NCBI RefSeq assembly: GCF_002007215.1
Contig: NZ_MUHX01000023.1
Span: 1 to 42,452, forward strand
DNA: 42,452 bases
Origin: Pyramidobacter sp. C12-8
GTDB lineage: Bacteria > Synergistota > Synergistia > Synergistales > Dethiosulfovibrionaceae
Direction of reading: 5' to 3'
Shown: positions 1-42,452 of the stretch, piece by piece
Layout: each line of letters starts with the position of its first letter
Position numbering within the stretch: position 1 is the stretch's first letter
Translations under genes and position numbers: made by a program
The notes under the pieces: generated by a model
Told to the model about the DNA's origin: nothing
Databases searched by the model: none
What the model saw: the letters and a program-made list of their open reading frames with translations, nothing else

Positions 1-39
1 GGTACTGCGATTCGCTTCGCGGGAGAGTAGGTCGTCGCC
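1..39 (+). rRNA. rrf: 5S ribosomal RNA, 3' end only (cut by window start)
   Basis: The first 38 bases match the last part of the complete 5S gene at 206-317 (bases 278-315) except for one base (gagagtagg here, gagagcagg there). This is therefore the 3' third of another 5S gene whose body lies upstream of the window. A T-rich run (about 47-57) follows and could end transcription, although I see no strong stem before it. It is probably the 3' end of an rrn operon; the 16S and 23S genes are not visible. Confidence 0.85.
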
Positions 40-205
40 CGTGTCTCTGTTTTTTTCTTTGTTCCTGCGCTTGCGGAACTGGCCGACGCGCAAAGAACGA
101 AAACGAAAGTCCGAAAATAAACGAATACGTTCGCCTGAAAAAATTTAGCTTTCGCACCGTTGCGGCTAGGCCATGACGGCGGCGGGAGTCTGATGGAACA
201 GAGGA

Positions 206-317
206 GCTGGTGAGAATTGCGGAGGAGGTCCATCCGGTCCCATGCCGAACCCGGAAGTTAAGTCCTCCAGCGCCGATGGTACTGCGATTCGCTTCGCGGG
301 AGAGCAGGTCGTCGCAA
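206..317 (+). rRNA. rrf: 5S ribosomal RNA, complete
   Basis: The sequence carries the universal 5S landmarks: the segment ccatgccgaacccggaagtt (about 239-258), then ctccagcgccgatggtact, and a closing ggtcgtcgc. The length of about 112 nt is normal. The ends are set by comparison with known 5S genes and are good to a few bases. It lies about 165 bp downstream of another 5S 3' end, giving a tandem arrangement. The intervening 40-205 shows no gene that I can support. Confidence 0.93.
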
Positions 318-436
318 GTTTCCCTTTGAACCCTTTCGTGTTACGCTTTAAAAATATCATGTCATTGGACGAGAATTGCAAACAATTTTTAAGGCGGCAG
401 CGCTCAAAGGCTGTTGCCGTCAGGATTGCACTTTAA

Positions 437-466
437 GGGAGCTCGGATGTCCGGGCTCCCTGTTTT
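437..466 (+). terminator. Intrinsic terminator after 5S rRNA
   Basis: A ten-base-pair stem with one G-T wobble (gggagctcgg / ccgggctccc, loop atgt, 437-460) is followed by tgttttct. It closes the 5S unit. The 318-436 stretch between the gene and this hairpin holds nothing I recognise. The AT-rich 467-600 stretch before arcB presumably holds the arcB promoter, but I could not fit convincing -35/-10 boxes. Confidence 0.75.
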
Positions 467-601
467 CTATTCTGCAAAAAAAGTCAAATAAATGAAAGAG
501 AAATGTCTCACAAGTGTTTCGTATTTTTTGTAGAATAAATAAGTCAATTAGTTTTAAGCGTAAATCGTAACACACATTCTCATACTTTCAGGAGGCGCCA
601 C

Positions 602-1594
602 ATGGCTAAGAATTTGCGGGGAAAGAATTTTTTGAAGCTGCTGGATTTTTCGTCCCAGGACATCCGTTATCTGCTTGAGCTCTCGAAGAACTTCAAGTCG
701 ATGAAGCGCGCGGGCGTGCCGCACCGTTACCTCGAGGGCAAGAACATCGTGCTGCTCTTCGAGAAGACCTCGACGAGAACGCGCTGCTCGTTCGAAGTCG
801 CCGGCGCCGATCTGGGCATGGGCGTCACCTATCTCGATCCCGCCGGTTCGCAGATGGGGCACAAGGAGAGCATCAAGGACACGGCGCGCGTGCTGGGACG
901 CATGTTCGACGGCATCGAATACCGCGGTTTCTCGCAGAAGACGGTCGAGGAGCTGGGGGCTTACGCCGGCGTGCCGGTGTGGAACGGCCTGACCGACGAA
1001 TGGCATCCTACGCAGATGCTGGCCGACCTTCTGACGATCGAAGAACACTTCGGCCACCTCAAGGGGCTGAAATTCGTCTACATGGGCGACGCCCGCAACA
1101 ATGTGGCCAACTCGCTGATGATCGCCTGCGCCAAGATGGGCGTCAACTACGTCGCCTGCGCTCCCAGGGAGCTTTTCCCCGATCCCAAGCTGGTCGAGAC
1201 GGCCAAGGAAATTGCCAAAGAGAATTACTGCACTGTGACGCTGACGAGCGACGTCGACGAGGGCACGAAGAACGCCGACGTTCTCTACACGGACATCTGG
1301 GTTTCCATGGGCGAGCCCGCGGAGATCTGGGAGCAGCGCATCAAGCAGCTGAGCCCCTATCAGATCAACGCCAAGGCGATGAAGAACGCGAACGAACAGG
1401 CGATTTTCCTGCACTGCCTGCCCTCTTTCCACGACACCGAGACCAAGGTCGGCAAGGAGATCGCCGACAAGTTCGGCATCACCGAGATGGAGGTCACCAA
1501 CGAGGTTTTCGAGTCGAAGCAGTCCTACGTTTTCGATCAGGCCGAGAACCGCATGCACACCATCAAGGCGGTCATGTACGCGACGCTCTGCTAA
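602..1594 (+). CDS. arcB: Ornithine carbamoyltransferase, probably catabolic
   Basis: The enzyme interconverts citrulline plus phosphate with ornithine plus carbamoyl phosphate in the cytoplasm. The 330-residue protein has the family's usual length. It has the carbamoyl-phosphate motif STRTR (residues 57-61), HPTQ (135-138), the ornithine-binding D-x-x-x-SMG motif (Asp231 to Gly237) and the catalytic HCLP (271-274). The ATG follows a strong ribosome-binding site (caggaggcgcc). The gene opens a plus-strand cluster that also holds carbamate kinase and ornithine-cyclodeaminase-type genes and no arginine biosynthesis genes, so the catabolic direction (citrulline breakdown) is favoured. That direction, and hence the arcB rather than argF name, is inferred from context. 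No arginine deiminase gene is visible. Confidence 0.95.
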
Positions 1595-1612
1595 GCTGAA
1601 AAACGGCGACCG

Positions 1613-1646
1613 GCGCGTGTCCGCCGCCCGAAGCGGCGGCACGCGC
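1613..1646 (+). other. Strong intergenic hairpin without U tract (arcB / symporter)
   Basis: The arms gcgcgtg-t-ccgccgc and gcggcgg-cacgcgc pair over 14 bp with a single bulged base and a five-base loop. No T run follows, so it does not look like an intrinsic terminator. It may protect the upstream arcB message or uncouple expression of arcB from the genes that follow. That role is inferred. Confidence 0.6.
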
Positions 1647-1678
1647 TGCCATGTATAAACACAGAGGGAGGAATCGTT

Positions 1679-3058
1679 ATGGATTCACCGTTCATGCAAT
1701 CCGTTATCGACAATATCGTTGCGCTGACCGACTTTTTCTGGGGCTGGCCGATCCTGATCCTGCTCATGGGCGGCGGGCTTCTGATCATGTTCCAGCTGCG
1801 TTTCGTGCAGTTCAGGTACTTCACCACGATCATGAAGGAAACGTTCGGCAAGATGTTCAACTCGCACGTCGGCGGCGAAGGCACGGTCTCGCCGTTCCAG
1901 GCGGCTTCGACGGCTCTGGCCTCGTCGATCGGCGCGGCGAACATCGTCGTCGCTCCGGTGATCATCTTCATGGCCGGCCCCGGCGCCGTGTTCTGGATGT
2001 GGGTGGCGGGCATCATCGGCTGCAGCACGAAATTCGCCGAGGTGGCGCTGAGCATCAAGTATCGTGAAACCAACGTCGACGGCGAGTATGTCGGCGGCGC
2101 TTCCTACACGTTCAGGAACGGCATCGGCGGCGTGCTGGGCAAGATCATGGGCTGGACGGTCGCGTTCTTCTTCATGCTCGAAATCCTGCCTTCGATCACG
2201 CTGCAGACGCTTTCCGCAGCCGGCCCGATCGAGCAGCTCGGCGTCAACCCGAAGGTCTCCGTCGTTATCATTTTCATCCTTGTTTCGCTCGTCGTCTTCG
2301 GCGGCGTCAAGCGGATCGGCCAGGTCACCGAGAGAATGGTTCCGTTCATGGCCGGCCTTTACATTATCTTCGGATTCGTGATCATCGTCATGAACGGCGC
2401 GAAGGTTCCTGGCGCGCTGCTGTCCATCTTCCAAGGCGCGTTCAATCCTCAGTCCGTCGCCGGCGGCATCGTCGGCGCCACGCTGGCCAAGGCCATGCAG
2501 AAAGGGATCGCCCGAGGCTGCTACTCGAACGAGGCCGGCATGGGCTCCGCCGGATACGGCCACGCGGCCGCCGTCACGGATCACCCCGCCCGTCAGGGCA
2601 TGTGGGGCATCTTCGAGGTCGTGGCCGACACTCTGATCGTCTGCTCGATCTCCGCGCTGGTCGTCCTCGTCTCCGACGTCTGGAAGAATCCCGCCAATCA
2701 GAACATCGCCATCTATCAGGCGTTCACGGGTGCTTTCGGCGCGTTCGGCTCAGTGTTGATCTCCGTCTGCCTTTTCCTGTTCGTGCTTTCGACGATCATC
2801 GTCATTGTTTTCTACGCTGAAAAGCAGGCCGAGTTCTGCTTCGGCACCGCGATCGGCAAGATCATCCGCGTCGTGGCCAGCCTGATGATCCTGCTGGGGG
2901 CGTTCATCTCCTTCGAGCACGCCGGCGTGTTCCTCGACTTCACGCTCGGGCTGGTGGTCTTTGTCAACATGCTGGGCATGGTGATGATGAGCGGCAAGGT
3001 CAGGGCGATCGTCGACGATTTCTTCGGCAATCCCAAGTATTTTCCCGGCAAAAAGTAA
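1679..3058 (+). CDS. AGCS-family sodium/alanine (amino acid) symporter
   Basis: A 459-residue inner-membrane protein with about ten or eleven hydrophobic segments. The family region reads GTVSPFQAASTALASSIGAANI (start near residue 68), equivalent to the family's GNISPFQAxxTALAATVGTGNI. The usual GTGN core is replaced by GAAN, and the following AG by VV. Known members co-transport alanine, glycine or related amino acids with Na+ or H+. The substitution at the substrate/ion-binding helix break suggests a different substrate. In this cluster citrulline, arginine or ornithine are candidates, but this is only inference. The start follows gagggaggaatcgtt and is well supported. The gene follows arcB after 84 bp that contain a hairpin. 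Confidence 0.9.
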   Translation: MDSPFMQSVIDNIVALTDFFWGWPILILLMGGGLLIMFQLRFVQFRYFTTIMKETFGKMFNSHVGGEGTVSPFQAASTALASSIGAANIVVAPVIIFMAGPGAVFWMWVAGIIGCSTKFAEVALSIKYRETNVDGEYVGGASYTFRNGIGGVLGKIMGWTVAFFFMLEILPSITLQTLSAAGPIEQLGVNPKVSVVIIFILVSLVVFGGVKRIGQVTERMVPFMAGLYIIFGFVIIVMNGAKVPGALLSIFQGAFNPQSVAGGIVGATLAKAMQKGIARGCYSNEAGMGSAGYGHAAAVTDHPARQGMWGIFEVVADTLIVCSISALVVLVSDVWKNPANQNIAIYQAFTGAFGAFGSVLISVCLFLFVLSTIIVIVFYAEKQAEFCFGTAIGKIIRVVASLMILLGAFISFEHAGVFLDFTLGLVVFVNMLGMVMMSGKVRAIVDDFFGNPKYFPGKK

Positions 3059-3098
3059 GCGTCGTCCGGGAATATAGATAAGCATCCAATCGGCGGGC

Positions 3099-3131
3099 AG
3101 TGCGGTTTATCGCGTGGCGTTAAACCGCACT
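3099..3131 (+). other. Intergenic hairpin without U tract (symporter / Gate protein)
   Basis: Perfect 11-bp inverted repeat agtgcggttta (3099-3109) / taaaccgcact (3121-3131) with an 11-base loop. It lies 25 bp before the ribosome-binding site of the next gene. No T run follows. Like the hairpin at 1613-1646, it may act as an RNA stabiliser or attenuator within the operon. Confidence 0.6.
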
Positions 3132-3155
3132 CCCTGCTCTCTTACAGGAGGAACC

Positions 3156-4313
3156 ATGAAGGCGAACGGGGAAACGGTCAAACTCAAGAAGGAGATCGGA
3201 AAAGAGGCTTTCGTTTTTCTCTTTTTCTTTCTTGCCTTTTTCGTGGGTATCGGCAGCGTCATGGGCTGTACCAACATGTTCAAAACAATGATGCTGACAG
3301 GGTATCAGCTGCTGACGTCCGTCTGCTTCTATCTGATGGCGGTGTCGGTGCTGGCCGGCGGCGCGGCCGGGCTTTTGTCGGAGTTCGGCGTGATCTCTCT
3401 GATCAACCGGGCGCTGCGCCCCGTTATTTATCCGCTGTACGGCCTTCCCGGCTCAAGCGCCCTGGGCATTATGAACTGCTATCTGTCGGACAACCCGGCG
3501 ATCCTGGCCTTCGCCCAGGACGACAACTTCAAGCGCTATTTCAGGAAGTATCAGATGGCGGCGCTGACCAATCTGGGCACGGCGTTTGGCATGGGGTTGA
3601 TCATCACGACAACGATGATGAGTCTGTCGGTCGAGGGAGCCATGAAGGCGGCCCTGATCGGCAATATAGGCGCGATAATCGGTTCCGTCGTTTCGGTGCG
3701 TCTGATGCTGCGCAAAACCAGGGCCTATTACGGTATCGAAACGATGATGCCGGTCTCCGGCGGCGAGACGATCCCCGCGGACATGCGCGTCGTGCGGGAA
3801 GGTTCGGCCGGCTCGCGCTTCATCCAGTCAATGCTGCACGGCGGCAAGAGCGGCGTCGATATGGGCATTTCCATCATTCCCGGCGTGCTGCTGATCTGCA
3901 CGATCGTGCTGATGCTGACGAACGGCCCGGGAGCGGACGGCGTCTACACCGGAGCGGCCGACGAAGGGGTGGCGCTGCTGCCGCTGATCGGTTCAAAGCT
4001 CCGTTTCCTGCTCGATCCGCTGTTCGGCTTCCAGTCGCCGCAGGCCATTGCCGTGCCGATCACGGCGTTGGGCAGCAGCGGCGCGGCGATCGGCATGGTG
4101 GGCGATCTTGTCAAAAAGGGCGCGGCCACGGGCAACGATCTGGCGGTCTTCACGGCGATCTGCATGTGCTGGAGCGGCTATTTCTCCACGCATATCGCCA
4201 TGATGGACGCGCTTGACATGAAGGAAATGACCGGGAACGCGATCCTTTCGCACACGATCGGCGGCCTCTGCGCCGGCATCGCGGCGCATCTGATCTGGAT
4301 GCTGATCGGCTAG
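3156..4313 (+). CDS. Gate (nucleoside-recognition) domain membrane protein, substrate unknown
   Basis: A 385-residue polytopic membrane protein. The ATG at 3156 follows a strong site (acaggaggaacc), so an in-frame start 42 bases upstream is rejected. Small-residue-rich helices, GLPGSSALGIMNCYLSDNPA near the middle of the first half and repeated GSSGAAIGM-type stretches resemble the Gate-domain transporters related to nucleoside permeases. I think it belongs to the CD0519/CD1768 membrane family, whose substrate is not established. Its place between the symporter and the ClpB-like gene, 17 bp ahead of the latter, suggests a transport role in the same amino-acid pathway. This is an inference. 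Confidence 0.75.
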   Translation: MKANGETVKLKKEIGKEAFVFLFFFLAFFVGIGSVMGCTNMFKTMMLTGYQLLTSVCFYLMAVSVLAGGAAGLLSEFGVISLINRALRPVIYPLYGLPGSSALGIMNCYLSDNPAILAFAQDDNFKRYFRKYQMAALTNLGTAFGMGLIITTTMMSLSVEGAMKAALIGNIGAIIGSVVSVRLMLRKTRAYYGIETMMPVSGGETIPADMRVVREGSAGSRFIQSMLHGGKSGVDMGISIIPGVLLICTIVLMLTNGPGADGVYTGAADEGVALLPLIGSKLRFLLDPLFGFQSPQAIAVPITALGSSGAAIGMVGDLVKKGAATGNDLAVFTAICMCWSGYFSTHIAMMDALDMKEMTGNAILSHTIGGLCAGIAAHLIWMLIG

Positions 4314-4330
4314 CGGCGGCAGAGGAGCCC

Positions 4331-6820
4331 ATGGACTCTTCGAAATTTTCGCAAGAGGTCCTGCGCGTCTTCGCGGAGGCGAAAAACATCGCTATCCGCT
4401 GCGATCATGCGGAGATAACGGACCTGCACCTCTCTCTGGCCATCCTGCGCCAAAAAGAAAGCGAGATCAAGTATCGGCTCCTGGAAGCGGGCGTCGATCT
4501 TCTGTCGTACGAACGGAAGCTGACGGAGGCGCTGCAGAATCGCCGCGCCGCGCCCGGCGTTAGCAAGCTGTATTACAGCCGCCAGTATCACAAGATCGTC
4601 CTGGTCAGCGGCGAGATCGCGCGCGCGTCGTTTGACGCCTATGTGCGCACGCCGCATCTGTATCTGGCCATTCTGCGCGACCGCGAGGCACCGTCGACGG
4701 TCATCGCCGCCGAGTTCGGCGTCACCGTCGAGTCCGTGCAGTCGATGCTGACGGCCCGTCTGACCGCCTCCGACGAACTGGGTATCAGCCCCGAGCAGAT
4801 GGAGCTTCTGAACTGCTTCGGCCGCAACTTCTCGAAGGAAGCCCGCGAAGGTCTGATGGATCCGGTGCTGGGACGCGACGAGGAGATCAACGAATGTTTC
4901 CGCGTCCTCTCGCGCCGTCTCAAGAACAATCCCGTTTTGATCGGCGAAGCGGGAGTCGGCAAGACGGCCATCGCCGAGGGAATCGCCCAGCGTATCGCCA
5001 AACAGGACGCGCCGGCGCTGCTGCGCGGGCGCATCGTCTTTTCGCTGGACATGGCGTCGCTGGTGGCGGGGACTAAGTACCGCGGCGACTTCGAGGAACG
5101 CCTCAAGGAGATCCTAGAGATCGTCAAGGCCTCCAAGGGGCGCATCATTCTTTTCGTCGACGAGCTGCACACCATCATCGGCGCGGGAAACAGCTCCGGC
5201 TCAATGGACACGTCCAACATCCTCAAGCCCTTTCTGGCCCGCGGCGAGATCCTCATGATCGGCGCCACGACGGTCGAGGAATACCGGCGCTACATCGAGC
5301 CGGACCGGGCGCTGGAACGGCGCTTCCAGAAGATCCTCATCGAGGAACCTTCCGAAGAGGCGGCGCTGTCCATGCTGCGCGGCGTCGTCTCGAAATACGA
5401 AACGCATCACCGCGTCCGTATCGCCGACGGCGCGCTCATTGCCGCGATTCAGCTTTCGAAGCGTTACATCACCGACCGTTCCCTGCCGGACAAGGCCATC
5501 GACCTGATCGACGAGGCCGGCGCGATGGTGCGCATGAGCATGGACTCCATGCCGCAGGAGCTAGACGAGTGGAACCGCCGCATCATCCAGTGGGAGATGG
5601 AACACATCCTGCTGCTGGACGAGGCGGATCCCGCGGCGCAGCGGCGGCGGCAGACGCTGGAAAAACAGCTCGAGGGCGAACGCGTCCGCTACGGGGAACG
5701 TTTTGCCGCCTGGCAGAAGGAAGTGGAGCGTCTCGACGAGCTGTCGCGCCTCAAGGAGCTTCGCGACGAAGTGCGCCGCAGCCTGGAAGACGCCCAGGAA
5801 GCTCACCGCGTCGACGACGTGAAACGCTTCGTCGCGGAACGGCAGGCTTTCGACGCCAAGATCGCGGAGATCGAACGGATCGGACCGCACTACCCCGTTT
5901 CGCGGGAAGTGACGGAAGAGGAGATCAAGCGCATCGTCGCTGTCCGCGCCGGCATCCCGCTGTCGAGCATCGGCCGCAGCGAAAGCGAAAAGCTGGAGCA
6001 GGCCGGAAAGAGCCTGCTTGCCGAGTTCGTCGGCCATCGCGACGCGGTTTCCGCCGTTCGGCAGAGCATCCTGCGGGCACGCAGCGGCCTTATGAAGCGC
6101 CGCCGTCCGGTGGGCAGCTTCCTGCTGGTCGGTCCCTCCGGCACCGGCAAGAGCTATCTGGCGGAACTGTTCGCGAAGCATTATTACGAAGACGAACGTT
6201 CGCCATTGTCCTTCAACATGCGCGAGTTCACCGACAAAGCTTCTGTCAATAAACTGATCGGCGCGCCGCCCGGCTATGTCGGACACGACGCGGCCGGCGC
6301 TCTGACGGAAGCGGTGCGCCTGCGCCCTCACAGCGTGATCGTCTTCGAATCGGTTGATCATGCCGGCGCGGAAGTGCTGAGTTTGGTCGCGCGCCTCGCC
6401 GCCGACGGCGAGATCGCCGACAACAGGGGGCGGACCGTCAACTTCCGTAACGCCCTGCTCTTTTTCACCGTCACCGGCACGGACCGCGATCCGCCGGTGC
6501 GCGAACTGCTGCGGGACGGACTCGACGGCGTCTATTACTTCGAGGACTTTTCGCTGCGGGAGCGCCGGGAACTGCTGACACTCCGCCTGCGGGAACTGCA
6601 AAGAGAGCTTGAGGAAGAGCAGATCGAACTGTCGTGGGACGAAGCGACGCTCGACGCCGTCACGGCCGGTTTCGACCGCGCCGAGAGCGGCGCTCATCCT
6701 GTTGCCGGGTATATGGAGCGGACCGTCCTCGCCGATCTGGCTGCGAAAAAACTACTCGGCCGGTTGCGTCCCGGCGCGCGCGTCGTCATAAGGACCGGCG
6801 GCGCGGATGTCGTTTCCTGA
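4331..6820 (+). CDS. ClpB-like AAA+ protein with degenerate second ATPase module
   Basis: An 829-residue paralogue of ClpB/ClpC-type unfoldases. Order: Clp N-terminal repeats (about 5-145); first AAA+ module with intact Walker A GEAGVGKT (205-212), pore loop GTKYRG (247-252), Walker B ILFVDE (263-268) and arginine fingers Arg330/Arg331; a ClpB-like coiled-coil middle domain (about 405-525); second AAA+ module with Walker A GPSGTGKS (601-608) and pore loop GAPPGYVG (644-651). In the second module the Walker B pair is Glu-Ser (673-674) instead of Asp-Glu, sensor-1 Asn is Thr715, the arginine finger position is Gly730, and sensor-2 GAR reads GAH (787-789). That module could bind ATP but probably not hydrolyse it. 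The gene starts 17 bp after the Gate gene and precedes carbamate kinase. It is not the housekeeping ClpB by sequence. Its client is unknown. Confidence 0.88.
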
Positions 6821-6855
6821 AAAAGGGTTTCCATTTAAGAGGATAGGAGATTATA

Positions 6856-7785
6856 ATGAAAAAAGTAGTCATTGCGCTGGGCGGCAACGCCCTTGGAAAC
6901 ACGCCTGAGGAGCAGAAGGAACGCGTCAAGCACTCCGCGCGTTCCATCGTCGATTTCGTTCAGTCCGGCGTTCAGGTGCTGGTGTGTCACGGCAACGGCC
7001 CGCAGGTCGGCATGATCAAGAAGTCGATGGATATCGCCGCCAAATCGGGCGAGAAGCTGCCCTACGTGCCGTTCCCGGAGTGCGGATCCATGAGCGAAGG
7101 CTACATCGGCTTCCACCTGCAGAATGCCATTGGCAACGAGTTCCGCGCCAGGAAGATGAACGACAGCGTCGCCACTCTCGTGACGCAGGTCCAGGTCGAC
7201 GCTTGCGACCCGTCTTTCCAGCGCCCGACCAAGCCGATCGGCACCTTCATGAGCAAGGAAGACGCCGACAAACTGGCAGCTGCGGGCGTGGCCGTGGCCG
7301 AAGACGCCGGCCGCGGCTACCGTCAGGTCGTCGCCTCTCCGGCGCCTGTCCGCATCGTCGAGGAAGAGGTCGTCCGCAAGCTGCTCGACCAGGGCGTGAC
7401 CGTCATCGCGGGCGGCGGCGGAGGAGTGCCCGTCGTGGAGAAAGACGGCGTGCTGAAGGGCGTCGACGCGGTGATCGACAAGGACTTCACGTCGGTGAAG
7501 CTGGCCGAGACGATCGACGCCGACGTGGTGGTGATCCTCACCGCCGTAGAAAAAGTGGCGATCCGCTTTGGCACGCCGGATCAGCTGTGGCTCGATAAGC
7601 TGACGGTGGCCGAAGCCAAGAAGTACATCGAGGACAAGGAGTTCGCCGAAGGTTCCATGCTGCCGAAGATCAGAGCGGCCATCAAGTTCGCCGAGTCGAA
7701 ACCGGGCCGCAAGGCGCTGATCACGTCGCTGGAGAAGGCGAAGGAAGGTCTGGAAGGCTCGACCGGCACCTGGATCCAGGCGTAG
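6856..7785 (+). CDS. arcC: Carbamate kinase
   Basis: It transfers the phosphate of carbamoyl phosphate to ADP, giving ATP, CO2 and ammonia, the energy-conserving step of citrulline or arginine fermentation. The 309-residue length is normal. Family motifs are visible: the N-terminal ALGGNALG, CHGNGPQVG near residue 50, and the glycine-rich VIAGGGGGVPV in the C-terminal half. The ATG follows ataggagattata. It is separated from arcB by about 5 kb of transport and chaperone-like genes but stays in the same strand and cluster, so the two probably act together. Confidence 0.96.
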   Translation: MKKVVIALGGNALGNTPEEQKERVKHSARSIVDFVQSGVQVLVCHGNGPQVGMIKKSMDIAAKSGEKLPYVPFPECGSMSEGYIGFHLQNAIGNEFRARKMNDSVATLVTQVQVDACDPSFQRPTKPIGTFMSKEDADKLAAAGVAVAEDAGRGYRQVVASPAPVRIVEEEVVRKLLDQGVTVIAGGGGGVPVVEKDGVLKGVDAVIDKDFTSVKLAETIDADVVVILTAVEKVAIRFGTPDQLWLDKLTVAEAKKYIEDKEFAEGSMLPKIRAAIKFAESKPGRKALITSLEKAKEGLEGSTGTWIQA

Positions 7786-7835
7786 CGCCGCGGGCCTTCG
7801 GGACGCCGGAGGCGCCGGCAAAAGGGGGAGGACAG

Positions 7836-9167
7836 ATGACTTCCCGGAAAAATCCCGGACAGAGGAAGCGCGTGGAAATTCAGGAATTTTACCGCACGGC
7901 GTCCCGCGAGGGCGTCGCGACTTATTTCGAAGTGCAGTCGGACAGCGCGCCGACCAAGCCGCTGCTGCACAAAAACAGCCGTTTCCTCTACGTCCTTTCG
8001 GGAAAAGGCACGATCAGGATCTACGACAAAGACTATGCGATGGAGCCGGGCGCGGTCATCGCCCTACTGCCATGGGAAATTTCCGAAATCGTCGAAGTGA
8101 AGGAACCGCTGTGCTATTACCTGCTGATCTATCCGTTCGAGTTTCTGAATTTCATCGTCAAAAACCAGTTCAACATCGAAAACGAGAAATTCGACATGGT
8201 CACGCTTCTGTATCGCTACGGCGGCGTGCGCGTCCCGGAGCAGGAGCGTCCGCGCGTCAGGGCCCTCTTCGACGAGATCCGCCGCGAGATCGAACCGGTT
8301 TCCATCGCAACGTCCGCCGTCCGCCAGTCGTGGTCCGAGCTGTACCTGACGGCGAAGCTGGTGGAACTGGTCGTCCTCTACCTGCGCTTGGCGCAGGACC
8401 AGGAAGAACGTTCCGACGGACAGGCCCGTCTTGAAAAAGAGGAAGAAAGCTGTTCCCCCCACATTTTTCAGTACATGTACCTGAATCTGCACCGCAAGCT
8501 GACGCTTCAGGACCTGAGCCGGATCTATTTTGTCAGCGAAGCGTCGCTTTCCCGCTACATCTTCAAGGTGACCGGGCTCGGTTTTTACGAGCTGCTTCAG
8601 GAAATGAAGCTGTCGAAGGTCACGTTTCTGCTGCTGCACACGAATATTTCCCTGGCGGAGATCGCCGACATCCTCGATTACTCCGACATATCGCATCTGT
8701 CCCGCGTCTTTTCCGACCAGCAAGGGATCGGAGCGCAGCAGTTCCGCCGCTGCTACCGGAACAATCCCGGCGTCTCCATGGTTTTGCCCGCGCCGAAAGC
8801 CGGCAAGATCATCGAATACATATATCGGAATTTTGCGAGCGATCTTACCGTTTTGGACGTGGCGGAACAGTTCAATGCCTCTCCCAGGATGGTCAACGAA
8901 TCCCTGGTCTACATCGTCGAGATGAACTTTACGAATTTCCTGAATTACCTGCGCATCCACGAGGCGGCGAACCTGCTGCTTCGCACCGATCAGTCGGTGA
9001 CGGATATCGCGTTTCAGGTCGGCTACAATTCACTGCGGAGTTTCAACCGTAACTTCCTGAAATGGCTGAAAGTTACGGCCAGCGAGTTTCGAGAGCGAGT
9101 GACGGAACAGAAAGACACGGTGGACATCGGCCACCTGTTTCGTTCGTCCAGAGAGGAGCAATCATGA
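7836..9167 (+). CDS. AraC-family regulator with cupin-like sensor and two HTH domains
   Basis: A 443-residue protein. Residues 1-110 look like an AraC-type cupin ligand-binding domain (LLHKNSRFLYVLSGKGTIRI, then MEPGAVIALLPW). Two complete AraC DNA-binding domains follow: residues about 208-306 (LTLQDLSRIYFVSEASLSRY ... ISLAEIADILDYSDISHLSRVF) and about 323-420 (LTVLDVAEQFNASPRMVNES ... SVTDIAFQVGYNSLRSFNRNF). A single HTH pair is the family norm, so this is a tandem-domain form. Its stop codon overlaps the next gene's start (ATGA), which couples its synthesis to the downstream enzymes. It likely senses a pathway amino acid and controls the cluster, but no operator could be identified. Confidence 0.9.
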   Translation: MTSRKNPGQRKRVEIQEFYRTASREGVATYFEVQSDSAPTKPLLHKNSRFLYVLSGKGTIRIYDKDYAMEPGAVIALLPWEISEIVEVKEPLCYYLLIYPFEFLNFIVKNQFNIENEKFDMVTLLYRYGGVRVPEQERPRVRALFDEIRREIEPVSIATSAVRQSWSELYLTAKLVELVVLYLRLAQDQEERSDGQARLEKEEESCSPHIFQYMYLNLHRKLTLQDLSRIYFVSEASLSRYIFKVTGLGFYELLQEMKLSKVTFLLLHTNISLAEIADILDYSDISHLSRVFSDQQGIGAQQFRRCYRNNPGVSMVLPAPKAGKIIEYIYRNFASDLTVLDVAEQFNASPRMVNESLVYIVEMNFTNFLNYLRIHEAANLLLRTDQSVTDIAFQVGYNSLRSFNRNFLKWLKVTASEFRERVTEQKDTVDIGHLFRSSREEQS

Positions 9168-10330
9168 AGTTTGAAATGCCTGTCTTTGCGTGCCCCGACT
9201 TCGCCGACGCGAAGTATCGGGAAGCGGGCGAAGTGAAATGCGCGAAAGTCGAGAAGAAAGGCGTGGCGCCGCGCGGTTTTTATCTGACCACCCATCTGCC
9301 AACCTTTTATCGCTGCAACGGAACGTGGCAGCTGCCGGAGCACAATTCGCTGAACTGCGTGGCCGTGCTCAAAGAGGGGAAAATCGCCGTCACGGAGATC
9401 CGCGACCTCGAAGTGGGGGACGAGGTCGTTCTGGGGCGCGCGACCGACGGCTCCGAGGGCGTCCTCGTGTACAAGGAAGGCTTCCCCGAAAGCGTTTACG
9501 CCACGCCCGGCCGCGCCGTGGAGACCGCCTACACGACCGATTACGAACAGCTGTTCGCGCAGCTCGAATACGAGCGCGACAACGGAGGCTACATCGTTTG
9601 GGTGCTGGGGCCGAGCGTCGTCTTCGACTACGACACGCGCGTCGCCCTCAACCACCTGGCCGAGAACGGCTACATCAGCTGCATGATGGGCGGCAACGCC
9701 ATGGCTACGCACGACCTCGAGGGCGGTTTCCTCGGCACCGCGCTGGGACAGAACATCTACACGCAGGAAAACCAGCCGATGGGGCACTACAACCACCTCG
9801 ACCTGCTCAACGAAGTGCGCACGGCCGGCTCCACGAAAAAATTCATCAACGAAGGCCACGTCAAAGACGGCATCATCAAGACGCTCGTCTCGATGAACGT
9901 GCCCTTGGTCCTCGCCGGCTCGATCCGCGACGACGGCCCGCTGCCCGAAGTGATCGGCGACACCGACAAGGCGCTGACGGAGATGAAAAAGCACCTCGAC
10001 AAGGCCACGCTGATCATCGGCATCGCCACGATGCTGCACAGCCTTTCCGTCGCCAACATGGCGTCGAGCTATCACGTGCGAAAAGACGGCGCCATCACGC
10101 CGGTCTACATGTACACCATCGACATCACCGAGAACGTCACCAACAAGGTAGTCGCGGCCCGCGAGCGCATCGCCGTCGTGCCGATGAACACCAACGTCCA
10201 GGACTTCGTCGTCAACTGCGAACGCGCGCTGATCGGCGCCGTCGCCCGGGAGCAGGTGGAGGCGATGGAAGTCCCCGCCGAGGAATTCGTCGTCGTCAAA
10301 AACGCGCAGCGTGAGGAGGCGGGCAAATGA
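9164..10330 (+). CDS. LOR/SDH (TIGR00300) family protein, probable ornithine cyclodeaminase
   Basis: A 388-residue protein of the LOR/SDH-domain family that includes the archaeal ornithine cyclodeaminase and the C-terminal part of cyanobacterial AgrE/ArgZ, which turn ornithine into proline and ammonia. Family hallmarks are all present: GGNAMATHDLE followed by GTALGQN, and LAGSIRDDGPLPEVIGD. The ATG at 9164 overlaps the regulator's stop and follows gagaggagcaatc, so longer in-frame starts upstream are rejected. Its 3' end overlaps the paralogue by ATGA. With arcB and arcC this would allow citrulline to be converted to proline with ATP gain. The family assignment is firm; the reaction is inferred. 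Confidence 0.85.
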   Translation: MKFEMPVFACPDFADAKYREAGEVKCAKVEKKGVAPRGFYLTTHLPTFYRCNGTWQLPEHNSLNCVAVLKEGKIAVTEIRDLEVGDEVVLGRATDGSEGVLVYKEGFPESVYATPGRAVETAYTTDYEQLFAQLEYERDNGGYIVWVLGPSVVFDYDTRVALNHLAENGYISCMMGGNAMATHDLEGGFLGTALGQNIYTQENQPMGHYNHLDLLNEVRTAGSTKKFINEGHVKDGIIKTLVSMNVPLVLAGSIRDDGPLPEVIGDTDKALTEMKKHLDKATLIIGIATMLHSLSVANMASSYHVRKDGAITPVYMYTIDITENVTNKVVAARERIAVVPMNTNVQDFVVNCERALIGAVAREQVEAMEVPAEEFVVVKNAQREEAGK

Positions 10331-11430
10331 ATTTCGAAATGCCGAAATATCGCCACCCCGATTTTGAGCAGGAGTTCCTGAAAAACGCGCCCAACTGCCG
10401 TCTCGAAACCGTCGAGCGCGACGGGATCAGCCCCCGTCGTTACCACGCCCTGTCGGTCTACCCCGAGTATTTCAAGATCAACGACAAATGGGTACTGGCG
10501 ACGCAGAGCCGCATGGACACCGTCTGCGTGGCCCGCGACACGCCCGGCCGGGAGCGCGTCGAGATCGTCGAGTTCCGTAACCTGAAAAAAGGCGACAAAG
10601 TCGTGATCGGCCGTACCGAAGACGCCAGCGAAGGCATCTACGTGTGGACGCAGGGCTTCCTCGCCGAAACCGCGACCTCCGACACCTTCGCTTTCCGCGA
10701 AGGCCGTTCGCGCGAGACCGCCTACTCGCTCGACTACGACACGCTCTACGAAGTGCTGCGGCACGAGCGCGAACACCGCGGCTACGTGACGCTCGTCATC
10801 GGTACGGCGCTGGCCCTCGACCAGAACTCGCGTCTTGGCCTGGAGCGCCTGATCCGCAACGGCTACGTGCAGGCCGTCTTCTGCGGTTCCGAAACCGCCG
10901 CTTTCGATCTCGAGCGCGGCGTCTTCGACACGTCGTGGGGACAGAAAATCTTCGAACACGAGCAGAACAGCACCTACAACCTCTACGACACCATCAACCT
11001 CGCCAACTCCTACGGTTCGCTGGAAGCGCTCGTCGCCTCCGGCAAGGTCAAAGACGGCTTCGTCAAGGCCTGCGTCGAATGCGGCACAGCTCTGGTCATG
11101 GCCGGCACCATCCGCGACCGCCTGGCCCTGCCCGGCGCCTGCAACAACGTCTACGCCGCTCAGAACGCCATGCGCGTCCACGCCCGCAAGACCTCGACCA
11201 TGATCATGATGTCAGCGATCCTTTACACCATCGCCACCGGCAACATGACCCCCTCGTACAACGAGTTCGACGGCGTCGTCCGTCCCGTCTACATGTATAC
11301 CGTCGACGTGCAGGAATTCGCCGTCAACAAGCTGTCCGACCGCGGCACCGTCACGGCCGTCAGCATGGTCACCAACACGCAGGATTTCGTGCGCAACCTC
11401 GACCGCGCGCTGAACAGGCCTCAGGATTGA
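10327..11430 (+). CDS. LOR/SDH (TIGR00300) family paralogue lacking hallmark residues
   Basis: A 367-residue homologue of the preceding gene along its whole length (both begin with FEMP, share ETAY, VKDGF/VKDGI, PVYMYT and TNTQDFV/TNVQDFV). Each family hallmark is altered: GGNAMATHD becomes GSETAAFD, GTALG becomes DTSWG, and SIRDDGPLPE becomes TIRDRLALPG. The His and several acidic residues of the putative active site are therefore missing. It may be a non-catalytic subunit that pairs with the intact paralogue, or an enzyme with another substrate. It overlaps the upstream gene by ATGA, which favours co-assembly. It ends just before a very strong bidirectional terminator. Confidence 0.82.
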   Translation: MNFEMPKYRHPDFEQEFLKNAPNCRLETVERDGISPRRYHALSVYPEYFKINDKWVLATQSRMDTVCVARDTPGRERVEIVEFRNLKKGDKVVIGRTEDASEGIYVWTQGFLAETATSDTFAFREGRSRETAYSLDYDTLYEVLRHEREHRGYVTLVIGTALALDQNSRLGLERLIRNGYVQAVFCGSETAAFDLERGVFDTSWGQKIFEHEQNSTYNLYDTINLANSYGSLEALVASGKVKDGFVKACVECGTALVMAGTIRDRLALPGACNNVYAAQNAMRVHARKTSTMIMMSAILYTIATGNMTPSYNEFDGVVRPVYMYTVDVQEFAVNKLSDRGTVTAVSMVTNTQDFVRNLDRALNRPQD

Positions 11431-11431
11431 T

Positions 11432-11500
11432 CCGCGGCGATAAAAACTGCCCCGCCTTTCTCGCTTGCCGAGAAAGGCGGGGCAGTTTTTATCGCCGCGG
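11432..11500. terminator. Bidirectional terminator, 32-bp perfect inverted repeat
   Basis: Arms 11432-11463 and 11469-11500 are perfectly complementary over 32 bp, with a five-base loop (cttgc). A run of five A within the left arm and five T within the right arm lie just outside a GC-rich core. The core plus T run works as an intrinsic terminator on either strand. It sits between the convergent ornithine cluster and the L,D-transpeptidase gene. Confidence 0.92.
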
Positions 11501-11543
11501 CGAATGATGAAAGAAATGGCTTTTGTATTCGGTATGGCTCCGT

Positions 11544-12206
11544 CTAAAAACGGGCGAGACGCTCCGCTTTCGGGACGATGACGATCCAGGCGCCGTCGTG
11601 GCACTGGCGCAGCAGCTCGATCATGTCCCGGCGTTCGAGCGAGAGGCAGCCGGCGGTGGTCCAGTGGCGGCGGGATTTGACGTGGACGAAGATGGCCGAC
11701 CCTCGTCCCGGCACGGTGGGGTCGGAGTTGTAGCCGACGGCCATGGCGTAATCGTACTGATAGTAGTCGGCCAGGTGTTCGCCGTGGATTTTTTTCGCGC
11801 TCTCCACCCAGGTGTTGTAGATTTTCGGCTGGTTTACGTCGTCGGCCCAGTAGGAGGAGGGCGTCACTGGGCGCCATTTCATGGCCGTGCCGGGGTTGGG
11901 CTTGTTGCCGAAGGCGTGCAGGATCGGGAAGGCGCCGACGGGCGTCTTTTTGTCGCCCTCGCGCTTGTTTTCCGTCAGCCCCAGCTTGCCGTAGCCGCAC
12001 GGCGCTTCCAGCGTCTTTTGCCAGGCGCCGGCATCGCTTTTCTTCCACAGGGTCAGGGTGCGGTCGACGACGAGGATGATCTCGCCGGTTTTCTGCGCCG
12101 TCCGCGTGGCCGCGAGCAGCTCGCGCAGATCGGCGCCCATGGCGGGCGCAGCCAACGCCGCGGCGGCGAAAAGCGCCGGGAAAATTTTTGCAAGAATACG
12201 TTTCAT
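11544..12206 (-). CDS. L,D-transpeptidase (YkuD family), exported
   Basis: A 220-residue protein with a clear signal peptide (KRILAKIFPALFAAAALAAPAMGA). It has the YkuD region: DKKTPVGAFPI, then AIFVHVKSRRHWTTAGCLSL, with the catalytic Cys in the final motif preceded by the conserved His. Such enzymes make 3-3 crosslinks in peptidoglycan or attach proteins to it in the periplasm. The start at 12206 was chosen for its ribosome-binding site (ggggaggtcgctcgtt) and signal peptide; an in-frame upstream extension to 12437 would run into the riboswitch region and is rejected. The gene stands alone, convergent with the ornithine cluster and divergent from the B12 operon. Confidence 0.9.
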   Translation of the reverse strand: MKRILAKIFPALFAAAALAAPAMGADLRELLAATRTAQKTGEIILVVDRTLTLWKKSDAGAWQKTLEAPCGYGKLGLTENKREGDKKTPVGAFPILHAFGNKPNPGTAMKWRPVTPSSYWADDVNQPKIYNTWVESAKKIHGEHLADYYQYDYAMAVGYNSDPTVPGRGSAIFVHVKSRRHWTTAGCLSLERRDMIELLRQCHDGAWIVIVPKAERLARF

Positions 12207-12249
12207 AACGAGCGACCTCCCCTTCGGAATGATCCCATTTGGTGAGCCA

Positions 12250-12278
12250 AGCATAGCACAAAAACGCCGCGCTGTCTG
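12250..12278 (-). promoter_or_regulatory. Putative sigma70 promoter of the L,D-transpeptidase gene
   Basis: Reading the minus strand, CAGACA (12278-12273), a 17-base spacer and TATGCT (12255-12250) form an acceptable promoter about 44 bases before the start codon. The -10 is good and the -35 matches four of six consensus bases. Confidence 0.45.
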
Positions 12279-12314
12279 CGCGGGTCCCGCTTCAGTCCCG
12301 TCCTGCCTCAGGAT

Positions 12315-12343
12315 TTGACAGGGGGCCTGGAGGCGCTTAAAAT
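12315..12343 (+). promoter_or_regulatory. Sigma70 promoter of the B12 uptake operon
   Basis: A perfect -35 TTGACA (12315-12320), a 17-base spacer and TAAAAT (12338-12343). Transcription would begin near 12350, just before the cobalamin riboswitch. Confidence 0.8.
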
Positions 12344-12356
12344 ATGTGAAAATGGA

Positions 12357-12508
12357 ACGTCGCCGGGCGTCGGAAGCAGGTGAAAATCCTGCGCGGCCCC
12401 GCCACTGTAACCCCTGACGAAGCGGTATCACGCTCACTGAAGGCTTTCGGCCTTTGGGAAGGGCGCCGCGGAGGACGATGGGGAGTCAGGATACGCGCCG
12501 GGCGACGC
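12357..12508 (+). ncRNA. Cobalamin (B12) riboswitch
   Basis: The conserved aptamer core gcaggtgaaaatcctgc followed by gcggccccgccactgtaa (about 12375-12410) and the 3' B12 box gagtcaggatacgcgcc (about 12483-12499) are unmistakable. A closing helix pairs cgtcgcc (12358-12364) with ggcgacg (12501-12507). It lies between a consensus promoter and an intrinsic terminator, upstream of B12-type transporter genes. This indicates repression by adenosylcobalamin or a related cobamide through premature termination. Confidence 0.95.
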
Positions 12509-12568
12509 GAAGGAAGGCTTTTGCGCGGGCGAAATCTTTTCAGGGCAGCAGATATCACTGTCTCTAAA

Positions 12569-12596
12569 GGCACGGCCGCGGACCGTGTCTTTTTTT
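12569..12596 (+). terminator. Riboswitch-controlled terminator
   Basis: Stem ggcacgg / ccgtgtc (12569-12575 / 12583-12589, one wobble) followed by seven T (12590-12596). It lies about 60 bases after the aptamer and 70 bases before the first gene, so it is the likely expression platform. Confidence 0.8.
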
Positions 12597-12667
12597 ATGC
12601 CCGCGTTTTCTATAGAGGCGAGCCGGCGGGGGCCGGGTCACGTTTTTTTGCGCAGGAGGTTCACAGC

Positions 12668-13675
12668 ATGAAAAAGATTCTTCGCAGCTTTTTTGCGGCA
12701 GCCGGTTTACTGGCCATAACCGCGGCGTCCTTCGCGGCGGAGACCGTTTATCCCGTAACCGTCGAGAACGGCGACCGCAAGATCGTCTTCGAAAAAGCGC
12801 CCGAGCGCGTCGTCACCAACGGCGACAGCAACATCATTGAACTGATGTTCGCCCTCGGCCTCGAAAGCCGCATGGCGGGCTACGCGGGATTCCCCGAGTA
12901 CGGCGGTCAAGTCTCGCCGGAATACCGGGAGAAGCTCAAGGCGATCCCCGTTGCCGCGCCCGGCTACATCACGCTGGAAGCGCTGCTTGGCACCGATCCC
13001 GACTTTTTCCTGTCGGGTTACAACTACGGACTTGACATCCCCGGCAGCACGGCCGGCGGTGCCATCACGCCCGAAGAGCTGGAAAAGCACGGCGTCAAGA
13101 GCTACGCCATCACCGAGTCGCTGATCCACGTGATGAAAAAGCCCATCGTCAGCCTCGAGGACACCTACGCCGACCTGACCAAGCTGGGCGTGATCTTCGA
13201 CGCGCAGGACAAGGCGCGGCAGGTGATCGACGGCATGAAAGCGCGCGCCGCGGCGGTGGAAGCCAAGCTGTCGCAGCTCGACTTGGCCAAGCCCTTGAAC
13301 GTGTTCATCCATCCCACCTGGAGCGCCCCCGATCAGCCTCCCCGTTCCAACGGCGCTCAGGCCATGCCCAGCGCTCTGGTGACGATGGCGAAGGCGCGCA
13401 ACATCTTTGCCGACGTCGACGGCAGCTGGATCAAGGTGACGTGGGAAGAGGTCGTCGCGCGCAATCCCGACGTGATCCTGCTGCTGGAAGCCGGTACGAC
13501 GAACGGCGAGGAACGTAAAAAGCTGCTGCTCGAGAATCCCGCGCTGCAGGGCGTGAACGCCGTGAAGGATGGGCGCGTTTACATCATTCGCATCGAAGAC
13601 GCCTATCCCGGCCCCCGCGCCATCCGCGGCCTGGAACTGATTTCCAAAGCCTTTTATCCCGAACTGTTCAAGTAG
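12668..13675 (+). CDS. B12-type ABC transporter substrate-binding protein, copy 1
   Basis: A 335-residue periplasmic binding protein of the BtuF/TroA-like fold. The signal peptide is visible (KKILRSFFAAAGLLAITAASFA). Family features include PERVVTNGDSNIIELMFALG, DFFLSGYNYGLD and WEEVVARNPDVILL. The ATG at 12668 follows gcaggaggttcacagc; an in-frame extension back into the riboswitch is rejected. The riboswitch directly upstream makes a cobamide or its precursor the likely ligand. It is nearly identical in its N-terminal half to the next gene, so the two are a tandem duplication. In the C-terminal half they diverge (NVFIHPTWSAPDQPPRSNGA here). Confidence 0.88.
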   Translation: MKKILRSFFAAAGLLAITAASFAAETVYPVTVENGDRKIVFEKAPERVVTNGDSNIIELMFALGLESRMAGYAGFPEYGGQVSPEYREKLKAIPVAAPGYITLEALLGTDPDFFLSGYNYGLDIPGSTAGGAITPEELEKHGVKSYAITESLIHVMKKPIVSLEDTYADLTKLGVIFDAQDKARQVIDGMKARAAAVEAKLSQLDLAKPLNVFIHPTWSAPDQPPRSNGAQAMPSALVTMAKARNIFADVDGSWIKVTWEEVVARNPDVILLLEAGTTNGEERKKLLLENPALQGVNAVKDGRVYIIRIEDAYPGPRAIRGLELISKAFYPELFK

Positions 13676-13769
13676 CTGAAAGAAGCTTTTCAGGAGGCCT
13701 GCCGTTGCGTCCGTAAGGCGTGCGCGCAGAAGGACGGACGGCGCTCCGTCGTGCGTTGAAAAAATGCAG

Positions 13770-13810
13770 GCCCTGTTCTCGTGGAACGATCCGCGGAGCA
13801 GGGCTTTTTT
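13770..13810 (+). terminator. Internal terminator between the two binding-protein genes
   Basis: Stem gccctgttc / gagcagggc (13770-13778 / 13796-13804, one wobble) followed by six T. It sits between two paralogous genes of the same operon, so it should make the first binding protein more abundant than the downstream genes, unless a second promoter lies in 13680-13860, where I found none that convinces. Confidence 0.75.
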
Positions 13811-13863
13811 CGCAGCCTTTCGGGGCCGCGTCGCTTTGTCATCTTATTTGAATCGGAGGTCCT

Positions 13864-14871
13864 ATGATGAGGAAATCGCTTCACGTCATTTTTGCGGCGC
13901 TGCTGAGCGCCGTTTTTTTCGCCGCAGCCGCAGGCGCGGCAGAAACGGTTTATCCCGTAACCGTCGAGAACGGCGACCGCAAGATCGTCTTTGAAAAAGC
14001 GCCCGAGCGCGTCGTCACCAACGGCGACAGCAATATCATCGAGCTGATGTTCGCGCTTGGTCTTGAAGACCGGCTCGTAGGTTATGCGGGATTCCCCGGC
14101 TCGAAACACCAGGTTTCCCCCGAATACCGCGAGAAGCTGGCGAAGATCCCCGTGGCCCAGGAAGGTTACATTGCGCTGGAAACTTTGCTCGGCGCCAATC
14201 CCGACTTTTTCCTGTCGGGCTACAACTACGGCCTCGATATCCCCGGCAGCACGGCCGGCAACGCCGTCACGCCCGAAGAGCTGGAAAAGCATGGCGTCAA
14301 GAGCTACGCCATCACGGAATCGCTGATCCGCGTGATGGACAAGCCGCCTGTGACGCTGGAAGATACCTATAACGACCTTCGCACCCTGGGCGTGATTTTC
14401 AACGTGCAGGATAAGGCCGAGGCGGTGATCGCCGGCATGAAAGCGAGAGTCGCGACCGTAGGGGAAAAACTTGACGGCGTGAGAGAAAGTCCGCGCGTGT
14501 TCATCTTCCGCAGCTTCGGAACGCCCAACGAAGACGTGCCTCGCTCCTGCGGCGGACAGGCCATGCCCAGCGCTCTGCTCCGCTTGGCGCATGCCGCCAA
14601 CGTCTTCGACGACGTGGAAAGCAGCTGGATCAAGGTGACGTGGGAAGAAGTCGTCGCCCGCGATCCCGACGTGATCCTGATCCTCGAATACCGCGCCACG
14701 CCGGAAAACGAAAGCAAGGCCATGCTGCTCGACCATCCCGCGCTGCAGGGCGTCAAAGCCGTCCGCGACAAAAAACTGATCTACATGTCGGTGGACGAAG
14801 TCTATCCGGGTCCGCGAGCCGTTCGCGGACTGGAACTGATCGCTCGCGGGCTGTATCCCGCGATATTTTAA
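13864..14871 (+). CDS. btuF: B12-type ABC transporter substrate-binding protein, copy 2
   Basis: A 335-residue paralogue of the preceding gene with its own signal peptide (RKSLHVIFAALLSAVFFAAAAGA) and ribosome-binding site (cggaggtcct). Mature N-terminal residues (ETVYPVTVENGDRKIVFEKA and onward) are identical to copy 1 for more than 40 residues, and codons are almost identical too. The C-terminal half differs (RVFIFRSFGTPNEDVPRSCG). It abuts the permease gene with no gap, so it is probably the partner of BtuC/BtuD. The gene symbol is by context. Confidence 0.87.
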   Translation: MMRKSLHVIFAALLSAVFFAAAAGAAETVYPVTVENGDRKIVFEKAPERVVTNGDSNIIELMFALGLEDRLVGYAGFPGSKHQVSPEYREKLAKIPVAQEGYIALETLLGANPDFFLSGYNYGLDIPGSTAGNAVTPEELEKHGVKSYAITESLIRVMDKPPVTLEDTYNDLRTLGVIFNVQDKAEAVIAGMKARVATVGEKLDGVRESPRVFIFRSFGTPNEDVPRSCGGQAMPSALLRLAHAANVFDDVESSWIKVTWEEVVARDPDVILILEYRATPENESKAMLLDHPALQGVKAVRDKKLIYMSVDEVYPGPRAVRGLELIARGLYPAIF

Positions 14872-15933
14872 GTGAACCGGTTCTTTGTCAAACGAGATCT
14901 GGCGCCGCTGCTGATCCTCTTGACGATCCTGCTGTTTTTCAGCGTAACTCTGGGAGTATCGATGGGGACGGCGCCGCTGCCGTTCCGGCATGTGTGGGGC
15001 ATCATCCTCCATCAGATGTTTCCGGACTGGCAATGGTTCGGGGCGGAATGGCCGCGCAACGAAGTCGGTATCGTCTGGATGATCCGTTTCCCGCGCGTGC
15101 TGCTCGGCGCTGTCGTCGGCGCGGGCCTTGCCACCGCGGGGGCGGTGATCCAGTCGCTGGTCCGCAATTCGCTGGCCGATCCCTATCTGCTGGGGATTTC
15201 TTCGGGCGCATGTGCGGGGGCGGTGTTTGCCATGCTCTTCATGACGCGGGTTTTCGGCATCGCTCTGACCGGCATGTCCGGAGTCTCCGCGCTGGCCTTT
15301 GCCGGTGCGGCGTTGGCTTTCGTGCTGGTTTTCGCCATAGCGCGTCAGGGCAGCGGCCTGACGCCGGTGCGGATGGTCCTGTCGGGACTTGCCGTGTCGT
15401 ACGTGTTTATGGCCGTGACCAATTTCATGGTCTATCTGGAACAGCGCAACGGCGCCGAATCGGCGATGTTCTGGATGCTCGGCGGGCTCGGCGGCGCAAG
15501 ATGGGATCGTCTGCCGTTGCCTTTTTTCGTGCTGATCGGTTCTCTTGCCCTGTTCATCGCCCAGTCGCGCCCGCTCAACGCCTTGCTGCTGGGCGACGAG
15601 AACGCGGCGGCGCTCGGCGTGGACGTGACGAAATTCCGCCGTCTTCTGTTCACCGCCACTTCGGTGCTGACCGGGGTGATCGTAGCGGTCAGCGGTTCGA
15701 TCGGTTTCGTCGGACTGATCGTTCCGCACGCCGTGCGGCTGCTGGTCGGTTCCGACCATCGCCGCCTCCTGCCGGTGGGGGCGCTCGCGGGAGCGAGCTT
15801 TCTGATCTGGACGGATGTGTTCGCGCGCACCGCTCTGGCTCCGCGGGAGCTTCCTCTGGGCATCGTCACGGGCTTTATCGGCGCGCCGTTTTTCATCTGG
15901 CTGCTCAAAAGCAGCGGGAGAACCCCGCGATGA
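14872..15933 (+). CDS. btuC: B12-type ABC transporter permease (FecCD family)
   Basis: A 353-residue inner-membrane permease with about ten segments. It shows FecCD hallmarks: LATAGAVIQSLVRNSLADPYLLGISSGA in the first third, GFVGLIVPHAVRLLVG and, near the C-terminus, RELPLGIVTGFIGAPFFIWLL. It starts with GTG immediately after the TAA of the binding protein, without a clear ribosome-binding site, so translation is probably coupled. The stop overlaps the ATPase start (ATGA). Riboswitch control points to a cobamide substrate, although the family also moves haem and siderophores. Confidence 0.92.
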   Translation: MNRFFVKRDLAPLLILLTILLFFSVTLGVSMGTAPLPFRHVWGIILHQMFPDWQWFGAEWPRNEVGIVWMIRFPRVLLGAVVGAGLATAGAVIQSLVRNSLADPYLLGISSGACAGAVFAMLFMTRVFGIALTGMSGVSALAFAGAALAFVLVFAIARQGSGLTPVRMVLSGLAVSYVFMAVTNFMVYLEQRNGAESAMFWMLGGLGGARWDRLPLPFFVLIGSLALFIAQSRPLNALLLGDENAAALGVDVTKFRRLLFTATSVLTGVIVAVSGSIGFVGLIVPHAVRLLVGSDHRRLLPVGALAGASFLIWTDVFARTALAPRELPLGIVTGFIGAPFFIWLLKSSGRTPR

Positions 15934-16715
15934 AGCTGACAATCGAATCGCTGCGCTGGGGAGTCGGAACCGCGGATATCGTGAGCGGCGCCGACTTGAA
16001 AGTGGAACGCGGCGAGTTCGTCGGCGTGATCGGCCCCAACGGCAGCGGCAAATCCAGTTTGCTGCGCTGCGCATACCGCGTCAATAGGCCGCGCTTCGGT
16101 TCGATCCTGCTGGACGACGAAGAGGTTTGGGGTCTGCGCGCCCGGGAATTCGCGCGCCGCGCCGCGGCAGTGCCGCAGGAGATGCCGGGACAGTTCGACT
16201 TCACCGTGCGCGAGATCGCCGCGATGGGGCGTTATCCGCACAAAAAGGCGTTGCAGCGCGACGACGCGCATGATTTCGAGTTGGTGGAGCGCGCGTTGGA
16301 ATACGTGGGAATGCGGGAACGGGGCGGACGCAGTTTTGCCTCGCTGTCCGGCGGCGAAAAACAGCGCGCTCTGATTGCCCGTGCCATTGCGCAGGAGACG
16401 GACTTTCTGATCCTCGACGAGCCCACCAACCACCTCGACATCTATTATCAGCTCGAGATCATGGACCTGCTGCGCAGTCTCGGCGTCACCTCGCTGGTCG
16501 TCATGCACGACCTGAACCTGGCGGCACAGTACTGCGACCGCATTTACGTGATGAAGGACGGTCAGGTCTTCGCCAGCGGTGCTCCGGCCGAGGTGCTCAC
16601 GCCCGAACTGATCCGCGCCGTTTACCGTGTGGAGGCCAGCGTTGCTCCCAACCCCGAGACGGGACGGCCGCAGATCGTTTTTCTGCACCGCCTGAGCTCC
16701 GGCGGCGCTTTCTAA
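15930..16715 (+). CDS. btuD: B12-type ABC transporter ATP-binding protein
   Basis: A 261-residue ABC ATPase with Walker A GPNGSGKS (35-42), Q-loop Gln83, signature LSGGEKQ (139-145), Walker B LILDEP (160-165) and switch His193. It powers the BtuC permease from the cytoplasmic face. The start is the ATG that overlaps the btuC stop. A longer in-frame reading back to 14640 only shadows btuC in another frame. It is the last gene of the riboswitch-controlled operon. Confidence 0.93.
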   Translation: MKLTIESLRWGVGTADIVSGADLKVERGEFVGVIGPNGSGKSSLLRCAYRVNRPRFGSILLDDEEVWGLRAREFARRAAAVPQEMPGQFDFTVREIAAMGRYPHKKALQRDDAHDFELVERALEYVGMRERGGRSFASLSGGEKQRALIARAIAQETDFLILDEPTNHLDIYYQLEIMDLLRSLGVTSLVVMHDLNLAAQYCDRIYVMKDGQVFASGAPAEVLTPELIRAVYRVEASVAPNPETGRPQIVFLHRLSSGGAF

Positions 16716-16755
16716 ACAGAAAATCCTGTTGCGCAAAAAGCCTGTGATAACGCCG

Positions 16756-16788
16756 CGTCCGACGATGACTGGATCGTCGGACGTTTTT
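16756..16788 (+). terminator. Terminator of the B12 operon
   Basis: A perfect 11-bp stem cgtccgacgat / atcgtcggacg (16756-16766 / 16773-16783) with a six-base loop and five T. The T run reaches into the stop codon of the convergent RpiR-type gene. Confidence 0.9.
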
Positions 16789-17671
16789 ACGTGCGATGTT
16801 CCACGTGGAACATCGTTTGCCGCGTGTCCTTCGTGCGACGCCGCTCTTGCTTTTTGCCGCCGACTCGGCGGATCACCTCGCCCAGCAGCAGGTCGAAAAA
16901 ATAGCCGACGGCGTACTTGCCGTAGATTTCGAGATAATTGTAGGCGTCGCTCCGCAGCGTCAGCGGGAACGTCAGATCATAGCTTCGCAGACAGTCGGTC
17001 GCCCCTTCGCGGGCCAACGCCCCCGGGCAGTAGAGAGCCGTCTTGAAGCCCGCGATTTTGTTCAGCTCGTCTTTGATAGCGGGAATCAGACAGCCGGCGG
17101 GTGATACAGTGATCAGGCACAGGTCGCTGCTCAATAGGCGCTCAATGATACTGCGATGAGTACAAATGTCATCTAAAATAAACAACGGTTTATTGAGAGC
17201 AATAGATTGGCTCTGGAATTCCTGCAGCACGAAAGAATAGGGACGCACGGCGAAAATGATGATACTGCGCGCGGCCGCCATCGCTTCGGCAAGACAGCGC
17301 AGGCGATTCCAATCCATTTTTTGGCCGACGCCCCAGACGTTCCTCAGGATCTCGTCGTAAAGCCGCCGCGGCTCATAGAGTCCGCGGCCGAAGTTGTCAA
17401 GCGCGATTTCGTATTGATTTTCTGGGATGTTCATTTTAGCTTTCCGTAGATCTGAGAAGTTATCAAATCCTAAGCTTCGACAGAAACGTTGTACAGTGGA
17501 GAATGAAGTATGGCATTGTACTACTAGGTCGCGCGTTTTCATGCGGTCGATCTCGTTGTAGTGGAGCAGCAGATACTGCGCCAGCTCCCAATTGGCTTCG
17601 TCGAGATCACTTCTGTGTTCGGCGTTGATGAGCTTCTGTTTGACCGAAAAGGATTTGCTGTCGTTATGCAT
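16787..17671 (-). CDS. RpiR-family transcriptional regulator (HTH plus SIS-like domain)
   Basis: A 294-residue regulator. The N-terminal part has an RpiR-type HTH (IDRMKTRDLVVQCHTSFSTV then QRFCRSLGFDNFSDLRKAKM). The rest resembles a SIS sugar-phosphate-type fold (ARSIIIFAVRPYSFVLQEFQ, SSDLCLITVSPAG) but is diverged. The ATG at 17671 overlaps the TGA of the upstream HxlR gene; an in-frame extension to 17854 only shadows that gene. The last residues MFHVEHRT are encoded by a perfect parS site, so the end of this protein is shaped by a DNA-binding element. Target genes are unknown; the divergent amidase cluster is a candidate. Confidence 0.82.
   Translation of the reverse strand: MHNDSKSFSVKQKLINAEHRSDLDEANWELAQYLLLHYNEIDRMKTRDLVVQCHTSFSTVQRFCRSLGFDNFSDLRKAKMNIPENQYEIALDNFGRGLYEPRRLYDEILRNVWGVGQKMDWNRLRCLAEAMAAARSIIIFAVRPYSFVLQEFQSQSIALNKPLFILDDICTHRSIIERLLSSDLCLITVSPAGCLIPAIKDELNKIAGFKTALYCPGALAREGATDCLRSYDLTFPLTLRSDAYNYLEIYGKYAVGYFFDLLLGEVIRRVGGKKQERRRTKDTRQTMFHVEHRT
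16797..16812. promoter_or_regulatory. parS: parS, ParB-binding centromere site
   Basis: The 16-bp perfect palindrome tgttccacgtggaaca is a known form of the bacterial chromosomal parS consensus (tgttNcacgtgNaaca). It lies within a 22-bp perfect palindrome, 16794-16815. It lies inside the 3' end of the RpiR-type gene and encodes MFHVEH, a peptide also seen where parS lies in coding sequence in other bacteria. ParB loaded here would organise the origin region, so this window is probably on the origin side of the chromosome. Confidence 0.88.
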
Positions 17672-17985
17672 CAGTCCGCCTCGTCGCCCCACGCGATCAA
17701 CTGGCGCACCAGAGGCAGCGCGCTGCGTCCCAAGTCGGTCAGCGCGTATTCGGCGAAAAGCGCCGGCTCGCTGAGCTTGTGGCAACTGATAAAACCTTCC
17801 TGCTCCAGTTGGCGCAGGTAGCCGGTCAGCGTCACGCGCGACACTGCCGCGCAAAGCCGCCGCAGCTCGCCGAAACGGAGCGGCCGCTCGCCCAGCAGAT
17901 AGACGACGTAGAACTTCCAGCGATGGGAAAGCAGATCCCAGGTGCGGTTGAACGTGATCTTTTCGGCAAAATCTTCCGGAATCAT
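17671..17985 (-). CDS. HxlR-family winged-helix transcriptional regulator
   Basis: A 104-residue protein with the whole HxlR fold: WDLLSHRWKFYVVYLLGERP, LRFGELRRL, VTLTGYLRQLEQEGFISCHK, then EYALTDLGRSALPLVRQLIAWG. The N-terminal Cys used for redox or aldehyde sensing in some members is not at its usual place, so a different signal is likely. It is co-transcribed with the RpiR-type gene through an ATGA overlap, which is unusual because the two regulator families rarely pair. Confidence 0.85.
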   Translation of the reverse strand: MIPEDFAEKITFNRTWDLLSHRWKFYVVYLLGERPLRFGELRRLCAAVSRVTLTGYLRQLEQEGFISCHKLSEPALFAEYALTDLGRSALPLVRQLIAWGDEAD

Positions 17986-18030
17986 GAAATTCGCCTCATC
18001 TTCATAGGAATTCGTCTGCTGCGCCGGCCG

Positions 18031-18162
18031 TCAGAAAGTGACGCTTCCGCAGCCGTTTTCCGACGGACCGCCGGCGCTTTCTAAAGCGGCACGGTACGGA
18101 TCCTCTTCCCTGAACGGCGGCGAAACGAAAAGTTTTTCCGCCTCTTTCCCGCGGCAGTACAT
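18031..18162 (-). CDS. Possible small protein or gene remnant, 43 residues
   Basis: An open frame in the 328-bp gap between the HxlR gene and the amidase gene. The product starts MYCRGKEAEKLFVSPPFREE and ends GCGSVTF. The frame stays open for about 30 codons upstream of the ATG, but no start or ribosome-binding site is evident there. Codon third positions resemble neighbouring genes. It could be the tail of a decayed gene. I recognise no family, and chance is a real alternative. Confidence 0.22.
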   Translation of the reverse strand: MYCRGKEAEKLFVSPPFREEDPYRAALESAGGPSENGCGSVTF

Positions 18163-18197
18163 CAGAATTCTAACATAGGCAAGATTTTTATCCCAGA

Positions 18198-18226
18198 TTG
18201 ATCGCAGCTGACGAAATTTATAAAAT
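18198..18226 (+). promoter_or_regulatory. Putative sigma70 promoter of the amidase operon
   Basis: TTGATC (18198-18203), 17-base spacer, TAAAAT (18221-18226). Transcription would begin near 18233, leaving a leader of about 80 bases that contains the inverted repeat at 18241-18278. Confidence 0.6.
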
Positions 18227-18240
18227 AACAGCCAGTTCAG

Positions 18241-18278
18241 TCCTTCATAAGTTCAGCAAAATTGTCTTATGGGAAGGA
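18241..18278 (+). promoter_or_regulatory. Leader inverted repeat before the amidase gene
   Basis: tccttcataag (18241-18251) and cttatgggaagga (18266-18278) pair over 11 bp with a two-base bulge. It may be an RNA hairpin or an operator for the divergent regulators. No function can be read from sequence alone. Confidence 0.4.
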
Positions 18279-18313
18279 ATTTTTCATGAAAACGCCAGAA
18301 AGGGGTAATTCTC

Positions 18314-19765
18314 GTGAGCAATACTGTTGTCGAAATGACGGCTGTGGATCTGTCCAAGGCCATCCACGCCAGGGAAGTTTCCTGCCGCGAGGTGATGGCT
18401 TCCTACCTTGATCACATCGACAAGACCAATCCCCGCGTCAACGCCATCGTCACCTGCGTCGACGGCGAGGCGCTGCTGGAACAGGCCGGTGAAAAGGACG
18501 CCGAGCTGGCATCCGGCAGGGACAACGGCTGGATGCAAGGCTTCCCGCAGGCCGTGAAGGATCTGGTTCCCACCAAGGGCATCCGCACCACCAAGGGATC
18601 GCTGCTTCTCAAGGACTGGATCCCCGACGCCGACGGCGCTGTCGTCACCGCGATGAAGCGCGACGGCGCCATCATCATCGGCAAAACCAACACGCCCGAG
18701 TTCGGCTACGGTTCCCAGTCCTACAACGAAGTGTTCGGCGCCACCGGCAATCCTTACGACGAGAACTGCAGCAGCGGCGGCTCGTCCGGCGGCGCAGCCT
18801 GCGCCGTCGCTTTGAGGATGCAGGCCGTGGCGGACGGCAGCGACTTCATGGGCTCGCTGCGCAATCCCGCCGGCTGGTGCAACATCGTCAGCCTGCGCCC
18901 ATCCATCGGCGCCGTCCCCTCCGGCGGCACCGAACTGTTCACCAACTCCATGGCCACAAACGGGCCCATGGGGCGCACCGTGGCCGACGTGGCCCTGCTG
19001 TTCGCCACCATGGCCGGCTACGACGCCAAGTTCCCGCTGACCCGCGAGGCCGATCCGCGCGTAAAAGCGCTGACGCCGGCGAACGTGCGCGAGGCGCTGA
19101 AAAAGGATCAGAAGGGCGTTCGCGTGGCTTGGATCGGCGACTGGGGCGGCGCGCTGCCCACCGAGCCCGGCGTCTTGGAAACTTGCCGCGCGGCTGTGGA
19201 ACGCATGAAGGACTTCGGCGCGGCGGTCGAGGACATCGAGCCCTTTTACAATATGAACGAGTTCTGGGAGACCATCTGGCTGCCCATCCGCCATTACTGC
19301 GCGTCCTCGCTGAAGCCGTGGTACGACAAATGCCGTCAGGACCTGATGAAGCCGGAGAGCCGCTGGGAGTACGAGGGTTCGCTGACCATGAGCGCCCAGG
19401 AGGTGTACCGCGCCTTCGAGAAGCGCACCGAGTTCTATCACGCCATGCTCAAGGTTTACGACGATTACGACTACATCGTCTCGCCCACCGCCTGCTGCTT
19501 CCCTTTCGACAAGAACGTTCACTGGCCTGAGACGATCGACGGCACGCCGATGCGCACCTATCACAATTGGATGGAGATCGTCACGCCGTGGACCATGGGC
19601 GGCAACGCCGTCTGCACGGTGCCGGCCGGATTCGGCGGCGCGAATCGCCTTTCCATCGGCCTGCAGCTGGTCGCCGCGCCGCACCGGGAGTTCGAGGCGC
19701 TGCAGTTCGCTTCGGCCTACGAAGCGGTTACCGGCTTCGTCGAGAAATTCCCGCCGAAATTCTAG
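18314..19765 (+). CDS. Amidase (amidase-signature family)
   Basis: A 483-residue hydrolase of the Ser-cisSer-Lys amidase family, which splits carboxamides into acid and ammonia. The catalytic Lys82 (AVKDLVPTKG), the GGSSGG loop with the cis-Ser (157 or 158) and the nucleophile Ser181 (GSDFMGSLRNPA) are visible. It is not GatA by context, because gatB and gatC are absent and two membrane-protein genes follow. The start is GTG, preceded by gaaaggggtaattctc. The substrate is unknown; the transporter-like pair downstream probably imports it. Confidence 0.9.
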   Translation: MSNTVVEMTAVDLSKAIHAREVSCREVMASYLDHIDKTNPRVNAIVTCVDGEALLEQAGEKDAELASGRDNGWMQGFPQAVKDLVPTKGIRTTKGSLLLKDWIPDADGAVVTAMKRDGAIIIGKTNTPEFGYGSQSYNEVFGATGNPYDENCSSGGSSGGAACAVALRMQAVADGSDFMGSLRNPAGWCNIVSLRPSIGAVPSGGTELFTNSMATNGPMGRTVADVALLFATMAGYDAKFPLTREADPRVKALTPANVREALKKDQKGVRVAWIGDWGGALPTEPGVLETCRAAVERMKDFGAAVEDIEPFYNMNEFWETIWLPIRHYCASSLKPWYDKCRQDLMKPESRWEYEGSLTMSAQEVYRAFEKRTEFYHAMLKVYDDYDYIVSPTACCFPFDKNVHWPETIDGTPMRTYHNWMEIVTPWTMGGNAVCTVPAGFGGANRLSIGLQLVAAPHREFEALQFASAYEAVTGFVEKFPPKF

Positions 19766-19851
19766 TTTTTTTTCGCAGAAAGCGTTCCGGAACCGTTCGG
19801 CTCGTCCCGCGCTCTCAAAATTTTCGTTCCCGCCCAAGGAGGAGCTCTTTT

Positions 19852-20547
19852 ATGGAAGAATTGTTGAAGATCGGCAACGCGGCGCCTTTCTGGGGGTGCG
19901 CCGCCATCAGCGTCAGCATCGTCGCGTTGCTGGCGCTCCGCTACGTGAAGCTGGGCTACAAGTTCGCCGGCAGCGTCGGCCTCGACAGGGCCGCCTGTAA
20001 CCGCGCCTTCAAGAGCGGCATGATCTCCGCCACGGGCCCCGCTATCGCCCAGGTCATCGTCATTCTGGCCATGATTTCGGTCGTTGGCGGCCCCATCTCC
20101 TGGATCCGCCTGTCCATGATCGGCTCGGCCGCCACCGAGCTGACCGCTGCCCGCACCGGCGCCGCAGCCTGCGGCGTGGAACTGGGCGGCGCCGGCTACG
20201 GCCTGAATCAGATGGCCGTTTCCTGGTTCACGATGAGCGTGAACGGCTGCGGCTGGCTGCTGATGGTGTGGCTGTTCACCCACAGGATGGACAAAGTCAG
20301 CGACAAGATCGGCGGCACCGACAAGGCATGGCGCGCCATTCTTACCGCCACGGCGAGCATCGGCCTTTACAGTCACATGACCAGCCCTTATCTGGTCACG
20401 TTCAGCGGCCGCACCGTCGCCGCGATCATCGGCGCTGTCTCCATGTTCGTGCTGATTCAGCTCGGCAAAAAACATCCCTGGATCAAGGACTATTCGCTGG
20501 GCTTCGCCATCATCGCCGGCCTGATCTGCGGTTACTTCTTTATGTGA
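19852..20547 (+). CDS. DUF5058-type membrane protein
   Basis: A 231-residue protein with about six hydrophobic segments. I recognise it as a likely DUF5058 member (VGGPISWIRLSMIGSAATEL, then YGLNQMAVSWFTMSVNGCGW). The ATG at 19852 follows caaggaggagctcttt. The family has no established function that I know of. It is followed after 13 bp by another small membrane protein, and both sit behind an amidase, so a two-subunit transporter for an amide compound is a plausible inference. Confidence 0.75.
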   Translation: MEELLKIGNAAPFWGCAAISVSIVALLALRYVKLGYKFAGSVGLDRAACNRAFKSGMISATGPAIAQVIVILAMISVVGGPISWIRLSMIGSAATELTAARTGAAACGVELGGAGYGLNQMAVSWFTMSVNGCGWLLMVWLFTHRMDKVSDKIGGTDKAWRAILTATASIGLYSHMTSPYLVTFSGRTVAAIIGAVSMFVLIQLGKKHPWIKDYSLGFAIIAGLICGYFFM

Positions 20548-20560
20548 GGAGGCCGTTCAC

Positions 20561-21217
20561 ATGGATTTCAGAACGGAATGGAACAAATCGGTCGTTCGCG
20601 TCGGCCGCGTCACCATGCTCCTGGCAATCTGCTGCAGCTTCCTGCCCAATATCGTCCTCTCGCTGGCCTACGGCGCCGCGCCGAGCATCGGCGACCTGCT
20701 GGCCGGCTGGGGACAGATCGCCGCGGCCTATGGCGCGTTCTACGTCATCGAGCCGATCACTTACTACACCGTGCTTGGCACGGCCGGTTCCTACATGGGG
20801 ATCCTCGCCGGTTCCATGGGACAGATGCGCGTCCCCGCCGCCGCCACCGCGCTTGACGTTACCAACAACGAGGCCGGTTCCGACAAGGGCGAGATCATCT
20901 CCACGATGGGCATCGCCGGTTCGATCGTCACCAACATCACGATCCTGACGATCTTCGTCGTCTTCGGCTACCAGATCCTGGGCGTCCTGCCTCAGACCGT
21001 CAAGAACGCGATCTCCAACCTGATTCTGCCGGCGCTGTTCGGCGCCGTGCTGATGCAGTTCGTGGTCAAGAAGCCCCGCATCGCCCTGTACGCGCTGCCG
21101 CTGGTGCTGCTGGTGCGCAAGTTCGTTCCGCTGCCCAGCTGGGGGTACATCCTCATCGCCGTGTTCGGCAACATGGTCATCTCCAAGTTCGCCTACAAGA
21201 CCAAGTTCGTCAAGTAG
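20561..21217 (+). CDS. Membrane protein, partner of the DUF5058-type protein
   Basis: A 218-residue protein with six or so hydrophobic helices and the conserved-looking stretch LGTAGSYMGILAGSMGQMRV followed by PAAATALDVTNNEAGSDKGE. It starts 13 bp after the DUF5058 gene with ribosome-binding site gaggaggccgttcac, so the two are made together. I do not recognise a characterised family. Function as the second half of a carrier is inferred from the pairing. Confidence 0.7.
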   Translation: MDFRTEWNKSVVRVGRVTMLLAICCSFLPNIVLSLAYGAAPSIGDLLAGWGQIAAAYGAFYVIEPITYYTVLGTAGSYMGILAGSMGQMRVPAAATALDVTNNEAGSDKGEIISTMGIAGSIVTNITILTIFVVFGYQILGVLPQTVKNAISNLILPALFGAVLMQFVVKKPRIALYALPLVLLVRKFVPLPSWGYILIAVFGNMVISKFAYKTKFVK

Positions 21218-21308
21218 GACCCGCGCCCCGATTCTGTGCGGCCGGCTGCGGAACTGCCTGTCGCCGCCGGCGCCGTTTCGTCAATTGATTCGTCTGGGGG
21301 GATCTTTA

Positions 21309-21824
21309 TTGAGAAGAAAAGACCGCGAAGTGACGTCAGAAGCATGGATCCGCAAGGTCCTCGAAGAAGCCGAGATCCTTCATCTGGCGCTGATCGACCC
21401 GGCGGGGAAACCCTACTCGGTGCCGGTTCATTACGGCCTGGGCGACAACTGCCTTTACATCCACGGCGCCATGCAGGGGCGCACGGCGGAAACGATGCGG
21501 ACGCACCCCGACGTGGCTTTTCACGTCGTCGCCGGCTACGAGCTGGTTCCCAGCCCCGTCAAGGCCGGCTATAAATGGGGCATCTACCGCAGCGTCATGG
21601 GCGAGGGAAAGGTGCGCGTCGTCACCGACTTGGGTGAAAAGCGCCGCGCCATCGACCTGCTCCACGCCCATTACGGTGACGTCAGGGAGAACTACTCCGT
21701 CGCCGACGCCAAACTGGAGAAAGTGGTCAACGTGCTGGCGATCGAGATCACGTCGCTGACGGGCAAGACCAAGGGTTATCCCAATCCCGACAATCCGCAC
21801 GCCGTCGTCGTCAGGGAGGAATGA
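21309..21824 (+). CDS. NimA-like pyridoxamine 5'-phosphate oxidase family flavoprotein
   Basis: A protein of about 171 residues with the split-barrel flavin-binding fold of nitroimidazole-resistance (NimA-like) proteins: RRKDREVTSEAWIRKVLEEA, then PYSVPVHYGLGDNCLYIHGA near residue 45. A TTG start at 21309 is chosen because the purine-rich ctggggggatc lies at the right distance. An in-frame TTG start at 21285 lacks this. Members bind FMN or haem; the physiological reaction is often unknown. Whether it reduces nitroimidazoles cannot be judged from sequence. Confidence 0.82.
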   Translation: MRRKDREVTSEAWIRKVLEEAEILHLALIDPAGKPYSVPVHYGLGDNCLYIHGAMQGRTAETMRTHPDVAFHVVAGYELVPSPVKAGYKWGIYRSVMGEGKVRVVTDLGEKRRAIDLLHAHYGDVRENYSVADAKLEKVVNVLAIEITSLTGKTKGYPNPDNPHAVVVREE

Positions 21825-21948
21825 AGGGCGCGCGTCCGCGGGAATGAGATCTCTTTGCGCGGCGCTCCGAAAGGAGTTTTTCTCGGTCTGCTGCGGCTGC
21901 GTAAAAATTTTCGCCGGTATCTTCCATTGGAGCTGAATAAAGAGAATC

Positions 21949-23298
21949 ATGAGAAAGAATCTCTCGCCGAAAGAGCTGCTGATCATGGGCGGCGGCCTGT
22001 TTTCCATGCATTTTGGGGCCATTTGCCTGCTCTATCCCGTCACCTGGGGGAACGACGCCGGTTCGGCCGTGTGGAGCGCATACCTGGGGATTTTCCTCTC
22101 CGGGATCGTCCTGCCCTTTTTGGGCTATGTGGCGCTGGTCAAAGGGCGCGGCAATTTCCTCGACATCGCGCGCCGCGCTTCGCCGGTGTTCGGGCTGTTC
22201 TTCGTCGCCGCGACGATCCTCGTGCTGGGGCCGTTCTTCGTTGTCCCCCGCGTCACTGCCGCGCTGTGGGCGGCCGTCCTGCAGCTGACGGGCTGGCGCC
22301 CCGTGGGAAAAACCGCTATCTTGCTGTTCAACGGCGCGTTCTACGCGGTGATCTACGTCTTCGTGGCCAGCAGCGGTAAAGTGGTCGAGCGCATCGGCCG
22401 CATTCTCTTCCCCGTGCTGATGGCGATCGTCGTCAGCGTCATCGTTCAAAGTATCGTTGCGCCGCTCTCGCCGTCGTGGGTCAAACCGAGTTTTGACGAA
22501 AATCCCGTCGTTCATGGGTTCCTTGCCGGCTATGCCGCCGGCGACCTGCAGTGCGCGCTCCTGTACGGGCTGGTGGTCGTCCGCGGCATCCATGACGCCG
22601 GCATCGCCGGCGAGGACGTCAACAGAAATTTGATCAAGATCGGCGTCATCGGTCTGGGACTGTTGGCGCTGGCGCACCTCGGCCACATGATCGCCGGCGC
22701 CAACATCGGCGGTACGATTCGTCTCAACCTTGCGGCCCTGTACGTGCAGATGGTCGTCGAACTGTGGGGGCCGGCGGGCGGCAGGGTCTTCCTGGTGGCG
22801 CTGGCCACGGCCTCGCTGACGGCCACGATCGGCATCACTTCGTCCACGGCCGGCATCTGGGAGAAAATTCTCGGCGGACGCGCGTCCTACCGCCAAATCT
22901 GTGCCGCCTCGTGCGTGATCAGCGGCCTGGTGTCTTCGACCGGTATCGACGCGATCGTCACCGTCGTCGGCCCTGTCCTCGACGCCTGTTATCCCGGCGC
23001 TATCGTCATCACGTTCTTTTACTGCTTCTGCCGGCACAACAACAGCCGCCGTAACCTCTTTGCGCTCAAGTGCGCCATGATCGCGGCCGCCGTCATGGGC
23101 GGCGCGGCGCTGCTGAACGTTTACGCCGGCCTGTTCCATCTCGACCTGCCTCGCTTTGCCAGTTTTTACGCCGCGCTGCCGCTGTCGGCCAGTTCGCTGG
23201 CGTGGATTCCCGCCTCGATCGCAGCCTACGCCGTCGCCTGGCTCGGCGCGGCTCACCGCAGCGGCGAGGTGAACGTCGACGGGCTGGAGATCGAGTGA
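21949..23298 (+). CDS. brnQ: Branched-chain amino acid:cation symporter (LIVCS family)
   Basis: A 449-residue inner-membrane protein with about twelve hydrophobic segments. It has the LIVCS start (GGGLFSMHFGAICLLYPVTWG) and FFVVPRVTAALWAA, equivalent to the family's conserved PR-x-A/T motif. It imports leucine, isoleucine or valine with Na+ or H+. The start follows aaagagaatc, a weak ribosome-binding site. It is a single gene closed by a strong terminator. In amino-acid fermenters such a carrier feeds oxidative branched-chain amino-acid catabolism. Confidence 0.88.
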   Translation: MRKNLSPKELLIMGGGLFSMHFGAICLLYPVTWGNDAGSAVWSAYLGIFLSGIVLPFLGYVALVKGRGNFLDIARRASPVFGLFFVAATILVLGPFFVVPRVTAALWAAVLQLTGWRPVGKTAILLFNGAFYAVIYVFVASSGKVVERIGRILFPVLMAIVVSVIVQSIVAPLSPSWVKPSFDENPVVHGFLAGYAAGDLQCALLYGLVVVRGIHDAGIAGEDVNRNLIKIGVIGLGLLALAHLGHMIAGANIGGTIRLNLAALYVQMVVELWGPAGGRVFLVALATASLTATIGITSSTAGIWEKILGGRASYRQICAASCVISGLVSSTGIDAIVTVVGPVLDACYPGAIVITFFYCFCRHNNSRRNLFALKCAMIAAAVMGGAALLNVYAGLFHLDLPRFASFYAALPLSASSLAWIPASIAAYAVAWLGAAHRSGEVNVDGLEIE

Positions 23299-23305
23299 AG
23301 CGTCT

Positions 23306-23360
23306 AAAAAAACGAGTCTGTCTCCGCCGCCGCGAGGGGGCGAGACAGACTCGTTTTTTT
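23306..23360. terminator. Bidirectional terminator between brnQ and the LysR gene
   Basis: A 19-bp perfect inverted repeat: seven A then cgagtctgtctc (23306-23324) pairs with gagacagactcg then seven T (23342-23360). The A and T runs let it work on both strands for the convergent genes. Confidence 0.92.
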
Positions 23361-23369
23361 ATGGACCGG

Positions 23370-24338
23370 TCATTTTTGCGCGCGGCGAATCACGGCGCCG
23401 ACGGTCTGTGAGTACTCTTCGAAAACGGCCCGAGCGATCTGAATAAAGCCTTGCAGATAGCGGGGACGGAAGCTCTCCAGGCGGTAGGCCAGCTCGGTGT
23501 TTTTCTGCGGCAGTTCGGCGCGGACGGGCACGGCGTAAAGCTCGCCGGCGACGTCGGGGCGTCTCAAGGCGTCGTAGAGGATCATTTCGTAGACGAGGCC
23601 GATGCCGTGTTCCTGACGGCACAGGTTCAGCGCCAGATCGTGCCGGCTCGTCTCGAAAATGATGTTGGGATGGATGTCCTGCTTCTCGAAAAAGCGTTCC
23701 AGCGTGTAGCGCAGTCCGTTGCTGTGAGTGAACGTGATCAGCGGCATGCTGTCGATCTTCGTCAGATCGAAGCCGTGCGGATCGAGCAGCGCTTCGTGCC
23801 AGGCCGGCGGGGCTTTCGCCAGGAAGCGGCGGCTGAAGACGCAGAAGATGCGGTCCCGCATGAAGGTCAGCACCTGCATGTTGCTGTGCCGCGGCACGTT
23901 GACGCCGATATAGAGATCGATCTTTCCGTCCCGAAGCAGCTCGTCCAGTTCCGCGGTTGAAGCTTCCACGGTGGTGACGACGATGTTGGGAAATTGCCTG
24001 TGATACACGTCCCAGATGCGCGGCATGAACACGGCGCCGCGCGTGCCCGTCACGCCGACGCGCAGCGACCCCGTGCTGGCGCGCGAGGTGTCCGCCAGGG
24101 CAGCGACAAGCTGCTGCTCGGTGTGCAGGACTTTGCGCACGTACTCGACCATGCTGCGCCCCGCCGGCGTCAGGATCAGCCGCGGCTTGCGCTCGAAGAA
24201 CGCGACGCCGTACTGGCGTTCCAATTTCTGGATGCTGGAGCTGAGCGACTGCTGCGTGATGTAGAGCCGCTCGGCTGCTTTGCGGAAATTCATCTCCTCG
24301 GCGGCGACCAGAAAATATTTCAAACTTCGCAAAGGCAT
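23370..24338 (-). CDS. LysR-family transcriptional regulator (divergent from RraA/Tct operon)
   Basis: A 322-residue regulator with an N-terminal winged helix (LKYFLVAAEEMNFRKAAERL, YITQQSLSSSIQKLERQYGV) and a C-terminal substrate-binding-like domain beginning near residue 92 (GSLRVGVTG). It is divergently placed 162 bp from the RraA/D-hydroxyacid dehydrogenase/Tct operon, the usual layout for a LysR activator. A small organic acid imported or made by that operon is the likely effector. Confidence 0.9.
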   Translation of the reverse strand: MPLRSLKYFLVAAEEMNFRKAAERLYITQQSLSSSIQKLERQYGVAFFERKPRLILTPAGRSMVEYVRKVLHTEQQLVAALADTSRASTGSLRVGVTGTRGAVFMPRIWDVYHRQFPNIVVTTVEASTAELDELLRDGKIDLYIGVNVPRHSNMQVLTFMRDRIFCVFSRRFLAKAPPAWHEALLDPHGFDLTKIDSMPLITFTHSNGLRYTLERFFEKQDIHPNIIFETSRHDLALNLCRQEHGIGLVYEMILYDALRRPDVAGELYAVPVRAELPQKNTELAYRLESFRPRYLQGFIQIARAVFEEYSQTVGAVIRRAQK

Positions 24339-24394
24339 CTCCCTTCCCTCCTTCTGACAGTCAAAAGCTGTGAGCCTCTCCCGCTTTTTTCTGT

Positions 24395-24428
24395 TTGATA
24401 AAAAAGTCGGAACCGTTTATCGTGATAA
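24395..24428 (+). promoter_or_regulatory. Putative promoter and LysR operator of the RraA/Tct operon
   Basis: TTGATA (24395-24400), 17-base spacer and TATCGT (24418-24423) may form the promoter. The inverted repeat TTATC-gt-GATAA (24417-24428) overlaps the -10 region and is flanked by further GATAA copies. Its position in the divergent gap suits LysR control. Confidence 0.4.
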
Positions 24429-24499
24429 GCAAGATAAAAAGCATTTTCCTCAACAGTCCGGCCGGTTAATTTCCCGGCAATTTCAAAGGAGCGATTTTC

Positions 24500-25225
24500 A
24501 TGAGCACAATCGGCAATCGGATCTTCAGCGAAGTCAGACGCCCGGGGCGCGATCTCGTCGAAGCCTTCAAGGGTATTCCTTCCAGCAATATCAACGACGA
24601 AATGAACCGCCTCTTTTGCATGCACGACTCCATGCGCCTCGTCAATCCCGATCACGCCGTGCAGCTGCTCGGTACGGCCGTCACGGTCAAGGTCCCCTCG
24701 GGCGACAACCTGTTCTTTCATCAGGCGCTCGACATGGCGCTCCCCGGCGACATTATCGTCGTGGACGGCGGTCACTGCAACAACCGTTCGCTGGCCGGAG
24801 AGATCATGCTCAAATTCGCCCAGTACAAGGGTCTTGCCGGCGTCGTCGTCGACGGCTGCCTGCGCGATCTCGACGCGCTGCGCGGGTTGTCCATGCCGGT
24901 CTACTGCGCCGGCATCACGCCGCAGGGGCCTTTCAAGAACGGCCCGGGCGAGATCAACGCGCCGATCGCCTGCGGCGGGCAGGTCGTATTCCCCGGCGAC
25001 ATCCTGGTCGGCGACATGGACGGCATCGTCGTGATCCACAAAGAGGACGCCGCGGAAATGGCGGCTGCCGCGCAGAAGAAAAAAGCTTCGGAGGACAAGA
25101 CGTTCGCGCTGATGGACGGCGACTGGAAAGCGTACGCCGAAAAGCACGCCGCCACCACCAAAAAGCGCATGGAAGGCCATACTCCTGAAATTCTCGGCAG
25201 CTTCGCCGACAAATACGGCCTGTAA
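24500..25225 (+). CDS. RraA-like aldolase/decarboxylase family protein
   Basis: A 241-residue protein of the RraA / 4-hydroxy-4-methyl-2-oxoglutarate aldolase family. The metal and substrate site is kept: Gly100-Glu101 (LAGEI), Asp118-Gly119 and Arg122-Asp123 (VVVDGCLRDLDALR). Catalytic members split HMG or oxaloacetate-type substrates to pyruvate. RraA proper, which inhibits RNase E, is shorter. The operon with a D-2-hydroxyacid dehydrogenase and a tricarboxylate transporter favours the aldolase role. The ATG follows aaaggagcgattttc. Confidence 0.85.
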   Translation: MSTIGNRIFSEVRRPGRDLVEAFKGIPSSNINDEMNRLFCMHDSMRLVNPDHAVQLLGTAVTVKVPSGDNLFFHQALDMALPGDIIVVDGGHCNNRSLAGEIMLKFAQYKGLAGVVVDGCLRDLDALRGLSMPVYCAGITPQGPFKNGPGEINAPIACGGQVVFPGDILVGDMDGIVVIHKEDAAEMAAAAQKKKASEDKTFALMDGDWKAYAEKHAATTKKRMEGHTPEILGSFADKYGL

Positions 25226-25255
25226 AGCGTCCGCTCCCGAAAGAAGCGCGATGTT

Positions 25256-26251
25256 ATGAGTAAGGTCGTCATCGCCGGCAGAGTGCCGGATGCGGGCAGA
25301 AAAATCCTGTACGAACGCTGCGCCGGCCGCTACGACGTGGCAGAAGTCCTGAGCGGCGAGGATCTGGCGAGGCATCTGGACGGTACCTATTATATCCTGC
25401 GCGGCTTCCCGATGGGAGCGTCGGAAATCGAAAAACTCGGCGGCGACGCCCGACTGATCCACCGCTGGGGAGTCGGTTTCGACGCGGTCGATATCGAGGC
25501 GGCGGGGAAAAAAGGCATCACCGTCTCGATCTGCGCCGGCGTCAACTCGCAGCCCGTCGCCGAGCTGACCGTCATGCTGATGCTCGCCTCGCTGCGCCAT
25601 CTGCCCGAGCTGATGAGCCGCGCTAAAGCGGGGCGCAAGGACAAGGAAGACATCATCGCGCGCTCGTGGCTGATCAGCGGCAAACGCGTCGGCCTCGTCG
25701 GCCTTGGCAGCATCGGCCGGCGTGTGGCCGCAGCCGTCGGCGGCATGGGCGCGGAAGTGACCTATTACGACCCTTGCCGCGCCGCGCCGGAGACCGAAAA
25801 GGAACTGGGCGTCGAATTTCTGCCGCTCGACGAACTTCTGAAGAGCAGCGACATCGTCAGCCTGCACATGCCTCTGCTCGATTCGACCCGGCACCTGATC
25901 GACGCAGCCGCCCTCGCCAAAATGAAACCATCGGCCCTGCTGGTCAACACCGCCCGCGGCGGCATCGTCGACACCGAAGCGCTGCTGAAGGCGCTGGCGG
26001 AAAAACGCCTTTTCGGCGCCGCGCTCGACACGATCGAGAACGAGCCGCTCCCCGCCGATCATCCGGCCTTCAGACTCGACAACCTGATCATCACCCCCCA
26101 CGCCGGCGGCAACACGGAAGACAACAACCGCAACATGGCAGTCTACATCATGGACAACATCGACGCCATGGAAAGCGGCCGCGGACCGAACCCGCGCAGC
26201 GTCGTCAACCGGCAGTTCCTTGGCAGGCAGCGGATTTCCGATCCGCTCTGA
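25256..26251 (+). CDS. D-2-hydroxyacid dehydrogenase, NAD-dependent
   Basis: A 331-residue enzyme interconverting a 2-oxo acid and a D-2-hydroxy acid. The dinucleotide motif GLGSIG (149-154) and the catalytic triad Arg234 (NTARGG), Glu263 (ENEP) and His282 (PHAGG) are present. A three-codon mini-frame (ATG TTA TGA, 25251-25259) overlaps its ATG, which might help re-initiation because the ribosome-binding site is weak. In this operon it could reduce the oxo acid released by the RraA-like aldolase, or oxidise an imported hydroxy acid. The exact substrate is not readable. Confidence 0.9.
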   Translation: MSKVVIAGRVPDAGRKILYERCAGRYDVAEVLSGEDLARHLDGTYYILRGFPMGASEIEKLGGDARLIHRWGVGFDAVDIEAAGKKGITVSICAGVNSQPVAELTVMLMLASLRHLPELMSRAKAGRKDKEDIIARSWLISGKRVGLVGLGSIGRRVAAAVGGMGAEVTYYDPCRAAPETEKELGVEFLPLDELLKSSDIVSLHMPLLDSTRHLIDAAALAKMKPSALLVNTARGGIVDTEALLKALAEKRLFGAALDTIENEPLPADHPAFRLDNLIITPHAGGNTEDNNRNMAVYIMDNIDAMESGRGPNPRSVVNRQFLGRQRISDPL

Positions 26252-26298
26252 AATGTTCACACCGCACCGGATCCTCAAAATTTTTTAGGAGGCGAATC

Positions 26299-27264
26299 AT
26301 GATGAAAAAAAGTTCACGCATCGCAGGTATTGTGACGGCGCTGACCGTTCTGTTCTGCAGCGCCGCCGCGGCGGAAAACGGCTGGCCGACTAAACCGATC
26401 ACGCTGGTATGCGGGTACAGCGCCGGCGGCAGTTCTGATCTCGGCTGCCGCTATCTGGCGGCGGCGCTTGAAAAGCAGCTGGGCGTGCCCGTCGTCGTCG
26501 AAAACCGTCCCGGCAGCGGCAGCTGGGTGGCGTGGAACCGTTTTCTCCACAACACGCCCGCCGACGGCAACACGTTCGCCCTCGTCAACCTGAGCGCCGT
26601 GTTCGGGCACTACGACGACAAGACGCCCCGCAAAGAGACCATCGACGACTTTGAGCTTCTTGCCAACCAGGCCATCGACTATCAGGTCATCGCCATCCGC
26701 CCCGACGAAAAGCGTTTCACGGATTATAAAAGCCTGCTCGAATACGCCAAGAGCAACGAACTCCTGACGGCAGCTTCCAGCACCGGCATCACCAGCGGCG
26801 AAGCGAGCGTGGCCCGCATGCTCGAAAAATTCCACGGCGCCAAAGTCAGCGTCGTGCCTGTCGGCGGAGCCGGCGACGCGAACACCATGTTCATCTCCGG
26901 CAACATCGATTTCCTGATCGGCAATGTCGGCGACGTCACGCTCAATCCAGAAAACTACAAGGTCATCGTCCTCTTTGCCAACGAGCGCGACGAGCAGCTG
27001 CCCGACGTGCCTACCGAAAAGGAACTGGGGCTGGGCGATTACGTCTCCTTCTCCGCGCGCGGCTACGCCTACATGAAGGGCGTCGATCCCGAGATCGTCG
27101 CGAAGATGACCCAGGCCGTCAGCGCCGCTATTCAAGACCCCGAGTGTCTCGAGAACATGCGCAAGATGGGCGTCAACGTCGAGCTCTATTCCGGCGACGC
27201 TTACAAGAAGCTGCTGAACGATCAGCTCGAGTGGAGATGCAGGATTTGGGACGTGAAGCGTTAA
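26299..27264 (+). CDS. tctC: Tripartite tricarboxylate transporter binding protein (TctC/Bug)
   Basis: A 321-residue periplasmic protein with a signal peptide (SRIAGIVTALTVLFCSAAAA) followed by the Bug-family opening WPTKPITLVCGYSAGGSSD. VENRPGSGSWVA and GDANTMFISGNIDFLIGNVG are further family stretches. It catches a carboxylated solute and hands it to TctA/TctB. The start follows ttaggaggcgaatc. Ligands in this family range from citrate to aromatic acids; here a hydroxy- or oxo-acid metabolised by the two enzymes upstream is likely. Confidence 0.92.
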   Translation: MMKKSSRIAGIVTALTVLFCSAAAAENGWPTKPITLVCGYSAGGSSDLGCRYLAAALEKQLGVPVVVENRPGSGSWVAWNRFLHNTPADGNTFALVNLSAVFGHYDDKTPRKETIDDFELLANQAIDYQVIAIRPDEKRFTDYKSLLEYAKSNELLTAASSTGITSGEASVARMLEKFHGAKVSVVPVGGAGDANTMFISGNIDFLIGNVGDVTLNPENYKVIVLFANERDEQLPDVPTEKELGLGDYVSFSARGYAYMKGVDPEIVAKMTQAVSAAIQDPECLENMRKMGVNVELYSGDAYKKLLNDQLEWRCRIWDVKR

Positions 27265-27343
27265 TCCCGGTCTGATGAATTTTTTCGCGCCGCTGCCTTT
27301 TGCCGGTCAGCGGCGCTTTGAGTAAAACAAGGGGAGGTTTCTC

Positions 27344-27823
27344 ATGAAACGACATCAGGACGTGATCATTGGCATCGTCATCCTGCTGTTCTGCGCCTTT
27401 TTCACGTGTTGTGCCCTGAGGATGGACATGGGACCGGCTCTGATGCCGCTCATTCTGCTCGCCTTTATGGCGGTATTGGGCCTCATCATCTTAGCCGACG
27501 GCATTCGAAAAACGCGCCGAGCAACGGCGGAGAACCCCGTCAGGCCTTTCGTGACCTGCGCTACGTTGAAAACGCCGCTGACCATGTTCGCTTTGATCGT
27601 TGTCTATGTTCTGCTGTTCCTCGCCGTTGGTTACTATGCCGCAACGATACTCTTTCTGATGGCGGCGATGCGTTTTCTCAAGCAGAAGAGTTGGCTGTTC
27701 ATCGCGGTCACCACCGCCGGATTCGTGGCCTTCGCTTATTTCTTCCTCGTTCGTCAGCTGAACGTCTCCATCGACGAATTGGGCTGGCTCGGCAACTGGC
27801 TGCGGATGCGCGGCGGATTTTAG
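27344..27823 (+). CDS. tctB: Tripartite tricarboxylate transporter small subunit (TctB)
   Basis: A 159-residue protein with four hydrophobic segments, the size and topology of TctB. It follows tctC by 79 bp and precedes tctA by 11 bp. The ribosome-binding site is aaggggaggtttctc. Sequence conservation in TctB is low, so the call leans on position and topology. Confidence 0.9.
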   Translation: MKRHQDVIIGIVILLFCAFFTCCALRMDMGPALMPLILLAFMAVLGLIILADGIRKTRRATAENPVRPFVTCATLKTPLTMFALIVVYVLLFLAVGYYAATILFLMAAMRFLKQKSWLFIAVTTAGFVAFAYFFLVRQLNVSIDELGWLGNWLRMRGGF

Positions 27824-27834
27824 GAGGCGATCTC

Positions 27835-29346
27835 ATGGAACTGGTAAGACAGGTCCTCGGTATGACCTTCGAGTGGGGGGCGCTGACGGGGCTGATCGTC
27901 GGCACCGTCGGCGGCATCGTCATCGGCGCTCTGCCCGGCTTCAGCGCATCCATGGGCGTGGCGCTGCTGATTCCCATCACCTACGGAATGTCGCCCGTCG
28001 CCGGGCTGATCATGCTGACGGCCGTCTATACGTCGGCCATTTACGGCGGCTCGATCACCGCCACGCTGTGCCACACGCCCGGCACGCCGGCTTCCGCCGC
28101 GACGGCGATCGATGGATACAAGCTGACCCAGCAGGGACGCGGCATGGAAGCCGTCGGCGTCTGCACGGTCGCTTCCATGATCGGCGGCGTCGTCGGCGCG
28201 CTGGCGCTGTTGTTCCTTTCGCCGCCGTTGGGGAAATTCTCCCTGCAATTTTCGGCGCTTGAGTACTGCATGCTGGCCATCTTCGGCGTCACGATCATCG
28301 CCTCCCTGGCTGGAGAATCGCTGTACAAGGGGCTGTTTTCGGGCATTCTCGGCCTGTTCCTCGGCACCGTCGGTCTGGATGCCATCACCGGCACGCCGCG
28401 TTTCACCTTCGGTTCCATCCAGCTCGAAGACGGCATCCAGTTCGTTCCCGCGCTGATCGGCATGTTCTCGATCTCGCAGGTCATGATCATCGCCGACGAT
28501 GTCTTCAAGGGCAAGCATGCCATCGTCGACGAAAAGAGCATGACGGGGCGTATCCTGCCGCCCTGGAGCGAGTTCAAAGGGCTGATTCCGACCATCGCCC
28601 GTTCATCCGTCATCGGCACGATCATCGGTATCATTCCGACGGCCGGCGCCGGCGTTTCTTCATGGGTCTGTTACAGCCTCGGCAAAAAATTCTCCAAACA
28701 TCCCGATAAATTCGGCAACGGCTCTCTCGAAGGGGTGGCCTCGTCCGAAGCCGGCAATAACGCCGCCACCGGCGGCGCGCTCGTTCCCCTGATCACGCTG
28801 GCTCTGCCCGGCAGCGCGGTGGCGGCCATCCTTCTCGGCGGCATGCTCATGCACGGACTCGTCCCGGGAGCTTCCATGTTCACCGAAAAGGCTCCCGTTA
28901 CCTACACGATCATATTCGGTTATCTGCTTTCCAACGTTCTCATGGGGCTCATCGGTCTGGCTGTCGCCAAATACGTGGCCCGGGTCAGCACCATCCCGAT
29001 GGGCGTGCTCGGTCCGCTTGTCGTCGCGCTCTCCGCCATCGGCACCTACGCGATCCGCAACAACATGTTCGACGTGTTCGTGATGCTTGCTTTCGGTCTG
29101 CTGGGGTATTTGCTGCGGCGGACGGGCTTCGCCACCGCGCCCCTCGTGCTGGGCATGGTGCTGGGCGAAATCGTCGAGAGCAATTGGCGCCGCGCGCTGA
29201 TCATGTCCCGCGGCAATATGTTCAAATATTTCCTGAGCCGTCCTATCAGCCTTGCGCTGCTGGTCCTCATCGCGCTCTCCATGTTCACGCCGGTCCTGAT
29301 GAATTACGTGAATAAAAAGTCGCGAGTTCAGGAAAAATCTGCCTGA
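27835..29346 (+). CDS. tctA: Tripartite tricarboxylate transporter large subunit (TctA)
   Basis: A 503-residue inner-membrane protein with about twelve segments. It shows TctA hallmarks: GGIVIGALPGFSASMGVALL near residue 30, AIYGGSITATLCHTPGTPAS near 65 and GVASSEAGNNAATGGALVPL near 305. The start at 27835 follows ttaggaggcgatctc; a longer in-frame reading to 27406 only shadows tctB. It is the last gene of the operon, followed by a strong terminator. Confidence 0.94.
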   Translation: MELVRQVLGMTFEWGALTGLIVGTVGGIVIGALPGFSASMGVALLIPITYGMSPVAGLIMLTAVYTSAIYGGSITATLCHTPGTPASAATAIDGYKLTQQGRGMEAVGVCTVASMIGGVVGALALLFLSPPLGKFSLQFSALEYCMLAIFGVTIIASLAGESLYKGLFSGILGLFLGTVGLDAITGTPRFTFGSIQLEDGIQFVPALIGMFSISQVMIIADDVFKGKHAIVDEKSMTGRILPPWSEFKGLIPTIARSSVIGTIIGIIPTAGAGVSSWVCYSLGKKFSKHPDKFGNGSLEGVASSEAGNNAATGGALVPLITLALPGSAVAAILLGGMLMHGLVPGASMFTEKAPVTYTIIFGYLLSNVLMGLIGLAVAKYVARVSTIPMGVLGPLVVALSAIGTYAIRNNMFDVFVMLAFGLLGYLLRRTGFATAPLVLGMVLGEIVESNWRRALIMSRGNMFKYFLSRPISLALLVLIALSMFTPVLMNYVNKKSRVQEKSA

Positions 29347-29364
29347 CCCCGTTGCGCATCCAAA

Positions 29365-29405
29365 AAAATTTCTGCCCGACCGTTGCGGCCGGGCAGAAAT
29401 TTTTT
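29365..29405. terminator. Bidirectional terminator between tctA and the M55 peptidase gene
   Basis: A 15-bp perfect inverted repeat, aaaaatttctgcccg (29365-29379) and cgggcagaaattttt (29391-29405), with A and T runs on the outside. It serves both converging operons. Confidence 0.9.
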
Positions 29406-29446
29406 GTGTCGAAGCTTGCAGACCAGTTTGCAGACGCCGAATCGAA

Positions 29447-30280
29447 TCAGCTGTTGGCCGTGCTTGCCAGCCCGACGATCGCGCCGGTCCAGCGGCGCAT
29501 TTCCGCCATGCCGCGGCCGCGGACGCGCACGGTGCGGCCGCCGAGGCGTTCGAGTGCGGGGATCTGAGTGGCCGCGTCGCACTGGGCCGTGGTGTGGAAA
29601 GTGACGCGCAGGTCGTAGCTGCCGTCGCCGATGTCGAAAAGCGGGATTTGGCGCGCTTTCAGGCGCTCGACGGCTTCCTTCGCCTTCGCCTTGATATAGC
29701 CGTAGGAGTCCTCCGGCGACAGGCAGTCCGCCGCCAGACGGCCCTTGGCGATTTTCACCCGCGCGTAGACGGGGGCCGCGCCGAGCTGCGCGCGGACTTC
29801 GCGCTCCAATGCGTCGTCGCCCTCGACCAGCGCCACCGGCAGACCGAAGGAGGAGGCGACGGCGGCGTTCAGCCCCAGTTCGCCCATCTCCACGCCGTTC
29901 AGTTCGATCGAATAGACCGTTCCGCCGGAGATGGTGTGGTCGAGCACGGCGACGGGGGTCCCGGCCATGGCGTGGTAGCCGATGAAGAAGACGCCGTCGC
30001 TTCCCGAGCAGCCTTCCATCATGCCCAGGGGCTTGGGCGTGCCGCTGAGCAGGCGCACGCGGCTGCCGAGGCCGTCGATGTCGACGTTGATCTTGCGCCC
30101 GTGCGCGTCGTTGACCAGCACTTCGTCGGCGCCGGCTTCCAGCGCGCCTTCGGCGGCGGCGCGCACGTCGTGCAGTTCCATCTTGCAGCCGAAAGCGTAT
30201 TCGGGACGTCCGTTCATGGTCTGATGAACGTCGGTCACGCCGGTGCAGCCTTCCATATCGGCGCTGATGTAAATTTTCAT
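29447..30280 (-). CDS. M55-family D-aminopeptidase (DppA type)
   Basis: A 277-residue zinc peptidase like Bacillus subtilis DppA, which releases D-amino acids from the N-terminus of short peptides. The metal ligands can be placed: Asp8 and Glu10 (SADMEG), His60 (VNDAHG), His103 (GYHAMAG) and Glu131 or Glu134. It is the last gene behind a dipeptide ABC transporter, which recalls the B. subtilis dpp operon, where the peptidase comes first. Imported D-amino-acid dipeptides, for example from peptidoglycan turnover, are a likely substrate. No symbol is given because dppA also names the binding protein. Confidence 0.92.
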   Translation of the reverse strand: MKIYISADMEGCTGVTDVHQTMNGRPEYAFGCKMELHDVRAAAEGALEAGADEVLVNDAHGRKINVDIDGLGSRVRLLSGTPKPLGMMEGCSGSDGVFFIGYHAMAGTPVAVLDHTISGGTVYSIELNGVEMGELGLNAAVASSFGLPVALVEGDDALEREVRAQLGAAPVYARVKIAKGRLAADCLSPEDSYGYIKAKAKEAVERLKARQIPLFDIGDGSYDLRVTFHTTAQCDAATQIPALERLGGRTVRVRGRGMAEMRRWTGAIVGLASTANS

Positions 30281-30344
30281 GGGGCGATCAGATTCCTTTC
30301 ACGGGATTTTTGTTCGTCACGAGGGGCGCGGCGGCGACAACAAA

Positions 30345-30378
30345 GGGACTGAGGGCGGAAAAGGCCGGCCTCAGTCCC
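30345..30378 (-). other. Hairpin between the binding-protein and M55 peptidase genes
   Basis: A 10-bp perfect stem gggactgagg / cctcagtccc with a 14-base loop. On the minus strand it is followed by tttgttgt, a weak U tract. It may reduce read-through into the peptidase gene or protect the upstream mRNA. Confidence 0.5.
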
Positions 30379-30422
30379 GCTTTCGCGCCTGGATCCGCGC
30401 GCTTCCGTTTTTTGCGAGCCGT

Positions 30423-31994
30423 TTATTCCACGTAGGTCAAGTGATTCACCATGACGAAGTTGATCGGATAAATGTCGAGGTTCTTCACTTCCCTGCGGAC
30501 GGCGTACAGGTTCTTGATGGAATAGATCGGGATGCGGGGCTGATCGGCGACCAGCTGTTCTTCGATCTTTTCGTAAGCGGCCTTGCGCAGGGCGTTGTCG
30601 GATTCGCGCATGCCGTCTTTGATGCCCTGATCGACGATCTCGTTGCGATAGAAGCTCTGGTTCTGTCCCGTCGGAGGCACCAGCCAGGAAGCCAGCAGCG
30701 GACGGTACACCCAGTCGGCGTCGCCGGTGGAGGGGCTCCAGCCCATCATGAAGATCTGCGCCTTGTTTTTCTCTTCGGGCAATTCGATGCGGGAGTTCAA
30801 CGTCACCCAGTCCATGGCCTGGAGCTTGATCTCCATGCCCACGGCACGGGCGAAACCGATGTAAGCCTCGGGGATGATGGCGCTTTTGCTGGAGGTCCAC
30901 AGTTCGACGCTCAGGCGCTTGCCCTCGGCGTTCGTGCGGATGCCGTCTTCGCCGATCTTGTCCCAGCCGGCTTCCGAGAGCAGCTTTTTGGACAGTTCGG
31001 GATCGTAGGCGATCATGTTGTTCTGGCCGGCAGCGCAGTTGATCATCGGGGAGATGATGCTGTAAGCGGGAACGGCGTTGCCGTGCAGGATCTTGTCGCA
31101 GATGCCCTGGCGGTCGACGCTGTGGCTCAGGCCCCGGCGCACGCGCACGTCGCCGAGGATCGCGTCGCTGGTGTTGACGACGAGCGTGTAAACGGTGATG
31201 TTGGGGAAGATGCGCATCTCCACGTCGTCGCGGGTTTTCAGCCGCTCCACGTCGTTGGTATCGACGGCCTGGGCCACGTGGGCCTCGCCGGTCTCGACGA
31301 GCATGGCGCGCGTCGAAGCCTCGGGCGCGAACTTGTAGATCAGGCCGCTCAGCTTGGGCTTGCCCTGCCAGTAATCCTCGAACGCGGACATCTTCACGTA
31401 GTCGCCGGGTTCCCACTCCTCGAACTTGAAGGGGCCGGTGCCGGAGGGCTGGCGCTTGATCCTGGCGTTTTTGGCGGGATCCTTGACGTAGCTGGGGTCG
31501 AGGATCAGGCCGGCGGTGTGGGCCAGATTGTTGAGGAAGGGGCCGAAGGGCTGCTTGAGGTCGAACGCCACGGTGTATTCGTCGACGACGCGCACTTCCT
31601 TGATGATGGGCTGGTAGAGGGACGTTCTCTTGTAGCGCCCGTTCAGGATGCGGTCGAAGTTGACTTTGACCGCATCGGCGTTGAAGGGCGCGCCGCTGTG
31701 GAAGATGACGCCTTCGCGGAGTTTGAACGTCCAGGTCAGCCGGTCTTCGGAAATTTCCCAACTCTTGGCCAGCTTGGGCACGACGTCCAGCGACATATTG
31801 AAATCGACGAGCCCTTCGTAGATCTTGCGGTTCAGGTCTTCGGACGGCGTGTCGGTGATGTCCTGCGGGTCGAGGGAAATGATTTCCGCCGACTTGACGA
31901 TCGTCAGGACGTCCTTGTCCAGAGCCAGAACCGGTCCGGCGGCGAGCAGAGCCGCCCCCGCGAGCGCGAGCAGCGCGGTACGGTAAAACTTCAT
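30423..31994 (-). CDS. Dipeptide/oligopeptide ABC transporter substrate-binding protein
   Basis: A 523-residue SBP_bac_5-family periplasmic protein with a signal peptide (KFYRTALLALAGAALLAAGP, cleavage near VLA). Family landmarks are LDPQDITDTPSEDLNRKIYE near the N-terminus, WTFKLREGVIFHSGAPFNAD near residue 90 and GTGPFKFEEW near 180. The start at 31994 follows taaggaggaatgccgt; an in-frame upstream start lacks this. It is the fifth gene of the operon dppB-dppC-dppD-dppF-binding protein-peptidase, an order that differs from the usual one with the binding protein first. Confidence 0.92.
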   Translation of the reverse strand: MKFYRTALLALAGAALLAAGPVLALDKDVLTIVKSAEIISLDPQDITDTPSEDLNRKIYEGLVDFNMSLDVVPKLAKSWEISEDRLTWTFKLREGVIFHSGAPFNADAVKVNFDRILNGRYKRTSLYQPIIKEVRVVDEYTVAFDLKQPFGPFLNNLAHTAGLILDPSYVKDPAKNARIKRQPSGTGPFKFEEWEPGDYVKMSAFEDYWQGKPKLSGLIYKFAPEASTRAMLVETGEAHVAQAVDTNDVERLKTRDDVEMRIFPNITVYTLVVNTSDAILGDVRVRRGLSHSVDRQGICDKILHGNAVPAYSIISPMINCAAGQNNMIAYDPELSKKLLSEAGWDKIGEDGIRTNAEGKRLSVELWTSSKSAIIPEAYIGFARAVGMEIKLQAMDWVTLNSRIELPEEKNKAQIFMMGWSPSTGDADWVYRPLLASWLVPPTGQNQSFYRNEIVDQGIKDGMRESDNALRKAAYEKIEEQLVADQPRIPIYSIKNLYAVRREVKNLDIYPINFVMVNHLTYVE

Positions 31995-32037
31995 ACGGCA
32001 TTCCTCCTTAAAAAATTCATCCCTTGCGGGGATTCCC

Positions 32038-32059
32038 TTCCGCCGCAAAAACGGCGGAA
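32038..32059 (-). other. Hairpin in the dppF / binding-protein gap
   Basis: An 8-bp perfect stem ttccgccg / cggcggaa with a six-base loop, just upstream of the binding-protein gene on the minus strand. A smaller stem (atccc / gggat, about 32019-32033) follows it. Such leader hairpins commonly raise the stability of binding-protein mRNA compared with the membrane subunits. Confidence 0.45.
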
Positions 32060-32076
32060 AACATCGAAACGGCTCG

Positions 32077-33031
<955 letters not shown>

Positions 33032-33045
<14 letters not shown>

Positions 33046-34009
33046 AGCAGGCCACCTCATGTCCTTCCTCCGCTTCCACGGCCGCCGGCCGCGCCAGAGC
33101 GCAGCGCTTCGTCGCGAGCGAGCAGCGGGCGCGGAACTTGCAGCCTTCCGGCAGATGCAGCAGATTGGGCAGCGCGCCGGGAATGACTTCCAGATATTCC
33201 TGCGCCTGATCGAGACGGGGAATAGCTCCCAGCAATCCCTGCGTGTAAGGGTGAAGCGGATGTTCGAAGATCTGGCGGACCGTGCCGTATTCGATGATGC
33301 TGCCGGCGTACATGACGGCTACCTTCTGCGCCATCGTGGCGATCACGCCGAGGTCGTGGGAGATCAGCATGATGCTGCTGCCGAAATCCTTCTGCAAATC
33401 TTTTATCAGCGACAGGATCTGAGCCTGAATGGAGACGTCGAGCGCCGTCGTCGGCTCGTCCGCGATCAGCATCCGAGGGTTGCACGACAGCGCCATGGCG
33501 ATCATGACGCGCTGTTTCATGCCGCCCGAAAACTGGTGCGGATAGCGCTTCATCGACTTTTCGGGATCGGGGATATTGACTTTTTTGAATATCTCCGCCG
33601 CGCGAGCGTGGATCTGCGCCGCGCTCATATCGGGATTGTGGACGCGGATCGCCTCTTCCACCTGACGCCCTACCGTGAAGACGGGGTTCAGCGAGCTCAT
33701 CGGATCCTGAAAGATCATGGCGATATCCTTGCCGCGGATCTGGCGCATCCGTTCCGGCGTCGCCTGCGCGAGGTCCTCGCCCTCGAACAGGATTTTGCCG
33801 CCGATGATCTTTCCCGGCGGCGACGGGATCAAACGCATGATGCAGGCCGAGGTCACCGACTTGCCGCAGCCCGTCTCGCCGACGAGGCCGAGGATCTCGC
33901 CGCGGCCGACGCTGAAACTGACGTTTTCCAGCGCCTTGACGATCCCTTCTTCCGTGTAGAACCACGCGTTCAGATTTTCGACGCGAAGCAGAGTTTTATC
34001 GTCAGTCAT
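33032..34009 (-). CDS. dppD: Dipeptide ABC transporter ATP-binding protein DppD
   Basis: A 325-residue ABC ATPase with Walker A GETGCGKS (44-51), signature [15 protein letters not shown], Walker [13 protein letters not shown] and the C-terminal Cys cluster [20 protein letters not shown] typical of this family. It pairs with DppF to drive peptide import. The start follows a purine-rich gaaggagtaatccgcc on the minus strand, six bases after dppC ends. Confidence 0.94.
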
Positions 34010-34015
34010 GGCGGA

Positions 34016-34876
34016 TTACTCCTTCAAACGGGGATTCAACGCGTCCTGAAGCCCGTCTCCGAAGAAGTTGAAGCCGAGGACGACGATCATGATCGTCACG
34101 CCGGGAATGATCGCGACGTGAGGGGCGGAACGCAGGTACACCCGGGCGGCGGAAAGCATCGTTCCCCATTCGGGGGACGGCGGCTGTACCCCCAGCCCGA
34201 GAAAGCCCAGCCCTGCGGCCGTCAGCAGCACCGTCGCCATGCGCATCGTCGTCTGCACGATGATCGGCGAGATGGCGTTGGGCAGGACGTAGCGGAACAG
34301 GATCGACAGATCGTTCTCGCCGATCGCCCGCGCCGCCGTCACGTAATCGTTTTTCTTGACGCTGATCACCGCGCCGCGCGCTACGCGCGAAAATCCCGGC
34401 ACCGAGTTGATGCCGATGGCGACGATCAGATTCGTCAGACTCGGCCCGAGGATGGCGACGATCGCCAGTGCCAGCAGAATGCCCGGAAAAGCCATCATGA
34501 CGTCCATCAGGCGCATGACGATCTCGTCGACCTTGCCGCCGAAGTAGCCGCTGGCCGAACCGAGGAACGTCCCCACCGCCAGCGAAATCATCACCGCCCA
34601 GAACTGGATCACCAGCGAGACGCGGGCGCCGTAAAGCAGACGGCTGAGGATGTCGCGCCCGAACTCGTCGCAGCCCAGCCAGTGGGCCATACAGGGACGG
34701 AGATAGGAAAGGTTCAGATCCTGAAAGTAAGGATCGTACGGAGCCAGCCACGGGCCGCAGAGAGCCAGAAACAGATACACGCCGACGATGACCAGCCCCG
34801 CGACCGCCGTCTTGCTCCGGCGCAGACGGCGCCATACCAGCGCCGCGTGAGTTTGCGTTCTTCCCCGACTATTCAT
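34016..34876 (-). CDS. dppC: Dipeptide ABC transporter permease DppC
   Basis: A 286-residue permease. The N-terminal RRLRRSKTAVAGLVIVGVYL and the family loop GTSREVGRDVLSR-like AHWLGCDEFGRDILSRLLYG mark the DppC/OppC type, and ISVKKNDYVTAARAIGENDL is the EAA loop that contacts the ATPases. It overlaps dppB by 8 bases and precedes dppD by six. Confidence 0.94.
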   Translation of the reverse strand: MNSRGRTQTHAALVWRRLRRSKTAVAGLVIVGVYLFLALCGPWLAPYDPYFQDLNLSYLRPCMAHWLGCDEFGRDILSRLLYGARVSLVIQFWAVMISLAVGTFLGSASGYFGGKVDEIVMRLMDVMMAFPGILLALAIVAILGPSLTNLIVAIGINSVPGFSRVARGAVISVKKNDYVTAARAIGENDLSILFRYVLPNAISPIIVQTTMRMATVLLTAAGLGFLGLGVQPPSPEWGTMLSAARVYLRSAPHVAIIPGVTIMIVVLGFNFFGDGLQDALNPRLKE

Positions 34877-35786
34877 AGCGGATCCTCGGATCGAGAAAAG
34901 CGTAGAGGATGTCGACCAGAAGATTGGCCCCTACGTAGATAAAAGCCACCACCAGCAGCGTCGCCTGCACCACGGGATAGTCGCGCCCCAGAATCGAATC
35001 GACCAGCAGGCGCCCCACCCCCGGCCAGGCGAAGACCGATTCGGTGAGAACGGCCCCCGTCAGCAGCGAGCCGATCTGCATGCCGATCACGGTCACCGTG
35101 GGGATCATGGCGTTGCGCAGCGCGTGCAGATACACGACGACGCGCTCCGTCAGCCCCTTGGCGCGGGCCGTTGTGACGTAATCCTGGCGCAGCACGTCCA
35201 TCATCGTCGAACGGGTCATGCGCGCGATGATCCCCGCCGAGCCCGTGCCCAGCACGACGGAAGGAAGGACAATGTGCCGCACGCCGCCCATGCCCGCGGC
35301 CGGCAGCCAGCCCAGCTCGACGGCGAACAGCATGACCAGCATGATCGCCAGCCAGAAGGCCGGCATCGAAACGCCGATCAGCGCCAGCGACGTGGAAAGA
35401 TAATCGATCCACGAATACCGCCGCACCGCCGAGAGAATTCCCGCCAGCACCCCCAGAGCGACCGCGAGCAGCATCGCCGCCCCGGCGAGAACCGCCGTGT
35501 TCTTCAGCCGCGATGCGATCAGGCCGATCGCGGGAACCTCATATTTCATCGATTCAAGCGAACCGTCGAAAACTCCCTTGACAAACCGTACATACTGAAC
35601 GGGCAGAGGATCGTCCAAACCGAATCGGTCACGGATCAGCTGCACGTCCTCGATCGTCGCGTCGGGACCGGCAAGCAGCAGTGCCGGATCGCCCGGAGTC
35701 AGGTGCATAATGAGAAACGCGACAATGGAGACGCCGATCATGACGGGGACGGACATCACAAGCCTGCGAAGAATATACTTCCCCAT
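34869..35786 (-). CDS. dppB: Dipeptide ABC transporter permease DppB
   Basis: A 305-residue permease with the standard DppB/OppB start (KYILRRLVMSVPVMIGVSIV) and HLTPGDPALLLAG near residue 28. The EAA loop VLRQDYVTTARAKGLTERVV is near residue 195. It is the first gene of the operon, 127 bases after the predicted transcription start. Confidence 0.95.
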   Translation of the reverse strand: MGKYILRRLVMSVPVMIGVSIVAFLIMHLTPGDPALLLAGPDATIEDVQLIRDRFGLDDPLPVQYVRFVKGVFDGSLESMKYEVPAIGLIASRLKNTAVLAGAAMLLAVALGVLAGILSAVRRYSWIDYLSTSLALIGVSMPAFWLAIMLVMLFAVELGWLPAAGMGGVRHIVLPSVVLGTGSAGIIARMTRSTMMDVLRQDYVTTARAKGLTERVVVYLHALRNAMIPTVTVIGMQIGSLLTGAVLTESVFAWPGVGRLLVDSILGRDYPVVQATLLVVAFIYVGANLLVDILYAFLDPRIRYE

Positions 35787-35919
35787 GGTGTTTCACTTTC
35801 CCCTTTCGTAAAGATTGGATCGCCGCGTGGTCCTTCCCCATCATCTCCTCGTCCGCTTTCATTGAAAAACGCTTTTGTACGGCGTCTTTTCCTGAATGAT
35901 TTTATATTTCTTAGATCAA

Positions 35920-35948
35920 AGTATAGAGACTGTCATAATTTTTTTCAA
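35920..35948 (-). promoter_or_regulatory. Sigma70 promoter of the dpp operon
   Basis: On the minus strand TTGAAA (35948-35943), a 17-base spacer and TATACT (35925-35920) make a near-consensus promoter. Transcription would start near 35913 and run into dppB. It lies just after the 3' end of the upstream LysR gene, so the dpp operon is transcribed on its own. Confidence 0.75.
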
Positions 35949-36025
35949 GCATATCTTCAAAGCGGTCTTGAAAAATCGTATACATTTTTTCTGTCCCAAA
36001 AACGTCGCGCCGCACGCGGAAAAAA

Positions 36026-36976
36026 CTATTTTTCGCTCCATTCCAGGTCCAGCAGCATCCGCTCGAAGCTCTTCATGGCCGAAGTGAAATAGGCGCCGCG
36101 GCTGCTGCTGAGGAAGGCGTCGCGTTCCGCATAGCGGCTGTCGAGCTTGTAAAAATACAGCGCCTCGCAATCGGGCCTCTGCACGAGCCGGTTGCTCAGG
36201 ATCGTCGCGCCCAGTCCGAGGCGGGCGAAGTTGAAGGATTCAGCCGACTGTTCCACCTCGAGAACTATCGGCGGATCGACGCCGCGTTCGCGGAAGAGGA
36301 TGTCGGTGTATTGGCGAAGGTAATTCTGATTGCTGAGAAGGAGAAACGGCACCCCGGTGAAAGAGTCCAGACGCACCGATCGCGCCGCGGGAACGGAGAA
36401 GACCGCGTCGCCCAGTTCGTCCGGCGCAAGCCGTTTGCCATAAAGCGTTTCATTGACGCCGAACGATTTCGGTACGGCGAGGATCAGGCACTCGCGATAG
36501 CACACTTTCTGCTCGTACTTTTTGCCGTCGTAAGGACGGTTGGTGATCACGAAGTCCAGTTCGCCGGAATCGAGCAGATGCTTGGCCTGCATTGTATTCA
36601 AATTGCGGACCTGCAGCTCGATCTGCGGATACCGGCGGTGGAAATCCGCCAGACGTTCCGTCACGAAATAGGAGATGCCGAGATTGCTGCCGCCGACCGC
36701 CAGCCGGCCGCTTTGCAGCGTCCCTTCTTTCTCGACGAACTCGCGCAGCCGTCGTTCCAGTCCGCGCAGCTGTTCCAGCGCCTGGATGTATTCCACCCCG
36801 AACGGCGTCAGCGTCACGGGCACGGTCTGGCGGTTGAAGATGGGCAGTCCCAGTTCGGCTTCCGCCTTTTTGACGGTGATCGAGAGCGACGGCTGGGTGA
36901 TGAACAGTTTGTCCGCCGCTTTGCTGAAGCTTCGTTCGCGGTAAACGGCATAGATATAGTCGGCGTACTGAAACAT
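36026..36976 (-). CDS. LysR-family transcriptional regulator (divergent from the aldolase gene)
   Basis: A 316-residue regulator. The winged helix is clear (YADYIYAVYRERSFSKAADK, LFITQPSLSITVKKAEAELG), then a linker and a two-lobed effector domain (LAVGGSNLGISYFVTERLAD). It is divergent from the aldolase/symporter operon across 152 bp, which suggests that it controls those genes and perhaps also the dpp operon downstream. Confidence 0.9.
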   Translation of the reverse strand: MFQYADYIYAVYRERSFSKAADKLFITQPSLSITVKKAEAELGLPIFNRQTVPVTLTPFGVEYIQALEQLRGLERRLREFVEKEGTLQSGRLAVGGSNLGISYFVTERLADFHRRYPQIELQVRNLNTMQAKHLLDSGELDFVITNRPYDGKKYEQKVCYRECLILAVPKSFGVNETLYGKRLAPDELGDAVFSVPAARSVRLDSFTGVPFLLLSNQNYLRQYTDILFRERGVDPPIVLEVEQSAESFNFARLGLGATILSNRLVQRPDCEALYFYKLDSRYAERDAFLSSSRGAYFTSAMKSFERMLLDLEWSEK

Positions 36977-37011
36977 GACGCGGCCTCCTTATTCTGAGGT
37001 AATGTCCATTT

Positions 37012-37081
37012 ATCATTTATTTTTATCTATGATGATATTCTAACATTTATATTGGATTATATCAGACAGCTGACATTTAAT
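37012..37081 (+). promoter_or_regulatory. Divergent control region: LysR-type repeat and aldolase promoter
   Basis: The 36977-37128 gap is AT-rich, unlike its surroundings. It holds the inverted repeat atcat-N12-atgat (37012-37033), a LysR-type operator candidate. TTGGAT (37052-37057), an 18-base spacer and TTTAAT (37076-37081) are a possible promoter for the aldolase gene. Confidence 0.4.
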
Positions 37082-37128
37082 AGCAGTGCAAGAACAAATT
37101 TTCACGATCGAAAAGAGGCTGGCGCACA

Positions 37129-38166
37129 ATGATCGATTTAAGAAGCGATACGCTTACGCTCCCGGACCGCCCCATGCTGGAGACGATCCTGTCGGCGCCG
37201 TTGGGCGACGACGGACGGCTGGACGCGGAAGGACGCGGCGAAGACGCAACGGTCAACAAACTGGAGGACATGGCGGCCTCTCTCACGGGCAAGGAGGCCG
37301 CTCTGTTCTGCGCCTCCGGCACGATGGGCAACCAGGCCGCCCTGCTAACCTGGTGCCGTCCCGGCGACACCGTGCTGGTCGACGAGCTGCAGCACCTCGA
37401 CCGCAGCGAAAAAACCGCCTTCGAGCCGCGCTTCGGGCAGATGGAAAAAGCTTTTTACAAATTCGACGCCGACGGCATGCCCGACCCGGCCGACATGGAG
37501 CGAACGCTCAGGGAAAAACCCGTCAAGCTGATCTGCGTCGAGAACTCCCACAATTACACCGGCGGGACCTGTATCACGCCGGAACGCATGGCCGCCGTCC
37601 GCCGCCTGGCCGATAAATACGGCGTGCCGGTCCACATGGACGGCGCGCGCGTTTTCAACGCCGCCGCGTATCTCGGCGTTTCCGTGAAGGAACTGGCCCA
37701 ATACGCCGACACGCTCATGTTCTGCGTCTCCAAAGGGCTGGGAGCGCCCGTGGGATCCCTTCTCTGCGGGCCGAAAGACTTCATCGGGAAAGCCAAGGAC
37801 ACCCGCAAGCTGCTCGGCGGCGCCATGCGTCAGGCCGGCGTTGTCGCCGCGCCCGCCATCTACGCGCTGGAGCACAATATAGAGCGTCTGAGGGAAGACA
37901 ACGAAAACGCCGCGTACTGCGCTTCGCTGCTGACCGGGCTGAAAAAGACGCTCGTGCAGAAAAACGTGCAGACCAACATCATGATGCTCGACGTCAAAGA
38001 CGCCGGCGTCACGCCTCGGGAATTCTGCGAGCGCGCCAGGGAAAAGGGGCTGCTGATCCGCCCCATCATCAACACCTCGGTGCGGCTCGTCTTTTACAAG
38101 GGCATCACGCGCCGCGACGCGGAACGGGCCGCGGCTATCATCCGCGAAATCGACGCGGCGCTTTGA
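37129..38166 (+). CDS. ltaE: Threonine-aldolase-type PLP lyase
   Basis: A 345-residue fold-type-I PLP enzyme of the low-specificity L-threonine aldolase / beta-eliminating lyase family. It begins MIDLRSDTLT as the family does, and carries the DGARVFNAA motif (171-179) and the PLP lysine Lys202 in SKGLGAPVGS. His89 (ELQHLDRSE) is at the ring-stacking position. It would cleave threonine or a similar beta-hydroxy amino acid to glycine and an aldehyde, but the exact substrate is uncertain. It shares an operon with a dicarboxylate/amino-acid symporter. Confidence 0.9.
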   Translation: MIDLRSDTLTLPDRPMLETILSAPLGDDGRLDAEGRGEDATVNKLEDMAASLTGKEAALFCASGTMGNQAALLTWCRPGDTVLVDELQHLDRSEKTAFEPRFGQMEKAFYKFDADGMPDPADMERTLREKPVKLICVENSHNYTGGTCITPERMAAVRRLADKYGVPVHMDGARVFNAAAYLGVSVKELAQYADTLMFCVSKGLGAPVGSLLCGPKDFIGKAKDTRKLLGGAMRQAGVVAAPAIYALEHNIERLREDNENAAYCASLLTGLKKTLVQKNVQTNIMMLDVKDAGVTPREFCERAREKGLLIRPIINTSVRLVFYKGITRRDAERAAAIIREIDAAL

Positions 38167-38191
38167 CCATATTCGAAAGGGGCACAACACA

Positions 38192-39427
38192 GTGATTATC
38201 GGCGGCAAGAAGATCTCTTTGACGACACAGGTTTTCGTGGCTATGATCCTCGGTTCCGTCGCCGGACTCGTGGGCGGCAAGACCATGGTCCAGCTCGGCT
38301 TCATCGGCGACATCTGGCTCAACTGCATCAAGATGATCGTGGTCCCCATGGTGCTCTGCACGATCGTGACCGGCATCACCTCGCAGGACAGCCTCGCCTC
38401 GCTGCGCCGCGTCAGCGCGCGCATCATCGCCTATTACGTGGTCACCACCGTGCTGGCCTGCGCGGTCGGCCTGGCCGTGGCGACGCTGCTCCAGCCCGGA
38501 AAGTTCGCTAACTTCGCCGGCATGGCCTCGCAGCAGATCAAGGGCGGCGTCGACATCACCTTCGCCGGCTTCCTCAAAGGACTGTTTTCCACCAACATGA
38601 TCAAGACGTTCGCCGACGGCAACATCGTGCAGACGCTGGTCATCGCCATCCTGCTCGGCGTCGCCATCCTGCGCATCAAAGATCCCGAACGCAAGGCGAC
38701 GATGAAAAAGTGCTTCGACGGCTTCAGCAGCATGGTCTTCTCGCTGATCGGCATGGTCATGGACGTGTCGCCCGTCGGCGTGTTCTTCCTCATGGGCAAC
38801 TCCTTCGGCAAGTACGGCGCCGGCATTTTCACCTCCATGGCCGTGCTCGTAGGGACCTACTACGCCGCCTGCTTCGCCCACGTCGTTTTCGTGTACGGCG
38901 GCTTCCTCCTGACCTTCAAGCCTCACATGAACCCCTTCCGGTTCATCAAGGAGAGCGCCGACGTGTGGATCTACACCATCTCCACGTGCAGCTCCATCGC
39001 CACGATCCCCGTCAACATCAAGACCGCCGAGGAAAAATTCGGCATTCCGGAGCGCGTTTCCGGCTTCACCATCCCCCTCGGCTCGCAGATGAACTCCGAC
39101 GGCTCCGTGCTGCTCTACGCCTGCGTCATCCTCTTCATCAGCCAGATGATCGGCCAGCCCATGTCGATGCCGCAGCTGCTGAACGCCGTGTTCATCTCCA
39201 CCATCCTCTCCATGGGCGGCGCGGGGATCCCCGGCAGCGGCATCGTCAAGCTGATGGTCGTCGTCCAGTCCGTGGGACTGCCCATCGAAGTCGTCGGCAT
39301 CATCGCCGCGTTCTACCGCCTCTTCGACATGGGCACCACGACGAACAACTGTCTCGGCGACCTCGTCGGTACCATTATCGTCGGCACAGCCGAAAAAAAG
39401 TACAACGCGGAGAAACAGAGAGCCTAG
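38192..39427 (+). CDS. Dicarboxylate/amino acid:cation symporter (DAACS family)
   Basis: A 411-residue inner-membrane transporter related to GltP/SstT. It has LNCIKMIVVPMVLCTIVTGI near residue 50, the serine-containing stretch STCSSIATIPVNIKTAEEKF near 270 and the substrate-site region GIPGSGIVKLMVVVQSVGLP near 345. The start is GTG, 25 bp after the lyase gene, with gaaaggggcacaacaca as the site. Serine, threonine, glutamate or aspartate import is possible. Pairing with a threonine-aldolase-type enzyme favours a hydroxy amino acid. Confidence 0.9.
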   Translation: MIIGGKKISLTTQVFVAMILGSVAGLVGGKTMVQLGFIGDIWLNCIKMIVVPMVLCTIVTGITSQDSLASLRRVSARIIAYYVVTTVLACAVGLAVATLLQPGKFANFAGMASQQIKGGVDITFAGFLKGLFSTNMIKTFADGNIVQTLVIAILLGVAILRIKDPERKATMKKCFDGFSSMVFSLIGMVMDVSPVGVFFLMGNSFGKYGAGIFTSMAVLVGTYYAACFAHVVFVYGGFLLTFKPHMNPFRFIKESADVWIYTISTCSSIATIPVNIKTAEEKFGIPERVSGFTIPLGSQMNSDGSVLLYACVILFISQMIGQPMSMPQLLNAVFISTILSMGGAGIPGSGIVKLMVVVQSVGLPIEVVGIIAAFYRLFDMGTTTNNCLGDLVGTIIVGTAEKKYNAEKQRA

Positions 39428-39463
39428 AAGATTTTCACATAGAAAACGTCGAGAGACAGAGAG

Positions 39464-39523
39464 AAAAAATCGCGGCCGGTCATCGAAGAGCGTTGGCTCA
39501 ACGACGACCGGCCGCGATTTTTT
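39464..39523. terminator. Bidirectional terminator after the symporter gene
   Basis: An 18-bp perfect inverted repeat: aaaaaatcgcggccggtc (39464-39481) pairs with gaccggccgcgatttttt (39506-39523) across a 24-base loop. It closes the symporter operon and also follows the minus-strand tRNA-Ser. Confidence 0.88.
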
Positions 39524-39538
39524 GCATGAAATTTCCGG

Positions 39539-39624
39539 TGGCGGAGGGGAAGAGATTCGAACTCCCGGAGCTTGCGCTCAACAGTTTTCAAGACTGCCGC
39601 CTTAGACCGCTCGGCCACCCCTCC
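39539..39624 (-). tRNA. tRNA-Ser (anticodon TGA)
   Basis: On the minus strand the 86-base gene starts ggaggggtggccgagcgg and ends with an encoded CCA. The seven-base acceptor stem pairs perfectly (39618-39624 with 39543-39549). The anticodon loop reads ctTGAaa. A long variable arm and the T loop gttcgaatc are present. It decodes UCA and, by wobble, other UCN codons. Confidence 0.95.
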
Positions 39625-39688
39625 GCGAAGTGACAGCGGCATTATAGCACGCGCCCCGGCGATTGGCAAAACGTGGAACGGCCTGTTT

Positions 39689-40267
39689 CTACAGATACAG
39701 CGACAGCGCGCAGTAGGCGAGGAGCAGGGCCATGACGGCGTTTGCGGCGCGTTCGTGGCGGCGCAGGGCGCGGCTGAACACGGCGCCGAAAGCGGCCCAG
39801 CAGTTGACCGAGACGAAGGCCGTGCCCGCCAGTCCGAGTGCGAAAAGGCCCAGCGTCAGTACGGAGCGGGTATAGGGCAGCACAAAAGTCGACATAGTGG
39901 TGACGGCAAAAATAATTACTTTGACGTTAACGAGCTGGAGCAGCACGCCCGACAGAAAAGCGTTGTCGGCGGCGGACGTTTCTTCACCGCCGGATCGGCT
40001 GGTCAGCGTCTTCCAGGCCATCCAGAGGATGTATGCGGCGCCGAGAGCCAGCATGTAAGGCTGAGCGGCGGGGATATAATCCAGCAGCGTGGCGCTGAAC
40101 AAAGCCGCCAGCAGCTGCACGGTGAAGAAGCCGCAGAAGATCCCCAGGCGGTAGCGCAGCGAGGCGCCGAAGCCGTAGCGGCCGGCGTTGGACATCGAGG
40201 AGATGTTGTTCGGCCCGGGCGTGAAGGTGGAGACAAGGACATAACTGAGAAAGGGGAACCAGTTCAT
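39689..40267 (-). CDS. LysE/RhtB-family amino acid exporter
   Basis: A 192-residue inner-membrane protein with six hydrophobic segments and the family's N-terminal signature FTPGPNNISSMSNAGRYGF (the PGPN motif, near residue 17). Members export basic, hydroxy or branched amino acids. Export suits an organism that takes up peptides in excess. The start follows gaaggagcgatctcc on the minus strand. Confidence 0.88.
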   Translation of the reverse strand: MNWFPFLSYVLVSTFTPGPNNISSMSNAGRYGFGASLRYRLGIFCGFFTVQLLAALFSATLLDYIPAAQPYMLALGAAYILWMAWKTLTSRSGGEETSAADNAFLSGVLLQLVNVKVIIFAVTTMSTFVLPYTRSVLTLGLFALGLAGTAFVSVNCWAAFGAVFSRALRRHERAANAVMALLLAYCALSLYL

Positions 40268-40301
40268 GGAGATCGCTCCTTCGGAAAGGGGATAAAGGGA
40301 A

Positions 40302-40338
40302 AGGGCAGAGGCTTTTCAGCTTCCGCCCTTGAATTATA
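40302..40338 (-). promoter_or_regulatory. Hairpin and -10 element between the FadL and LysE genes
   Basis: On the minus strand a perfect TATAAT (40338-40333) with only a weak -35 (TGTGAT) lies about 65 bases before the exporter start. An imperfect 11-bp hairpin (40302-40312 / 40319-40329) follows immediately and could instead be the FadL-gene terminator. The two readings conflict and I cannot decide between them. Confidence 0.35.
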
Positions 40339-40356
40339 TCCGTTTGCAGACGAAAA

Positions 40357-41601
40357 TCACAGATCGATGCGCGCGCCGATCGAAACGATGTGGGCGTCGC
40401 AGCCGCGCGTGAAGGCGTCTTCGTGATTTTCGCCGGCGTTGTTGATGCGTTTGTCGCCGACGTCCATGTAGCCGTAGCCGAGCGAATACTCGACGTTTTT
40501 GACGCGGCAGCTGGCGCCGACGGTATAGGTGCGGCGCGTGCCGGTGGGCACCATGAAATCGGCGTCGTCGGGATCGCAGGAAGAGCAGTCGTCGTAGACG
40601 AAGCCGGCGCGGATCGTCCACTTGTCGTTGATCTTGTGCTCGACGCCGAACTGGTAGCGCCATCCGTTACGCCAGTTTTTTTCTTCATAATAAGGATAGT
40701 TCGAGATCCCCCCAAGATAAGGGCGATACGGCGGCGGCACGGCGACGTTGATGGTCAGGTCTTCATAGGAGCTCCACATGGTTTTGACGGCGTTGAACTC
40801 GACGCGCGTGCGGTCGCTGAACTTGTAGCCGACGCCGAAAGTATAGCTTTCGGGCAGATGGATCGATCCCTGCCCCCGCGTGGCGATCTGCCCCAGCCTG
40901 CTGTACAGGTTCACGTCGCCCTCGACCGTCTGCTTGACTTCGGAACGGTACAGCGCCGCCAGCGAGAGCCGGGGCGTCGCCTGCCAGCTCAGGCCGACGT
41001 TCCAGCCTGCGCTCCAGCTGTCTCCGTCGAGGTCGATCGGCGTCTCGCCGCCGAGGCGGGTCGACTTGTCAAGCTTCAGCCCGGCGTACATCAGTTCCGC
41101 GCCCACGGACATCGACAGGGACGGCGCGAGCTTCCAGGCCACGTTGGGGGCGAAGGAAACCGACAGGAACTCGATGCTGCGGTTGCTGAAACGGCCGTAC
41201 CAGCCCGGATCGTAGGAGGCCTTCAGCCCGAAACGGGGATAAACGCCGACGCCGAACCAGGCGTTGGGCTGAATTTTACGCGCGTAAAAGAAGGCGGGCA
41301 CGTAGGCCGGATTGTTCTTGTTGTGCTGCGTCTTGAAGACGTTATCGCCGCCGTCGAGAAAGTCGGCGGAGCCGCGCGGCGCGATGTAGGTGACGGCGCC
41401 GGAAAAGCTGCCCTTCTCGTCGAACTGCGTGATCGCCGCCGGATTGTAAGCGATCAGCGAAGCTTCGTCGCCGAACATCATCGCGCCGGCCATGCCCACG
41501 CCGCGGGCGCTCCACTCGTACACCGCAAAACCGTCCGCATAAGCGGGCGCCGCCAAAAGCGCCGCCGAAAGCGCCAGCGCAGCCGTTTTTCTCATACTCA
41601 T
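40357..41601 (-). CDS. OmpP1/FadL-family outer-membrane transport protein
   Basis: A 414-residue outer-membrane beta-barrel with a signal peptide ending APAYA and the FadL hatch-domain opening GFAVYEWSARGVGMAGAMMF. Typical YNPAAITQ (near residue 52) and many alternating beta strands follow; the C-terminal residue is Leu rather than the usual Phe. FadL proteins take up hydrophobic compounds such as fatty acids. The start at 41601 follows a good site (caggagttagtgt); an ATG two codons later is possible. It shows that the host has an outer membrane. Confidence 0.9.
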   Translation of the reverse strand: MSMRKTAALALSAALLAAPAYADGFAVYEWSARGVGMAGAMMFGDEASLIAYNPAAITQFDEKGSFSGAVTYIAPRGSADFLDGGDNVFKTQHNKNNPAYVPAFFYARKIQPNAWFGVGVYPRFGLKASYDPGWYGRFSNRSIEFLSVSFAPNVAWKLAPSLSMSVGAELMYAGLKLDKSTRLGGETPIDLDGDSWSAGWNVGLSWQATPRLSLAALYRSEVKQTVEGDVNLYSRLGQIATRGQGSIHLPESYTFGVGYKFSDRTRVEFNAVKTMWSSYEDLTINVAVPPPYRPYLGGISNYPYYEEKNWRNGWRYQFGVEHKINDKWTIRAGFVYDDCSSCDPDDADFMVPTGTRRTYTVGASCRVKNVEYSLGYGYMDVGDKRINNAGENHEDAFTRGCDAHIVSIGARIDL

Positions 41602-41659
41602 ACACTAACTCCTGCCCCTCGTCTCTTATGTCGTGCCCGCCGCGATCGCTTCGTCTCCG

Positions 41660-41690
41660 TCGGGATCGGCCAGCGAAAGGCCGATCCCGA
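41660..41690. other. Inverted repeat in the FadL gene leader
   Basis: A 12-bp perfect stem tcgggatcggcc (41660-41671) / ggccgatcccga (41679-41690) with a seven-base loop, inside the long leader predicted for the FadL gene on the minus strand. No U tract follows. It is an RNA control element or an operator. Confidence 0.5.
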
Positions 41691-41821
41691 TCGAGGCCGC
41701 AACATCCCGGCGATCGTCCCGCGGCCTTTTGCGCGGGTCCTCTCTGGCGGCGTTTTCCCCCTGCACGCTTCAAAGTTGCCGCCGCCCGGTCCGATCGGGG
41801 AAACGACCCGTTCGAAAAAAG

Positions 41822-41839
41822 AAAAGCGGATCCGCTTTT
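41822..41839. promoter_or_regulatory. 18-bp perfect palindrome aaaagcggatccgctttt
   Basis: It lies just downstream of the predicted FadL-gene start of transcription (minus strand), a position suited to an operator. No known regulator could be assigned to it. Confidence 0.4.
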
Positions 41840-41852
41840 GCACATGCGCATA

Positions 41853-41881
41853 ATTTTATCTTTTCTTATCCTCGGCGACAA
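41853..41881 (-). promoter_or_regulatory. Putative sigma70 promoter of the FadL gene
   Basis: On the minus strand TTGTCG (41881-41876), 17-base spacer, TAAAAT (41858-41853). Transcription would start near 41846 and leave a leader of about 245 bases holding two inverted repeats. Apart from these elements, 41602-41940 shows no gene that I can support. Confidence 0.55.
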
Positions 41882-41944
41882 GCGCAAAAGAGAGGCATGG
41901 GCCCCGGATATCGCGTCGTTTTTTTATGAACTGTATCGCCGTTT

Positions 41945-42073
41945 ATGAGAGGAAAAATCGTACTCGCCAAATTGAAGGCGCTGATCTTCGATCAGTTCCA
42001 GTCCGGCTCCTGCGTTTCGGGCGAAAAGGTCGGCCAGGCGTGGAACGCCGGCAAGGGATTCATGAAGAAATAA
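41945..42073 (+). CDS. Possible small protein, 42 residues
   Basis: An ATG-to-TAA frame encoding a basic 42-residue peptide (starts MRGKIVLAKLKALIFDQF, ends GKGFMKK). The argument for it is the strong plus-strand terminator 23 bases after its stop, which implies a plus-strand transcript here. Against it: no clear ribosome-binding site. Its ATG overlaps the TGA of another short frame (41844-41948, 34 residues). I recognise no family. Confidence 0.4.
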   Translation: MRGKIVLAKLKALIFDQFQSGSCVSGEKVGQAWNAGKGFMKK

Positions 42074-42093
42074 CCGCCCTCCCGAACAACGTC

Positions 42094-42144
42094 AAGAGCC
42101 TGCGCCCGGATCGTCAGCAGCGATCCGGGCGCAGGCTCTTTTTT
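42094..42144 (+). terminator. Strong terminator, 18-bp stem
   Basis: gagcctgcgcccggatcg (42096-42113) and cgatccgggcgcaggctc (42121-42138) are perfectly complementary with a seven-base loop. Six T follow on the plus strand. On the minus strand the tail is weak, so it mainly ends a plus-strand transcript, the possible small gene just upstream. Confidence 0.9.
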
Positions 42145-42159
42145 ACTCAGCGCGGAGGG

Positions 42160-42452
42160 CTATTCCTTCGGCGCGCTTCCTGCGCGCCGAAGCAGGCCAA
42201 GGAGGCCGCCCAGAGGTTTTTTCGTTTCTTCGGCGGGGGAAAGCGGGGCATCCTTCGTCGCCTGGCGGCCCGCCTTTTCGGATTCGAGCTGCCGGGTCAG
42301 CGCGGCGATTTGGGCTTGGGCGGCGGCAAGCTCTTTGTCGGACTCGGCCGCGGCGGCTTTCGCGGCTTCGTCGGCCTTCGCGGCCGCGGCCTTTTCGGCT
42401 TCGATCCGTCCGTTCAGTTCGGCCACGGAGGCTTTTGCCGCTGCGAGCGCCG
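42160..42452 (-). CDS. Ala-rich coiled-coil protein, 3' part only (runs off window)
   Basis: The frame is open from the window end to a stop at 42160; a GTG at 42426 is inside it, but the frame continues upstream, so the true start lies outside. The visible part, about 96 residues, is rich in Ala, Glu and Lys with heptad-like spacing (EAEKAAAAKADEAAKAAAAE), then AAAQAQIAALTRQLESEKAG and a C-terminal KPLGGLLGLLRRAGSAPKE. It resembles coiled-coil tails of envelope or TolA-like proteins, but low complexity prevents a family call. Confidence 0.65.
   Translation of the reverse strand, partial: ALAAAKASVAELNGRIEAEKAAAAKADEAAKAAAAESDKELAAAQAQIAALTRQLESEKAGRQATKDAPLSPAEETKKPLGGLLGLLRRAGSAPKE

Follow-up and report, generated by a model that had tools for sequence, protein, structure and literature searches.

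ClpB is normally a general disaggregase, and the genome of Pyramidobacter sp. C12-8 (2.67 Mb, 99% complete) encodes a separate normal ClpB (C103) as well as a ClpC (C29). Why, then, does it also carry a ClpB-like Hsp100 gene with a defective second ATPase module (D2), placed within a cluster of metabolic and transport genes? The stretch of DNA analysed here (the window, 42,452 nucleotides) holds this gene in the order ornithine carbamoyltransferase (OTC), AgcS, CD0519-family membrane protein, ClpB-like, carbamate kinase (ArcC), AraC regulator and two ornithine cyclodeaminase (OCD) homologues, OCDa and OCDb. The ClpB-like reading frame is real and intact, with 829 codons, and lies where the preliminary description placed it. 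Pfam, NCBIfam and a PDB sequence search all assign it to the ClpB type, and it shares with ClpB/Hsp104 (TIGR03346) the N-D1-M-D2 domain order, the Hsp100 fold, an intact D1 and the pore loops. However, the TIGR03346 match of 742.3 bits falls below the equivalog cut-off of 1232 bits, and only one of its two ATPase rings is catalytically competent. It differs further in being a second copy beside a metabolic enzyme and in belonging to a derived clade that lacks the D2 catalytic residues, one member of which has no M-domain. The window protein is thus an Hsp100 by fold that departs from ClpB in two defining respects, score and second motor. No [ILV]GF tripeptide for ClpP docking follows its D2 pore loop, and no CbbX-type match was listed in the family searches of this two-module Hsp100.

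Alignment with the ClpB and ClpC of the same genome shows that D1 is complete, with its Walker motif, the pore loop KYRG, Walker B VDE, GATT and the arginine finger ERRF. In D2, Walker A and the pore loop persist while the residues of Walker B, sensor-1, the arginine finger and sensor-2 are replaced (Table 1), and the stretch from sensor-1 to the finger is shortened (14 residues versus 37 in the genome's own ClpB). This bears out, residue by residue, the preliminary description of an intact first and a catalytically dead second module. These changes are not an assembly error, because a same-species genome (G053) carries a 100% identical gene and a congener (G069) a 97% identical one with the same D2 residues. 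Nor is this the housekeeping copy, since a separate ClpB is present, in agreement with the preliminary description. Synonymous divergence (Ks) from the congener locus L069 is about 0.3–0.55 from OTC to D1 of the ClpB-like gene, and about 0.02–0.1 from around codon 340 of that gene onwards; judged by this drop, there is an apparent recombination breakpoint inside the gene.

Table 1. Features of the ClpB-like gene and its cluster, in window coordinates.
Feature	Position	Strand	Remarks
OTC	602..1594	+	Ornithine carbamoyltransferase
AgcS	1679..3058	+	Sodium:alanine symporter family
CD0519/CD1768 family	3114..4313	+	Membrane protein
ClpB-like Hsp100 gene	4331..6820	+	829 aa: N-domain, D1, M-domain, dead D2
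D1 ATPase module	4793..5536	+	aa 155-402; catalytic motifs and pore loop all intact
M-domain	5537..5905	+	Coiled coil, aa 403-525
D2 Walker A	6131..6154	+	GPSGTGKS, kept
D2 pore loop	6260..6283	+	GAPPGYVG, kept; GAPPG[YF][VI]G in all OCD-linked ClpBs
D2 Walker B	6347..6352	+	Asp-Glu to Glu-Ser (E673/S674)
D2 sensor-1	6473..6475	+	Asn to Thr (T715)
D2 arginine finger	6518..6520	+	To Gly (G730)
D2 sensor-2	6695..6697	+	Arg to His (GAR to GAH, H789)
ArcC	6856..7785	+	Carbamate kinase
AraC-family regulator	7836..9167	+	3' end overlaps OCDa start
OCDa	9164..10330	+	His-rich subunit of NPN-type ornithine cyclodeaminase pair; proposed client
OCDa C-terminal extension	10235..10327	+	About 31 aa; disorder predicted; candidate handle for ClpB-like ring
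OCDb	10327..11430	+	Second cyclodeaminase subunit, complementary active-site residues, no tail

Searching genome-wide with the CD0519-family membrane protein, we found four Bacillota loci that hold the whole cluster, and D2 is dead in all four. When a profile of dead D2 modules was run against 249 genomes of one Bacillota order, the dead-D2 family (about 285–475 bits) was separated by a clear gap from housekeeping ClpB (at most about 264 bits), and every match clearly above the housekeeping proteins (more than about 285 bits) lay near an OCDa/OCDb pair. We read the surroundings of 20 genes that were top-scoring or adjacent, and those of another 20 OCD pairs. The pair stood near 28 of the 28 ClpB-like genes sampled, in two phyla. 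At three loci (L196, L197 and L199) the gene opens an operon of the order ClpB-like, OCDa, OCDb, LarE, LarB and LarC, followed by ABC transporter genes, with no OTC, ArcC, AgcS or CD0519. Because these last four come and go among ClpB-like loci, the enzyme pair, not a transporter, is the constant partner, and the tie between the ClpB-like protein and the OCD enzyme is well supported. The ClpB-like gene is not required by every OCD pair, since 21 sampled pairs manage without a linked copy. A Clp gene near the pair of G257 (L229), considered as a counter-example to the linkage, proved to be an ordinary ClpC. The preliminary description had proposed checking for recurrence beside arcC: dead-D2 relatives do recur, but ArcC is variable where the OCD pair is constant, and the substituted residues vary. 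Its broader idea, that the protein is a remodelling factor devoted to an enzyme complex of this pathway, is supported, although it overlooked the partner itself, the OCD pair 2.3 kb downstream, along with its tail.

Several other features of these neighbourhoods were recorded. A transposase-type gene (HTH_38 and rve) is inserted between AgcS and CD0519 at L193:5657-6640, and the CD0519/CD1768 family (L073-L152) is widespread in Bacillota, mostly without a ClpB-like gene. The window at 12380-16074 holds a gene for a Peripla_BP_2 periplasmic binding protein with a second copy behind it; a 794-aa minus-strand reading frame at 13690-16074 matched no family and looks like an antisense artefact.

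Members of the dead-D2 clade keep the D1 motifs and both pore loops (KYRG or KFRG in D1, GAPPGYVG in D2), while Walker B, sensor-1 and the arginine finger vary from member to member. Two of them (L200 and L201) also lack the D2 Walker A, whereas every member retains the pore loop. The proposal of D2 as a nucleotide-binding scaffold, or as a strictly required nucleotide-binding ring, is therefore not general to the family. One dead-D2 protein (L202:9318-11720) lacks the entire M-domain. In a ClpB tree built by a quick method and containing long branches, the OCD-linked proteins form one clade apart from housekeeping ClpBs (SH-aLRT 100), within which the 20 dead-D2 members group together as a single derived clade (SH-aLRT 100). 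D2 is intact in two basal groups beside OCD pairs, group A (L205-L208), whose long branch makes its placement less sure and which we treated as basal, and group B (L209, L210, L232 and L233, the last two assigned by tree position). Because the dead-D2 clade is derived and the basal OCD-linked groups are intact, D2 hydrolysis was lost once, in the ancestor of that clade, after linkage to OCD was established. Homologues with normal D2 residues, which might have undermined the preliminary description, thus exist beside OCD genes as distant relatives, but their basal position shows the ancestral condition and leaves that description standing. The group A proteins present a mirror image of the window case, in that D2 is intact and the D1 pore loop is changed from KYRG to GLRG.

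Ratios of dN/dS are 0.017–0.042 for D1 and, with most relatives, mostly 0.04–0.18 for D2, which is under purifying selection. Together with the recurrence of the family, these low ratios rule out a pseudogene or decay of D2 and uphold the earlier view that selection maintained the module. The window gene is nested in a Bacillota clade and the genome's own ClpB lies outside it, which points to horizontal transfer of the ClpB-like gene.

OCDa and OCDb are homologues, and both match NCBIfam NF052526, 'putative NPN-dependent ornithine cyclodeaminase'. We took the start of OCDa as 9164, as in relatives, the open frame extending back to 9062. The solved folds nearest to the OCDa model are ArgZ/AgrE and 3c2q, and the solved structure of the related AgrE (6lrg) contains NAD+. 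LarC and LarE, which belong to the synthesis of NPN (the nickel-pincer nucleotide), are encoded in seven of seven genomes tested. The NCBIfam name and the lar-gene neighbours, the two grounds for this assignment, suggest that NPN is the cofactor of the window OCD. Columns that are invariant in single-gene OCDs split cleanly between the two subunits: OCDa keeps a His/Asp/Tyr cluster (H195, H220, H223, D269 and H304 in L246 numbering) and has lost the Arg/Glu/Gln residues, and OCDb shows the reverse pattern. Because these losses are complementary, OCDa and OCDb probably form a composite active site, each needing the other. The OCDa/OCDb enzyme of the window (9164-11430) and its relatives is a heteromeric version of the single-gene enzyme that is apparently undescribed in the open literature searched.

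OCDa carries a C-terminal tail for which a long form was never found on OCDb in the sampled loci. Counted from the NVQDF motif, the tail has 44–53 residues at 28 of 28 loci with a ClpB-like gene and 15–31 residues at 19 of 21 loci without one; single-gene OCDs extend 14–18 residues past the motif. The association is strong when the kinship of the sequences is ignored (Fisher p=1e-11), whereas an OCD tree yields five independent contrasts, of which three show the tail following the ClpB-like gene, none opposes and two show no difference (sign test p=0.25). One of the two long-tailed exceptions, G046 of the same genus as the window, has undergone a recent deletion of the ClpB-like gene that left about 75 C-terminal codons between CD0519 and arcC (L065:2704-2928); AgcS is also deleted, and the rest of the cluster is kept at 92–96% identity. 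The other, at L218, has ClpB-carrying relatives as its sister group. Conversely, at L215 and L229, which are nested among carriers, both the ClpB-like gene (without a remnant) and the tail motif are gone. The dead-D2 group shares a tail motif of about MEIPExEYV (MEVPAEEFV in the window), and the tail is predicted to be disordered (pLDDT 34–40, against mostly >90 in the core). Relaxed selection on the tail after loss of the ClpB-like gene was considered for G046, where 9 of 31 tail positions are changed, compared with 0 of 31 in G069; because tails at other loci also evolve fast, this count does not single out relaxed selection. The OCDa core changes more slowly than the tail, which could serve another role.

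Taken together, these observations point to a specialised AAA+ enzyme chaperone that evolved from ClpB. We favour, with modest confidence, an Hsp100 devoted to a single client, the cyclodeaminase, which it would remodel for the loading or rescue of cofactor by taking hold of the OCDa tail. The ring would grip this flexible tail on OCDa, where the His cluster is retained, and limited pulling driven by D1 would open the active site of the pair, allowing cofactor to be loaded, or spent cofactor or an inhibitor to be released. D1 would be the sole motor and D2 a passive second ring whose fold and pore loop are kept. We infer the physical contact with OCDa, the pulling on the tail and the loading or rescue of cofactor alike. 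NPN is reported to be chemically unstable (PMC11796402). A more specific form of this reading, which we advance tentatively, is that a ClpB paralog has become the first enzyme-specific activase for an NPN enzyme, reading a C-terminal tag on its client and, by means of one active ring beside a passive one, loading or renewing NPN in a heteromeric ornithine cyclodeaminase. Our search of the open-access literature, which took in little of the subscription journals, returned nothing relevant that linked ClpB with ornithine cyclodeaminase or NPN with ornithine.

The same evidence can be read in other ways. The ClpB-like protein might aid OCDa and OCDb in folding or pairing, for example by using the tail to break up OCDa self-assemblies, with no role in cofactor handling. 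We think this rather unlikely: it would suit a heteromer made obligate by complementary residues, derived from a single-gene enzyme and tailed on one subunit only, but OCD pairs without a ClpB-like gene exist, though mostly tail-less, and at three loci the gene shares one operon with cofactor synthesis genes. It is less probable still that the protein extracts or inactivates OCDa through a degron-like tail, so shutting the pathway off. Disordered C-terminal tags are classic Hsp100 signals, and apart from recent losses the tail is found only with the unfoldase; however, there is neither a ClpP docking loop nor a protease gene in the cluster, and the gene shares an operon with enzyme and cofactor genes instead of standing in opposition to them. 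That a general stress disaggregase paralog travels in the cluster by chance we consider very improbable, for although the N-domain, M-domain and D1 are all of ClpB type and the ClpP-binding tripeptide was not seen, the genomes examined have a normal ClpB, the D2 motor is dead in 20 members, the M-domain is lost in L202, and the linkage to OCD spans two phyla and comes with the tail. We give hardly any credence to the preliminary description's other candidate, a remodelling factor for the neighbouring AgcS or CD0519 transporter-type protein: AgcS and the ClpB-like gene are both absent from G046, but neither transporter-type gene is near the ClpB-like gene at L196, L197, L199 and L209, where the OCD pair is present as always, L239 has both without a ClpB-like gene, and most of 80 CD0519 loci lack one.

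The favoured reading, of a client-dedicated Hsp100, has partial precedents. In NSF and other double-ring AAA+ proteins one ring works and the other is structural, as would be the case here; NSF differs in being a classical AAA protein, not an Hsp100, and in requiring ATP binding by its D2; here Walker A is absent from two relatives. OCDa shares the fold of the ArgZ/AgrE ornithine cyclodeaminase domain and of 3c2q, but is one of two gene products with split active sites and a tail on one. SpoVK is likewise an AAA+ chaperone narrowed to one enzyme, MurG (PMC10659427); it belongs to the CbbX/EccA clade and a sporulation setting, and no client tail is described in the passages of that paper considered here. 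A parallel in arrangement is the Rubisco activase CbbX, whose gene adjoins that of its enzyme and which, by a canonical pore loop, acts on Rubisco through the C-terminal extension of RbcL, pulled into its pore (PMC5385338). CbbX is a small single-ring AAA+ protein of another clade, in contrast to the two-ring Hsp100 and nickel-type enzyme considered here, for which pulling would be the presumed mode of action. As in tail-pulling activases, the gene lies near its proposed client (28/28), the long tail is tied to the partner (28/28 with it versus 2/21 without) and the active ring has canonical pore loops.

The natural variants with tail present or absent, and with D2 intact or dead, make the hypothesis directly testable. 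If it is correct, a ClpB lineage would have become tied to one metabolic enzyme, losing one motor and keeping both pore loops, which would mark a route from unfoldase to repair machine and a parallel with the Rubisco activases, where the same shift arose independently. The NPN cofactor is hard to load in the laboratory. The ClpB-like protein would be the first chaperone to be tied to enzymes that use NPN, and might aid in making active holoenzymes.

Follow-up and report, generated by a model that had tools for sequence, protein, structure and literature searches.

A 16-bp palindrome in the genome of Pyramidobacter sp. C12-8 is very probably a genuine chromosome-segregation (parS) site, and comparison of related sequences leads us to propose, with a probability of about three in four, that such sites have multiplied in this genus from a few origin-proximal copies to 53–57 perfect copies distributed over almost the whole chromosome. 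The palindrome lies in the stretch of 42,452 nucleotides analysed here (the window), which belongs to an assembly of 2,668,344 bases in 182 contigs. Chromosomal positions refer to a near-complete 2.78-Mb genome of the same species (G116), whose main sequence, C1, spans 2,777,081 bp.

Within the window, the parS core TGTTCCACGTGGAACA forms a perfect palindrome at positions 16797..16812 and is enclosed by a 22-bp perfect palindrome at 16794..16815 that reads cgaTGTTCCACGTGGAACAtcg, the arrangement that a sequence-only reading of this DNA had described. That reading called the core an exact match to the ParB consensus, which holds for the symmetric form TGTTNCACGTGNAACA and fails by one mismatch for the asymmetric consensus TGTTNCACGTGAAACA. 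Identical letters make up Pseudomonas aeruginosa parS2 and parS3, both reported as bound in ChIP–seq (PMC5098823). The site overlaps the 3′ end of a minus-strand gene (16787..17671, with the start picked by eye from the open reading frame translation) whose product matches the Pfam HTH_6 domain of the rpiR family (E = 9.9e-9) and terminates in ...RQTMFHVEHRT*; the palindrome thus does encode MFHVEH near the C terminus of an RpiR-type regulator. At a distance of 10 bp from parS, an intrinsic-terminator-like hairpin on the plus strand (16756..16788; 11-bp stem, 6-nt loop and T-run) separates the site from a plus-strand ABC transporter ATPase gene at 15930..16715 (PF00005, E = 1.2e-27). The window site and the RpiR gene are orthologous to G116 position 116,450, 56 kb from dnaA (171,988), and a stem of 11 is present at the orthologous position beside the G116 site. 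Coding constraint as the origin of the palindrome is rejected, the same core being intergenic at most G116 sites (45 of 57). In the congener G115, the RpiR gene (L286, around 2520) has undergone an apparent internal in-frame loss, judged by eye from the alignment, that spares the HTH region and the MFHVEH tail encoded by parS. The parS site and terminator are still present there, by itself a weak argument against coding constraint because the frame is still kept.

A scan of the window genome for further copies, as the sequence-only reading had suggested, recovers 55 exact 16-mers and none of the same letters reversed, placing the copy number beyond chance; when as many as two mismatches to TGTTNCACGTGNAACA are tolerated there are 81 places, compared with 5 for the reversed pattern. 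Exact copies number 57 in G116, 54 in the congener G114 and 53 in the congener G115, and the genomes with a perfect array each contain 65–71 sites when up to one mismatch is allowed. This perfect array is present in four of the six genomes of the genus. The remaining two congeners, G117 and G118, show no perfect symmetric site in assemblies that are 82–83% complete and divided into 350 and 470 contigs. The exact symmetric 16-mer is absent from the rest of the family (eight genomes), and across 185 genomes of the phylum only 8 hold any exact copy, with four of these, outside the genus array, having 1 each.

The segregation machinery expected to act at such sites is present as one chromosomal copy each of parB, parA and SMC, alongside DnaA. 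ParB appears canonical: it matches TIGR00180 over the cut-off (E = 7.3e-50), has the Pfam domains ParB_N and HTH_ParB, and carries the motifs ENLQRE and GERR, the latter of which we take to be the CTP motif. The adjoining ParA has matches below the curated cut-offs of named equivalogs, and SMC (TIGR02168) is found in all 14 genomes of the family, over the cut-off in 11. In G116, rsmG–parA–parB is located about 10 kb from dnaA and is directly preceded by a pair of parS sites; G115 has one copy at the same spot, and the sister-genus genome G113 has there the TTTC/GAAA-type parS TGTTTCACGTGAAACA. This shared position ties the C/G variant of the genus to canonical parS. Together, the single parB with its adjacent parA, the many copies and the same-place parS in a sister genus uphold the identity originally assigned to the palindrome. 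Noc nucleoid occlusion likewise combines a ParB-family protein with scattered palindromic sites, and NBS sequence differs from parS. Noc is argued against by the single parB-family gene, as each genome of the genus has one TIGR00180 protein and this profile detects no second ParB-family paralogue in any of them, and by a score of 203 for ParB against the Noc model TIGR04285, below its cut-off of 315.

Origin-proximal clustering of parS is usual in most species and is not a strict requirement. In G116 the sites are not confined to the origin region; density nonetheless peaks near dnaA. Site density is 60 per Mb within 100 kb of dnaA (12 sites), 27.5 per Mb at 100–300 kb (11), 32.5 per Mb at 300–500 kb (13), 15 per Mb at 500–700 kb (6), 22 per Mb at 700–950 kb (11) and 4.6 per Mb at 950–1389 kb (4, both arms pooled), a non-uniform distribution of distances (KS p = 2.6e-5). 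More than a third of the sites (21 of 57) lie over 500 kb from dnaA. The circular mean of all sites falls at 68 kb, compared with dnaA at 172 kb, when a 2.76-Mb circle is assumed. GC skew, computed from sampled stretches totalling 764 kb, shows a plateau between 2.5 and 0.3 Mb and a maximum at 1.1 Mb that is not opposite dnaA; it therefore agrees only loosely on the position of the origin. The window had also been read as near the origin on account of its parS site. Its proximity is borne out by the distance of about 56 kb to dnaA, but a single site does not pinpoint the origin in a genome whose perfect copies are found as far as 1.38 Mb from that gene.

Sister genera carry far smaller sets. 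Perfect copies of TGTTTCACGTGAAACA number three in G110, three in G112 and two in G113; G111 has three perfect TTTC/GAAA-type sites and one imperfect site, and G107 has two imperfect sites with one mismatch allowed. In G106, G108 and G109 this form of the site is absent, even when one mismatch is tolerated. Because the sister genera have few sites, and those of G112 and G113 are close to dnaA and parB, the ancestral state of the family was likely a small origin-proximal parS set, with three relatives lacking the motif in this form.

The sites are conserved between species. For at least 34 of the 57 G116 sites, the corresponding position in G115 also holds a perfect copy, 27 established by both flanks and 7 by one, in a comparison that took in 50 of the 53 G115 sites. 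Columns flanking these orthologous sites are 68–80% identical, a divergence at which we calculate that an unconstrained 16-mer would survive intact in 0.2–3% of cases; identity of the core within pairs is true by construction, and the evidence is the number of pairs. Conservation is independent of distance from dnaA (Mann–Whitney p = 0.84). Maintenance of the array by selection is the best reading of these comparisons.

The two congeners lacking perfect symmetric sites carry imperfect versions of the array. In G117 there is no perfect copy, and at least 32 sites each depart from the motif by exactly one mismatch (for example on L336 at 4174, 4667 and 4735); 29 of 32 changes are transitions. 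Within 97 kb of its roughly 2 Mb, mostly contigs that bear sites, there are 23 one-mismatch and 8 two-mismatch places, with control counts of 0 and 0. Even the G117 copies before rsmG–parA–parB are imperfect. G118 has 2 perfect asymmetric and 9 one-mismatch sites. ParB identity to G116 is 67% in G117 and 58% in G118, with ParA at 80% and 84%, and the ParB HTH reads GIARTALANK in G118 versus GWSRSVVANK in the others, the G117 HTH being cut off by a contig end. ParB specificity in G117 and G118 is possibly shifted or relaxed. Within the genus, ParB diverges faster than ParA and RsmG, as in G118 (58% versus 84% and 71%; L154, L151 and L149).

Imperfect sites of this kind bear on the alternative that survives best, in which ParB binds scattered copies mainly to be held on the nucleoid and not for segregation or SMC loading. 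Precedent comes from P. aeruginosa, in which 400–1000 ParB ChIP peaks, mostly at the half-parS sequences GTTCCAC and GTTTCAC, are reported together with a nucleoid-associated role (PMC10419367); this recognition of GTTCCAC-type sequence at hundreds of scattered places is the point of resemblance to the array proposed here. The absence of perfect sites among the G117 copies is also what one would predict were strong sites dispensable. Three observations weigh on the other side. The P. aeruginosa elements are single arms, whereas the Pyramidobacter sites are full palindromes conserved between species, and perfect copies dominate in four of six genomes (53–57 of the 65–71 sites with up to one mismatch). 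The half-site TGTTCCAC occurs 17 times in 400 kb compared with 13 for the reversed control, no striking enrichment, and the density gradient towards dnaA points to a segregation role. We therefore regard retention as the principal function of the array as unlikely.

Hairpins beside the sites raise a second alternative, that the palindrome acts through a DNA or RNA hairpin or through REP-like spread and resembles parS only secondarily. Stems of 11 bp or longer occur no more than 70 bp from 20 of the 57 G116 sites, compared with 4 of 138 intergenic control gaps (p = 5e-9) and 2.5% of 835 points in a larger control. Seven of nine copies of a repeated hairpin of about 50 bp (with the arm GCGNNCGGAAGCCGATGA) sit 0–4 bp from a perfect parS, in a search of 764 kb biased towards site neighbourhoods. 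In ten of the 57 sites the palindrome extends by a further 6 bp or more at both ends, against 0.6 expected. ParB binding alone does not require adjacent hairpins or longer palindromic arms, and their presence at about a third of sites and at 10 of 57, respectively, sits ill with a reading based on ParB only. Other observations speak against such an element: 37 of 57 sites lack a stem of this kind, the flanks of 36 of 57 match those of no other copy, and the copy before rsmG–parA–parB occupies the position of a canonical parS in a sister genus. We judge a hairpin element to be a distinctly improbable explanation of the array. Among the 21 sites with some flank match, the shared sequence is mainly the adjacent hairpin or a local duplicate. 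A repeat of about 165 bp was considered as a vehicle for site spread and found no support beyond the adjacent hairpin, and Rfam returned nothing in six loci. Composites of parS and terminator occur in G116 at 59660, 81216, 512738, 1548244, 1691414, 2180317 and 2343300 (L168, L169, L186, L199, L200, L207 and L208, respectively), and parS is centred in perfect palindromes of 44 bp at 251091 (L179) and 48 bp at 1041925 (L195).

Gene context could instead suggest the operator of a transcription factor whose regulon uses a parS-like palindrome by coincidence, given that the sites are mostly intergenic in a genome with a coding fraction of about 85%, by our own crude gene calls. Orientation of the neighbouring genes matches background, also for convergent gaps (chi-square p = 0.78, with 37 sites then called intergenic), and there is no preference for upstream or divergent arrangements among G116 sites and no significant distance bias to starts or stops within gaps (KS p = 0.26 and 0.24). 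Random orientation argues against a regulon, as do the origin-centred gradient and the identity of the motif to known parS, which leave this explanation very improbable. A promoter scan found TATAAT-like hexamers without a consistent offset, six of them at offset −5, overlapping the site itself. Flank frequencies across the 57 sites extend the consensus to RA-core-TY. It is equally hard to credit that the window holds an ordinary origin-proximal parS and nothing more: its location about 56 kb from dnaA fits, yet this leaves unexplained 55 perfect copies genome-wide and the many G116 sites beyond 500 kb.

Several bacteria have multi-parS systems with which the array can be compared. Streptomyces, Myxococcus and Listeria similarly combine the same 16-bp palindrome in many copies with parAB near dnaA. 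In the parts of the published accounts consulted, streptomycetes have a mean of 22.8 matrix-predicted sites (range 11–65), most of them near oriC and on average 45% in an origin island of about 50 kb (PMC8743542); Myxococcus has 22 (PMC7022226); and Listeria innocua and Streptomyces coelicolor have about 20–23 (PMC7333895). By contrast, the 57 exact copies of G116 occupy both arms of a 2.78-Mb chromosome, out to the 1.38-Mb extreme. Bacillus subtilis also has several separated sites around the origin, which load SMC; these are eight parS over about 0.75 Mb (PMC8357415), whereas those of G116 cover nearly the whole chromosome. The sequence-only reading also suggested that ParB spreading may silence or tune the flanking B12 and regulator genes, a conjecture to which the lack of any orientation preference among G116 sites lends no support. 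Genes beside parS are reported to be unaffected in B. subtilis, with one case of an effect in Streptococcus pneumoniae (PMC7022226; accounts consulted also include PMC10197239 and PMC5815017). High copy number also occurs in the Phycisphaerae genome G218 (L063), where 82 exact copies of a parS-type motif are spread over 4.7 Mb. The G218 copies sit in a dispersed, partly tandem repeat of about 100 bp (L063 at 2871 and 2972, L340, L341 and L342); 10 of 10 examined copies are repeat-borne, in contrast to the 36 of 57 G116 sites with no shared flank. In 49 genomes with the 22-mer, from loci chosen across lineages among the 80 listed as L017–L096 (of 114 stretches), 48 have 1–22 sites and G218 has its 82; of the 298 genomes around G218, more than 20 sites occur in three (82, 36 and 27). 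Counts thus cover 185 phylum genomes and these sets of 49 and 298, with G218 in two of them. A high number of parS sites alone is not unique, because up to 65 are predicted in one Streptomyces and 82 occur in G218. Perfect, mostly non-repeat-borne copies on both arms of a small chromosome have no parallel in the portions of the literature consulted. Our literature search, in which some matches were judged by title, returned no account of parS or chromosome segregation in Pyramidobacter, and no account of parS sites in Phycisphaerae.

If the array consists of multiplied parS sites, as we favour, each palindrome would be a loading site for a CTP-dependent ParB clamp. P. aeruginosa ParB is reported to bind parS wherever it is placed (PMC5098823), and because sequence is the main determinant of ParB binding, sites outside the origin region should also load ParB. 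ParB would then load at most copies, making much of the chromosome ParB-bound, ParA-responsive and SMC-loading, with SMC probably loaded far outside the zone tolerated elsewhere. That zone extends to about 600–650 kb from the origin or native cluster for extra or moved parS in P. aeruginosa (PMC5098823) and Caulobacter; P. aeruginosa strains in which parS would lie 1 or 1.5 Mb distant could not be built (PMC5098823), distant parS is disfavoured in Caulobacter, and scattered parS has been termed counterproductive on the grounds that SMC motors should collide (PMC8357415), all as given in the excerpts consulted. Given this harm elsewhere, Pyramidobacter would either tolerate distributed loading or use its distant sites differently, in that these may serve, for example, ParB retention, or may not all be loaded. 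Speculatively, the hairpins beside a third of sites may shield the loading point from transcription. The window copy would be an ordinary member of the array, its overlap with the RpiR C terminus incidental.

The array calls into question the view that a bacterial centromere has to remain clustered close to the origin of replication. A chromosome carrying 57 perfect sites on its two arms provides a natural setting in which to examine competence zones, collisions between SMC motors and the reasons for centromere compactness, and the genus offers genomes with perfect and imperfect arrays, with sister genera of two to three sites for contrast. A bolder extension, which we advance tentatively and hold to be somewhat less probable than its opposite, is a dispersed 'polycentric' chromosome on which ParB clamps and SMC would be loaded at 55–70 conserved sites, many of them terminator-shielded. 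If this is true, the centromere of these bacteria would be the chromosome itself and not a point beside oriC.
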